The notes under the pieces were generated by a model. That model was given only the letters and a program-made list of their open reading frames with translations. It made no database searches and was not told the DNA's origin. Below are positions 1 through 45,697 of a stretch of DNA of 45,697 nt, piece after piece. The stretch lies in contig JAJFUT010000122.1 of assembly GCA_021372315.1 (NCBI GenBank), forward strand, positions 1-45,697. The letters run 5' to 3'. The stretch's first letter is position 1, and each line of letters begins with the position of its first letter. The stretch is from Methanobacteriota archaeon. GTDB lineage: Archaea; Thermoplasmatota; Thermoplasmata; Methanomassiliicoccales; UBA472. A program made the translations under genes and the position numbers.

Positions 1-910
1 TATCGAATGTGGTGATCGCTTGAGTAGCCCACCGCCCCAGCCCGGGCCATGAATAGATAGTCTCGGTAATGACCGCTCCGCCCAACATTCCTCCGAACAT
101 GAGACCACCTACTGTCGTGACTGGTATCAGTGCATTTCGTCTCGCATGTTTCTTAATGACCACCCTTTCTGGCAGTCCTTTTGCTCTGGCCGATTTAACA
201 TAATCCAAACCCAGCACTTCCAACATGGAAGAGCGCATTAGCCTAGCTATCAATGCTATCGACCCCAGGCTTAAAGTGACCGCTGGTAAGATTAGATGCT
301 TAAATCCGTCAACGAACATGGTCCAGTTCATGTTCAGTATACAATCTATTAAAAAGAAACCTGTGTAATTGTGAAAACTACTTTGGTAATCAAAAAATAA
401 GATCTCATCATAACGACCAGTAGCTGGCAATATTTGTAATTTAAAATAAAATATGTATTGAAGCACTAAGCCTAAAACGAAAATAGGTAGGGAAACACCG
501 ATCAATGCAAATATCCTAGTACCATGGTCTATGGTCTTTCCCCTCTTGACTGCCGATAATGTTCCAAGATATATCCCGGTCGGCAGGGCAATTACCAAAG
601 CGACTATAGCAAGCTCGAACGTGGCGGGGAAGAAAAGGGCGATGGACTCGGTTACAGAAGTAGCACCTGTCGGAGAATAACCCCAATTCCCTTGAACGAT
701 CTCAGAGAGCCAATACCAATATTGGGTTAAAATGTCTTCATTGAGATGGAGCATTTCTCTGACATCGGCTCTTGCAGCTTGGTTCATGTGAGGCGTATAA
801 TAAATCGCAGCTGGATCACCACCCATCCGTGTAAGAGCGAATACGAATATGGTGATACCGAGTATTACTGGCATCAGTAATAATAGTCTGCGAATGATGA
901 ACACCCTCAT
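1..910 (-). CDS. dppB: ABC transporter permease, DppB/OppB type (partial, 3' end outside window)
   Basis: Inner permease subunit of a peptide/nickel-type ABC importer; it forms half of the membrane channel for substrate delivered by the binding protein. About 303 residues are visible and the frame stays open to the window edge, so the C-terminus is missing. The N-terminus has the family hallmark of a basic start (MRVFIIRRLL) leading into a first membrane helix. Further helices follow, and the conserved cytoplasmic EAA-type loop is seen as 'DYVKSARAKGLPERVV', the contact site for the ATPase. The ATG at 908-910 is chosen because it opens directly onto the helix. It lies 163 nt downstream of the binding-protein gene, behind a T-rich stretch and its own TATA box, so it may be transcribed separately. 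Remaining subunits (dppC, D, F) are presumably beyond the edge. Family confident, substrate unknown. Confidence 0.93.
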   Translation of the reverse strand, partial: MRVFIIRRLLLLMPVILGITIFVFALTRMGGDPAAIYYTPHMNQAARADVREMLHLNEDILTQYWYWLSEIVQGNWGYSPTGATSVTESIALFFPATFELAIVALVIALPTGIYLGTLSAVKRGKTIDHGTRIFALIGVSLPIFVLGLVLQYIFYFKLQILPATGRYDEILFFDYQSSFHNYTGFFLIDCILNMNWTMFVDGFKHLILPAVTLSLGSIALIARLMRSSMLEVLGLDYVKSARAKGLPERVVIKKHARRNALIPVTTVGGLMFGGMLGGAVITETIYSWPGLGRWATQAITTFD

Positions 911-946
911 TTTCAATTCAATTCACCAACGTACGGATAATATTTG

Positions 947-958
947 CGATATAAAAGG
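947..958 (-). promoter_or_regulatory. TATA box for dppB
   Basis: On the minus strand this reads as a TTTTATAT core about 40 nt upstream of the dppB ATG. It would place a start site near 925 with a short leader. It lies beyond the poly-U stretch that ends dppA, which suggests dppB has its own promoter. Confidence 0.5.
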
Positions 959-1030
959 ATTATTCTTTTAAATAAAAATGCCCTTTTTTAATAATATCTG
1001 GATATAAATACTGAATTTTCTAATGTTCAT

Positions 1031-1063
1031 TAATATAATAAAAATAAAAAAAATTAGAAAAAG
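1031..1063 (-). terminator. Poly-U terminator after dppA
   Basis: Immediately downstream of the dppA stop, the minus strand carries several T-runs (read as A-runs on the plus strand, 1040-1063) with no strong hairpin. This is the usual archaeal U-tract terminator form. Confidence 0.55.
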
Positions 1064-1073
1064 GTTTGAAGTT

Positions 1074-3509
1074 TCAACCCTTGGTAAATTGATAGTACAA
1101 CGATCCGAAACCACTATACATCGGATTGAAGTAGTATCCTCCGACCCATTCCCTCTCAACATGGAAACTCGTCGCCTGTGAGGTCCAGAGATATAGGGCT
1201 TGCTCGTAGCAGTACATCGAAATGTCGCTGTACATTGCCGCCCTAAGGGTGGTGTTCAACTCCATGCTTGCATTGATGATCATACCATCCAGCACGGGGT
1301 CGTTTAGACCCAATGGCCCTCCATATAATCCATTAGAGTACAAGAATGGAAGAACATAGTCGTCCGGATCCGCATAGTCTGGTGCCCAGCCTATGTATAG
1401 CATCGGCAACTCACCAGCATCGTTCGCATCAAGGAACGCGGACCATTCCATCTCGTTAACATTGACTACTATTGGATTACTAGGATTGGAAGCGTTCTCC
1501 AGGGTCTCTTTGATCATCATGCACCCATCTCTCCTAGCGTTGTTCCCGGTGTTGTAGTACAGATCGATTTCGAATCCGTTGTCCCAGTACGAATCGGTCG
1601 TATCGGCTGTCCTTGTATCTGACGAATTCCTCAGCTCATCAATTACCTTCTGCTGATCGTACACATATTTCGGTACAGAGGGATCGTATCCGAACATTCC
1701 AATCGGGATTACACCATTCGGTTGCACAGAGGTGTTCTGCATAATGTCCATTGTGTACCTCTCGTAGTCGAAGGCATAAACGAAGGCATTTCTCACGTGT
1801 ACATCACTGAAGAAGGTGGTGGGTATGTCACCGATCTCTATAGCTGGGTTGGTCTGGATATCCTGGCACAGCCCGATGAAGTCCACGTTAAAGGTTGGAT
1901 TACCTTCTACGATACGCAAGCCATCGACTCCACGAACATCATTTCTGAACTGTGGATCAATGTACACGCTGTCCGCGTCTCCAGAGAGGAGTAACATCTC
2001 TCTTGTGGCCTCGCTGTTGATCTCTTTGATCAAGACGTGCTTCAGTGGTGCTGGTCCCTGCCAGTACAAATCAAATCTATCCATCTGGATATATTGCTTC
2101 GATGCCCACTTTACCATCTTGAATGGTCCAGTACCCATTACGTGCCTGTCCATCCATGAGTTACGAGTATTGTACACATCTTCTGGTGCGAACTCTTCAA
2201 CATACGCCTTTTCAGTCACACTTCCAACTGTGAACGCTAGACAGTAGATGAAACCAGGATATGGTTGCGTCAGATGGAACGTGACTGTCATGTTGGTGTT
2301 ATCATATGTGACGCTATCGTTGATCAAATTCGTTGGAATCGCTCCATATGAATAATAGTTCGGTATGAGAACCTGACCAATCATCCATGCAGGGCCAGCC
2401 GGGGAATTTATGACCAACACGCGTTGAATCGAGTAAGCCACATCCTCAGGTGTCATTACGTTTCCGTCATGGAACTTAACGCCTGACCTGATGTGGAACG
2501 TGTAGGTTAGACCATCCGCGGAGATCCCGCCATTCTCAACAGTCGGAACTTCTGTAGCCAGAACTGGCTTCAATGCGGAGGCGCTTGCACCATCATAGTA
2601 GATCAGGGTTTCGTAAGTTGCCTGAACAACCTCTCCACCAGCGGTGTCATAACAGAATGCTGGGTCTAGGCTCCTTGGATCGCCTATGGTAACAGATACG
2701 AAGGTATCCGGGTTGATGACGTTGCTACTCTGCGAGAAGCTACTTGGATAGATTCCAATCGTTACTAGGTAATCACCTGTGGGATTCGTTCCATATGCAC
2801 TTACTGCGGTAAGTTTAGCAGTATAAAGAACCCCATCACCTGTGTAGGTGTGGTTCACTGCTCCCTTTGCAATAATGCTACCGGTTACAATTGCCGAACC
2901 GTCACCGAAGTCCCAGGTTAGGTTGCTGATATATTCAGGCTTAAGAGCGACCTTATTTGCAATGAACGCCCACGCAGAACTTGCGGAACCATCGAAGCTA
3001 ACGAGAGTTCCAGATATGACAGCATCGTTGTCAGACGCGACGACCACGAATGGAGCGGTCGAATTCGCAGCGTCCCTAATTGGTGCGGCCTGATCGGGTG
3101 CGCTCACATCTATAGATGCGATGTCTTCCCAATTTGAATCGGAATTGTCCTTGTCGTCCTTGATTGTTAATAGAACAAGGTATTTTCCGGGTTTGTCATA
3201 AGTATGCGTAGTCGTGGCAATGGTAGTATATTTAACAGTTCCATCGCCAAATTGCCATGTATAGTTATTGATTGTTCCACTTGCTGAACTTTCAGAAGCA
3301 TCGAAACTCAATGCTTCCCCCGTGGTCGCAACGGACTTATTAATTGTTAATGAAGCCGTCGCTTTATCTTCTTCTTCTCCTCCCATTAAGAAAAAGGCAC
3401 CGAATATTGCTGCAACAACCACGATGATGACGACCACGATGGCCAACATCTTCATGGATATTTTTTTCGGAGCCTCCTCAATTGGAGGTCTTGTAGTTGT
3501 TCCTTCCAT
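1074..3509 (-). CDS. dppA: Membrane-anchored extracellular solute-binding protein with two PKD domains (SBP_bac_5/DppA family)
   Basis: Captures peptides or similar solutes outside the cell for the adjacent permease. At 811 residues it is far longer than the roughly 550 residues of a plain DppA. Order: short cytoplasmic N-terminus, one membrane helix (about 20-42) that serves as an uncleaved anchor since no lipobox is visible, PKD domain 1 (about 52-136, with WQFGDG and HTYDKPGKY), PKD domain 2 (about 150-250, with WDFGDG and HTYTGDG), then a family-5 binding domain (about 268-800, beginning near 'SLDPAFCYDTAGG'). PKD domains probably act as a rigid stalk through the surface layer. A strong Shine-Dalgarno site (AAGGAGG, 3516-3523) precedes the ATG. 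A TATA box about 70 nt upstream and a poly-U terminator make it a separately controllable unit before dppB. Family assignment is firm; the substrate cannot be read. Confidence 0.93.
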   Translation of the reverse strand: MEGTTTRPPIEEAPKKISMKMLAIVVVIIVVVAAIFGAFFLMGGEEEDKATASLTINKSVATTGEALSFDASESSASGTINNYTWQFGDGTVKYTTIATTTHTYDKPGKYLVLLTIKDDKDNSDSNWEDIASIDVSAPDQAAPIRDAANSTAPFVVVASDNDAVISGTLVSFDGSASSAWAFIANKVALKPEYISNLTWDFGDGSAIVTGSIIAKGAVNHTYTGDGVLYTAKLTAVSAYGTNPTGDYLVTIGIYPSSFSQSSNVINPDTFVSVTIGDPRSLDPAFCYDTAGGEVVQATYETLIYYDGASASALKPVLATEVPTVENGGISADGLTYTFHIRSGVKFHDGNVMTPEDVAYSIQRVLVINSPAGPAWMIGQVLIPNYYSYGAIPTNLINDSVTYDNTNMTVTFHLTQPYPGFIYCLAFTVGSVTEKAYVEEFAPEDVYNTRNSWMDRHVMGTGPFKMVKWASKQYIQMDRFDLYWQGPAPLKHVLIKEINSEATREMLLLSGDADSVYIDPQFRNDVRGVDGLRIVEGNPTFNVDFIGLCQDIQTNPAIEIGDIPTTFFSDVHVRNAFVYAFDYERYTMDIMQNTSVQPNGVIPIGMFGYDPSVPKYVYDQQKVIDELRNSSDTRTADTTDSYWDNGFEIDLYYNTGNNARRDGCMMIKETLENASNPSNPIVVNVNEMEWSAFLDANDAGELPMLYIGWAPDYADPDDYVLPFLYSNGLYGGPLGLNDPVLDGMIINASMELNTTLRAAMYSDISMYCYEQALYLWTSQATSFHVEREWVGGYYFNPMYSGFGSLYYQFTKG

Positions 3510-3572
3510 TCGCTTTCCTCCTTACTCCCAAGGATATTAAAATCAGGGAGATATCCTTCGAAGGTGATTGAA

Positions 3573-3584
3573 GCTATAAATACG
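3573..3584 (-). promoter_or_regulatory. TATA box for dppA
   Basis: On the minus strand this reads as CGTATTTATAGC, a good archaeal TATA element about 65-75 nt upstream of the dppA start. The leader would be about 40 nt and include the strong Shine-Dalgarno site at 3516-3523. Confidence 0.55.
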
Positions 3585-3958
3585 TTACGAGAAATAGAAA
3601 GCCAAAAATCTGTTAGCCAGTATCAAATAAATCAGTAAAAGGCGATTTGATGGATAAGGCTGAGTGAATATATCCGGGTAATTCAAAAATTGTTGTCTTT
3701 ATGTCCGAATTCTGATGTATTTATTGATATAATTGCATGACCTTAAATAAAAAAATATTTAATTTTTTGATTCGATATATTATATAATAAATCAATTAAT
3801 TAATTGAGCGATTATTTATTTATTTTACCTCTAAATTGGAAATGACATCGGAAAAATTAATTACATTCATAATTACAGCAACAATATAGACTTCTACTTG
3901 CGTTCATCCCAGAGTCTGGTTTAAAAACCGCCAATGTTCAGCTATCTGTTTCAGGAGA
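3585..3958. other. Gene-free AT-rich intergenic stretch
   Basis: This stretch is markedly richer in A+T than its neighbours and has no ORF with a credible start. It separates dppA from mptE, both on the minus strand. The end nearest 3958 carries a short T-run (on the minus strand, GGCGGTTTTT) that could end the mptE transcript. I see no RNA gene or repeat here. Confidence 0.5.
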
Positions 3959-4624
3959 TTAGACCATCATAATCTCAACGTCAATTGGATTAAGTTCAAA
4001 TATGAGTTTCTTGGCCCAAGCAAGCTTTCTTTTCTTGACGCCCTTGTCGGCCCCGGTCTTTGTGACGGGATTTTCGAAATCGAACCCGATCAATGTGATC
4101 GACTTGGCGCCGAAGGTCCTCGCCATCATGACTGCCCGATCCCCGTCCGTGAAACCCCCGAAATTGTTCACTCCGTCAAAGGGCTTCGATTGTGTCGAAA
4201 GCACGACCTTGCCCCGGAACTCCTTGGCGGATCGGGCGATTAGAGACCTGTTGTCTCCGTGGGCATGAAGGACCGCCACGGCGCCCTTGAGGTTGCTCAG
4301 TATGTCGGCTTCCAACGGGCCATCCAGGTCCGTGACGAACATGTCGGGTTGTACCCCATTCCTCATCAACACGGATGTGGCACATCCCGCGGATATCAAT
4401 GTGCCACGGAAGCTCCTTTTTGACAGTTCCTCTTCTAGTCGAGGGCCGTTTCCGAAGACCGTGACCGATCCACCTATCATTCTGGACAAGGAATCAATAC
4501 CGAACAAGTTGTCCTTTGGGACAATGGATTCGAGCAGATGGGCCGATGATTCGTCATCCTTTCTCGAATAACCGAAATCGCGAAGGATGTCCTGATAATA
4601 GGGCTCCCAATCTTCGAAATCCAT
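3959..4624 (-). CDS. mptE: 6-hydroxymethyl-7,8-dihydropterin pyrophosphokinase, archaeal MptE type (DUF115)
   Basis: Transfers pyrophosphate from ATP to 6-hydroxymethyl-dihydropterin in tetrahydromethanopterin or folate-type cofactor synthesis, in the cytoplasm. The 221-residue length is normal for the archaeal enzyme. Visible family motifs are the glycine loop 'VFGNGPRL' near residue 56, 'SAGCATSVLMRNG', 'VTDLDGP', the histidine-containing 'HAHGDN' and 'GFTDGDRAVMMA'. The ATG at 4624 follows a GAGGTC ribosome site overlapping the end of the upstream DUF373 gene. Only 7 nt separate the two, so they are surely co-transcribed. The pairing suggests the DUF373 protein is expressed with pterin synthesis, although no functional link is shown by sequence. 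This is the non-bacterial form, unrelated to FolK. Confidence 0.92.
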   Translation of the reverse strand: MDFEDWEPYYQDILRDFGYSRKDDESSAHLLESIVPKDNLFGIDSLSRMIGGSVTVFGNGPRLEEELSKRSFRGTLISAGCATSVLMRNGVQPDMFVTDLDGPLEADILSNLKGAVAVLHAHGDNRSLIARSAKEFRGKVVLSTQSKPFDGVNNFGGFTDGDRAVMMARTFGAKSITLIGFDFENPVTKTGADKGVKKRKLAWAKKLIFELNPIDVEIMMV

Positions 4625-4631
4625 CTCGACC

Positions 4632-5789
4632 TCAGGCCTCGGGATACTCGATCGTCTCTGACGAATCGCACTTATTCTCGTGCTTAGTGAGTGAAAGGTT
4701 CCTCAGCGTCACGTTGAGGATCCCACCGAATCCGGCCAACAGGAACCCGGCGATGAACTCGAGGATGATGATCGTCTCTCCAGCGTTCTCCTCGTTCAGG
4801 AAGAACATGCTCGCATCGAGCGCTCCCTGAACTATGAAACCGCTCGCGAGTATCGTGAGGGAGGCGACCATGTACTGCCAGTAGATCTTGGTCTTGGACA
4901 GGTACAGGTTGATGAACCTCCCCGTCTCGAACGCCAGGGCGGAGAACACCCACATCCAGAGCACACCATTGATGAACTTCGATGCCTGCACGCCGAGATC
5001 GTCATACGGGTCAGAGACCGCATTGTCATAGCCGAAGAATATGCCCATGAAGAAGAATATGACAGCTATTGTCGCGAAAGGGATCATCTGGCTCCCTGAG
5101 CGCACTGCGGACTCGGTGCGAACGGCCCATGCCTTCGTCCTCTCGCCGACCTTGTAGGCATATCCCATCAAGTATACTCCGAGGATGAGGCATAGCATCC
5201 CCCATGTCATGTTCGCGATGATGCTGAGGTCCTCAGGAGTATCGTTGAGCTCCAGTACCCGGGGGATAAGGGCCAATGCGCCGACGACGGCCAGCATGAG
5301 GGCCACGGGGATCATGATCCTCTTCCTCATCTTGTCATCCCGCAGCATCTTCATGATGATGTAATACGTTCCTTCGACAGTAGGGGCCTGTTTGACCCAT
5401 ACCCTCCGGACGGAATCGACCTTAACCCTTGAGAAGATCATCGGGTAGATGTACTCGTCCTCGGCGCCATCCGAAACGAGGACGACGCGGTCTGGTTTGA
5501 TCCTGTCCAGGACAGTCTCGAGCTGGGTGACGAGGACGAGGTCTGATTCGTAACCGACCTTCACGTCGCCGCAGATGGTCGCCAGATGCACATCGATGCC
5601 CTTCTTGAGCATCTCATCATAGAGACCTATGGCGGCCAGACAGGTATTGACGTCAGAATCCTCTGCGTCCTTTATGCCCAATGCCAAGGCCGCCTCTATG
5701 TTCTCGTCCCGCCCTATGAAGGGGCTGTTCAGCCCTGTCTTGACGCCGAAATCGTCATCCCTATCTACGCTTAGGACCAATATTCTCAA
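4632..5789 (-). CDS. DUF373 family membrane protein
   Basis: Conserved archaeal protein of unknown function, 385 residues. The first 150 or so residues form a soluble domain beginning 'MRILVLSVDRDDDFG', with 'SPFIGRDENIEAALALGIKDAEDSD' features characteristic of DUF373 and a later 'VVLVSDGAEDEYIYPMI' segment. The rest has about six hydrophobic helices (from about residue 158 onward), so it is an integral membrane protein. The start is a TTG at 5789, as no in-frame ATG fits the conserved N-terminus. It heads an operon with mptE, 7 nt downstream, and is divergent from the zinc-ribbon gene at 5985. The regular Asp/Asn-rich start hints at nucleotide or metal binding, but this is only an impression. 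Function unknown. Confidence 0.85.
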   Translation of the reverse strand: MRILVLSVDRDDDFGVKTGLNSPFIGRDENIEAALALGIKDAEDSDVNTCLAAIGLYDEMLKKGIDVHLATICGDVKVGYESDLVLVTQLETVLDRIKPDRVVLVSDGAEDEYIYPMIFSRVKVDSVRRVWVKQAPTVEGTYYIIMKMLRDDKMRKRIMIPVALMLAVVGALALIPRVLELNDTPEDLSIIANMTWGMLCLILGVYLMGYAYKVGERTKAWAVRTESAVRSGSQMIPFATIAVIFFFMGIFFGYDNAVSDPYDDLGVQASKFINGVLWMWVFSALAFETGRFINLYLSKTKIYWQYMVASLTILASGFIVQGALDASMFFLNEENAGETIIILEFIAGFLLAGFGGILNVTLRNLSLTKHENKCDSSETIEYPEA

Positions 5790-5984
5790 CTAGTATCACT
5801 TTCCAGCAATCTTCCCTGATCGAGAGAATACATTCCGTCATTAATGTAGATTTTTATCAAACCCTCCAAATGTAGAATCGCGCTATACCTTATCCCATTC
5901 CAAGCTCGGCGTGAACCATATTTACCCTCCAGTTTCCGCTCAAAAGGATTATTAAACCGAACCATGCTACAAGGTTGGAAAGGA

Positions 5985-6896
5985 ATGGAGAACAAATCGG
6001 GTTTTAAGGAGTGCTCGCGCTGTGGCCTGCGCAACAAGCCGACGGCCAAGCAATGCGATTTCTGCGGTCAGAAGTTCGAGGCGGTCGACGAGTGGGAGAT
6101 GCAGCTCGACAGGCTTGAGAAGATGAACCGGGAAACGAAACGCGTCGAGGTCACCGAAGACGTGTCGAAGAGGATACGATCAACGATCCTCAGGAAGGAG
6201 CCGGAAAAGAAGCCCGAACCGATCATCGAGGAAAGGCCCTTCGTCGCAGTGCAGGTGGAAGCACCAAGCGAAGAGAAGATGCCTGTGGCAGAGCCTCCGA
6301 GACCCGAGCCATCACCAGAACAGAGGGAACAAACGACCCTCATGACCTTCACTGCCACGGAGGCCAGGCCGATCGAGCTCGAGGAGGACAAAAAGGTCGT
6401 CGAGGAGGCCCCTGTTGTCGTCATCGAGGTTGCTGCGGTCGAGGAGAAGGCGACACCGATCATCGTGGTCCCTGAAACAGTCACCGAACCTGCGCCCGAA
6501 AAGATGCGTGGACGGAAGATCGTCAAGAAGGAGACCTTCAGACGGAGCACCGGGGCCGACAAAGGCATCTTCAAATGGAAATTCGATGCAAAGAACAGAA
6601 AGAGCGTCGTCTTCATGCTCGTCCTTCTCGCCGGGGTAGGTCTGTACATCGCGTCCATCGCGATGTCGTCGACCCTCGGCACGATGGGGGCCTGGAGCAT
6701 TGTGGCGCTCTCCGGGGTCATGATAGTCATCGGCTTCGCCCAGATCGCGATCGACTGGAACCCGGCAGATCATTCCCACGAGATGATCGAGCATCATGAG
6801 ATAGTCATGATATGCCCGAACTGCAACGAGAAGGTGGGCACAGACGAAGAGGTATGCCCTGCATGCGGGACCGAGTTCGATCCTTCCGAGCTGTGA
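5985..6896 (+). CDS. Membrane protein with N- and C-terminal zinc ribbons
   Basis: Unrecognised function. About 303 residues: an N-terminal CxxC-type zinc ribbon (CSRCG...CDFCG), a long low-complexity Glu/Pro/Val linker (about 75-175), two adjacent membrane helices (about 205-245) and a C-terminal zinc ribbon (CPNCN...CPACG). Both ribbons are likely on the cytoplasmic side. Such layouts are common in Thermoplasmatota and may be scaffolds. An ATG at 5964 is also in frame, but an AT-rich TATA-like element at about 5949-5957 lies too close to it. A transcript starting about 25 nt downstream would begin just before the ATG at 5985, which also follows GGAAAGG. I therefore prefer 5985. The MBL-fold gene begins 9 nt after the stop, so the two form an operon. 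Confidence 0.8.
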   Translation: MENKSGFKECSRCGLRNKPTAKQCDFCGQKFEAVDEWEMQLDRLEKMNRETKRVEVTEDVSKRIRSTILRKEPEKKPEPIIEERPFVAVQVEAPSEEKMPVAEPPRPEPSPEQREQTTLMTFTATEARPIELEEDKKVVEEAPVVVIEVAAVEEKATPIIVVPETVTEPAPEKMRGRKIVKKETFRRSTGADKGIFKWKFDAKNRKSVVFMLVLLAGVGLYIASIAMSSTLGTMGAWSIVALSGVMIVIGFAQIAIDWNPADHSHEMIEHHEIVMICPNCNEKVGTDEEVCPACGTEFDPSEL

Positions 6897-6905
6897 GGAT
6901 TGCCC

Positions 6906-7541
6906 ATGATAGTTACCTGGCACGGACATTCCTGTTTTGCGGTCAAGGACAAGGTCGTCGTGGTCATGGACCCGCATGACGGCAAGTCCATCGGGATCAA
7001 GCAGCCTGTCGTCAAGGCGGACATCGTTCTCGTGAGCCACGATCATTTCGATCATAACTGCACCAGGATCGTCAAGGGCGATTTTCTTGTCATCAAGGAG
7101 CCTGGTGAAAGGACGGAGAAGGAAGTGAGCATCACCGGGATACAGGCCTTTCACGACACCGAACAGGGGGGGAAGCGGGGTAAGGACGTCATCTTCAAGT
7201 TCGAGATCGGAGGCGTGATGTTCTGCCATTGCGGCGACCTCGGCCATCTCCCTACGAAGGAACAGCTCGATCGAATCGGCAAGGTCGACGTTCTTTTCAT
7301 TCCAGTCGGCGGCGTTTTCACGATAAACGCGGCCGAGGCTCACCGATTGATCAAATCGATCGCTCCAAAGGTGGCCATCCCGATGCATTACAGGCTCGGC
7401 GGCCTTTCACTATCTATACAGACGATCGACGAGTTCGAGCGCCTCTCGCCTGCGGAGAAGGTCATCCATGTCGGCAACGAGGTGGAGTTCCAGCTCGAGG
7501 ACCTTCCCCGTCACACTGAATTTTGGATATTCTCGCTCTGA
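6906..7541 (+). CDS. Metallo-beta-lactamase-fold hydrolase, UPF0173/YtkL-like
   Basis: Soluble metal-dependent hydrolase of unknown substrate. The 211 residues show the fold in order: 'WHGHSCF' strand start, the metal-binding HxHxDH motif as 'SHDHFDHN', 'CHCGDLGH' and a final 'AIPMHY'. This is the single-domain UPF0173 type, short of any RNA-processing domain. A TTG at 6900 is in frame, but the ATG at 6906 has a GAGG ribosome site 7 nt upstream (6895-6898), so I start there. It follows the zinc-ribbon gene by 9 nt and converges on eIF6, leaving 34 nt between the two stops. Confidence 0.88.
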   Translation: MIVTWHGHSCFAVKDKVVVVMDPHDGKSIGIKQPVVKADIVLVSHDHFDHNCTRIVKGDFLVIKEPGERTEKEVSITGIQAFHDTEQGGKRGKDVIFKFEIGGVMFCHCGDLGHLPTKEQLDRIGKVDVLFIPVGGVFTINAAEAHRLIKSIAPKVAIPMHYRLGGLSLSIQTIDEFERLSPAEKVIHVGNEVEFQLEDLPRHTEFWIFSL

Positions 7542-7575
7542 TCTTTAAAAAATAGAGGAAATTTAAAGGATTTCA

Positions 7576-8235
7576 TCAGTAGAGGCTCAATGCGTCCTCT
7601 AACCTTCCGAGCTCTATCGGGGTCGATCTGAATCCGACCGCACCGCCCTTCGAGTTGGCCACGATCGAAGCTCCTATCATAGGCGAACCGTAGTTCAGAG
7701 TGCCGATCGAGGCCGGGACCTTCATCACCGATTTGATGATGTCGAACTCGGACCTCTTCGTGTCGGGGTGGCATAGGACGCCTTTGTTGGTGGCCGCGCA
7801 GACCGAGCCGACCGTCTTGTGCCCGGCGACCGTCATCGGGTAGACCTCCACCTGGAGGGTCTCCTCGATGAGCTTCAATGCATCCTCGTTTACCTCGGGA
7901 TTGACTATCGCGCCGTTGTCGTTGGCCAGAATATTGTTTCCAGCGGCGTTGAGCCGGTCCTCGATCCTGGCGACATGGAGGTGCTTCGAGAGGAACTCCA
8001 CCTCCTGTTCCGTCGCCATAGACGTCACCACTGCTCCGTAGGAGTTCATGGCTATGAGCGACCCGAGCAGGTTCGTGCCTGCGATCGTCGCCCTTGTGAC
8101 CGTGACGCCGAGAGCCTCCTCGATATCATCGATGAAGGTCTTATCAGCATCATGCGGGGCCAACCCGAACTTCTCGTTGGCGATAGCGTAGACGCCGACG
8201 AACTCGACCCCGTTATATGTAGACAGCTTTAGCAT
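7576..8235 (-). CDS. eif6: Translation initiation factor 6 (aIF6)
   Basis: Binds the large ribosomal subunit and prevents premature joining with the small subunit. The 219 residues have the repeated Gly-containing pseudo-fivefold pattern of the family, e.g. 'AGTNLLGSLIAMNSYG', 'NNILANDNGAIV', 'AGHKTVGSVCAATNKG' and 'MIGASIVANSKGG'. A longer reading frame extends upstream to 8364, but that part overlaps L31e and has no conserved sequence. The ATG at 8235 gives the standard 'MLKLSTYNG' start. It lies 19 nt behind L31e as the last gene of the ribosomal operon. In many archaea LX/L18a and prefoldin alpha follow eIF6; here the operon ends and a convergent gene follows. Confidence 0.95.
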   Translation of the reverse strand: MLKLSTYNGVEFVGVYAIANEKFGLAPHDADKTFIDDIEEALGVTVTRATIAGTNLLGSLIAMNSYGAVVTSMATEQEVEFLSKHLHVARIEDRLNAAGNNILANDNGAIVNPEVNEDALKLIEETLQVEVYPMTVAGHKTVGSVCAATNKGVLCHPDTKRSEFDIIKSVMKVPASIGTLNYGSPMIGASIVANSKGGAVGFRSTPIELGRLEDALSLY

Positions 8236-8254
8236 GCCGTGGGCACCAGCAGAA

Positions 8255-8527
8255 TTACTGCTCCTCGGGCAACGAGACCTCGACCAGACCGTCCTCGAAA
8301 CGGACCGCCTTGACGGTGATGAACATCGGGGGGTTCTCGATGGAGCGCGCCCACAGGAGCTCATTGACCTTCGAGTCGATCCAGACGTGCTTCTCGTCGG
8401 TCTTCATGTGCCTCATGATGTATTCGCGAACAACTATTATCGCCCTGTTGGCCCTGTCGGTCCTGGGACCGGCCTTGACCTTCCTCAGGGGGATCTTGTA
8501 AACGACCTGCTTCTCATCATCTGCCAT
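8255..8527 (-). CDS. rpl31e: Large ribosomal subunit protein eL31 (L31e)
   Basis: Small basic protein of the archaeal/eukaryotic large subunit near the exit tunnel. About 90 residues with the family pattern 'VYKIPLRKVKAGPRTDRANRA', 'VREYIMRHMK', 'VWIDSKVNELLWARSIENPP' and a conserved C-terminal 'VRFEDGLVEVSLPE'. A GTG at 8536 is in frame, but the ATG at 8525-8527 has an AAGGAG site 8 nt upstream, formed by the last codons of L39e. That nesting implies translational coupling with L39e. eIF6 follows after 19 nt. Confidence 0.95.
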   Translation of the reverse strand: MADDEKQVVYKIPLRKVKAGPRTDRANRAIIVVREYIMRHMKTDEKHVWIDSKVNELLWARSIENPPMFITVKAVRFEDGLVEVSLPEEQ

Positions 8528-8532
8528 TTGAA

Positions 8533-8688
8533 TCACTCCTTAAGCTTGCTGTGTCTCCAGCTGCGCCTGTGGGGGTGGCGAACGAAAGTGCGGTTGGTCC
8601 TCATCATTACCCAGGCCGGAACCCTCCGGTTCTGGTTTATCTTCTTCATGAGGCGTCTTTTCAACGCGGTCGGCTTGTTAACTGACAT
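8533..8688 (-). CDS. rpl39e: Large ribosomal subunit protein eL39 (L39e)
   Basis: A 51-residue, very basic protein that lines the polypeptide exit tunnel. Translation on the minus strand from the ATG at 8688 gives '[16 protein letters not shown]', then '[16 protein letters not shown]', then a C-terminus ending '[11 protein letters not shown]'. The NRRVPAW motif and the RxSKLKE end are diagnostic. It sits 5 nt downstream of the PDCD5-like gene and 5 nt upstream of L31e. Its last codons encode the ribosome-binding site of L31e. Confidence 0.95.
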
Positions 8689-8693
8689 GCTAA

Positions 8694-9023
8694 TCATTTC
8701 CTCTCGATATTGATTTCCCTTTTCTGGGGTGCGACTCTCCGTAGTATCTGCTTCAGAGTAGGTTCGTCTATAGGCTTAGGGATCTGCCCGGATGATGCGA
8801 GCCTTATCAGCTGGTCTTCGACCATCCTAGCGACGTCGGGGAAGGCCATCTTGACCGTCGCCAACCTGTCCCTTGCCTCTGGCGTAAGGACCTGGCGCAT
8901 GATGGCCTGGCGCTGGGCCTCCATCTGGCGCTCCTGTTCCTGTGCCATGCTAACCTGGGATTGCTGCTGCTGAAGCTCCTGCATCTTCTTGCGTCTCAAT
9001 GCATCTAGTTCAGCGTCTTCCAT
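8694..9023 (-). CDS. DNA-binding protein, PDCD5/TFAR19 family
   Basis: 109 residues with the archaeal PDCD5-like layout: a charged N-terminal coiled helix ([17 protein letters not shown] followed by Gln-rich sequence), then the compact triple-helix core '[27 protein letters not shown]', and the C-terminal '[18 protein letters not shown]'. Members bind DNA in vitro, and in archaea they sit with ribosomal genes as here, between S19e (15 nt upstream) and L39e (5 nt downstream). A GGGGGA ribosome site precedes the ATG. The family name is certain; the in vivo role is not settled. Confidence 0.92.
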
Positions 9024-9038
9024 GCATATTCCCCCGGA

Positions 9039-9467
9039 TCACTTGTTGATCTCGTCGTAAACTTCCTTTGCGGCGTTGTCAAGGAGGGACTGGCCCTTTG
9101 CCGTGACGACACGACCGCTGTTCTTGTCCTTAGAGACGAGCCCGCTGGACTCGAGCTGCATAAGGCACTTCCTTGCAATAGACCTAGAACCTTTAACTGC
9201 GTGGTTCGGCCTGCTGCCATTGTCGGCGAACCCGCCATACTCGGCGGCGAGCCTGGATGTTCCGATAGGTCCTTTTATGTAGACCTTCCTCAGAACGGAT
9301 GCGGCACGAACGTACCACCAGTCGGGCTGGGTCGGCGCCTTCTCAGTGTGCCTCCCGGTCTTAACAAAATCAGCCCAGTCGGGCGGGGAGACGCTCTTGC
9401 TCTCCTTCAGCTTTCCCGCGAGCTTCATGATAACCTTCTCGGAGGGGACGTCGTAGACAGTAACCAT
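9039..9467 (-). CDS. rps19e: Small ribosomal subunit protein eS19 (S19e)
   Basis: Archaeal/eukaryotic small-subunit protein required for 30S/40S head formation. 142 residues with 'TVYDVPSEKVIMKLA', 'PDWADFVKTGRHTEKAP', 'DWWYVRAASVLRKVY', 'GPIGTSRLAAEYGG' and a winged-helix C-terminal part 'LMQLESSGLV'. The frame can be extended to 9494, but the ATG at 9467 gives the conserved start and follows GAGGT at suitable spacing. It is the first gene of the S19e-PDCD5-L39e-L31e-eIF6 operon. A TATA-like element at 9499-9512 lies upstream. Confidence 0.95.
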   Translation of the reverse strand: MVTVYDVPSEKVIMKLAGKLKESKSVSPPDWADFVKTGRHTEKAPTQPDWWYVRAASVLRKVYIKGPIGTSRLAAEYGGFADNGSRPNHAVKGSRSIARKCLMQLESSGLVSKDKNSGRVVTAKGQSLLDNAAKEVYDEINK

Positions 9468-9498
9468 TTCAATCAACCTCTTCCAGCACTTCAATTTC

Positions 9499-9512
9499 TA
9501 TATGAATATATG
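9499..9512 (-). promoter_or_regulatory. TATA box for the ribosomal operon
   Basis: Minus strand reads CATATATTCATATA, about 35-45 nt upstream of the S19e ATG. It probably drives S19e, PDCD5-like, L39e, L31e and eIF6, since the spacers within that run are 5-19 nt. Confidence 0.5.
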
Positions 9513-9613
9513 ACAATGCTGACGCCCTCTAATATAGTGCCCCTATATAACAATTTCTTCATGCCGTCATACATATGGCCGTGCTTTCCGAGCACATCGC
9601 GGAAGGAACAGGG

Positions 9614-9622
9614 TTCATATAT
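9614..9622 (+). promoter_or_regulatory. TATA box for ubiX, leaderless arrangement
   Basis: TTCATATAT is centred about 27 nt upstream of the GTG at 9645. A start site at or next to that codon is expected, so the mRNA is likely leaderless. Confidence 0.5.
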
Positions 9623-9644
9623 CCCCGGTCGCCTTCACAAGGAC

Positions 9645-10187
9645 GTGAAATACGTCGTCGCGATGACGGGAGCCTCGGGCATCCCATACGGCATCAGGCT
9701 GCTCCAGTCGTTGAAAGGAGAGAAGATGCTTGTCATGTCGGACATGGCGAAACGCATCTTGGAGATGGAATCGGACATGAGCGTCAGCGATGTCGAGGCC
9801 ATGGCGGACATAGTATTTGATGACCACGATATGTTCGCCTCGATCGCTTCGGGCTCGTACAAGTTCGATGGCATGATCATCTGCCCCTGTTCCGAATCAA
9901 GCTTGGGAAAGATAGCCGCAGGCATAGCCGACACGTTGATCACTAGGGCGGCGACCGTCTGCTTGAAGGAGGGACACCCGCTCATCATCGTGCCGAGGGA
10001 GACGCCGCTGTCGCAGACGATGATCGAGAACGAGCTCAGGGTGAGCAAGGCCGGCGGGGTCATACTGCCGGCTAGCCCGGGCTTCTACAGCAAACCTAAG
10101 ACCGTCGACGACATGTTAGATTTCGTCGTAGGGAAGATCCTGGATCGACTAGGCCAGGAGAACGAGAAGTTTAAAAGATGGAAGTAA
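9645..10187 (+). CDS. ubiX: Flavin prenyltransferase UbiX
   Basis: Prenylates FMN to make the prenyl-FMN cofactor used by UbiD-type decarboxylases; soluble dodecameric flavoprotein in characterised homologues. 180 residues beginning with the family N-terminus 'VKYVVAMTGASG', then 'GIRLLQSL', 'PCSESSLGKIAAGIADTLITRAA', 'LKEGHPLIIVPRETPLS' and 'AGGVILPASPGFY'. The open frame runs upstream to 9201, antisense to S19e, but that part has no relation to the family. The GTG at 9645 starts the conserved region and sits about 25 nt after a TATA box, implying a leaderless mRNA. No UbiD partner lies in the window. In archaea prenyl-FMN is also used in the modified mevalonate pathway. Confidence 0.93.
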   Translation: MKYVVAMTGASGIPYGIRLLQSLKGEKMLVMSDMAKRILEMESDMSVSDVEAMADIVFDDHDMFASIASGSYKFDGMIICPCSESSLGKIAAGIADTLITRAATVCLKEGHPLIIVPRETPLSQTMIENELRVSKAGGVILPASPGFYSKPKTVDDMLDFVVGKILDRLGQENEKFKRWK

Positions 10188-10201
10188 GACCTTCTAGTCC
10201 A

Positions 10202-13200
10202 TCATCGATCTTTCTCATCCTTCTGAATAATTGCGTCCGACCCTTCCGAAGGGACGTCCTCGTATCTCTTGGCAAGCACTCCAGGTGCCCACCAGTTCCA
10301 TTTGCCCAGCAATGACATGATCGCCGGGACCAGATATATCCTCACGACCATGGCGTCCAGAAGTATGGCGAACATGAGGGCGAAGCCGAACTCGCGTAGC
10401 AGCCATCCCTGCGAGAGCATCATCGTGCCGAACGCGCCGGCCATGATAAGACCGCAGGCCGTGATGATCCCGCCCGTTCGCTCGACGGCGTATACGATCG
10501 CCTCCTCGTTGGACCTTCCCCTTCGCGTCTCCTCCCTGACCCTCGTCGTAAGAAGGAGGTCATAGTCCATGCCCAGTCCGAGGCACACGGCCAGAAGGAT
10601 GAGCGGGACCATCCACATTATCGTCTGTCCGAAGACGTATTCGAACACGACCATCGTCACGACTAGCGTCCACGATATGCTCAGCAGGATCGTGAGGATG
10701 GACCGTAACGGGTTGATGACGGAACCCAGAACGACGAGCAGGGCAAGATAGATACCTACGATGACGACGAACAGGATGGTCTTGAAGTCGTCCTGCGTCA
10801 GTATGGACACGTCATACATCAGCGCCGTCCCTCCGCCGACGTAGATGGCCTCGATCTCCGGGTTCTCGAGGACCATGCCTTCCGCCGCCTCCCTTATCAT
10901 CGTGATGCTGTCGATCGATTCGGCCGCGTATGGCTCCGCGACGAATATGACCGTGATGAGTATCGCGTCGTTGCTCTCGCCGACCATCGTCCTCATGTAC
11001 TGGTCGGACAGGGCCGCCTCGATCGACGTGTCGTTCGAGATAGAGGAATAATCGATCGTCTCGCCGAACGGCCTCGTCGGGCTCGTCGCGTAGTTCACAT
11101 TGTCGAGAGCGGTCAATGCTACGCATAGCGATTCGATCAGGTCCATCTTCTCCAGGTCCCAGCCGCCGGTCTCGTTGAAGACGGAACCCGATAGTTTGAC
11201 CCCGATCTCCGTCGGGGTGATCTTGCCCCCGCCGAATCCCTCGGATACGATCAGGAGCCCGTCCTTGGACTCCGTTTCGGGCATCGATTCGATGAAGTCG
11301 TAGCTCGTCTCCATCGTCACGACCAGGTAGGTCGCCGGGATCGATATTAGGAGCGCGGCGATGAGTATTGCCTTGGCGTGCCTGATCGAGAACCTCGCGC
11401 TCCTGGCGAAGTACCCGCTCTCCTTGGCCTTCGCGACCTTGCCCATCCTGGAGGGCCAGAACATCCTGTCCCCGAGCAGCATGAGGAACGACGGCAACAA
11501 CGTCAATGCGAGGAGCAGGGCGCAGGCGATGCCTAACGCCAGAACGCTCATCGACCTCATGATGTCCAGTGTCCCGAGGGAGAGGGCCCCGAAGCAGATG
11601 ATGACCGTCAGGCCAGATATCGATATCGCCTCGCCGGCCCAGGTGACCGATGTTTCGACCGCCTGCCTCTTGTCGGCCCCGCTCCTCCTCTCCTCCTTGT
11701 ACCTCGATAATATGAATATGCAGTAATCGCAGCCGGCGCCCAGCATCGAAGTGAGCAGCAGCGTCAGGACCGTGTAGTTGATGCTCAGGAAGTACGTTCC
11801 GAGGAAATAGACCATCGAAAAGGATATCCCCAGGCCGAAACCGATGACCGCCGGTGGCACCGCCGAGGCGACGAAGGAACGGAAGAAGAGGCCGATGAGC
11901 AATATGACCAGTATCACTGTGAAGGGATCGATCATCTCGACGTCCTCGTTCGTCGATTCCTCCGTGTCCCTGGTGATGGCGTCGATGCCGGTGACGTATA
12001 CGGCCATGGACGGGTGCTCTTCGATCACCTCGGAGAGGAGGGACCTTATCCTTTCGATGTCATCGACGCTCTCGGTCGGCCCGCCATCCGGTCCCGTGAA
12101 GGTTACTGCAAGAAGCATCGTGTCGTTCGAGGGGACGTTGATGAAGATGTCGAGCATCGCCTGCATCATCGGCATCGGGAAGTTCATAAGGGAGCTGTTC
12201 TGCACGATCGTCTCGGCCAGCGTGGATATCGTCACTATCGATGCTCCGCGCCCCTTCGCCGCCGCCTCCGATATCACCCATCGTTCGCTGTGAGTGCTCG
12301 ACGACATGATGTCGACGACGAGCTCAGAGAGCAGGGCGTCATCTCGCCAGCTCTCCCATGGAAGCGACACGAACATCGCTTGTGCGATGCCACCGTCCGG
12401 AAGTGAGGATGTCACGTCGAGCGCTGACGACGTCACCATAGCCTGGAACTCATTTTCAGTCACAGTACCGATTTCTGCGCTCCAAGAAGTAAAGAAATTA
12501 TCGTAGTGCTCGCCTGCGACCAAGGCCAGTTCCTCGGACAGCGAGTCCTGCAGATCGATCATTCGAGATGAGAAGATCCAGTCGCAGAAGGCATTCCTGG
12601 ACGCGACATCGTCATGATCGTCCATGTCGAAAGTTGCGAAGACGGCCTCGATGAATGCTCGCTTCTCTTCGCTGATGGAAAGGAACTGTGATGATGAGAT
12701 GAATGCATCATAGCCTGGAATGAGCGCCCCATCGAGCCTGAGAGCCGGACCACCAGTCGTGACGTTCCAAGCTGACGAGAAGGAATCGAGATATGCGAGC
12801 GTGATGTTCGTCCTCTCTCCATCGGCATCCGACCCTTGGAGAGATGCCAGGACGGATGAATAGGTCATCCCGTAAGCAGCCTGGTCCACCTCCTCGGCCG
12901 TGCTTCCGGGATCTGAGGAGTTGAAGGACATCCAGTTGATCGCGTAAGTTCCAGGTATGCCGAAGAGCATCGACTGTACGGCCAGAGTTTCGTTGTACAG
13001 CTCCCTGAAGTCGGAAGGGATGCCGAAGAGGACGTACCTTGTGGCGTTCAGTTCGTCAAAGGTCGCGTAATATGCCTCATTGATCTGCTGGAGATAGGCC
13101 GTCGCGTAGGAGAACGCGACCGAATAGACGCTTTGCACGCTGACGTTGTTGTCGAAATCGCCGCCGAAGGCCGGGGACGCTCTGACAAGTTCGGACGTCA

Positions 13201-13483
13201 TCTCGTAGACGACCGCTTTCGTCTCGCCGTCGAGAGCATCGTCCGATGTGAGGACGATTATCACTGAGTCAGAGACCGTATCGGACCCAAAGTTCTCCTC
13301 GATCCAGTCATCCGCCTCGACCGATGCTATGTCGAGACCGTTGGTGCCCGTCATATCATAATACTCGACAGCTTCCCCGGCCAGAGGAGCGAACGGTACC
13401 GCCACGACGAGCAGCACGAGCCAGGCGACGATGATGAGCCTGTAATGCGCGACGACGGACCTGGCGAGCTTATTGAACAGCAC
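10202..13483 (-). CDS. MMPL/RND-superfamily membrane transporter
   Basis: Large proton-motive-force-type transporter, probably exporting lipids or hydrophobic compounds. 1093 residues with the duplicated RND plan: a first helix (about 17-37), a large Asp/Ser-rich extracellular loop (about 40-500), a six-helix block with 'GAGCDYCIFILSRYKEE', a second extracellular loop (about 715-915), and a second helix block with 'GLGMDYDLLLTTRVREE'. Both G-x-D-Y motifs are the MMPL signature. A TTG at 13519 lies in frame, but the TATA element at 13533-13545 would start transcription near 13513. The GTG at 13483 has a GGAGG site 8 nt upstream, so I start there. Single gene between ubiX (convergent) and leuS (same strand, 102 nt away). 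Substrate unknown. Confidence 0.9.
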   Translation of the reverse strand: MLFNKLARSVVAHYRLIIVAWLVLLVVAVPFAPLAGEAVEYYDMTGTNGLDIASVEADDWIEENFGSDTVSDSVIIVLTSDDALDGETKAVVYEMTSELVRASPAFGGDFDNNVSVQSVYSVAFSYATAYLQQINEAYYATFDELNATRYVLFGIPSDFRELYNETLAVQSMLFGIPGTYAINWMSFNSSDPGSTAEEVDQAAYGMTYSSVLASLQGSDADGERTNITLAYLDSFSSAWNVTTGGPALRLDGALIPGYDAFISSSQFLSISEEKRAFIEAVFATFDMDDHDDVASRNAFCDWIFSSRMIDLQDSLSEELALVAGEHYDNFFTSWSAEIGTVTENEFQAMVTSSALDVTSSLPDGGIAQAMFVSLPWESWRDDALLSELVVDIMSSSTHSERWVISEAAAKGRGASIVTISTLAETIVQNSSLMNFPMPMMQAMLDIFINVPSNDTMLLAVTFTGPDGGPTESVDDIERIRSLLSEVIEEHPSMAVYVTGIDAITRDTEESTNEDVEMIDPFTVILVILLIGLFFRSFVASAVPPAVIGFGLGISFSMVYFLGTYFLSINYTVLTLLLTSMLGAGCDYCIFILSRYKEERRSGADKRQAVETSVTWAGEAISISGLTVIICFGALSLGTLDIMRSMSVLALGIACALLLALTLLPSFLMLLGDRMFWPSRMGKVAKAKESGYFARSARFSIRHAKAILIAALLISIPATYLVVTMETSYDFIESMPETESKDGLLIVSEGFGGGKITPTEIGVKLSGSVFNETGGWDLEKMDLIESLCVALTALDNVNYATSPTRPFGETIDYSSISNDTSIEAALSDQYMRTMVGESNDAILITVIFVAEPYAAESIDSITMIREAAEGMVLENPEIEAIYVGGGTALMYDVSILTQDDFKTILFVVIVGIYLALLVVLGSVINPLRSILTILLSISWTLVVTMVVFEYVFGQTIMWMVPLILLAVCLGLGMDYDLLLTTRVREETRRGRSNEEAIVYAVERTGGIITACGLIMAGAFGTMMLSQGWLLREFGFALMFAILLDAMVVRIYLVPAIMSLLGKWNWWAPGVLAKRYEDVPSEGSDAIIQKDEKDR

Positions 13484-13532
13484 CGAACGACCCTCCGGCT
13501 GGAATATGGAGGAGGGCAAATTTCTGAGCTGA

Positions 13533-13545
13533 GTATATCATATAT
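13533..13545 (-). promoter_or_regulatory. TATA box for the MMPL transporter
   Basis: On the minus strand this reads as GATATATGATATAC, about 55 nt upstream of the GTG start. It supports choosing the GTG at 13483 over the TTG at 13519. Confidence 0.45.
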
Positions 13546-13585
13546 CGCGTTCCCTAGGTCGATGAATGAATGAAGATAAGGGGTT

Positions 13586-16468
13586 TCACTCGACGTAGAT
13601 GGCGGGCCTGCGCGGCTGGGCGACCCTTGCCTTGTTCTGGGGGTCCTCCTTCTCAGGGTTCTCCGCGCTGAACACCCTCACGTTCGAACCCATCTCCTTT
13701 GACAGGAAGTTCTGGGCGGATGTGAGGAAGGCGAGCTCATCGAAGTCGGCCTCGAGCTTCACCAGCTCTTCCTTGGACCTCTTCATGAGGTCCTCTGCGA
13801 TCTTTCTCGCGTAGTCGGACGCCTCCTTCCCATGCTGCTTGAGGTCGGGGTCCTGCATGACCGCCTTCGTGAGCGTCGGGACCTTTAGCTCGCCCTTCTT
13901 CGCCATGTCGATCGCCATGGCCATCCCCTTGGCCTTCCACTGCGACGTCGTGTAGATGAGCACCCTGCTCGGCGTGATCCTCGTGACCTTGAGTATCTCG
14001 TTCGTATCGTCCATCAGCGCCCTGAGGTAATCCTCGGCTATCTCCGCCAGCATAGACGAATTGGCCTCGTCCGGTTCCGGGAACTTTGCGTTGGTCACGA
14101 ATCCTTCGCCGCCGATATGCTCCCACATCTCCTCCGCAACGTGCGGAGTGATCGGCGCCATCATCCTGACCCAGATGTCCAAGGCCTTTCTCATTGCCGT
14201 TCCGTTGTTCCCGCCGCGCCTTATGTACCATTTCAGGTCGTTCGGTATCTCGAAGTATGCCTCGTTCGCAAGCGTCTTGAGGTCATATTGCGCCATGCCG
14301 CCTATGACCTTGGCCAGCCTTGTGTTCAACCGGGAGAGGAGCCATTGGTCGATGCCGCTCATCTGCGAGGCCGGCTGCATAGCCGCCAGCTCCTCGACGT
14401 TCCTCATCACCCTGTCGATCTTCAGGACGTAGTTCTCGATGATGTCCTCGTCCCATTCGACGTCAGCGAAGGGCGAGGCGATGTGCGCGTAATAGAGCCT
14501 CAGTGCATCGACTCCGTACTTCTCCGCAGCTCCGGGGATCGGCTGCGCGCCGCCCTTGGACTTGGATATCTTCCCGGACTTGGATATGACGTACCAGTTG
14601 ACGAATATGCCCTTCGGGAGCTTATCCTCCGGCAGTATCGCCACGTGGTTCATCAGGAAGGCAGGGAAGTGAACGGTCATGTGCTCCTTGCCGCCTAGGT
14701 TCATATCCAGCGGGTACCAGTAGTCGACATCGGCCTTGATCTTTGCCAGAAGCGACGGGTCGAGCCCGGAGGCCCTCGCCGCCTCGTTCACGTCCCCCTT
14801 CCCCAGGAACACGTGGTCGAAGAACTCGGTCGTGAGGTTCTCGGCCTTCACGCTGCCGTCGTTCACATAAGGCGTGACGGTGTAGAATATCGGGTAAAGG
14901 GTCGAATCGGATATCGCCTCGATGATCCATTTGTCGTCGAACGGGAAGCGTGTGCCGAGCCAGTTGCCCTGACGGACGCAGGCCCTCTCGCGGAACCAAT
15001 CAAGGACCCCATGGACGTTCGTCATGTAGTCGGTCGGGATGATGTGCATGCGCTTGGCCTGATCATGGCTCCTCGCCGTCAGTTCCTCATCCGCGTAGTT
15101 GATGAACCACTGATCGTCGACCTTCCTGATGACGACCGGCTCCCCGCATCTGCAGACCACTCTCTCGGACAGGTCGAAGAACAGGTCGGCCTCGGTCGAC
15201 CTGAGCATATCCTCCTTCATCATGTCCTTTGCCTTATCGACAGGAAGATCGGAGTACTTGCCGCAGTTGCCGTTCATCTTTCCAGAGTGGAAACCTTCCT
15301 TGTAGACGATCTTCTTCGCCTCGACGAGCTTGGGGTCGCCAGATCTCGTGATCCCCATCCGCTCGACTATCTCGACCGCGGGCATCGGACCCCAGCCCTT
15401 GGTATCGATGATCGGGATCGGCATGATGGACCTGACCATCTCGAAATCTAGGCCGTACTGTTTGCAGAGCTCTTCGTCCGTCTGCAGCATCATCAGGGCG
15501 ACCCAGTCGTCTGGGGCATCCGAAGGGACGCTCACTACGAGGCCCGTTCCGACCTCGGGGTCGCAGAACGTCGCCGGAAGGCATGGTATGGTCCTTCCGG
15601 TCATAGGGGTCGTGCACATCCTGCCGATGAGCTCCTTCCCATCGATCGTGCCGACCTCCTCCAGCCCTTCCTTCTGGTAGTGGAACTTGTCAAGACAGGG
15701 TCTGCTCATGACCCATATCTCGTTCTCGTGCCGGACCTTGACGTACTCCACGTCAGGGTTGACCCAGAAGTTCGTCTGCCCGAACACGGTCTCGGGCCTC
15801 AGCGTCGCCGCCAGCAGGACCAGGTCGCCGCACTTGAACTTCATCAGCGTATATTCGGTCGTTTCGGCGTTCCCACCGCAGGAGATGTCAGTCTCGGACG
15901 CGTCCACGGCCACGGGTCCGCACTTGATGCACGATGGCGCGTAGTACGGCTTCTGGATCAGCAGCCCCGCCTCGTTGAGCTTCCTGAACTGCCATTGTAT
16001 GAACTTGCCGTACTCCTTGTAGATGGTACATGTGAACCTGCGCCAGTCCGCCATGAACCCGAAACGCCTCCAGTACTGTTCGACGTAAACCTTGTTGAAG
16101 AAATCGACGACGCCTATCGGGTTCGTCAGGTCCTTGAGCTTCTCCTCTGGGCAGCCGTTCCTTGTGAGATACGAGATGATCCCTTCATCCCCTGCCGCCA
16201 CCTTCTTGGCAAGGGAGATCGGCCCGTTGCCAGTAGCATGTGTACCGACGGGGAACATGACGTTGTAGCCCCTCATCCTCATGTACCGAGAGATGTCGTC
16301 GACATAGGAGAAGCCCCTCATGTGTCCGACGTGAAGATAGCCTGTGACGCCCGGGTAGGCGAAGATGATCATGAACTTCCTGCGCTCGTCCCGATTGGCC
16401 TCGTTTATCCTCTGGGAGTACCATCTTTCCTGCCATTTTGTCTCTATTTCGGTCGGACGGTTGAGCAT
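13586..16468 (-). CDS. leuS: Leucyl-tRNA synthetase, archaeal/eukaryotic type
   Basis: Charges tRNA-Leu with leucine and edits mischarged tRNA. 960 residues, full length for the archaeal class. The HIGH motif is 'HVGH' (about residues 46-49). 'CIKCG' and 'CGG' cysteines follow in the region expected for the zinc module. The CP1 editing domain shows 'LRPETVFGQTN' and a later 'GTGLVVSVPSDAPDD', where the conserved Asp pair belongs. The KMSKS loop is 'KISKSKG', followed by the anticodon-binding helical region. The ATG at 16468 is preceded by AAGGTG. It is divergent from the RHH/FtsZ genes. A tRNA-Leu gene lies 3.2 kb away, but this is probably coincidence. Confidence 0.97.
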   Translation of the reverse strand: MLNRPTEIETKWQERWYSQRINEANRDERRKFMIIFAYPGVTGYLHVGHMRGFSYVDDISRYMRMRGYNVMFPVGTHATGNGPISLAKKVAAGDEGIISYLTRNGCPEEKLKDLTNPIGVVDFFNKVYVEQYWRRFGFMADWRRFTCTIYKEYGKFIQWQFRKLNEAGLLIQKPYYAPSCIKCGPVAVDASETDISCGGNAETTEYTLMKFKCGDLVLLAATLRPETVFGQTNFWVNPDVEYVKVRHENEIWVMSRPCLDKFHYQKEGLEEVGTIDGKELIGRMCTTPMTGRTIPCLPATFCDPEVGTGLVVSVPSDAPDDWVALMMLQTDEELCKQYGLDFEMVRSIMPIPIIDTKGWGPMPAVEIVERMGITRSGDPKLVEAKKIVYKEGFHSGKMNGNCGKYSDLPVDKAKDMMKEDMLRSTEADLFFDLSERVVCRCGEPVVIRKVDDQWFINYADEELTARSHDQAKRMHIIPTDYMTNVHGVLDWFRERACVRQGNWLGTRFPFDDKWIIEAISDSTLYPIFYTVTPYVNDGSVKAENLTTEFFDHVFLGKGDVNEAARASGLDPSLLAKIKADVDYWYPLDMNLGGKEHMTVHFPAFLMNHVAILPEDKLPKGIFVNWYVISKSGKISKSKGGAQPIPGAAEKYGVDALRLYYAHIASPFADVEWDEDIIENYVLKIDRVMRNVEELAAMQPASQMSGIDQWLLSRLNTRLAKVIGGMAQYDLKTLANEAYFEIPNDLKWYIRRGGNNGTAMRKALDIWVRMMAPITPHVAEEMWEHIGGEGFVTNAKFPEPDEANSSMLAEIAEDYLRALMDDTNEILKVTRITPSRVLIYTTSQWKAKGMAMAIDMAKKGELKVPTLTKAVMQDPDLKQHGKEASDYARKIAEDLMKRSKEELVKLEADFDELAFLTSAQNFLSKEMGSNVRVFSAENPEKEDPQNKARVAQPRRPAIYVE

Positions 16469-16595
16469 GCGGGCACCTTATAATGATCGTTGGTAAATGA
16501 AAATGACATTATTAGGGTTTCTGCGCGTCGATATTATATGAAATGGGCATATCCCGTCTTACGCGAACGCTGGCAACCACCATTCAGCTAATTTG

Positions 16596-16611
16596 TATGA
16601 CAAATGTCATA
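16596..16611. promoter_or_regulatory. Palindromic operator candidate upstream of the RHH gene
   Basis: Perfect inverted repeat TATGACA-AA-TGTCATA, with 7-bp arms and a 2-nt spacer. It immediately abuts the TATA-like ATTTTTAAATA at 16611-16621. A second, shorter dyad with the same core (GACA-A-TGTC) lies at 16640-16648 and a lone half-site (ATGACAT) at 16503-16509. The position next to TATA and the symmetric short site are typical for RHH autoregulation. The regulator assignment is inferred. Confidence 0.55.
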
Positions 16612-16631
16612 TTTTTAAATATAATTAAATA

Positions 16632-16670
16632 CTCGGTATGACAATGTCTATTTACGGTCTGTAAACCGAG
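16632..16670 (+). promoter_or_regulatory. Leader hairpin with nested dyads before the RHH gene
   Basis: CTCGGT (16632-16637) pairs with ACCGAG (16665-16670). Inside it TTTAC (16651-16655) pairs with GTAAA (16661-16665), with loop GGTCT, and the second GACA-A-TGTC dyad lies here. The right arm runs directly into the ribosome site GAGAGGA, so folding in the mRNA could mask translation starting at the TTG at 16684. Alternatively the region is simply an additional operator. Confidence 0.4.
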
Positions 16671-16683
16671 AGGACTGGATACA

Positions 16684-17040
16684 TTGGATGGAGAAAGAAT
16701 ATCGTTGCGACTTGAAGCCGAGGACCTCGAGCTTATCGACGAGTTCGTCGAGAAGCGTCCCGAGTACTCGAACCGATCGCACCTTGCTAGAATCGCCATC
16801 CGCTCCTTCATCGAACACGATGTTGGTTCACCGATAAGGTCCTCAGAGAACCGGGTATCGATCAAAGTGCCCGGTGCGATTCACAGCATGATCGAGAGGA
16901 TGGTTGAGATGGGCTACTATACCTCTTTTGAAGCCGCTGTCGAGGAAGTTCTCAGGAAGGAGTTCCTGCCCCGCGAAAAGATGGAAGACGTCAAGGGCAA
17001 GATCTTCGATGAAGAGAAGAAGATCCTCGAACGCATGTGA
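16684..17040 (+). CDS. Tandem ribbon-helix-helix transcriptional regulator
   Basis: 118 residues with two consecutive RHH units. Unit 1 (about 4-44) has a strand 'RISLRLEAEDL' then helices 'IDEFVEKRPEYSNRSHLAR'. Unit 2 (about 57-97) has 'RVSIKVPGAIHSMIERMVE' then 'GYYTSFEAAVEEVLRKEF'. Both follow the strand-helix-turn-helix pattern, with the second helix pair starting at S/T (YSNRS, YTSFE). Two units in one chain may replace the usual dimer. No in-frame ATG fits; the TTG at 16684 has GAGAGGA 9 nt upstream. It precedes the FtsZ-like gene by about 110 nt in the same direction. In haloarchaea the short RHH protein CdrS is co-transcribed with ftsZ2 and controls division, so a similar role is plausible but unproven here. 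Palindromic sites at 16596-16611 and 16640-16648 are candidate operators. Confidence 0.82.
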   Translation: MDGERISLRLEAEDLELIDEFVEKRPEYSNRSHLARIAIRSFIEHDVGSPIRSSENRVSIKVPGAIHSMIERMVEMGYYTSFEAAVEEVLRKEFLPREKMEDVKGKIFDEEKKILERM

Positions 17041-17151
17041 ACAGACCCAAATGGCCGTGGGAAGGCCTTTCGAAGGGATGGGATGCACATCACACTGGGT
17101 TGGGACTCGGTGTGCAAACGACTTGAGATGGGACATTCGGGGGATCAATCA

Positions 17152-17973
17152 ATGAACACTGGGGAACAAGGACAAACCGCGCGACGGGAACAACTCGTTT
17201 CAGCGCTGGTAAAGGGCATGACGGAGCCCAAGATCGCCGTCATAGGGATCGGCGGTGCGGGAAGCAACATCGTGAGCAGCGTGCACTCTGGGTGCAAAAA
17301 CAATGTTCACACGGTTGCGATCAACACCGATGAATCCTCTCTGCAGAAGGTTGCCGCACACACGAAGCTGCTGGTCGGCAAGGACGTGACCCAAGGAAAG
17401 GGCACGAACGGATTCCCCGAGGTCGGGGAGTACTGCGGGGAATGCGCGAAGGACGCGATACGCGATGTCATCAAAGGAAAGGACCTCGTGTTCGTCGTCG
17501 CCGGGATGGGCGGCGGAACAGGCACGGGCATCGCACCGATCGTCGCGAAGATCTCCAAGGAGATGAAGTCATTCACTTTCGTAATCGCGATCAACCCGTT
17601 CTCTTTCGAGAGCGAGCGCTCGGAGAAGGCCAGGGAGGGCGTCTCCAAGCTCCAGTCGATCGAGAACAACACATACATCTTCGAGAACGACACTCTGCTC
17701 AAGGGCGGTGACAACCTACCGTTGAACAAGGCTTTCGGAATGATCGACAACAGCGTGATAAAGCTGATCGACTCGTTCTGCGCACAAGCGAACCAGGCCT
17801 TTCTCGGCGCCCTGAGGAAGGAGATCGACGAGGTCATTGGCAGCGAGGCCGAAGTGTCCCGCGAGATGCCACATGTCCCCGTATCGATGCCCGAGGCGAT
17901 GCTCGTCAGCAGGCCATCGATGGCATGCGAGGCGAAGATCGGACCGATGGCCCCGCAGCAGCTCCATATGTGA
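17152..17973 (+). CDS. FtsZ-like GTPase-domain protein lacking the C-terminal domain
   Basis: 273 residues that align with only the N-terminal half of FtsZ. The glycine loop 'GIGGAGSN', 'AINTDESSL', the tubulin signature 'GMGGGTGTG' and the 'NPFSFES' region are intact, so GTP binding is expected. The central helix H7 region ('NKAFGMIDNSVIKLIDSF') is present. After it the NxDxxD synergy-loop motif needed to complete the neighbour's active site is missing. The C-terminal domain of about 110 residues is replaced by a short tail with several Met/Pro. There is no frame disruption and no downstream remnant, and a strong terminator follows, so this is the natural form. The ATG at 17152 is preferred; one at 17083 with GAAGGG upstream is possible and would add 23 residues. 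It may be a regulator or non-polymerising paralogue of a true FtsZ located elsewhere. Confidence 0.8.
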   Translation: MNTGEQGQTARREQLVSALVKGMTEPKIAVIGIGGAGSNIVSSVHSGCKNNVHTVAINTDESSLQKVAAHTKLLVGKDVTQGKGTNGFPEVGEYCGECAKDAIRDVIKGKDLVFVVAGMGGGTGTGIAPIVAKISKEMKSFTFVIAINPFSFESERSEKAREGVSKLQSIENNTYIFENDTLLKGGDNLPLNKAFGMIDNSVIKLIDSFCAQANQAFLGALRKEIDEVIGSEAEVSREMPHVPVSMPEAMLVSRPSMACEAKIGPMAPQQLHM

Positions 17974-18009
17974 GCTGGAAGACTTCCCCCTGAACAGTCT
18001 CCCGGGTGC

Positions 18010-18040
18010 GGGCGGCTTGCGCCGCCCCACCTTAACTTTT
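18010..18040 (+). terminator. Hairpin and U-tract terminator after the FtsZ-like gene
   Basis: GGGCGGC (18010-18016), loop TTGC, GCCGCCC (18021-18027): a perfect 7-bp stem followed by ACTTTT (18035-18040) and a second T-run at 18053-18058. This looks like an intrinsic terminator and ends the RHH-FtsZ unit. Confidence 0.6.
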
Positions 18041-18066
18041 CTAGCATCCTGATTTTTTAATCGGCA

Positions 18067-19176
18067 ATGCCATCTAGCTCCGTGAAGTTCGGATTCGTCC
18101 TGAACCCCTTCGCGGGGATGGGCGGGAGCGTCGGGCTTAAGGGAACGGACGGTCCTGCCCTTGACGAGGCTATCGCCAGAGGAGCCAAGCCCAAGGCCAT
18201 GGAACGCGCCAAGCTCGCGCTTGGATCTGCAGGGGACCTAAGAGCGATAGAATTCTACACGATCGGCGGGCCGATGGGCTCAGATCTCCTCACAGAAATG
18301 GACATCGAACATGAGGTCGTCTATGCTCCGCCCGAGCATTCGGAAGGAAAGGATACCACCGAGGCGGTCAGGCTTTTCTGCGCCATCGGTTGCGACCTTG
18401 TGATATTTTGCGGCGGTGACGGCACGGCCAGGGACGTCATGGAAGGGATGGACGGCGATGTACCGTGCATCGGGGTGCCGTCAGGCGTGAAGATGCACTC
18501 GGGGGTCTTCGCGAACTCCCCGCGCGACGCCGGAACGCTCATCAGGGAGTTCATCAGAGGCTCGATCTCATTGAGGAGGGCCGAGGTCATGGACATCGAC
18601 GAGGACATGTTCAGGGAGGGCCTCCTCAGCGCTCGGCCGATAGGGTATCTGACGGTCCTTGACGACTCAGCGCTGATCCAGCCTTCGAAAGGGTCTCTAA
18701 ACGCATCGAACGATGAGGAGGAGAAGGAAGAGGTCGGGGCGTATCTCGCAACCATCGTCGAGGTGGGGACGACCTATATCCTTGGCCCGGGAACGACCGT
18801 GGAGGCGTTCGCTGCGGAGATGGGCGTAGAGAAGACGCTGCTCGGAGTGGACGTGATGAGGGACGGGGTCATCGTCGTTAAGGACGCTGGGGAGAAGGAG
18901 CTGCTCTCTGAGACGGGGGGCAGGAATTTCAAGATCGTCGTCACGCCGATCGGCGCGCAGGGCTTCGTCTTCGGAAGAGGCAACCAGCAGATATCGCCGG
19001 CCGTGATAAGATCTGCGGGTAAGGGCGGGATAATCATCATCGCGACGCCGGGCAAACTTCGTAGGTTGAAGCGCCTCAAGGCCGATACGGGCGACGAGTC
19101 GTTGGATGACGAGCTTGCAGGGCATTGGAAGGTCATCATAGGCTTCGGACGAGAGCGGATGATGAGATTGGAGTGA
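18067..19176 (+). CDS. ATP-NAD kinase-like protein (COG3199 family)
   Basis: 369 residues related to the ATP-NAD/AcoX kinase family, which phosphorylates NAD or related compounds. It starts 'VKFGFVLNPFAGMGGSVGLKGTDG', which is the family's first motif. The key 'FCGGDGTARDVMEGM' (about residues 117-131) is the GGDGT nucleotide-kinase signature. 'GVPSGVKMHSGVFANSP' follows, then a Gly-rich C-terminal part 'TPIGAQGFVFGRGNQQ'. It is longer than bacterial NadK, as usual for this branch, whose exact substrate is not certain. The ATG at 18067 lies about 30 nt after CTTAACTTTT, so the mRNA is probably leaderless or short-leadered. It follows the FtsZ-like gene but is separated from it by a terminator. 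Confidence 0.88.
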   Translation: MPSSSVKFGFVLNPFAGMGGSVGLKGTDGPALDEAIARGAKPKAMERAKLALGSAGDLRAIEFYTIGGPMGSDLLTEMDIEHEVVYAPPEHSEGKDTTEAVRLFCAIGCDLVIFCGGDGTARDVMEGMDGDVPCIGVPSGVKMHSGVFANSPRDAGTLIREFIRGSISLRRAEVMDIDEDMFREGLLSARPIGYLTVLDDSALIQPSKGSLNASNDEEEKEEVGAYLATIVEVGTTYILGPGTTVEAFAAEMGVEKTLLGVDVMRDGVIVVKDAGEKELLSETGGRNFKIVVTPIGAQGFVFGRGNQQISPAVIRSAGKGGIIIIATPGKLRRLKRLKADTGDESLDDELAGHWKVIIGFGRERMMRLE

Positions 19177-19216
19177 GGCTCGAAGTTTTATCTAACAATT
19201 GCCCGATGTAGTTCGG

Positions 19217-19651
19217 ATGACTGTCGGCCCATTATACTTCCGAGCGTTCATACACGCCACAGAGGACGAGGAGAATGTCCTTGTGGCGCTGAACAACGCG
19301 TCGGGCCTCGAGGAATACGAGAGGGACGTCACCGAAGGGCATCACGGCAACAAGATCGAGATCGTCGAAGGTGTTCTGAAGAAAAAGAAGGATATCATGA
19401 ATTTCTTCGCGGCCCTCTCGAAGGAGGACCTGCGATCGATGATCGATTCGATCGAACAACGAGTCGACGAAGATTGCCAGCTCTTTGCCAGGATAGACAA
19501 GCAAAAGGCGTATCTCGGCGAGATCGCGCTGACGAGGTCGGACGATGCGATATCAGTGCGCGGAAAGATCCAGACATATCCGAAGAACCGGGATGTCGCC
19601 GTGAAGAACATCACGGAACTCCTGGAAAAGCTAATTCAGGATAAGGATTAA
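19217..19651 (+). CDS. RNA-binding protein, predicted exosome-associated (DUF54/COG1325)
   Basis: 144 residues of a conserved archaeal family predicted to act with the exosome and found close to RNA-processing genes. Features: 'GPLYFRAFIHATEDEENVLVAL', 'VTEGHHGNKIEIVEG' and a C-terminal 'ARIDKQKAYLGEIAL' with 'ISVRGKIQTYPKNRD'. A TTG at 19199 is in frame. The ATG at 19217 is preferred because the TATA-like GTTTTATCTA (19184-19193) is about 28 nt upstream, giving a leaderless mRNA and the usual start of the family. It ends 28 nt before the tRNA-Leu gene and is the last core gene before the tRNA scar array. Function inferred from family only. Confidence 0.85.
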   Translation: MTVGPLYFRAFIHATEDEENVLVALNNASGLEEYERDVTEGHHGNKIEIVEGVLKKKKDIMNFFAALSKEDLRSMIDSIEQRVDEDCQLFARIDKQKAYLGEIALTRSDDAISVRGKIQTYPKNRDVAVKNITELLEKLIQDKD

Positions 19652-19679
19652 TTACGTGCATTCCATCAGCGGACAATAC

Positions 19680-19763
19680 GCAGGGGTAGCCAAGCTTGGC
19701 CAACGGCGTAGGACTTAGGATCCTATCCCTAGCGGTCCAAGGGTTCAAATCCCTTCCCCTGCA
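19680..19763 (+). tRNA. tRNA-Leu (anticodon UAG)
   Basis: 84 nt. The acceptor stem GCAGGGG (19680-19686) pairs with CCCCTGC (19756-19762), with discriminator A19763. The anticodon stem is TAGGA/TCCTA (19709-19713/19721-19725), and the loop CTTAGGA carries anticodon TAG at 19716-19718. The long variable arm expected of leucine tRNA lies at 19726-19738. The T stem is AAGGG/CCCTT (19739-19743/19751-19755) with loop TTCAAAT. CCA is not encoded (CTT follows). A TTAATTA box is about 29 nt upstream. This intact gene is the attachment-site source for three degraded 3' copies downstream. Confidence 0.95.
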
Positions 19764-19849
19764 CTTCTAATTTTATCAATCCATCCATTGAACCATCTAA
19801 ATCATAGTCGTGTAACAGACCGATCGTTCATGATAAACAAATGAATATC

Positions 19850-20107
19850 TCAATCTTCTTGATACTGTTCCTTGTCCAGCTCAACAGATGCCGTGTCCTT
19901 ATGGTCACTGTCTTTCTTATGTTTCTTTCCACCTTCCACAGTACCCTCCCAGCCACGCATGAACCCTTCCTCAGAAGCTGTGATCTGGTCATCCTCGAGC
20001 ATCTCCTGTCTAGCGTCATCGTCGTAGATGCCCTCAGGCTCGTTATCTTCCTTATCTACAAATTTCTCAGAATCCGTTTCCGATTTATTTTGCCTTTTCT
20101 TTTTCAT
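19850..20107 (-). CDS. Small acidic hypothetical protein
   Basis: 85 residues, highly charged: a Lys/Arg-rich N-terminus (MKKKRQNKSE) and a strongly acidic middle with 'EGIYDDDARQEMLEDDQ' and 'ASEEGFMRGWE'. No membrane segment or cysteine. The pattern 'EDDxITxxEEGFMxG' resembles short conserved proteins seen next to many archaeal genes, but I cannot name a family. It lies antisense to the direction of the glycosylase gene in the first tRNA-bounded module. Upstream on its strand is an AT-rich TATA-like stretch (AATTAATATATTC, near 20140-20155). It could be a spurious ORF, but its biased, gene-like composition argues for a real gene. Confidence 0.55.
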   Translation of the reverse strand: MKKKRQNKSETDSEKFVDKEDNEPEGIYDDDARQEMLEDDQITASEEGFMRGWEGTVEGGKKHKKDSDHKDTASVELDKEQYQED

Positions 20108-20213
20108 ATCCTATTCCCATTGAAATTAGAGGAGAGATGGGAATATATTAATTTGAGCGACCTTCATTGTTAATTCAAATTGACGCGTCGATCGGGTAGT
20201 AAAGAGAGTCCTT

Positions 20214-21041
20214 GTGATCGAACTACCAGAGGCTCTGAACATTTCACGTCAGATTACTAAAACGATTGCCGGGAAGAGCATTGTCAGGGTGACGGCTGCG
20301 CAAACCCCTCATAAATTGGCCTGGTATTATGGAGACCTATCCAAATATTCTGAACTTCTTGATGGACATACGGTAGAAAAGGCCAATGCTTACGGTGGAC
20401 TCGTAGAGATCAAAGCTGGAAAGACGAATATCCTGTTCGGGGAAGGGATCTGTATAAGATTTCACGAGACCGGTGAACCACGGCCCTCTAAACACCAGTT
20501 TTTAGTGGAATTTGAGGACCGTTCCGCTCTCAGCGCCGTTGTTCAGATGTACAGCGGGGTCGGGGCTTTTTCAGACGGCGATCTAGACGATCGTTATTAT
20601 TTGATCGCCAAGGAAAAACCTTCTCCATTTTCCACGAAGTTCGACGATGACTATTTCCATTCTATCATCTCAGCACCGGAGGTTCAAAAACTAAGCCTGA
20701 AGGCATTGCTGGCCACTGAACAGAGGATCCCCGAACTGGGAAACGGTGTTTTACAGGATATTCTATTCAACTCTGGAATGCATCCTAAGAAAAAGGTCAA
20801 TACATTGAACGAAAAGGATGTTGGGACCCTATTCGAGAAGGTTAAGAGCACCCTTACTGACATGGCAGAACGGGGAGGTAGGGATACGGAATCGGATCTG
20901 TTTGGCTGTTCTGGAGGCTATCAGACCATTTTGAGCAAAAGAACAATAAACAAACCCTGCCCCATATGTGGAACATCCATCAAAAAAGAGGCATACCTGG
21001 GTGGGACAATCTACTCTTGCAAGAAATGTCAAAGAATCTGA
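20214..21041 (+). CDS. DNA glycosylase/AP lyase, Fpg/Nei (MutM/endonuclease VIII) family
   Basis: 275 residues. Base-excision repair enzymes of this family remove oxidised bases and nick the strand. The N-terminus reads IELPEA after the GTG start codon. The helix-two-turn-helix is 'GNGVLQDILFNSGMHPKKK' (about 178-196), and the C-terminal zinc finger is 'CPICGTS...CKKCQ' (about 249-272). The usual catalytic Pro1 is Ile here, while Glu2 and the LPE part are kept. NEIL3 works with Val in that place, so a different N-terminal amine may serve. The same MxELPEA-type start is common in a bacterial, mainly Firmicute, branch, which points to transfer. It is the main cargo of module 1 and ends about 90 nt before the first tRNA scar. 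Confidence 0.85.
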   Translation: MIELPEALNISRQITKTIAGKSIVRVTAAQTPHKLAWYYGDLSKYSELLDGHTVEKANAYGGLVEIKAGKTNILFGEGICIRFHETGEPRPSKHQFLVEFEDRSALSAVVQMYSGVGAFSDGDLDDRYYLIAKEKPSPFSTKFDDDYFHSIISAPEVQKLSLKALLATEQRIPELGNGVLQDILFNSGMHPKKKVNTLNEKDVGTLFEKVKSTLTDMAERGGRDTESDLFGCSGGYQTILSKRTINKPCPICGTSIKKEAYLGGTIYSCKKCQRI

Positions 21042-21134
21042 ACATGGATCGGATGAAAAAATGACCATTGTTGCTATATCGGGATGATCCTGTGTTCGGT
21101 GATGCATTGGTCGAGCATCATATCTAACAGGTAA

Positions 21135-21206
21135 CTTGGCCAACTGCGTAGGACTTAGGATCATATCCCTAGCGGTCCAAGGGTTCAAATCCCTTTCCCT
21201 GTACCA
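21135..21206 (+). repeat. tRNA-Leu 3' remnant, copy 2
   Basis: Aligns with 19695-19763 of the tRNA with four substitutions: G to T at the position of 19705, C to A at 19723, C to T at 19756 and C to T at 19762. T stem and T loop are unchanged. The sequence just upstream (CAGGTAA) may be a deleted form of the tRNA 5' end (CAGGGGTAGCCAAG). The discriminator is followed by CCA (21204-21206), which the intact gene lacks. It is no longer a functional tRNA because the acceptor 5' strand is gone. Confidence 0.9.
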
Positions 21207-21296
21207 ACATTTCTGTAGTGTTCTGAATGTGCATCCTAAAGGATATGATCTGGATGAAATGAGTGTATAAATAAATCCCCCGTTTATTTTGTTATC

Positions 21297-22091
21297 ATGA
21301 AAATGGATGCTAAAATCGTTGGGGAGAGATTGACTCGTATTTCACATCTGCCTGGAAGGGCGTTGTTTGTGTTCGGAAGTGAAAACGTGCGAAAAGAATC
21401 GGTTCAGATATCGAAGGTGGACCGATGCATGGCCAGGGCAGTCTATAAAATCTCTATGGATGGCCATGCGCCTCCGGTTTATTTCGGCCCAGATGCACGC
21501 ACAGGAATATGCCCCGGCGGTCAAGGGTGGTGTGGGATAGCTACCACTTCGCAAATGACCAAGTTCTTCATTTCCACCGGACGTCCCGACTTTATGAATG
21601 GCGCTGCAGAATACCTTAAGCCCGACCCTGCTGCAGCGGAAAGGTTCTTGGCCGCTCCTGGTAAGATCGCATTTCCTTATAAATATCTCAATATAGCTGG
21701 TTGGGACCAGCTCGAAGATGATCAAGATGTCCTTTCTTTGATTATGATCGGTAATGCTGAGTCAATAAGGAACCTTGGCGGTCTCATACAATATGTATTC
21801 GATGAGATGTTCAAATCCATAGTGATGCCAAGCGGTCCCTCCTGCGCATCAATGATAACCTATGCAGCTGGTCTATCTGAGAAGGCTCCACGGGATACTG
21901 CCTTCATTGGTCCTGTCGACCCCACTGGCAATGTCTGGTTTCCTCCAGACATGATGTCCATGGCCATACCATTCGATATGGCTAGAAAGATGGTGGAGAA
22001 CATCGAAGATTCGTTCCTGACGAAACGGGCAGAGGTCGCATTCCCTGTTAAAAGATTGGGCATTGGTGAAAAGGCCGAACACGATCAATGA
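21297..22091 (+). CDS. DUF169 family protein
   Basis: 264 residues of the DUF169/COG2043 family, found in methanogens and anaerobic bacteria, function unknown. Family features: 'GRALFVFGSENV', 'MARAVYKISMDG', the glycine/cysteine segment 'GICPGGQGWCGIATTSQ', and later 'MPSGPSCASMITYAAG' and 'FIGPVDPTGNVWFPPDMMSMAIPF'. Conserved Cys residues suggest metal or cofactor binding. No signal peptide or membrane helix. A TATA box (GTATAAATAAATC, 21265-21277) lies about 25 nt upstream, so the leader is very short. It is the only gene of module 2, and its stop codon ends one base before the next tRNA remnant. That tight junction suggests the gene and scar travelled or were trimmed together. Confidence 0.85.
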   Translation: MKMDAKIVGERLTRISHLPGRALFVFGSENVRKESVQISKVDRCMARAVYKISMDGHAPPVYFGPDARTGICPGGQGWCGIATTSQMTKFFISTGRPDFMNGAAEYLKPDPAAAERFLAAPGKIAFPYKYLNIAGWDQLEDDQDVLSLIMIGNAESIRNLGGLIQYVFDEMFKSIVMPSGPSCASMITYAAGLSEKAPRDTAFIGPVDPTGNVWFPPDMMSMAIPFDMARKMVENIEDSFLTKRAEVAFPVKRLGIGEKAEHDQ

Positions 22092-22158
22092 TTGGCCAAC
22101 TGCGGGGACTTAGGATCCTATCCATAGCGGCCTAAGGGTCAAATCCCTTCCCCTGCAC
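22092..22158 (+). repeat. tRNA-Leu 3' remnant, copy 3
   Basis: Starts directly after the DUF169 stop and matches the tRNA from TTGGCCAAC to the discriminator. It has two 1-nt deletions (anticodon stem and T loop) and a few substitutions. It shares with copy 2 the T at the position of 19705. The acceptor 3' strand CCCCTGC is intact. The three bases after the discriminator are CAA, one change from CCA. Confidence 0.88.
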
Positions 22159-22506
22159 AATCTTTTCAACATATCGGTCCATCGAAGAATGGTTTGTTTA
22201 TCTAATGCATATCGATGATCACAGACGATCACGCCCTCTTTCCAGAGGACATGGCATCACGAGCAGTGAAGGGGTCGATAATGCTGCCGGAGAAAGAAAA
22301 AAACTTGGTACCAGGTATAGGATTGATCACACCCCACCAGTCATTCCATGGGTATTTCAAGGCGAAGGGATCATTGCACTGAAATGATCAAGGCTCAAAG
22401 TCCGAATACCGTAGCCTATTTCAGGCGACATTAGTCATCGTGACGTATCGTATTGCTACGTTTATTGATCATACGATCGAACAAACGCAGGAAAAAGAAT
22501 AAAATT
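22159..22506. other. Gene-free stretch at the start of module 3
   Basis: No convincing gene. A 60-codon plus-strand frame (22205-22387) has no recognisable composition. Short inverted repeats occur (ACGTA...TACGT near 22443-22461). It may be residual sequence of a lost element. Confidence 0.4.
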
Positions 22507-22521
22507 AGGCCTGGAAGGCCT
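22507..22521 (-). terminator. Hairpin terminator of the flavin split-barrel gene
   Basis: AGGCC-TGGAA-GGCCT overlaps the first base of the stop codon. On the minus strand it is followed by AATTTTATTCTTTTTC, a U-rich tail. Confidence 0.5.
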
Positions 22522-22931
22522 CAAACTATCTTTCTTCCAGAATCCCAGGTCGGGCTCTCGTTGTATACCTCTTCAGCTTTCAAAAGCCACACACCTTTCA
22601 GGTCCACCTTCATTGCCTTGAAGGTCTCTTTCATCTTTTCGAACATTGGACCAGCGGTCACGTGGTCCTTGACGCTGCACCGGACCTCATAAGACTCCGG
22701 GCCCTTGCTTACAAGTATTGAAGCGTGGGAGCGGTCCTTCTTTGAATGCTCGAGGTTTTCGCTTGTCGCTTTCATGAATACTTCGCCAACGAAGATAGTC
22801 TCGGGGTCTATGGTGCCTGCACCACCCACGTTGATCAGATGCACATCGCCCTTGGCGCTCTTGGTCCCTAGAATTTTGCTCGATGAGCGATCGTTCAATA
22901 GATTGAATACTCCATCTGGTAGCTTTGCCAT
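22521..22931 (-). CDS. Pyridoxamine 5'-phosphate oxidase-like FMN-binding split-barrel protein
   Basis: 136 residues of the flavin reductase/PPOX split-barrel fold, which binds FMN or F420 and usually reduces or oxidises small molecules. The family features are 'LPDGVFNLLND', 'SKILGTKSAKGDVHLINVGGAG', 'ETIFVGEVFMKATSENLE' and 'YEVRCSVKDHVTAGPMFEKM'. The substrate cannot be told. The ATG at 22931 is chosen: it follows GGTGGA, while an ATG at 22946 would lie at or before the start site set by the TATA box (TTTATATATT, near 22963-22972). It is divergent from the winged-helix gene, with only 72 nt between the starts, so the regulator may control it. Confidence 0.72.
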   Translation of the reverse strand: MAKLPDGVFNLLNDRSSSKILGTKSAKGDVHLINVGGAGTIDPETIFVGEVFMKATSENLEHSKKDRSHASILVSKGPESYEVRCSVKDHVTAGPMFEKMKETFKAMKVDLKGVWLLKAEEVYNESPTWDSGRKIV

Positions 22932-22979
22932 ATTTCCACCATCCATAAATGTGTCAAAACAATATATAAATATTGGTAA

Positions 22980-22997
22980 TGAATATTTTTCTATTCA
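22980..22997. promoter_or_regulatory. Inverted repeat in the divergent promoter
   Basis: TGAATA-TTTTTC-TATTCA, perfect 6-bp arms, lies between the flavin-protein and winged-helix genes and overlaps the probable TATA element of the latter. It is a candidate site for the adjacent regulator. Its AT-rich composition means chance is possible. Confidence 0.35.
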
Positions 22998-23003
22998 TCC
23001 GCC

Positions 23004-23765
23004 ATGAACGATCAAGAAGTCCTATCAGAAATAAGGGCGCTTAAAAGCGATCTGAACATTTTCAGCGACCAAATGGTCCGCCTGCGATACGTGGACCTCA
23101 AATCCGTTTTCTTGGAACAGATGAGGATGGTGATCGGGGATGAGGGGAAGCGCTCGTTCTTAGATGATACGAGCATCATGAACAACAGTTCCGCATGTGA
23201 TCTCAAGGGGAGATGCATTCAGAAACTTGAAGAGACCGCCAACATAGCAACCAACCTGTTCATGAAAGATGACCTGGCAGGTGCAATGAACATATTGGAC
23301 GAGGCTGAGGTCCTGATCAATGGTGACATTTCTAATTGCCAGGACAAGGCATGTTCTGAAACAGCGGAGGAGATCCTTCATCGTTTAAAAGTCATTCTGC
23401 AGATTTATGGGGACCTGGCCATTAGGTTCGGCACCGATGGTGAACTGAAGATGGGGCAGAACAGGGATTCCTGTCAGTACACTGCCGATGAGATGCAATC
23501 GGTTTTGAATCCCCTTGCCAACGCGTGGCGCATCAAGGTTCTAACTGTTTTGAGGCGTGGGGACCATAGCCTTACGGAACTAGGTCGAGCATTAGAATTG
23601 CAGACTGGGCACCTTCAATTTCACTTGCGGGCGCTTATGGAGGCTGGCTTCATAGAGATGGATCGCCGCAGACATCGCTACTCAATGACAGAAAGAGGGG
23701 CACTGGCCCTGAGCTGTGCTGAAGATATGGTATCGAAACTGGGTATGCCGAATTCTACAATTTAG
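23004..23765 (+). CDS. Winged-helix (ArsR-like) transcriptional regulator
   Basis: 253 residues. The N-terminal 150 are helical with heptad-like character and several cysteines (CDLKGRC, NCQDKAC) that could sense metals or redox state. The C-terminal winged helix (about 165-245) reads 'LANAWRIKVLTVLRRGDHSLTELGRALELQTGHLQFHLRALMEAGFI', with the wing 'RRHRYSMTERG'. This is the ArsR/HTH_20 pattern of archaeal regulators. It is divergent from the flavin split-barrel gene and probably regulates it. The ATG lies about 20 nt after GAATATTTTT, suggesting a leaderless mRNA. Its stop codon TAG (23763-23765) is the first part of the tRNA-derived TAGGATCC, so the tRNA fragment terminates the protein. The native C-terminus may therefore have been altered by an integration event. 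Confidence 0.8.
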   Translation: MNDQEVLSEIRALKSDLNIFSDQMVRLRYVDLKSVFLEQMRMVIGDEGKRSFLDDTSIMNNSSACDLKGRCIQKLEETANIATNLFMKDDLAGAMNILDEAEVLINGDISNCQDKACSETAEEILHRLKVILQIYGDLAIRFGTDGELKMGQNRDSCQYTADEMQSVLNPLANAWRIKVLTVLRRGDHSLTELGRALELQTGHLQFHLRALMEAGFIEMDRRRHRYSMTERGALALSCAEDMVSKLGMPNSTI

Positions 23766-23813
23766 GATCCCATTCTCAGCGGTCCAACGGTTCAGATCCC
23801 CTCCCCTGAACCA
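23763..23813 (+). repeat. tRNA-Leu 3' remnant, copy 4 (oldest)
   Basis: Matches the tRNA from TAGGATCC in the anticodon arm to the discriminator over 48 nt with 8 substitutions. The discriminator is followed by CCA. It is the most diverged and shortest copy. It overlaps the stop of the winged-helix gene. Confidence 0.82.
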
Positions 23814-23818
23814 AATTT

Positions 23819-23837
23819 TTTTACCAAATTGGTAAAA
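23819..23837. repeat. 19-bp AT-rich palindrome beside the last tRNA remnant
   Basis: TTTTACCAA-A-TTGGTAAAA, perfect 9-bp arms about a central base, 5 nt after the last tRNA scar. It could be a terminator for the winged-helix gene or a recombinase arm-type site. I cannot tell which. Confidence 0.45.
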
Positions 23838-23946
23838 GTGAAATGCGGGATATTTTTATTAATTTGATATTATAATTACATCCCTGGGGCTAAACATTTT
23901 TAACAGACTATATTAACATCCATTAGGATAATCAAACGGTGATCTA

Positions 23947-24594
23947 GTGGATTTTCCCAGATGCGATAGATGTGGAGACGCGGGATGCAAGATCGGAGAA
24001 CCAGGAAAGTTCAAGAACTGCCCGACCAATGTTTCGGAGATCAAGCGGGAAGAGATAATCGAGCGCTACCATGATCCAGAGACGCAGGCCTTGATGCAAA
24101 CGGCCGCCAAGGTCGAGAGGGGCACCCTCCAGCCGGTGAATGGGGTCCTGACGCCTATCAGGCCTCGCATATCCGAGATAATGGCTTTCGCAGATGAGAT
24201 GGGATGGAAGAAGATCGGGGTGGCATTCTGCCTGGCCGCCCGGGACGAGGGCATCAAGCTCACCAAGGTCCTTGAGGCAAGGGGCTTCGAGGTGTGTTCT
24301 GTCATCTGCCGCAATTTCTCCATGAAGAAAGGAGAGTTCGACATCCCCAAGGAAGATTGTATCAAGAGCGAGAACGAGTCGGTGTGCAACCCTGTCTATC
24401 AGGCCGAGCTTCTGAACGAGGCGGGGACCCAATTGAACATCGTCCTGGGCCTTTGCGTAGGTCATGACATGCTGTTCACCAAGAACTCTAAGGCATATGT
24501 GACAACCCTCTCTGTGAAGGACCGTATGACCGGCAACAACACCATCGCGCCGCTATATTCGGGATTCTTTACCGAGATCCTGAAGAAATATTGA
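23947..24594 (+). CDS. DUF1847 family metal-binding protein
   Basis: 215 residues. The start (CDRCGDAGCKIG) is a Cys-rich site, consistent with the predicted metal-binding nature of DUF1847. Further cysteines are in 'FCLAARDEG', 'VCSVICRNFS', 'KEDCI', 'SVCNPVYQAELLNE' and 'GLCVGHDMLFTKNS', all characteristic of the family, which is frequent in anaerobes and methanogens and has no known reaction. No membrane helices. The GTG at 23947 starts the conserved region and follows GGTGA. Single gene downstream of the last tRNA scar; a hairpin terminator follows the stop directly. GC content is like the core, so it may be original host sequence just past the array. Confidence 0.85.
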   Translation: MDFPRCDRCGDAGCKIGEPGKFKNCPTNVSEIKREEIIERYHDPETQALMQTAAKVERGTLQPVNGVLTPIRPRISEIMAFADEMGWKKIGVAFCLAARDEGIKLTKVLEARGFEVCSVICRNFSMKKGEFDIPKEDCIKSENESVCNPVYQAELLNEAGTQLNIVLGLCVGHDMLFTKNSKAYVTTLSVKDRMTGNNTIAPLYSGFFTEILKKY

Positions 24595-24597
24595 TCA

Positions 24598-24630
24598 CGG
24601 GGCTTGGCCCCGAACTCTTTTCATTTCTTT
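24598..24630 (+). terminator. Hairpin terminator after the DUF1847 gene
   Basis: CGGGGC (24598-24603), loop TTG, GCCCCG (24607-24612), then a T-rich tail CTCTTTTCATTTCTTTC. It starts 3 nt after the stop codon. Confidence 0.6.
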
Positions 24631-24829
24631 CGGATCCTCATGATCAGAGCGAACTTGATCGCCATTAAATTTATTCGACCACGTCGATATTTGAACCAAG
24701 ATATTGGATCCCGATGTTTTCGCAGGCACTGGTCCAATTTAGGTCTTTAAAGGGCAAAGCATTTGAAGAAAAAGCCTTCGACCTGGGCAGGATCGATGTT
24801 GACCAAGATAAAAAAAATGGAAAGCGAGT

Positions 24830-25069
24830 TTATGCGTGATCGTAGCACCAGTTCATCTTCACGCCGGGGGAGGTCCTGTACACCCAGTATTCCTTCCCAT
24901 TGAATGTGATCGTATCAGGCGTTGCCCTAGGGTCTCCGAAAGCGTAGTACGGAGTTGTTGACGGATGTGCCTTGTCAACTTCGAAATCCGTGTTCTTCTC
25001 TTCTGAGTATTTCTTCTTGACCTCCGGAATGATGTCTTCCGGGACCTCGAACATTGTATAGACTTCCAT
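24830..25069 (-). CDS. Hypothetical protein, 79 residues
   Basis: No family recognised. Starts 'MEVYTMFEVPEDIIPEVKKKYSEE', then has an aromatic-rich part with 'STTPYYAFGD' and 'TFNGKEYWVYRTSPGVKMNW'. No membrane segment or signal. A very good ribosome site (GGAGGG) 7 nt upstream of the ATG and an AT-rich upstream region at 25085-25170 support expression. It stands alone between DUF1847 and the decayed ThiN-like gene. The compact, soluble, small character is typical of lineage-specific proteins. Confidence 0.62.
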   Translation of the reverse strand: MEVYTMFEVPEDIIPEVKKKYSEEKNTDFEVDKAHPSTTPYYAFGDPRATPDTITFNGKEYWVYRTSPGVKMNWCYDHA

Positions 25070-25211
25070 TATTCATCCCTCCAACATGGGTTTTACCCCA
25101 ATGATTCATTTATGAAGAGGGTATTAATATATATTTATTCAACAAAAAAATAATAATCAAGAATCGTTTTAAATACCACGCGAATGGAAATATGATCTTC
25201 AATCTATTTTC

Positions 25212-25823
25212 ATGCGTAAGAACGATGATTATCTGGACTCTATCATTTCCCCCCTTCGGCAAGTTATCATCGACGAGACAATAGAGATGCAGGACAGAAT
25301 GAAGATCGTGGTGGATACGATCGAGAGATGCGACTCCTTTGCTAAGGTCGTCCCGAGGTCAGGTCGAATTTCGTCTGCGCCCGAGCGGAACCGAAGGACA
25401 AGGGCGATGTCCTCGCTGTGGAGAGAAGGATCACCATCGCCGAGGGCAAGCCTCATGCCGATGGACCTATCGTGTTCGGCGCATCGAGTCATGCGACCCG
25501 ATTCATGATCAGGATACATGACGCTTTCCAGACAATTCGGGCAGGCATCAACTTCGCCTACGATCCCGAACTGACGATCTTCCTCGGAGATTATTGTAAA
25601 AAGAAGAACTGGCCTCTGATCCCGATCTACAGGCCCCATGAAACAGATGAAATCAAGGCGGAGGAGGACTCCATGCCCTGGAAGGCTGGATAGGGTAACC
25701 GGTCATCAAAGGGACGGACACCAAAGATGATCTGTGAGAACCGAGCCACGGGGAAGGAACCGGTGATCGAGCTCCTTAGGAACGACCCGAATGAGGTGAC
25801 CAAAGAGATGTTCGAGCTCGCCG
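25212..25823 (+). pseudogene. Broken ThiN-type thiamine-phosphate synthase-like gene
   Basis: Frame 1 starts at the ATG 25212 (MRKNDDYLDS...) and reads to 'CDSFAKVVP' near 25350. The sequence then continues in another frame as 'EVRSNFVCARAEP', 'GDVLAVERRITIA', 'IVFGASSHATRFMIRIH' and 'IRAGINFAYDPEL', which is the ThiN domain pattern (GASSHVAR-type and INxxY-type motifs). A TAG at 25691-25693 interrupts it, and the same frame resumes with 'RATGKEPVIELL', the typical ThiN C-terminus. One frameshift in a CCC run and one in-frame stop make this a pseudogene unless the assembly is wrong or TAG is decoded. Functional ThiN makes thiamine phosphate. Confidence 0.72.
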
Positions 25824-26110
25824 ATGCCTTTTCGAGCACACCTGAGCCTGCCACATCCCATCGGAAAGGTCTCACCCGATGCCCTGTCTGCTATTCTGAA
25901 CGACCACCTTGGACGACCTTCGGAAAAGGTCATCGTCCCCCCTCGATCTGGTGTGGACTCGGGCGTGATCGACATTGGCGGCGGAAAGGTCCTGATCATC
26001 GCCGAGGACCATATCTTTTCACACTGCCAAGATTGCCGTTGGAGTTCTTTGGGTGGGTGGCCGTGCACATAGAGAAGGATCATGAGGAAGGACGAGAGGG
26101 CAGAGGACCT
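25824..26110 (+). pseudogene. AIR-synthase-related (ThiL/HypE-like) gene fragment
   Basis: One frame gives 'PIGKVSPDALSAILNDHLG', 'VDSGVIDIGGGKVLIIAEDHIF', the N-terminal nucleotide-binding pattern of AIR synthase-related proteins. Near 26015 the frame changes and the next expected segment appears as 'LPLEFFGWVAVHIE'. After about 26080 the rest of the family (more than 200 residues) is missing or unrecognisable. It directly follows the ThiN-like pseudogene. Together they suggest a lost pair for thiamine-related or similar ATP-dependent chemistry. Confidence 0.6.
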
Positions 26111-26344
26111 GAACGTGCCAGAACAGGATTGCTTCTGACCCGTGTTCTTCAAGTGCTGGAAAGGGTCCCGATGATCGATATGTCCAGAATGAAACTGGCC
26201 GCCTCATATTAGTTCAGGGGGCCGGACGAGGCAGGTTTCTCTATCTCGAACGAATGGCTCAGTTCGATCCGATGCTCGTCAGATACTTCACCATCGGGGT
26301 CCCTTCATCACGTCACGCACATTTCGATGGAATGACGCGAACAT

Positions 26345-26777
26345 ATGAATATACAGGAAAGTTGGGACAGCTTCACGCAGAACGACTCTGACGCGAAGTC
26401 GTATGATGCATGGTCCTTTTTTAGTGGGGGCGAGTTCGGGGACAGATTGGCCGACCTTGTCCTCAAAGGAGACCGCAACGGCCTCTGTCGATCAGCTATT
26501 TCACATCGAAAACGCCCCGATACCGTCGGTGGGAGGTCCGAACATCATCTTGAGATCGAACGGTGAGTCGGTCTGCATCCTCCGAGTCACCGATATCCGA
26601 GTCTGCAAGTTCTGCGAAGTGACCGCGGAACATGCATATGGCGAAAGCGACCGCTCGCTGGAGTACTAGAGAGAGGGGCACAGGGAATGGTTCGCGAAGG
26701 AACTGAGGGAACACGGCATCCCATTCGATGAGAATATGCTCGTTGTCTGTGAGACATTTGTCATCGAATTCAAGTGA
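26345..26777 (+). pseudogene. Broken ASCH-domain protein gene
   Basis: The first frame from the ATG 26345 reads 'SYDAWSF' and 'RLADLVLKGD'. Near 26470 it shifts to the frame with 'ETATASVDQLFHIENAPIP', 'VCILRVTDIRVCKF', 'AYGESDRSLEY', then a TAG (26667-26669), then 'REGHREWFAKELREHGIPFDENMLVVCETF' split by nothing further, ending with TGA at 26777. The ASCH pattern has Trp (DRSLEYWRExH) where the TAG lies, one base from TGG. Intact ASCH proteins (about 140 residues) are RNA-binding or amidohydrolase-like. Two lesions make this a pseudogene. Confidence 0.75.
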
Positions 26778-26829
26778 TTTGACTTGGTGATAAAAAGGGG
26801 AAAGATTGGACGGTCTGGTCCAATCTTAT

Positions 26830-27294
26830 TTAAAGGGTCAGATAGACATTGTATGTTTCGCCGTCAGCTACCGTTATGGTCGATGAGTCCGAGGTGTCTC
26901 CGAAAGCCCCGCCCATACCAGTACCAGAAATGACGATATCATTTGAGGAACCGGACAGCCACGCGTCATATTGATAGACCTGCGTTTCCAGAGGCTCCAA
27001 CGTAAAGGACGTGATCGATTTGCCATCTGCGAAGAGTTCGACATTCATGACGTTCGCGATATGCGCGCTCGTTACATGGATGTAAATGGTTGCCTTGTAA
27101 TCGTTCGATCCTCCGTTAAGAACCCCCGAAAAGAATATCGCGGCGATGACCACCACGATCACTATGACCACGATCGCCCCTGTGATCAAGATCGACCCTT
27201 CTTTCTTACGCAAATGCTTTATAATGTTGGATGAGCCAGCCGAGACTTTTCTTGAGGTCTCTTCATTCTTGTTGATGATCTCTGTGTTCGACAT
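26830..27294 (-). CDS. Single-pass membrane protein with extracellular beta-rich domain
   Basis: 154 residues, no family recognised. A hydrophilic N-terminus ends in 'LRKKEGS', followed by one strong helix (about 40-62, 'ILITGAIVVIVIVVVIAAIFF') and an extracellular domain with alternating beta-like segments ('ATIYIHVTSAHIANVMNVELFADG', 'ITSFTLEPLETQVY', 'STITVADGETYNVYLTL'). Positive charge before the helix suggests the C-terminus is outside. The open frame extends upstream to 27627, but the ATG at 27294 follows GGTGG and starts the plausible protein. It lies just downstream of the giant surface protein on the same strand, with about 240 nt and its own TATA-like AGTATTAATA in between. Perhaps a surface-layer or envelope accessory protein. 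Confidence 0.72.
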   Translation of the reverse strand: MSNTEIINKNEETSRKVSAGSSNIIKHLRKKEGSILITGAIVVIVIVVVIAAIFFSGVLNGGSNDYKATIYIHVTSAHIANVMNVELFADGKSITSFTLEPLETQVYQYDAWLSGSSNDIVISGTGMGGAFGDTSDSSTITVADGETYNVYLTL

Positions 27295-27536
27295 AATGAT
27301 CCACCGAAATATGGATAGGGGGATTATTCCCCTCCTAATGTATTCGACGGACCCCCTACTATTAATACTTAGGTGTTGAAAAAAAGATCTGGCCCAGACC
27401 CACTTCTTAATATTCGAGCTTGTCGACCTGAAAAATATTATGGACATGCCCTGCTGAGAATTGACAAAAAAAATATGGTCGGAGGGATCCTCGTTTGCGC
27501 GAGGGCCCCTTCGATTTGGAGGAAAGAGGAAACCCC

Positions 27537-30500
27537 TTACTTCTTCTGGGGTTTCTTTACTACCAGGCTGTAAATAACGAACAGTGCTGCTCCAACAGCT
27601 GCTACGATTATCACGATTATTGCCCATAGTGGGAATCCCGAGGAGGACGAATCATCTTGACCATCGGTGGTCGTGAAGGTCCAGGTATACTCACTGGCCA
27701 TTGCATTGCCTGCCAGGTCCTTTACCTCGATCGTGATCGTCGCAGTATATGTCGTTCCCTCTTCCAGATCGACCGTGGGTGTGAACACCGCAGTGACTCC
27801 AGAGTAGGTCACTGTACCTGCGATAACCGTTGTTCCTTGCATCAACGAGAATGTCGCCGCAGTTATTGTTAGCGGATTCATTGCCTCGCTGAAGGTGGCG
27901 GATACCGAGCTGTTGCCCGATACATCTGTACCGGAGCTGGATGGAAGGGTGGAGATCACCGTTGGGGCTACTGCATCTACAGCTGCACCAGTGGTGAAGG
28001 TCCAAACATAGCTGCTCGCGAGCACATTACCTGCGAGGTCCTTTATTCCAGTCGTTATCGTTACAGTGTATACTGTGCTTGCCGATAGAGCGCTGGTCGG
28101 TGTGAACACTGCGGTGACTCCAGAGTAGGTCACTGTGCCTGCAACGGCGGTCGCTCCGTGCTTCAACGTGAACGAGACCGTAGTTATTGTCAGCGGGTTC
28201 ATCGCCTCGCTGAAGGTAACAGATACCGCACTGTTCAGAGCGATACCGGTGGCAGAACTGACTGGAACGGTGGATATCACCGTGGGGGAGATCTCATCCT
28301 CAGCCGCACCGGTGGTGAAGCTCCAGGTATAGTTGCTGGCCAACGCATTGCCTGCCAGGTCCTTTGCTACGGTGGTTATCGTCGCAGTATAGAGCGTGCT
28401 TGCCGATAGAGCGCTGGTCGGTGTGAACACCGCGGTGACTCCAGAGTAGGTCACTGTGCCTGCAACGGCGGTCGCTCCCTGCTTCAACGTGAATGAGACC
28501 GTAGTTATTGACAGCGGGTACATCGCCTCGCTGAAGGTGGCGGATATCGCCTTGTTCAGAGCGATGCTGGTCGCACCGTTGGTAGGATCGACCGAGATCA
28601 CGGTTGGCGCGATCGTGTCTGGTGTGACACCGGTGGTGAAGATACAAGTATAGTTGCTGGCAAACGCATTGCCTGCGAGGTCCTTTGCTCCGGTCGTTAT
28701 AGTCGCAGTGTATACTGTGCTGGCCGATAGAGCGCTTGTCGGTGTGAACACCGCGATGACTCCAGAGTAGGTCACGGTTCCCGCGACCGCCATTGCGCCT
28801 TGCTTCAAGGTGAAGGTCGTCGTGGTGATCTTCAAGGGGTTCATCGCCTCGCTGAAGGTGGCGGATATCGCACTGTTCAGAGCGATGCTGGTCGCACCGT
28901 TGGTAGGATCGACCGAGATCACGGTTGGCGCGATCGTGTCTGGTGTGACACCGGTGGTGAAGCTCCAAGTATAGTTGCTGGCCAACGCATTGCCTGCGAG
29001 GTCCTCGGCCCCGATCGTTATCGTTGCGGTATATACCGAGCTGCCCGACAAATCGTTCGTCGGTGTGAACACCGCGGTGATACCAGAGTAGGTCACGGTT
29101 CCCGCGACCGCCATTGCGCCTTGCTTCAAGGTGAAGGTCGTCGTGGTGATCTTCAAGGGGTTCATCGCCTCGCTGAAGGTGGCGGATATCGCACTGTTGA
29201 GTATTACGCCTGTTTCAGAAATTGCAGGGACGGTGGATATCACAGTGGGTGCGGTGGTGTCTGGAGCAGCACCAGTGGTGAAGCTCCAAGTATAGTTGCT
29301 GGCCAACGCATTGCCTGCGAGGTCCTTTGCTCCGGTCGTTATAGTCGCAATATATACCGTGCTAGCTGCGAGGTTGCCGATCGGTGTGAAAACCGTGGTG
29401 ACACCAGAGTATGTCACTATGCCTGAAACTGCCGTCGACCCATGCTTCAACGTGAATGTCGTTATGCTTATGCTAACGGGGTCCATCGGCTCGTTGAAAG
29501 TTGCAGATAACGCTATGTTGAGATCTACGTTCGTTGCAGCATTGGTCGGATAGACCGAGCTGACCGTCGGAGGTGTTGCATCTAGGGCAACGCCTGTGGT
29601 GAAGCTCCATGTATAGTTGCTTGCCAACTCATTGCCTGCGAGGTCCTTTGCTCCGGTCGTTATAGTCGCAGTGTATACCGTGCTAGCTATGAGATCGGCG
29701 TCAGGTGTAAACACCGCGGTAACACCAGAGTATGTCACAGTCCCTGCAACGGACGTTGATCCATGTTTCAACGTAAATGTCGTTGTGGTTATGTTTGTAG
29801 GGGCCATCGGCTCGTTGAAAGTCGCGGACACTGCGCTGTTGACTGCTACATCGGTGTCAGAATTGGCTGGAATCGTGGAGATCACCGTCGGTGCGACAAT
29901 GTCTGTGGGCATTAAGACAGAGGATGCGTCAAGAGTGACCGCGGTTTGCGCTAGTGCTCTTCCGATCACCGTTGCACCCGTCTCGATCACGATCCCGGTT
30001 TGATCCAGGATAGTTCCCTGGACAACGGCCGTCGTTCCGATCGTCGTTTGTCCAGCTACGATCCAGAAGATATTGCTTGGCAATGCTGCACCAGCCAATA
30101 TGATCTGTACGGATGAGCTGACCTCAAGATTTCCAGCTATTATGAAGATCCATACGTCGTCGGCGCTACCGGTGAGAGTAATGGATGTCGTTATTGTTAC
30201 ACCACTGCTCCATTTATACACACCAGCCGTGAGTGTCAATCCACTGAGGGTTCCAGCTCCAAGCTCAGTATAACCTGGCGCGGCTCCTGCTGCGACATTG
30301 TATGCCGTTTCCATGTCGCTTATGGTCGTGGTCATCTTTGTTGGAGTTGGGGGAGCATAGTCGGACGCGTAGACCTTACCATCGATTATTGAAGACGTGG
30401 AAAATTCATTTGAGGAATCCATTATCAAGCCGAACCCAGTGATGTAAGTGAATGAAGCTGGGCTAATTCCGATATCTCCAACGATCCCGGTTGTCCCGGT

Positions 30501-31016
30501 GGTCGATATTCCCGTTTTTGCGAGAATTACGAAGTCGCCGGCCGTACCAAGAACGACCGCTGACGCCGAAGAGGTGGATGTCGTGAAATTCCAAGTGTAA
30601 TCACTCGCCAATGGATTGCCTGCGAGGTCCATCACTCCAGTCGTGATCGTTACAGTATAGATAGTGCCAGCGAGAAGATAATTCGTTGGTGTGAAGGTCG
30701 CTGTGCTGTTGACGGTGGTCACGCTGCCCGGTACCTTTGTCAATCCTTGTGTCAGGTTGAACGTGGAATTGGTGATGGTCGCTGCGTCCATAGCCTCACT
30801 GAAGGTTGCGATTATCGGCTTGTTGAGTGAAACGCCCATAGCAGCATCGACCGGATCAATGGAGCTCACCGTTGGCGGCGTTGTGTCATCGGCGGCCATG
30901 ACAAAACTCGACATCGTCGTCATGACCATCAGCGCTGCGATCATCACCACCAACATTGCGCTGAGTCTTTTTTCAAAATATTGCTTGTTTCCGAATTGTC
31001 TTGAACGATTGAACAT
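27537..31016 (-). CDS. Surface-anchored ice-binding-like (DUF3494) adhesin with Big_5/SbsA Ig-like repeats
   Basis: 1159 residues. An N-terminal signal segment (about 18-41, ending 'FVMA') is followed by one Ig-like Big_5 domain (about 44-150), a DUF3494 ice-binding-type domain (about 152-372), seven more Big_5 units of about 107 residues (about 373-1122) and a C-terminal membrane helix (about 1126-1150) ending 'KKPQKK'. The DUF3494 features are 'GTAGDFVILAKTGIS', 'GIVGDIGISP', 'DMETAYNVAAG', 'GLTLTAGVYKWSSG', 'DVWIFIIAGNL' and 'GRALAQTAVTLDASSV'. Each Ig unit has 'APTVIS..P', 'ATFSEAM', 'VTYSGVTAVFTP' and 'DLAGNxLASNYTW'. Known DUF3494 proteins bind ice or act in adhesion. A GGGAGA site precedes the ATG. 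Probably a long stalked surface adhesin; ice activity is not shown. Confidence 0.9.
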   Translation of the reverse strand: MFNRSRQFGNKQYFEKRLSAMLVVMIAALMVMTTMSSFVMAADDTTPPTVSSIDPVDAAMGVSLNKPIIATFSEAMDAATITNSTFNLTQGLTKVPGSVTTVNSTATFTPTNYLLAGTIYTVTITTGVMDLAGNPLASDYTWNFTTSTSSASAVVLGTAGDFVILAKTGISTTGTTGIVGDIGISPASFTYITGFGLIMDSSNEFSTSSIIDGKVYASDYAPPTPTKMTTTISDMETAYNVAAGAAPGYTELGAGTLSGLTLTAGVYKWSSGVTITTSITLTGSADDVWIFIIAGNLEVSSSVQIILAGAALPSNIFWIVAGQTTIGTTAVVQGTILDQTGIVIETGATVIGRALAQTAVTLDASSVLMPTDIVAPTVISTIPANSDTDVAVNSAVSATFNEPMAPTNITTTTFTLKHGSTSVAGTVTYSGVTAVFTPDADLIASTVYTATITTGAKDLAGNELASNYTWSFTTGVALDATPPTVSSVYPTNAATNVDLNIALSATFNEPMDPVSISITTFTLKHGSTAVSGIVTYSGVTTVFTPIGNLAASTVYIATITTGAKDLAGNALASNYTWSFTTGAAPDTTAPTVISTVPAISETGVILNSAISATFSEAMNPLKITTTTFTLKQGAMAVAGTVTYSGITAVFTPTNDLSGSSVYTATITIGAEDLAGNALASNYTWSFTTGVTPDTIAPTVISVDPTNGATSIALNSAISATFSEAMNPLKITTTTFTLKQGAMAVAGTVTYSGVIAVFTPTSALSASTVYTATITTGAKDLAGNAFASNYTCIFTTGVTPDTIAPTVISVDPTNGATSIALNKAISATFSEAMYPLSITTVSFTLKQGATAVAGTVTYSGVTAVFTPTSALSASTLYTATITTVAKDLAGNALASNYTWSFTTGAAEDEISPTVISTVPVSSATGIALNSAVSVTFSEAMNPLTITTVSFTLKHGATAVAGTVTYSGVTAVFTPTSALSASTVYTVTITTGIKDLAGNVLASSYVWTFTTGAAVDAVAPTVISTLPSSSGTDVSGNSSVSATFSEAMNPLTITAATFSLMQGTTVIAGTVTYSGVTAVFTPTVDLEEGTTYTATITIEVKDLAGNAMASEYTWTFTTTDGQDDSSSSGFPLWAIIVIIVAAVGAALFVIYSLVVKKPQKK
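27663..29890 (-). repeat. Tandem 321-bp-class repeats within the surface protein gene
   Basis: Seven consecutive units of roughly 107 codons. Some are almost identical in DNA: an 80-nt block around 28561-28640 recurs exactly or nearly so at 28881-28961, a spacing of 321 nt. This suggests recent unit duplication or gene conversion. Confidence 0.8.
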
Positions 31017-31394
31017 AAATCTTTCTCCCTTTAATTTTCACGACCTCGATACGAGCAACGAGATCGCGTTGATTCAAATAACAACTGAAGTGTGCTTGGG
31101 ACCTTCTTGTACATATAATATCTTATCAAATTGAAAATTTAATTATTGTTAAATTATTATTTATGGCATACTTTCAAATGTGATAATAATACATATTCAA
31201 ATTTATGAAAGAATTAATTCAATATTTCAAGAAAATTGATTTTTTAACGGTCTCGATGAATGTTCATCGTCAGAGCATCTAAACCCGATCCTAAGTGTCG
31301 GGGGCATGAGTCATATTATTTTTTACATTAAATAGAATGAAAGTTGAGATGAAAATGTAAAAAAATTGGAAGAGGTTTCTTTGGAATATCCAAT
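31017..31394. other. AT-rich intergenic region before the surface protein gene
   Basis: No ORF. It holds the strong ribosome site of the surface gene (GGGAGAAAG, about 31023-31031) and a TATA-like ATATTATATGT (minus strand, 31111-31122), implying a leader of about 70 nt. A hairpin CCCGA-9nt-TCGGG (31284-31302) is followed by a plus-strand T-run. I cannot assign it to a gene. Confidence 0.45.
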
Positions 31395-31724
31395 TCAGAA
31401 AGGCCCAGATAACGTGGGGAGGAATATGCCGACAACGATCGCCATTATCCAAATGATGATCGCGATGACGAACGCCTTACCCCACCCAATATTGTAGAGA
31501 CCTTTCAAGGCCAATAACCAGACGATCCCTGCTATGAAGGCTGCAAACAGACCATTTCCTAGTAAAAAATAAACGACCGCATAGATCACCGTGCCGATCA
31601 GAGCAGCTAGGAACGCCTTACCGATCCCCTCATTCTCTCCCATGAGCTTGGTGACAACGAAAATGATGATGGCTGAGACCAATAATGCGACGATCAAGCC
31701 TATGATTGAAGACATTTCGACCAT
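31395..31724 (-). CDS. Small four-helix membrane protein
   Basis: 109 residues, mostly hydrophobic, with about four helices: 'IIGLIVALLVSAIIIFVVTKLMG', 'AFLAALIGTVIYAVVYFLLG', 'LFAAFIAGIVWLLALKGLYNIGWG' and 'AFVIAIIIWIMAIVVGIFL'. Its third and fourth helices resemble those of the protein at 32048-32443 (pattern LxxLKGLYxxxGWxxA), so the two look like paralogues. The ATG at 31724 follows a TATA box (ATATTTAAATA, 31749-31759) at about 30 nt, suggesting a leaderless mRNA. Function unknown; no known family recalled. It is transcribed away from the surface protein's promoter region. Confidence 0.72.
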   Translation of the reverse strand: MVEMSSIIGLIVALLVSAIIIFVVTKLMGENEGIGKAFLAALIGTVIYAVVYFLLGNGLFAAFIAGIVWLLALKGLYNIGWGKAFVIAIIIWIMAIVVGIFLPTLSGPF

Positions 31725-32047
31725 GATGTGTAATGTTTGACCCGTTAGTATTTAAATATGACCTTTATGATTGAAAATCTTTCATAGATTCGATATTTTT
31801 ATCTTTCGAAGTAAAATTTAATATCGAGGATATCACAGGATTAAATGGGTCACCTTTCATTCAGACCTCTATCTTCGCAACTGCCTTAAAAAACCTGGCT
31901 GTTGTTCGATCGAAATGAACAATGGAATCGAAAACTAGAGTGCGCCTTCGATCGTGGTCCTCGGCGTGAGTTTGAAAGGACAGTGGTGTCGAGCGTTTGC
32001 CTATGAAACAAATGAGAAGATGAGACCAGCCCTATAGCAATGACAAA
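31725..32047. other. Intergenic region between the paralogous membrane genes
   Basis: Contains the TATA box of the gene at 31395 (31749-31759). Otherwise no ORF, RNA structure or repeat that I can support. Confidence 0.4.
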
Positions 32048-32443
32048 TCACAATGCTAGCACCGTGATCCCTACGGCCACCAAAATAAAAGCGGTTGTGA
32101 CCAGCATGATCACAGCGAAGATAACAGCTAGGATCGCTATTGCCAACGCTATGAGCCAACCGACATTGAACAGCATCTTATAGAGTCCTAGGAACGCGAG
32201 GAAGCTGATCAATGAGGCAACGATGACGGCGATTACCGAACTGGCGATGATGTCGGTGACTATGTAAGTGATCGCATAGACGATCGCGAACACGATGCCC
32301 CCCAAGAGCATGCCGAGCATGGCTGCACCCATCGTAGCACTACCACCAGTAAGCACTTTCGCTGCCAGCCACAATGGTATAGAGATGATCACCAAGGACA
32401 CCATAAGGACGATGAATGCGATCATCAGGGCGATTACATCCAT
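32048..32443 (-). CDS. Small multi-helix membrane protein, related to the one at 31395
   Basis: 131 residues with about four helices: 'VIALMIAFIVLMVSLVII', 'AAMLGMLLGGIVFAIVYAI', 'VIAVIVASLISFLAFLGLYKML' and 'LIALAIAILAVIFAVIML'. It shares with its neighbour the 'FLGLYKMLFNVGW' type motif and helix order. The ATG at 32443 has AAGAGG 7 nt upstream; an ATG at 32449 abuts that site and is less likely. No function can be proposed beyond a membrane location. Confidence 0.72.
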   Translation of the reverse strand: MDVIALMIAFIVLMVSLVIISIPLWLAAKVLTGGSATMGAAMLGMLLGGIVFAIVYAITYIVTDIIASSVIAVIVASLISFLAFLGLYKMLFNVGWLIALAIAILAVIFAVIMLVTTAFILVAVGITVLAL

Positions 32444-32594
32444 GATCATACCTCTTGAAATGATTTCATTCTGAACTATTTGTGTGAGGTGCTTTTATTA
32501 AAGGATGCTTGCCGGATCGACCGCTCTTTTCCATTGATGTCGCGGCACAACTACGATCGTGTTACTGCGACCACGAAGAACAATCCATCGAACA

Positions 32595-34490
32595 TCACCC
32601 ATCAGAACGAGTTGTGGATCCCTTTCCAGCCTTTTGGTTGATCATCCGTAGATAGCCCATGGTCAGTTCCATGCCACCTGCCGTCAGCAGCCTGATCATG
32701 TTCAGTTGCTTTTTGATGCCCCGATTGGATGCTAGCATTTTTCCGATCATGCGGACGCTGTCAAGTATGTTTGGATCGCGCCCCGTTCCGAAGCCAAAAT
32801 CATCGAGGTCCAGCTCCATGTTGATGGTGCTCTGGTCCAATTTTCCTGGGATGACCTGAATATGCTCAACCTCCTCTGGTGTGGTCCGGAGTATCCAACT
32901 TGTGACGGCCTCGCCCTTGCTGTTCAATGTAAGTTGCAGCGTCTGCTTGCCCAGGAGCCTTAAGAACAAGCTCATGTCGATGATGTTATGAACCCCGACC
33001 TTTCTCGTGTAACTTTCTACTCCAGGGTCCGCCGAAGCCTCGATCACCGACACCACGTGTTTCCCTAGATCATTGGTCCGAAGCTGCGACCCCATGTCGA
33101 GCGAATACCTCAGCTCCTGGACCTTCTCGTCGATGAAATCTGCAAGAGGTCTTTTTGAACCGTGCCGTATCAAACGCATCCGTTCCTTTTCAATGAACGT
33201 ATCGACCGTCCAAAATCGGGCCATGCATATCGATGCCAACTCTTCGACATGTTCACCTGATATGTGATCGGATCTGAAAACGGAGTGCATCTCGTCAAAA
33301 CGGTTCCAATCATCCTCGTAGATCAAACCCTGAGCGTTCAGATCGTCATAGAACCGAGTACTCGGAAAGGGCGTGGCGATGCCATAGGCTGTGCTCGTTA
33401 GCCCTATCTTCTTCGCATACGTGGGGAATTCGAGTATCTCCTCTTCGGTCTGATCTGGAAGGCCGATGACGAATGTTCCGCCAGCGTTCCCTCCCCATTT
33501 TTTGATATTGTTGACCGCCTGGACATGAGTATCCGTAGTCAGACCTTTGGCCACGGACTTGATGTCGGCCATGTTGGGGCTCTCGATCCCCATCTCAAAC
33601 CCCTCGATGCCCACGGAAATCATTTTGCGAACGATCTCGGGATTCTTCGCCACTGAATCTGCCCGTACCTTTATACCGAAACGAATGTCCAGCTTGAGCG
33701 GTGCCAAAAGGTCGCACATCTGCTCCACCAGGTCTGGTCTTCCCATGAAATGAGGGTCGGTGATGTCGATGCTGAGGGGCTTGTTATCATGGAAGGAGAC
33801 CATCTCCAGTATCTCCTTCACAACGTTCTCGGGAGAACGGTAACGTTGATGGCCCTTGCTGATGGTAGGTTCGCAACAGAACGTGCATCTGCCCTGGCAG
33901 CCTCGTGATGTCGTCAGCACGTCGTATTCGCGGTTACGCATGAGCCTTGTGCCGTAAGTGTGCTTCCGGAGATGCCGGGCTGGGAAAGGTAAGCTGTCGA
34001 GGTCCTCGACGAAATTACGATCGCCGTTGTGAATAATATTATTGTCATGGTCCTTGTAAGAGACACCGGGAACGCCCTCGGGGCTCCCTTTCAGGACGAG
34101 CTCGCGCATTGTGATCTCACCCTCACCGCGGGCGACCATGTCAACCTGGGGGTGGGACAGGAGCTCATCTGGGATAGCTGTAGGATGATAACCTCCCATT
34201 ATAGTGGCCGTCCCGTGCTCCTTGGCCATCCGCGCGATCTCCAGACCCTCGCTGTGTTCCGTGGCCGACATGGTGATTCCCACGAGATCTGGCTTCAGGG
34301 CGATCAATGATTCTGCGACCACCTCCTTAAAAGGCCTATTTTCCATCTCGATATCCAGTATCGTCACTTCATCCGCGATGTCCTCTAATGAGGCGGCGAT
34401 ATATTCGATCCCGATCGGTATCAGGTCGAAGACGTATGAGAGACCGTGCCTGCCAGAGGGTTTGATCAATAAAATTCGTTTGAAAGCCAT
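32595..34490 (-). CDS. B12-binding-domain radical SAM protein
   Basis: 631 residues. An N-terminal cobalamin-binding-type domain (about 1-140) with 'ILLIKPSG', 'VTILDIEME', 'VGITMSATEH' and 'IMGGYHPTAIPDELL' is followed by a radical SAM core (about 190-400) carrying the CxxxCxxC cluster motif 'GCQGRCTFC' and later 'EGFEMGIESPNMADI' and 'GGTFVIGLPDQTEEE'. The C-terminal 200 residues are of unknown fold. Such enzymes methylate unactivated carbons or build cofactors using SAM plus B12 and [4Fe-4S]. The target cannot be read, and it stands alone between small membrane genes and a zinc protein. An ATG at 34490 begins the usual 'KRILLIKP' start. Cytoplasmic and oxygen-sensitive, fitting an anaerobe. 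Confidence 0.9.
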   Translation of the reverse strand: MAFKRILLIKPSGRHGLSYVFDLIPIGIEYIAASLEDIADEVTILDIEMENRPFKEVVAESLIALKPDLVGITMSATEHSEGLEIARMAKEHGTATIMGGYHPTAIPDELLSHPQVDMVARGEGEITMRELVLKGSPEGVPGVSYKDHDNNIIHNGDRNFVEDLDSLPFPARHLRKHTYGTRLMRNREYDVLTTSRGCQGRCTFCCEPTISKGHQRYRSPENVVKEILEMVSFHDNKPLSIDITDPHFMGRPDLVEQMCDLLAPLKLDIRFGIKVRADSVAKNPEIVRKMISVGIEGFEMGIESPNMADIKSVAKGLTTDTHVQAVNNIKKWGGNAGGTFVIGLPDQTEEEILEFPTYAKKIGLTSTAYGIATPFPSTRFYDDLNAQGLIYEDDWNRFDEMHSVFRSDHISGEHVEELASICMARFWTVDTFIEKERMRLIRHGSKRPLADFIDEKVQELRYSLDMGSQLRTNDLGKHVVSVIEASADPGVESYTRKVGVHNIIDMSLFLRLLGKQTLQLTLNSKGEAVTSWILRTTPEEVEHIQVIPGKLDQSTINMELDLDDFGFGTGRDPNILDSVRMIGKMLASNRGIKKQLNMIRLLTAGGMELTMGYLRMINQKAGKGSTTRSDG

Positions 34491-34634
34491 GATCTAATGA
34501 ACCTATAACGTTGATTTGAGGACCCGATATTTAAACACCGAGTCTTTTTGATATTTTTGTCGAAAGTGATGTAAACGATGATCGGAACAAGATGGGCGTC
34601 AGTTTCTTATCAAAACGAAATTTAAGGGATTTGC

Positions 34635-34648
34635 GGGGCTTTCGCCCC
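34635..34648 (-). terminator. GNRA-like hairpin downstream of the CxxC zinc gene
   Basis: GGGGC-TTTC-GCCCC; on the minus strand the loop reads GAAA. It lies about 25 nt after the stop, followed by a modest T-run. Probable terminator. Confidence 0.45.
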
Positions 34649-34672
34649 TAAAGCGTTTAGGATAAGCCAACT

Positions 34673-34852
34673 TCAGAACCTGTCTTTCGGCTTGTGCTTT
34701 GCGTAGCAGTCGCGGCAATAGACTGGCCTGCCCTCTGTTGGCTTGAAAGGGACCTGGGTCTGCTGACCGCAGTCCGAGCAAGTAACATCGTGCATTTCGC
34801 GTGGCGCATCATTTCTGGGGCGGAAACCGCCCGAACTTCTGTTTCCATACAT
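34673..34852 (-). CDS. CxxC-x17-CxxC zinc-binding domain protein
   Basis: 59 residues starting 'MYGNRSSGGFRPRND' and containing one zinc knuckle: CSDC, 17 residues (including 'VPFKPTEGRP'), CRDC, then basic 'KHKPKDRF'. 'REMHDVTCSDCG' and 'PVYCRDC' are typical of this widespread small-protein domain of unknown, perhaps nucleic-acid-related, function. The frame continues upstream to 34942, but a TATA box (GTTTTATAGTAG, near 34914-34925) would start the transcript around 34893. The ATG at 34852, with AGGTAG upstream, is therefore chosen. A hairpin terminator follows, so it is monocistronic. Confidence 0.85.
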   Translation of the reverse strand: MYGNRSSGGFRPRNDAPREMHDVTCSDCGQQTQVPFKPTEGRPVYCRDCYAKHKPKDRF

Positions 34853-34999
34853 TACTAAACTACCTACTTTCCCACTTCCTTGCAGTTGCGGGATAGAACT
34901 TGCCATGCAGCCTCTACTATAAAACATGAAGGCATGGTACAAACAATTGGATTGAAATCATCTGGATACTCTTTTCGGCAGGAAATAGTGGCGGAATCT

Positions 35000-35764
35000 T
35001 CATCTTGCGGCCTTGGTTTTGAAGGATTCCGATATCTTTTTCATCTCGAGGTCCTGGATCTCCTCGACGGTCATCTTACCGCCGCTCTTCATGATCTTCA
35101 CGACCTCGCTCGAGGGATTGGCGAACACGAATAGGTTGACGTTCTTGACCGTCCCGTCCTTGAACTTGTACTTGTAGATAAGAGGGAGCTTGGCGCCCTG
35201 CATGAACTCGCTTATGCTTAGCTCCTGGTCGATGTCCTGCCCTTCGAATATGTCCAGGCACATCTCCAGGGCGTACTTGCCGAAGGCCAGGACGTTCAGT
35301 TCCGACCTTCCGAGAAGGTTGAGCTCCTCGATGAAGTGCTCTCTGCACCTCGTCGCCGACTTCCTCCATTCCTTGTTGATGTCCCTGTCGCCCCTCTCCG
35401 GCACGCACTTGAGGGCGTGGGTCCAATAGACCCTGCCGCCCTTCGGGTCGAACCTCCCGAATATTTGCAGGACCTTGGAAAGAGGATTGGCCTTCCTCAC
35501 ATCATCGATAGGTGTTCCGTCAGTGCACAGCATGGTCAACCTTTGCTCCGCCCCATTCCCTTGCTCGGAGCGCAGCCAGTAGCCAGGTTCCTGAGAGAGT
35601 ATGACGAAATCGACCGACGCCAGGGACCCCTTCCTTTGGAAGACGACGGGCATCTTGTTGGCGTTCCTCGGACAACCGGAGCACTGACCGTGCACCTTGG
35701 CTCGAAACCCTTCCCAGCCCGTCTCCTTTTCGCCGGCCATGGACGCATATGACCGTTTTTCCAT
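35000..35764 (-). CDS. Uracil-DNA glycosylase superfamily protein, probable [4Fe-4S] type
   Basis: 254 residues. It has the cysteine layout of family-4/5 UDGs: C28 and C31 ('CSGCPRN'), then 'WTHALKCVPERGD' and 'SATRCREHFIEELNLLG'. The first active-site motif reads 'LSQEPGYW' instead of the usual GEAPG, and the C-terminal HPS motif is 'ANPSSEV', with Asn for His. It may therefore have a different base specificity or have lost activity. UDGs excise uracil from DNA. A stretch with 'EFMQGAKLPLIYKYKFKDG' has no known counterpart. The ATG at 35764 lacks a clear ribosome site. The gene is single, between the CxxC protein and the DUF998 pseudogene. Confidence 0.78.
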   Translation of the reverse strand: MEKRSYASMAGEKETGWEGFRAKVHGQCSGCPRNANKMPVVFQRKGSLASVDFVILSQEPGYWLRSEQGNGAEQRLTMLCTDGTPIDDVRKANPLSKVLQIFGRFDPKGGRVYWTHALKCVPERGDRDINKEWRKSATRCREHFIEELNLLGRSELNVLAFGKYALEMCLDIFEGQDIDQELSISEFMQGAKLPLIYKYKFKDGTVKNVNLFVFANPSSEVVKIMKSGGKMTVEEIQDLEMKKISESFKTKAAR

Positions 35765-35903
35765 TAAACGGTTTCACTTGACAGATGAGAATGACTTGAG
35801 GAACGCTTCTCGATGCAACTTCTCATGATCTCGATCGAACTAGCAGGATGTTTAGGACCGGGACCGACACGGTCGGCCCTTGGTCCGATGAGCTTTCTTT
35901 CGC

Positions 35904-36493
35904 TCACTTGTTCTCCGCGCCAGAGGCCATCAGGTATCCTCCGACCGATGCGAGCCACGTGATCGGCTGGTAGACGATCATCCTCTCCGTCCCGCCGTGA
36001 CCGGCCGGACCGAACAGATCGACGATCCCCGCGTCGCTGACGAACATCACGAACACGAACGATATGCCGATCGCGCCGAGGATATAGGACAGCTCCTTCA
36101 TCGGCGATCTGACCAACTTGGCCGTCGAGATCGTTATAACGTTGAAGAAGATGAACGCCACCAGTGCAAAGATGCCATGAAGCCCCGCCGGGTTAGATCG
36201 AACAGCCCAGTGCAGATGGCTCTGATGCCCGCAACCACGTAGGGGATGAACAGCCTGCGGTCCCCGTGCGATCTATGGAAGAGGTAACCTCAGGCAATCG
36301 TCAGAAGACCGACTGCGACGAACGAGGAGTTGAACAGCCAAGCCGTCTCGCCGATCGTGCCCAGGTCGCTGATGGCGTTCTCCTTCATGCTGTAGTTCGG
36401 CGCCATTCTCGCGGCAATCATCAGCAGAACGAAGAATTGGGCCGAACACAGTGCAAATAGCGGTCCCGCTTTGGATCTGTCGGAATAGTTCAT
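35904..36493 (-). pseudogene. Broken DUF998 family membrane protein gene
   Basis: Starts at the ATG 36493 behind GAGGAG with 'MNYSDRSKAGPLFAL', 'NAISDLGTIGETAWLFNSSF', i.e. the DUF998 N-terminus. An in-frame TGA follows at 36290-36292, where the same frame continues with 'GYLFHRSHGDRRL'. A frameshift near 36165-36175 then leads to 'LHGIFALVAFIFFN' and the C-terminal helices, ending at 35904. Two lesions in an otherwise complete protein of about 195 residues with several membrane helices. The intact family is of unknown function. Confidence 0.75.
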
Positions 36494-36661
36494 CGATGAT
36501 TCTCCTCGCTCCTCATACAATTTTATTGTCGTAAGATTCTTGATTTGACGAATGGCACGATGGAGCAATGGACTTTTTAACGATAGTAACTTTTTTTAAC
36601 CGGATTGCTAAAGTATATATCCTCCGGGGAACCAAGGGTTTGTGTTAAACACCCCTGAATT

Positions 36662-37042
36662 ATGAAAGAAGACAAGTATCACGACAAGATTGGTTTGATC
36701 ATCGCAGTCCTGATGAAGGATGCGTACTACGAGGAAAAGAACGCGTTCGATGTCGCCATGCGGATCATGAACTATTTTGGTTATTCTGACGAGATCATAG
36801 ACAATGCCCTTGACAATGACGATCGCAAATTGTTCTACTTCATGCAGGACCTGGAAATACTAGGCACCCGCTGGGAGGAGATGCAGCTGATCAGCGGCAA
36901 GAATTGGCGCATATTCTATTGGCTCCTCAAGGAGAACAAGATGAAATGCAGGCTCGGCCAGTGCGACAGGATCTGGAAGAGCACCGACCTGTACCGTTCC
37001 CTTCCCGATGCCGCATGGGCGAAGGGAACGACCCTCACCTAA
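36662..37042 (+). CDS. DUF6015-like archaeal protein
   Basis: 126 residues, all-helical, soluble. It begins 'MKEDKYHDKIGLIIAVLMKDAYYEEKN', then 'DVAMRIMNYFGYSDEIIDNAL', 'DRKLFYFMQDLEIL' and 'GKNWRIFYWLLKENK'. I recall this pattern as DUF6015, restricted to Thermoplasmatota-type archaea, but without a search this is not certain. The C-terminal 30 residues contain two Cys ('KCRLGQCDR'). The upstream TATA box AGTATATATCC (about 36611-36621) gives a short leader. The next gene starts 41 nt later. Confidence 0.72.
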   Translation: MKEDKYHDKIGLIIAVLMKDAYYEEKNAFDVAMRIMNYFGYSDEIIDNALDNDDRKLFYFMQDLEILGTRWEEMQLISGKNWRIFYWLLKENKMKCRLGQCDRIWKSTDLYRSLPDAAWAKGTTLT

Positions 37043-37083
37043 GCAAGGCAAGAGATTTATTCAGCCCCTATCATCTACCACTC

Positions 37084-37404
37084 ATGAAATTCCAGTACTG
37101 CCGCAACTGCAAGACGCTACAGAAGAGGAGCTGGTACTCGTTCTTCAGCTGCAGGCGCTGCGGTGCGAAGCCCGTTGTCATATACATCAAGACTGGCATC
37201 ATAGGGTACGTGGCCTATGCTGCGACGTTCATAGCGATGTTCCTCGTAGTGGCGAAGGTCATCGAATATGACCTCGGACTGGGCGACCTTAATCTTTATC
37301 TGATGTTCGGTCTTTTGACCGTCGCGATGGTCTGTATGTTCTACGAGATAGGACGGGAAGAGAGGCTGGCGATAGAGAAGGTCAAAGACCCTCATCTCCG
37401 TTGA
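37084..37404 (+). CDS. Zinc-ribbon two-helix membrane protein
   Basis: 106 residues. The N-terminal zinc ribbon 'FQYCRNCK...CRRCG' (about 6-27) is followed by two membrane helices (about 36-60 and 70-90: 'GYVAYAATFIAMFLVVAKVI', 'LYLMFGLLTVAMVCMFYEIG') and a charged C-terminus. No family recognised. The open frame reaches back to 36904 over the preceding gene. The ATG at 37084 is about 25 nt after a GAGATTTATTC TATA-like element, so the mRNA is likely leaderless. It ends 2 nt before the stop of the convergent pilin-like gene at 37406. Confidence 0.72.
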   Translation: MKFQYCRNCKTLQKRSWYSFFSCRRCGAKPVVIYIKTGIIGYVAYAATFIAMFLVVAKVIEYDLGLGDLNLYLMFGLLTVAMVCMFYEIGREERLAIEKVKDPHLR

Positions 37405-37405
37405 A

Positions 37406-37870
37406 CTAGGCGAAGGATACGCTGAGGACGAAGCTCACCTCGTTGCCGTTCACGTCCATCGTCCCTATCGTCGATACGAAAATATCGTCGCTCCCTAGGA
37501 TCTTCTCGTTGCCGATGCGATGCTCCACCTCCCCGATGACCGTCGCATGTTCGAAGTCGTAGAGTGGGCCCAGATATCCTTCCAAGATCATCTGGAGCTG
37601 TCGATCGACCTCCTCCAGAAGGACGGTCTCATTACCTAGCATCGAAAGGACCAGCACGTCCTCGATCGTCATCATGGACGCGAGACCTTCGCCTTCGAAC
37701 GAACATTGCAGGGCTACGTTGTGAACTTCAGAGACGTAACCCCCGGTCCCGGAGCTTGCACGGTCGATGCAGATGGCGTTCATCAGCGCGACGCTGACGA
37801 CCGAGATGATCGTCAGGAACACGAGGGCATCGAATACCATCGCCATCCCTTTCTGGTCCATGCGAGCCAT
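37406..37870 (-). CDS. Pseudopilin-like protein
   Basis: 154 residues with a short basic leader, the prepilin-type junction 'QKGMAMVFDALVFL' and one hydrophobic helix (about 9-31). The rest is an extracellular domain with beta segments. Processing by a type III/IV prepilin peptidase after the Gly is plausible. The gene begins 1 nt after the stop of the pilin-like gene at 37872, so translation is coupled. It ends with TAG, an otherwise nearly unused stop in this window. The pilus ATPase and TadC-like genes at 40429 and 42154 are the probable partners, though a U32 gene lies between. Confidence 0.68.
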   Translation of the reverse strand: MARMDQKGMAMVFDALVFLTIISVVSVALMNAICIDRASSGTGGYVSEVHNVALQCSFEGEGLASMMTIEDVLVLSMLGNETVLLEEVDRQLQMILEGYLGPLYDFEHATVIGEVEHRIGNEKILGSDDIFVSTIGTMDVNGNEVSFVLSVSFA

Positions 37871-37871
37871 G

Positions 37872-38333
37872 TCACCACACCCTCACATCGAGGAGGCTGG
37901 CGTGGATCGTGCCTGGATCGGTTCTCAATAGGACAGGATGTCTTTCCGATCGGACCTCCGCCCCAGTGATCGCCGCTCCTTCGCATATCATCGTGCTTGA
38001 AAGGCTGCCATTAGAGATGTCCAGGAGGAAGACCTCGTATCCATTGAGACCTTCCGGAATACTATAGGGCTCGAACGACCTTGTTATGAAGGAGCTGAGG
38101 ACTACTGCGCCGCCGTCCCACAAAAGCTCATCGTCGGCCATAAGGTTCCAGACATCTTCACATCCTTCAGAAAGCGACGACTCGTCGCCCTGCCTGAGCA
38201 CCTCGATGCCGGTGATCGAGAAGGAGGCCGAAAGGAGGATGACTGCCAATGTCACTACCATGAGAGCGAGGACCGCCTCGGTGAAACCTCCGATGCCTTC
38301 CGAACCGCGCCTTAGCTCTCTGATGCCCCTCAT
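37872..38333 (-). CDS. Pseudopilin-like protein
   Basis: 153 residues. A basic leader 'MRGIRELRRGSEGIGGF' runs into a hydrophobic helix ('TEAVLALMVVTLAVILLSASF', about 18-38) and an extracellular domain with 'VRVW' at the end. The leader-helix layout resembles archaeal pilins. It is immediately upstream of the second pilin-like gene, with near overlap of stop and start (TGACATG). No clear ribosome site; a weak TATA-like CTATTTGAG lies about 20 nt upstream. Role inferred from structure and from the nearby Tad-like ATPase. Confidence 0.65.
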   Translation of the reverse strand: MRGIRELRRGSEGIGGFTEAVLALMVVTLAVILLSASFSITGIEVLRQGDESSLSEGCEDVWNLMADDELLWDGGAVVLSSFITRSFEPYSIPEGLNGYEVFLLDISNGSLSSTMICEGAAITGAEVRSERHPVLLRTDPGTIHASLLDVRVW

Positions 38334-38394
38334 GAAGAAGACGAAGGCTCAAATAGGGGATGTCCCCGACCGATACAATCAGGCTAACTCGGCC

Positions 38395-40320
38395 TCAAGG
38401 CACGCCGTTCTCGAAGTGGGCAGCTGTGAATCCACCCGTCTTCTTTCGAAGGGTCGCCTTCATTCCGAGGTCCCTCTTCTCGTACGCCTCGGCAACTAGC
38501 TTCGCCATATCCGGGTGCCTTCTCCTGACGTCAATGCCGAAAGAATCGACACCGATCCCCTCGAGCTCATCGAGATGGTCTAGCAGGAACAGGTCTGAAG
38601 AGTTCAGTATGTGCACGTACCCTTGCGTGTCGCGATAGGTCTGGAACCTCTTGTCCTTCTCGTCGATCAGCGTGCCTTCCCTCAGGCAGGGGTCCTTTGA
38701 CACCATCAGCTCCGTCCGGCCGAACACCATCGCCTCGAGCCTCTCATCGGTGTGATAGCAGATGTCCCTTATGTCCTCCCTCGAAAGCTCGACCGACAGG
38801 GTCTGCTGGTGAACCTTCGGCACTGTGAACGAGTTGAAGTAGTTCATCGAGTGATGGGTGTAGACCTGCCTGTCGCGATACTTGTATGCCTGGCCGAGCG
38901 TGCATGCCATTATAGATCTCGCGTCTACCGACGGTATCTCAGGCGTGACACGGGGCAGCATGAGGACGAACTCGACACCGGCTGACTCGCATATGTCCCT
39001 GGCCTCCTCCCAATACCTTCCCATCTCGTAGTAGATCCTGTTGGCGTGAGGAAGGACGGCCTCCATCACGCTGGACGATGATACGTAGAAGGATAGCTCG
39101 GGTTCTCTCGCCGCCCTCGCGACGTGAGGGATGTCCATCGTGTAGGGCTTCCTCAGGACCTTCATAGAGTGGAACTTCATCGACTCGATCTGCTTCTGGA
39201 TGTCGTCGAAGTCCTTGTCCTTCGTCTTGTAGGCCTTGTACTCCCCCTCCGGGAGGAAGAACGGCGACCTGAGGACCGATGCTTTCGGCTTCTTCGTCAG
39301 CTCCCTGATCAGGAAGCCGCCGACCTTCTCATTGTTCTTGTAGAACGTGATCCCGTCCCCGATAGCGACGTGATCGCTGGCGAGCTTCACGGTGTGGCCC
39401 TCGGAAATGGCCTTGCCGAGCGGAAGCCCCCTGGAATCCGCGTATTCGGTCTGGACGACCATGACGTCCTTCATGTAGCCTCTGCTGAAGCCCCTGTTGA
39501 AGACCGTCTCGAGAAGCTCCCTCTCCCGGGGCGTGATGATGTCCTTCTTCCCCTCCTGCACCCTCCTTATGGCGTTAGAGTAGACCTTGGACGTGAGATA
39601 GACGTACAGAGGGCTCCTCATCCTGCCCTCGATCTTGAAAGATTCCACACCGATGGCCATGAGGTCAGGCAGCGAGTCGACCCCAAAGGTGTCGGCCGTG
39701 GAAAGGAGGGACCCCTGCTCGTCGCCGATCTTGTAGCGCTTCCTACAGGGCTGGGCGCAAAGCCCTCTGTTACCGCTGCGTCCTCCGAGCATGCTGCTGA
39801 AAAGACATCCCCCAGAGAAGCAATAGCATAGGGCCCCGTGTATGAAGACCTCGAGGCCGATGTTCGACCCCTGCTTCACATTCCTTATCTGCTCGATCGT
39901 GAGCTCCCTTGAGAGGATGACCCTCGACAGGCCCTGCTCCTCGGCCCATCTTGCGCCCTCTGGCGTGTGAACGCCCATCTGCGTTGAGGCGTGAACGTCC
40001 ATAGAGGTCCTCTCCTTGACGAGGCGCATCAGACCCCTGTCCTGGACGATGACGGCGTCGGCCTCGATCGCGTGAAGGAAGTCGACGAACTCCAGCGCCG
40101 CCTCCATCTCCGACTCCTTGATGAGCGTGTTGACGGTGATATAGACCCTGACCTTGTTGTCATGGGCGAACTTGATCGCGCCCTTGAGCTCGTCGTCCGT
40201 GAAGTTGTCAGCGAGCCTTCTGGCGCCGAAGTCCTTGCCGGCCATGTACACTGCGTCCGCTCCGCCAAGTACCGCAGCCTTGAGCGCGTCCTTGTAACCG
40301 ACAGGGGCTAGGAGTTCCAT
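38395..40320 (-). CDS. Peptidase U32 family protein
   Basis: 641 residues. The N-terminal U32 core starts 'MELLAPVGYKDALKAAVLGGADAVYMAGKDFGAR'-like (residues 1-35 in summary), with 'YITVNTLIK', 'DAVIVQDRGLMRLV', 'VHASTQMGVHT' and the cysteine pair region 'HGALCYCFSGGCLFSSMLGGRSGNRGLCAQPCRKRY', which in relatives ligates an Fe-S cluster. Then come 'KIEGRMRSPLYVY' and a long C-terminal domain (from about 350). Related proteins RlhA, UbiU/V and YegQ hydroxylate RNA or ubiquinone precursors rather than cut peptides. The ATG at 40320 is the family start; the frame upstream to 40443 is not conserved. TATA-like TTATAAAT at about 40343-40351 makes a near-leaderless mRNA. It is divergent from the ATPase gene at 40429. 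Confidence 0.88.
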   Translation of the reverse strand: MELLAPVGYKDALKAAVLGGADAVYMAGKDFGARRLADNFTDDELKGAIKFAHDNKVRVYITVNTLIKESEMEAALEFVDFLHAIEADAVIVQDRGLMRLVKERTSMDVHASTQMGVHTPEGARWAEEQGLSRVILSRELTIEQIRNVKQGSNIGLEVFIHGALCYCFSGGCLFSSMLGGRSGNRGLCAQPCRKRYKIGDEQGSLLSTADTFGVDSLPDLMAIGVESFKIEGRMRSPLYVYLTSKVYSNAIRRVQEGKKDIITPRERELLETVFNRGFSRGYMKDVMVVQTEYADSRGLPLGKAISEGHTVKLASDHVAIGDGITFYKNNEKVGGFLIRELTKKPKASVLRSPFFLPEGEYKAYKTKDKDFDDIQKQIESMKFHSMKVLRKPYTMDIPHVARAAREPELSFYVSSSSVMEAVLPHANRIYYEMGRYWEEARDICESAGVEFVLMLPRVTPEIPSVDARSIMACTLGQAYKYRDRQVYTHHSMNYFNSFTVPKVHQQTLSVELSREDIRDICYHTDERLEAMVFGRTELMVSKDPCLREGTLIDEKDKRFQTYRDTQGYVHILNSSDLFLLDHLDELEGIGVDSFGIDVRRRHPDMAKLVAEAYEKRDLGMKATLRKKTGGFTAAHFENGVP

Positions 40321-40428
40321 GAATCGCCATCGCCCTCCCCCATTTATAACATGCGTCTCCGACCGACAGTTAGCGTACGTGTAATGGGGCCGGTGATAAT
40401 CCCACGCATCCTTCGATGACCGAGCACT

Positions 40429-42150
40429 ATGAGCATTTCGCATGAGGGGGCGTCCAAGGTAATGCCGGTCCGGGAACGGTCCGAGGAACTTCGGATCAAG
40501 CTGCCGAAAAGGCAGGACAACACGAGAAAGGCTAAGCCTTCAAGCGTCCCAGAGCCACCCTTCGGACCTTCCGAGTACTCGTACAGCAAGATAGACCCTT
40601 CGATTCCAAGCGGATCGACGATCATGGACGATACGATGAGGGATGGCACGAGGGTGAGGATATTCTCGTCCGAGGAGGGGGGGTTCACATACCATATAGT
40701 TCCGCACGAGTTCATGCTCCCCAAGGAGGAGAGGGCGGCGATCATCGGGGCCATCGAAAAGGTCCGAAATACGCCCCCTCCGAGGATCATCTCCGACCCT
40801 AGGGAGATGAGGGCCTTCGTCAAGCTGACTGCGATCGGCCACCTTACTTCCTTGGGGATGAAGGACAAGGCGCAACATCTTTCGGAGGTCGTGGTCAGGT
40901 ACACGGTAGGGCTCGGCATTTTGGAGCATCTGCTTTCCGACGATCGCGTGGAGGACGTCTATCTCGACGCCCCCTGCTCCGAGAACCGATGGCATGTCGC
41001 GATAAACGGTGTCAGCGGTGCGAGGCAGATGTTGAGGGCGTCCACGAACATATCATCGATGGAACAGGAGGCCGTCGGCCTCGTCTCCAGGTTGAAGCAG
41101 CACAGCCTGAGACCGTTCTCCGAGGCGATACCGGTCCTCGAGACGGATGTCCCTGGCTTCGATGCAAGGGCGACGGTGATGGGCCCGCCGATGAGCCCTC
41201 ATGGCCTAGCACTGGCGTTCAGGCGTCATTCCAGGAGGCCATGGACGCTGCTCCGCCTGGTGGCGCAGGGGTGTATGGACGCGGATATGGCCGGACTTCT
41301 GTCATTCCTCATCGACGGGAGGAGCAGCATGCTCGTATGCGGGCCGAGGGGCGCAGGAAAGTCGTCGTTGCTCTCGGCGCTGATGTTCGAGTTCCCCACA
41401 TCGCAGCGCATCATCGCCATCGAGGACACGCTGGAACTGCCAGTGAGACAGATGCAGGGTCTGGGGTTCAAGGTGCAATCGATACACGTCCAGCCCGGGA
41501 TGGACAGGACGATCGAACAAGCCTCGGACGATGCCTTGAGAGTGTCGCTTCGCCTTGGTGAGTCGGCCCTCGTTCTCGGAGAGGTGAGAGGGACCGAGGC
41601 GGCCACTCTCTACGAGAGCATGAGGACTGGCAAGGCAGGCTCATCGGTCCTTGGCACGATTCATGGCGATTCCGCCAGGTCGGTCTACGACAGGGCGGTG
41701 CACGACCTCGGAGTCGCCCCGGAGGCGTTCTCGGCGACGGACATGGTGCTCACACTGGGCCTCGTCCGGCCGAACGGAGCCCAGAGGCAGGAAAGGAAGC
41801 TCGTCGAGATGGCCGAGGTAAGGAAAGGATCAGGCCCTGGTGAGTTCGATCAGCTTATTGCCGCGATGAAAGGCTCTGGCGCAAGGCTTTCGATAGAAAG
41901 GTCCTCCTCGATAGAGAGGATCGCGAGGGACTGGAACATCACTTACGAGGATGCATTGGACAACGTACGCCTGAGGTCCCTGATACGAAGGGAGGTGATC
42001 GAGGCGCAGAGGTCATCCCCTAATGACCTGCTCGGACCGGAGATGGTGCAGATGTGCAACGCCTTCCTATGGAGGCAGATGGAGCGCGGGATCGGGGATG
42101 AGGATGCGGTGATCGACGATTTCAAACGGAAGCTGGAAGGATGGTGCTGA
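40429..42150 (+). CDS. Type II/IV secretion (Tad/T4P) ATPase
   Basis: 573 residues of the GspE/TadA/VirB11 family, powering assembly of pilus or pseudopilus. A disordered N-terminus (to about 75) is followed by an N-domain with 'VGLGILEHLLSDDRVEDVYLDAP' and 'ARATVMGPPMSPHGLALAFRRHS'. Walker A is 'GPRGAGKSS' (about 305-313), then the Asp box 'IAIEDTLEL', Walker B 'ALVLGEVRG' and the His box 'GTIHGDS'. The ATG at 40429 opens the frame. Only 3 nt separate it from the TadC-like membrane protein, a strong operon. It is divergent from the U32 gene, beyond which two pilin-like genes lie. Confidence 0.92.
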   Translation: MSISHEGASKVMPVRERSEELRIKLPKRQDNTRKAKPSSVPEPPFGPSEYSYSKIDPSIPSGSTIMDDTMRDGTRVRIFSSEEGGFTYHIVPHEFMLPKEERAAIIGAIEKVRNTPPPRIISDPREMRAFVKLTAIGHLTSLGMKDKAQHLSEVVVRYTVGLGILEHLLSDDRVEDVYLDAPCSENRWHVAINGVSGARQMLRASTNISSMEQEAVGLVSRLKQHSLRPFSEAIPVLETDVPGFDARATVMGPPMSPHGLALAFRRHSRRPWTLLRLVAQGCMDADMAGLLSFLIDGRSSMLVCGPRGAGKSSLLSALMFEFPTSQRIIAIEDTLELPVRQMQGLGFKVQSIHVQPGMDRTIEQASDDALRVSLRLGESALVLGEVRGTEAATLYESMRTGKAGSSVLGTIHGDSARSVYDRAVHDLGVAPEAFSATDMVLTLGLVRPNGAQRQERKLVEMAEVRKGSGPGEFDQLIAAMKGSGARLSIERSSSIERIARDWNITYEDALDNVRLRSLIRREVIEAQRSSPNDLLGPEMVQMCNAFLWRQMERGIGDEDAVIDDFKRKLEGWC

Positions 42151-42153
42151 GAC

Positions 42154-43917
42154 ATGGCGGGCGATACGGATTTCGTTCACAGGGTGGGTTCACTGTCGAA
42201 GATCGGCGCGCCCGATTTCTTCTGCAGGAAGGTGCGATCGTCCCTGAAGGACGAGGCCGCTTCGTGGATGGAACGGCAGGACCTGAAGCTGGAGGACCTG
42301 TCGTCCGCCGCCTTTTCCTTGATGGCAATGATGTCGACCATCTCGCTGATCGTCATCTTGCTCGCTTCGACGGTCCTTTCAGGCATGTCATTGATGTTGA
42401 TGGTCCTCGCGCTTGCGGTCCTGCCGTTGCTCTCGGCCCTCTCGATCGTTCAAACGCCAGCGAAGCTGGCAAAGAAAGAGGAGTCGGCCATGCTCGTCGA
42501 ATCGCCTTCTGTCGTCGGGATGATGAGCATGAGCATGCACATCTCCCCCTCGCTCGAGCGTGCGGTCTCCTACGCATCCTCCCATGGGGAAGGGGCGCTG
42601 AGCAGGAGGCTGAGGAAGGTCTCGTGGGACGCTATGGCGGATTGGAAGGAGGACCTGGGCTCGGAGTTCATGGGGCTGACCTCGTCGCTGAGCGATTCGA
42701 ACAGGAACCTGAAGCAATCCCTCCAGATGCTCCTGACGGCCACGGCGGAAAGGTCCCGGGTCGGTCTGGAACGCTTGCTGGACAAGGCCAACGATCTCGT
42801 CGTCCAGGGCGTGAGGGAGAAGATGGACCAGTACGTCACCTCCCTGTCGTTCCCGACGATGGTGCTCTTCGCTTTCGGGGTCCTCCTGCCGGTGATGCTC
42901 TTCTCGCTCGTGCCGATGTTCACGATGAAGGTCGTCCTGTCGTCGGAGACGGAGGTCGCCCCTGCAATGGGGTTCGGCCAGGTCGCGTTCCTCATGCTGG
43001 TCCTGTTCCCCGTCTGCACGTTCCTGTTCGCCCAATCGACCCTGAGCAAGCATCCGCTGAGGACGGGAACGGAACCGAGGAAGGAGGACAGTAAGCGCCT
43101 GGTCCTCGTGGCATCCCTGGCGGTCGTGTCCGGTCTAGCTTCCTCGTTCGTCCCGTTGATGCAGCCGTACGTCACGCTTGGCACGGTCGCCGCCCTGCCG
43201 TCGATGTACATCCTGTGGAGATGGAGGGCCGAGCATTCCGGATCGAAGGACGGGGAGCGCATCGAGCAGGAATTCATCCTAGCTCTCTTCCAGGTCGGGA
43301 ACTGCATGCTTTCCGGAAGCTCGCTCGAATCGGCCGTGCTCACCTCGTCCAAGGTGCTCCGTTCCGAGTCGTTCAGGTCGTTCTCCTCCCAGGTCGTGCA
43401 CAGGGTAAGGACCGAGGGGCTGACGATGGCCCAGGCGTTCGAATCGAACGACGTTCTGTTGAAGGCTTCGCCCCTGGTGATGAACGCGTACGTGACGATA
43501 GCCGAGTCGTCGGTCATCGACCCGGAATCGACGGGTAGGACCGCCGTGAACCTGGCCAAGTACCTGTCGGAACTGAGGGAGAGCGAGAGGAAGGGCAGGG
43601 ATAGGCTGAGGGGCGTCGTCGACATGATGTCCTACACGTCAATGCTCTTCGCGCCGATCGTGATAGGCGTGACAGGCAGCCTTTACGACCTTGTATCGGG
43701 TATAACCGGTTCGGAGGGCTCCGATACGTTGGTATTGATAGGGGGGCTGTACACAATCGAACTGTGCGTCGTCGTCAGCTACTTCAACGGAGGTCTTCTA
43801 GGCCACAGATCGGTGGGGTCGACAGCATACGATTTCGCGAGAAGGGTACCGGTGGCGATAACGTCGTTCTGCCTGACGTCCATGATAGCTGGTCAAAGCC
43901 TCACGGCGCTCTTTTGA
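42154..43917 (+). CDS. Type II secretion/pilus inner-membrane platform protein (TadC/GspF-like)
   Basis: 587 residues. Duplicated T2SF plan: helical cytoplasmic part, paired membrane helices (about 50-100), a long helical domain, helices near 220-290 and 305-350, and a second copy of the cytoplasmic domain (about 360-490) before C-terminal helices. It anchors the assembly ATPase. Starts at ATG 42154, 3 nt behind the ATPase gene. Its last 17 bases overlap the end of the convergent FmdE-like gene. The length is about twice that of bacterial TadB or TadC, as is usual for the archaeal fused form. Confidence 0.85.
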   Translation: MAGDTDFVHRVGSLSKIGAPDFFCRKVRSSLKDEAASWMERQDLKLEDLSSAAFSLMAMMSTISLIVILLASTVLSGMSLMLMVLALAVLPLLSALSIVQTPAKLAKKEESAMLVESPSVVGMMSMSMHISPSLERAVSYASSHGEGALSRRLRKVSWDAMADWKEDLGSEFMGLTSSLSDSNRNLKQSLQMLLTATAERSRVGLERLLDKANDLVVQGVREKMDQYVTSLSFPTMVLFAFGVLLPVMLFSLVPMFTMKVVLSSETEVAPAMGFGQVAFLMLVLFPVCTFLFAQSTLSKHPLRTGTEPRKEDSKRLVLVASLAVVSGLASSFVPLMQPYVTLGTVAALPSMYILWRWRAEHSGSKDGERIEQEFILALFQVGNCMLSGSSLESAVLTSSKVLRSESFRSFSSQVVHRVRTEGLTMAQAFESNDVLLKASPLVMNAYVTIAESSVIDPESTGRTAVNLAKYLSELRESERKGRDRLRGVVDMMSYTSMLFAPIVIGVTGSLYDLVSGITGSEGSDTLVLIGGLYTIELCVVVSYFNGGLLGHRSVGSTAYDFARRVPVAITSFCLTSMIAGQSLTALF

Positions 43918-44308
43918 TCAAGAACATCGAATCCGCGCTCGCCCTGTGGATGGAGAGCGCTATCTGCTCCTCCGTCTCATGGGACATGGTGGAGTCGATG
44001 TCGTGCTTGACGTCCTCTCGGAGCTCGATCTCGATGCTCCCCTCGACCGATGAAAATGAGGCTTTGGCGATGAAGTCGTCCTTTACAGATATGTTGCCCT
44101 TGCCCATCGTGCATCCGGACGAGAACTGGACCCCATCGATGACGCAAGAGAGGGGGGTCTTGGAGCCGGTAAAGACGATGGCCTTGATCTTTCCCTTGAG
44201 CTCTGACCGAGCGATCTGGCCCATCCTGTATCCGACGACGACATAAGGCCCCAGATGACCATGGAACGAACTGAGGGCCTTCAGCTCGGGAGGCAGTTCC
44301 GCATGCAC
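43901..44308 (-). CDS. FmdE-like protein
   Basis: 135 residues of the FmdE family (formylmethanofuran dehydrogenase-associated), named for its place beside molybdenum formylmethanofuran dehydrogenase in methanogens; biochemical role not established. The diagnostic 'FHGHLGPYVVVGYRMGQIA' is at about 15-33, followed by 'TGSKTPLSCVIDGVQFSSGCTMGKGNIS', with the Cys pair. It lacks the C-terminal zinc ribbon of longer members. The frame extends upstream to 44512, but the GTG at 44308 begins the conserved part. A TATA box at 44327-44339 is about 25 nt upstream, so the mRNA is probably leaderless. It converges on the TadC-like gene with a 17-nt overlap. Confidence 0.85.
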   Translation of the reverse strand: MHAELPPELKALSSFHGHLGPYVVVGYRMGQIARSELKGKIKAIVFTGSKTPLSCVIDGVQFSSGCTMGKGNISVKDDFIAKASFSSVEGSIEIELREDVKHDIDSTMSHETEEQIALSIHRASADSMFLIKRAP

Positions 44309-44326
44309 GGAACCGGGAATCGCTTG

Positions 44327-44339
44327 CCCGATATATATT
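44327..44339 (-). promoter_or_regulatory. TATA box for the FmdE-like gene, leaderless arrangement
   Basis: On the minus strand this is GAATATATATCGG, centred 25 nt from the GTG at 44308. Confidence 0.5.
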
Positions 44340-44438
44340 CGGTATGTCCCAGCAGACCGATGTGCTTGTAGCGGACAGGTCGGATGATAATAGATATATC
44401 GGTGGCTGGACCCTCTATCGATGAAATGAGGAGGGTCT

Positions 44439-45656
44439 GTGCTCGATAAGGATGGGAAGCTGCTATTTCTGACGAGGGGCGTGCGCCTTTTTGCGTACGG
44501 GTTCCTGTCCATCGTCCTCGTCCTCTACCTAGAGGAGCTGGGGCTTTCCGACCTCGAGGTCGGTGCTCTGCTTGCCCTCACGCTGATCGGCGATACGGCC
44601 ATATCTCTCTACATCACGACGAAGGCCGACCGAACTGGGAGGAGGATAATGCTGGTCATCGGAGCGATCCTCATGCTCTTTGCCGGCGTCGTGTTCGTCC
44701 TTACGGACAATTTCGCAGTGCTTCTCGTAGCAGCGATCATAGGTGTCATAAGTCCGAGCGGGAACGAGGTTGGACCGTTCCTTTCAATCGAGCAATCGTC
44801 CCTTTCTCAGATCGTTGCCAGCAAGGACCGAACGAGGGTCTTCGCGTACTACAATCTCCTCGGGTCCATCGCAACTGGGTTGGGGGCCATTTCGGGAGGA
44901 TGGATCGCACAGATTGCGAGATCGTCCGGCTCCTCCACGCTCGATAGCTACAGATCGGTCGTTCTCGGATACGCTCTCTTCGGCATCGTGCTCCTCCTGC
45001 TCTTCCTTCAGCTCTCGACGAAGATAGAGGTCCCAAAGGCCAAGGTGTCGAGGATGAGGGACCGTTTCGGCCTCCATCGCTCCCGCAAGGTCGTAACGAA
45101 GCTCTCGTTGCTTTTCTCGATGGATGCGTTCGGGGGCGGGTTCATCGTCCAGAGCGTCATGGCCTATTGGTTCTTCCTGAGGTTCGGCACCGAGCCTGCG
45201 ATGCTCGGAACGATATTCTTCGCTGCGAACATACTGGCGGGATTTTCAGCCTTGTCGGCTGTCTGGATCGCAAAGAGGATCGGTCTGATCAGGACCATGG
45301 TCTATACGCACCTGCCCTCGAACGTACTGCTGATCCTCATACCGCTCATGCCAAGCTTCGAGCTCGCTCTGACCCTGTTGCTGCTCAGGTTCAGCATATC
45401 TCAGATGGACGTACCGACGAGGCAGTCCTACGTCATCGCCGTCGTCGACGAGGACGAGCGGTCTGCCGCCTCCGGAATAACAGGGGTTGCTAGAACGTTC
45501 GGACAGTCCGGCGCGCTCATGCTGACCGGCTTCCTGCTGAAGGACGATGCGATGCTCGCGTATTCCTTCTTCATCGCTGGTCTAGTGAAGATAACGTATG
45601 ATCTACTGCTATACCGGAGCTTTAGGAGCATCAGGCCGGAGGAAGAGCTCTCCTGA
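44439..45656 (+). CDS. MFS transporter
   Basis: 405 residues with about twelve membrane helices in two halves; secondary transporter of unknown substrate. N-terminal 'RLFAYGFLSIVLVLYLEELGL' with the conserved loop 'TTKADRTGRR' between helices 2 and 3 (the MFS GxxxDRxGRR-type motif). A cytoplasmic loop (about 190-215) follows helix 6, and the repeat continues with 'ALSAVWIAKRIGLIR'. The GTG start at 44439 follows GAGGAGGG. Single gene near the window end. Its upstream region shares AT-rich sequence with the FmdE promoter (GATATATC, about 44393-44400). Confidence 0.88.
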   Translation: MLDKDGKLLFLTRGVRLFAYGFLSIVLVLYLEELGLSDLEVGALLALTLIGDTAISLYITTKADRTGRRIMLVIGAILMLFAGVVFVLTDNFAVLLVAAIIGVISPSGNEVGPFLSIEQSSLSQIVASKDRTRVFAYYNLLGSIATGLGAISGGWIAQIARSSGSSTLDSYRSVVLGYALFGIVLLLLFLQLSTKIEVPKAKVSRMRDRFGLHRSRKVVTKLSLLFSMDAFGGGFIVQSVMAYWFFLRFGTEPAMLGTIFFAANILAGFSALSAVWIAKRIGLIRTMVYTHLPSNVLLILIPLMPSFELALTLLLLRFSISQMDVPTRQSYVIAVVDEDERSAASGITGVARTFGQSGALMLTGFLLKDDAMLAYSFFIAGLVKITYDLLLYRSFRSIRPEEELS

Positions 45657-45697
45657 GGGAGGAACGACCTTTGGAGAGCGGTTCCAACTAGGAGCTG

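Follow-up and report, generated by a model that had tools for sequence, protein, structure and literature searches.

A leucine tRNA gene that appears to act as docking site for a simple array of gene cassettes in Methanomassiliicoccales

How do three copies of the 3′ part of a leucine tRNA gene come to lie behind the intact gene, with modules of only one or two genes between them? The question is raised by a contig from a member of the Methanomassiliicoccales (JAJFUT010000122.1, assembly GCA_021372315.1). The whole stretch analysed, 45,697 nt long, is called the window below. It was compared with about 25 related loci, mostly from MAGs, which yielded a small number of countable events; G-numbers denote the compared genomes.

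The tRNA gene, its displaced 3′ ends and the modules between them

A first-pass annotation had described an intact tRNA-Leu(UAG) gene followed by three same-strand copies of its 3′ part, differing from it at 3, 4 and 8 positions over the 3′ core. Alignments and their E-values bear out this layout (Table 1), and base-by-base alignment gave the same counts for scars 1, 2 and 3, one of the four differences in scar 2 being a deletion. Scar 1 is 94% identical to the tRNA over 70 nt (21135-21204; genome-wide E 2.7e-25), scar 2 is 90% identical (E 1.2e-18) and scar 3 84-85% over about 50 nt (23762-23811; E 4e-12 in the locus scan). Their scores are 94, 77 and 59 bits, against at most 28 bits for antisense or shuffled controls at any locus, and no fourth copy above background was found within the 45.7-kb window. 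In the base-by-base alignment, the boundaries of the modules correspond to tRNA 3′ ends. The DUF169 gene stops (22089-22091) immediately before scar 2, and the ArsR-like gene uses as its stop codon a TAG (23763-23765) that belongs to scar 3 and is a copy of the anticodon triplet. Scar 1 resembles the tRNA-Leu(CAG) of the same genome from its variable arm on. The window tRNA-Leu(UAG) lacks the encoded 3′ CCA that is present in most orthologues.

Table 1. Features of the tRNA-Leu(UAG) locus and its surroundings (window coordinates)
Feature	Position	Strand	Remarks
Left anchor gene, conserved	19199..19651	+	synteny with tRNA-Leu(UAG) kept in most of the relatives examined
tRNA-Leu(UAG), intact	19680..19764	+	integration target
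Module 1	19765..21134		1370 bp, GC 44.2%
Gene a, 85 aa acidic protein	19850..20107	-	orthologue also close to Fpg in G001
Fpg/Nei-type DNA glycosylase	20214..21041	+	
Scar 1, displaced tRNA 3′ part	21135..21206	+	tRNA positions 16-85 plus CA
Module 2	21205..22091		887 bp, GC 47.0%; single gene (DUF169), its end flush with scar 2
DUF169 (COG2043) gene	21297..22091	+	nearest relative 69% in G032
Scar 2, displaced tRNA 3′ part	22092..22158	+	tRNA positions 17-85, two 1-nt deletions
Module 3	22159..23761		1603 bp, GC 47.1%; divergent two-gene unit
Gene d, 141 aa, no Pfam family	22521..22946	-	88% identity in G005, same partner alongside
Gene e, ArsR-type winged-helix regulator	23004..23765	+	74% identity in G005; dN/dS 0.21
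Scar 3, displaced tRNA 3′ part	23762..23813	+	tRNA positions 36-85 plus CA; most diverged
Right-hand gene conserved in genus, DUF1847	23947..24594	+	91% identity in G001 and G002
Uracil-DNA-glycosylase-superfamily (UDG) gene	35003..35764	-	15 kb from tRNA

A general repeat or a chance origin of the scars was rejected on the basis of genome-wide scans and scans of 12 kb downstream: in the complete congener G002 no comparable scars were found behind the tRNAs, nearly all of which were covered with about 12 kb of downstream sequence.

The three modules have the reduced GC content relative to the core that had been proposed (Table 1; window 53.0%). Their genes are absent or patchy among congeners, and the nearest relatives of the cargo come from other genera or families. 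Of 147 genomes of the order, just 4 have a Fpg/Nei-type glycosylase, each time close to the anchor and tRNA locus. These four copies form a single clade with unresolved internal branching, so that several independent acquisitions are unsupported and the tree leaves movement within the order unresolved. The DUF169 gene is missing from the congeners G001 and G002; a tRNA-Ala scar was looked for next to its G032 relative, and none was found. For Fpg and DUF169, dS was saturated and dN/dS is therefore not given.

Empty, filled and re-ordered sites in relatives

The anchor gene, the tRNA-Leu(UAG) and a right-hand block are conserved across the order, as would be expected if the genes were ancestral neighbours in a vertically inherited island, the scars representing a general repeat or local tRNA duplications and no gene having moved. 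This account is highly improbable. It is already contradicted by empty sites, by patchy cargo and by a gene content behind the tRNA that differs in every relative, and the absence of scars from the other tRNAs of G002 stands against it as well.

Two pairs of relatives provide uninterrupted sites. In G016 the site is empty where G003 carries an insertion of 2.9 kb with two genes, with 975 nt at 93.7% identity across the junction and 92.9% identity between the left flanks. Likewise, G047 is the empty site for a single-gene unit of G050, in which scar 1 and its flank match the G047 tRNA and flank with 83.7% identity over 86 nt; collinear sequence continues for 1.5 kb beyond. Together with an intact tRNA and a distal, displaced 3′ fragment on the same strand, such sites are hallmarks of tRNA-targeted elements. 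None of the relatives compared offered a clean empty site for the three modules of the window itself. The layout seen in the window recurs in G001, G003, G010, G032, G048 and G050, and is found at tRNA-Leu(CAG) in G047 and G048. The units mostly hold one or two genes and repeatedly measure 0.7-3 kb.

Between species, some units shift position or exchange order. The UDG gene adjoins the tRNA in G050 and lies 5.3-5.8 kb away in three congeners; across the loci compared, the window included, its distance from the tRNA ranges from 0.03 to 15 kb (0.03-0.3 kb in G011, G009 and G050). In G032 and G048 an eroded scar lies about 150 nt from it. Two other genes are in swapped order in G048 as compared with G047 and G050, homology beginning 4 nt past a G048 scar. 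In G048, moreover, the tRNA bears a new T-arm (AAGGG), whereas the scar retains the CGCAC...ACCA end of the congeners' tRNAs. G002 has other genes behind the tRNA yet no scar, so that part of the turnover goes unrecorded.

Serial integration at the tRNA 3′ end, as suggested in the first-pass annotation, is thus supported by displaced 3′ ends, by empty and filled sites in relatives, by patchy or horizontally shared cargo and by changes of position and order. Gene order differs among close relatives and the scars are no genome-wide repeat, the two points on which that suggestion had been made to depend. Judged from the compared sequences, the tRNA-Leu(UAG) locus is a recurrent integration hotspot of Methanomassiliicoccales. 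The accompanying proposal that the newest unit lies next to the tRNA holds in part. In genus g2, the sites of G009, G016 and G003 are nested with the newest unit next to the tRNA, and in g14 the oldest, eroded scar adjoins the native UDG gene. As a strict clock it fails in the window's own genus, because the unit of gene a and Fpg is tRNA-proximal in the window and the distal stratum in G001. A deletion of thiE-thiM from the window genome by recombination between tRNA and scar was also considered, as the G001 scar at +7090 and the G000 tRNA both lack CCA; it is unproven, the flanking similarity stemming from gene a itself.

Source of the recombinase

The small modules had been noted for the lack of an integrase, and this extends to every array contig: no match to PF00589 (tyrosine integrase) was found there, even with stops read through and at E up to 0.1, and none of the module ORFs encodes a recombinase. 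The units therefore lack the integrase of their own that characterizes tRNA-targeted elements. Elsewhere in these genomes integrases do adjoin tRNA-Leu genes, and the window's genome itself has a tRNA-Leu(GAG)-linked integrase gene.

We consider it probable, at roughly 60%, that this region consists of arrayed small units, non-autonomous and bounded by tRNA ends, that are moved by a tyrosine integrase in trans, the action of which on these sites is putative. Each unit would enter when the copy of the tRNA-Leu 3′ end that it carries undergoes site-specific recombination with the 3′ half of the resident tRNA-Leu(UAG) gene. This imported copy would restore the tRNA and push the previous 3′ end downstream as a scar, and repeated rounds of insertion would have produced the three modules. 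Scars still recognisable as secondary sites may allow units to leave, to move to the tRNA-proximal slot and to swap order. Units may move as circles, and the recombinase would most likely be a tyrosine integrase encoded outside the array, either by a full element or by a tRNA-Leu-linked gene elsewhere in the genome. Neither a free circle nor a carrier element was found, and scans of viral contigs for sequence patterns and an integrase detected no viral carrier of a tRNA-Leu end or of the G008 integrase described below. Beyond the tRNA copy, no common arm motif was found at the unit ends, which therefore bear no positive mark of one integrase family.

The lack of common arms would fit homologous recombination of the RadA type between tRNA-Leu copies (50-85 nt), by which segments from related archaea are inserted, deleted and reordered with no dedicated integrase. 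Scar length and start point do vary (tRNA positions 16-69), and tRNA 3′ halves look swapped among isoacceptors, as in the tRNA-Leu(CAG)-like scar 1. We regard this process as quite improbable, since the start of many scars falls in the anticodon stem (positions 26-39) or in the T-loop (56-69), where attachment sites of integrases usually have their limits (PMC8371274), and since near-exact scars of 17-21 nt would be very short for it. Nor does it sit well with the scarless other tRNAs of G002.

Alternatively, the modules might be the remains of ordinary, larger integrase-bearing elements (virus, plasmid or island) that inserted autonomously at the tRNA and from which the integrase and most genes were then deleted. 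Integrase loss after integration is the usual account for integrated archaeal elements without an integrase (PMC8371274), scars 2 and 3 are decayed, and full-size tRNA-Leu-linked integrases occur in the order, one of which, in G008, abuts a tRNA-Leu beside the same anchor gene. Erosion is nevertheless an unlikely course of events. Integrase fragments are missing from every array, and the youngest unit, in G001, with an exact 19-nt scar, a GC content of 38.7% and a length of 5.2 kb, is already without an integrase. The recurring small unit size also argues against decay, as does the 2.9-kb unit of G003, a clean two-gene insert with respect to the empty site of G016. Furthermore, erosion does not account for the relocation of a single native gene, as with UDG in G050.

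Relation to known systems and implications

The closest precedents for trans-mobilised, tRNA-bounded units are CIMEs and the tandem ssrA islands of Dehalococcoides. In CIMEs and related accretion at tRNA 3′ ends, as here, att-bounded units without integrase or transfer genes (the latter judged here from module gene content only) lie in tandem at one tRNA, and CIMEs are likewise thought to be moved by the integrase of another element. They are, however, mainly bacterial derivatives of decayed ICEs or IMEs, whereas the present units reside in an archaeal host and often consist of one gene; a helper element was found in none of the arrays, and individual units seem to change place. The tycheposons of Prochlorococcus resemble the units in their tRNA-associated cargo and in the partial tRNA copies found in islands, but are bacterial and have been described with a tyrosine recombinase and larger cargo.

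In Dehalococcoides, too, accessory genes lie in tandem ssrA islands whose borders are repeats of the 3′ end of a single RNA gene; the integration module is missing in 15 of 31 and the serine integrase DsiB is found in 16 (PMC3146451). Their combination of a tmRNA target with a serine-recombinase module does not occur here, where tRNA-Leu is targeted and all array units are without an integration module. Archaeal elements that insert at tRNA genes with tyrosine recombinases share integration at the tRNA 3′ half, a restored tRNA, tandem insertion and, in some cases, the lack of an integrase (PMC8371274; PMC6563490). The thaumarchaeal elements surveyed span 2.6-140 kb (median 16.8 kb; PMC6563490), and most units here are smaller than that minimum. 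Integrons and CALINs, archaeal integrons included, also have a fixed docking site and one-gene units each with a recombination site (PMC9668308), and share proximal insertion, reordering and an integrase possibly acting in trans. In the arrays described here, too, recombination sites lie between short units, most of them with one gene, and entry is at a fixed proximal site. They probably differ in that these sites are copies of a tRNA 3′ end rather than attC, and they have no integrase gene (intI) beside the array, a gene that CALINs by definition lack as well.

A broader generalization can be offered only tentatively, as possible rather than probable. The tRNA-Leu genes of Methanomassiliicoccales might be the fixed docking site of integron-like cassettes, one- or two-gene units, each closed by a tRNA 3′ half that is at once the site of recombination and the new end of the tRNA. 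A tyrosine integrase specific for tRNA-Leu, with its gene elsewhere, would capture and stack these units and also relocate and shuffle them, and the tRNA gene itself would be partly exchanged horizontally.

That incoming DNA can replace the 3′ half of an essential tRNA gene is documented here. If trans mobilisation is correct, it yields a testable prediction on the origin of integrase-less archaeal islands, as opposed to erosion, and a tRNA gene can fill the role that attI has in integrons. Hard-to-culture methanogens would then possess a simple and recognisable way to acquire genes at one set place in the chromosome, and the genes acquired through it would include ones shared with Dehalococcoidia.

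Displaced tRNA ends and their cargo

Downstream of the intact tRNA-Leu(UAG) gene of the window, which is contig C82 of a genome of 1.75 Mb in 127 contigs, three displaced same-strand 3′ copies of the tRNA (scars) delimit modules of 1370, 887 and 1603 bp (modules 1 to 3). Antisense and shuffled controls at all loci did not exceed 28 bits, as against the far higher scores of the scars listed in the table. Alignment of the scars with the tRNA reproduced the differences and graded lengths reported in the first-pass annotation, and the GC content of the modules, described there as below that of the core, is 44–47% compared with 53% window-wide.

Module 1 encodes a small acidic protein and an Fpg/Nei-type DNA glycosylase with an H2TH domain, module 2 a single DUF169 protein whose stop codon abuts scar 2, and module 3 a divergently oriented pair consisting of a 141-aa protein and an ArsR-type regulator. 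The regulator gene ends within scar 3, where the anticodon triplet of the copied tRNA end provides its stop codon (TAG). Because the homologues have their C-terminus at nearly the same residue, the junction between module and scar is at the natural end of the gene. The pair also occurs, likewise divergently oriented, in G005, a member of another genus, with 88% (141-aa protein) and 74% (ArsR-type) identity and dN/dS values of 0.10 and 0.21. A weak tRNA-Leu-like scar (84%, 32 bits) was noted in G005, 2.3 kb away from this pair. The DUF169 gene is absent from congeners G001 and G002; in G032, from another family, its counterpart is 69% identical. The Fpg type was detected in no more than 4 of 147 Methanomassiliicoccales genomes, always close to the anchor/tRNA locus, and beyond this order in Dehalococcoidia, Bathyarchaeota and Borrarchaeota. 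In the Fpg tree, the copies of the order form one clade (support 86/92), a topology on which we base the claim that the gene would have entered the order once. Farther downstream, extra DNA between DUF1847 and a uracil-DNA-glycosylase-superfamily gene (UDG) carries a gene for a 1159-aa protein with many near-identical Ig-like repeats.

Coordinates and scores of tRNA genes, scars, integrase genes and accompanying features
Feature	Location	Score or remark
tRNA-Leu(UAG), intact	window 19680-19764	
Scar 1, same-strand copy of tRNA-Leu(UAG) 3′ part	window 21135-21204	94 bits
Scar 2, same-strand copy of tRNA-Leu(UAG) 3′ part	window 22092-22158	77 bits
Scar 3, same-strand copy of tRNA-Leu(UAG) 3′ part	window 23762-23811	59 bits
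Ig-like-repeat protein gene	window 27537-31016	minus strand
Integrase gene, window genome	G000:C62:205-774 (L089)	ends at tRNA-Leu(GAG) 3′ end
tRNA-Leu(GAG) scar, ~28 nt	G000:C98:22940-22967 (L008)	near contig end
Integrase gene, G002		at tRNA-Leu(UAA)
Integrase gene, G008	G008:C9 (L097, L146)	abuts complete tRNA-Leu(GAG) beside conserved UAG anchor gene
tRNA-Leu 5′ fragment, positions 1-41	G032:C7:57003-57043 (L168, L271)	2 kb upstream of intact tRNA-Leu(UAG)
Weak tRNA-Leu-like scar	G005:C39, 2263-2293 (L364)	

Empty and filled sites at an integration hotspot

In most relatives examined, the left anchor gene and tRNA-Leu(UAG) are kept together and the right-hand block of core genes is likewise conserved, and the DNA in between is different in each genome compared. 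With UDG taken as a ruler, its distance from the tRNA is 0.03–0.3 kb in G050, G011 and G009, 1.3–5.8 kb in several other relatives and 15 kb in the window. The region is an integration hotspot. Its scar arrangement is specific to this tRNA site and does not reflect a general repeat, the alternative named in the first-pass annotation. No 3′ scar follows the other tRNAs of G002, a congener with a complete genome, in scans that covered about 12 kb downstream for nearly all of them.

Alignment of relatives at this tRNA, proposed earlier as a check, revealed sites with and without units. G003 contains a two-gene 2.9-kb insert between the tRNA and a 3′ copy. G016 matches this copy and its right flank by 93.7% over 975 nt, from tRNA position 31 on, and the left flanks match by 92.9%; on these alignments, G016 is an empty site for the insert. 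Similarly, in G050 the scar together with 28 nt of its flank aligns with the G047 tRNA and flank (83.7% over 86 nt), with collinear DNA continuing for a further 1.5 kb, and the unit inserted in G050 is one UDG gene. Since no clean empty site for the window's own modules was found among relatives, we infer their integration from the two parallel cases above together with the window's scars and cargo.

In G014:C140 (L362), G042:C32 (L360) and G043:C14 (L361), representing two families, tRNA-Leu(UAG) carries within the T-loop (position 70) an interruption of ~31–32 nt that is similar among these genes (shared CCCACTGGCTC) and probably represents an archaeal tRNA intron located at the integration target. 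Away from intact tRNA-Leu genes, an ion-channel-like gene of G009 (L167, C3, ~208547) lies between two tRNA-Leu-like scars 1.2 kb apart.

Order of units and probable exchange of the tRNA end

The proposal that the newest unit lies next to the tRNA fits the nested sites of genus g2, where G009 has the order tRNA-UDG-core, G016 one gene more adjoining the tRNA, and G003 a further 2.9-kb unit, again adjoining the tRNA. It also fits a heavily eroded scar ~150 nt from UDG in G048 and G032, as expected if UDG once adjoined the tRNA. As a strict clock, however, it fails. The module 1 unit is tRNA-proximal in the window and distal in G001. UDG is proximal in G050 but 5.3–5.8 kb out in G032, G047 and G048, with the other genes shared by G050 and G047 otherwise in identical order. 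Two more genes are swapped in G048 relative to G047 and G050, with the homology block beginning 4 nt past a G048 scar. Judging from these gene orders, units seem not only to have been added but also to have undergone loss, movement and reordering.

The tRNA end itself has changed. The intact tRNA of G048 has an AAGGG T-arm unlike its congeners, whereas the displaced scar still ends in CGCAC...ACCA as do the tRNAs of those congeners. The window tRNA shares 98% identity with its counterpart in G048, from another family, compared with 89–91% with those of its own congeners, and, starting at the variable arm, scar 1 agrees with the tRNA-Leu(CAG) of the window genome itself. Such identities point to a likely exchange between tRNA-Leu isoacceptors, through integration or gene conversion. 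In G032, the stretch between the intact tRNA-Leu(UAG) and Fpg contains a 5′ fragment of tRNA-Leu; such a mirror-image remnant would be expected where an integrase had used the 5′ half.

Integrase-less units and known systems

Att-bounded units without an integrase are called CIMEs. The first-pass annotation had described the modules as lacking any integrase, and a search of the array contigs at E values up to 0.1 gave no integrase, either intact or as a pseudogene. The 15 modules listed measure 0.7–5.2 kb and mostly contain one or two genes; even the youngest, which in G001 is bounded by an exact 19-nt scar, lacks an integrase. This module, the first after the G001 tRNA (L040; GC 38.7%), is a recent foreign unit encoding a MoxR-type ATPase, a 532-aa protein and a UDG-like protein, possibly a defence-type MoxR system. 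No carrier was found in viral collections, and no motif common to the unit ends besides the tRNA copy.

Integrase genes do exist elsewhere in these genomes. Other tRNA-Leu genes in the window genome, G002 and G008 bear integrase genes ending beside the CCA of the tRNA. The C62 integrase and C98 scar of the window genome suggest a separate integrase-bearing element split by assembly. In G008, no intact tRNA-Leu(UAG) gene was found, and a UAG 3′ scar adjoins UDG on a different contig (C79, L161) from the integrase; this layout stems either from an integration that altered the anticodon half, from recombination that rearranged two tRNA-Leu genes, or from faulty assembly. The three tRNA-Leu-linked integrases are the best candidates for a putative trans-acting enzyme.

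The ssrA gene of Dehalococcoides offers a known case of tandem islands delimited by the 3′ end of a single RNA gene; about half of these islands lack integration genes (PMC3146451). For integrated archaeal elements that lack an integrase, the usual explanation is loss of that gene (PMC8371274); such elements are mostly larger than the units described here, with thaumarchaeal integrated elements spanning 2.6–140 kb (median 16.8 kb; PMC6563490). Integrons, which occur in archaea as well (PMC9668308), work similarly to the tRNA-Leu arrays but employ attC sites and IntI. Given the empty and filled sites in relatives and the displaced 3′ ends, the serial integration at tRNA-Leu(UAG) put forward in the first-pass annotation is well supported, and an integron-like mobilisation of the units in trans is the most interesting possible reading.
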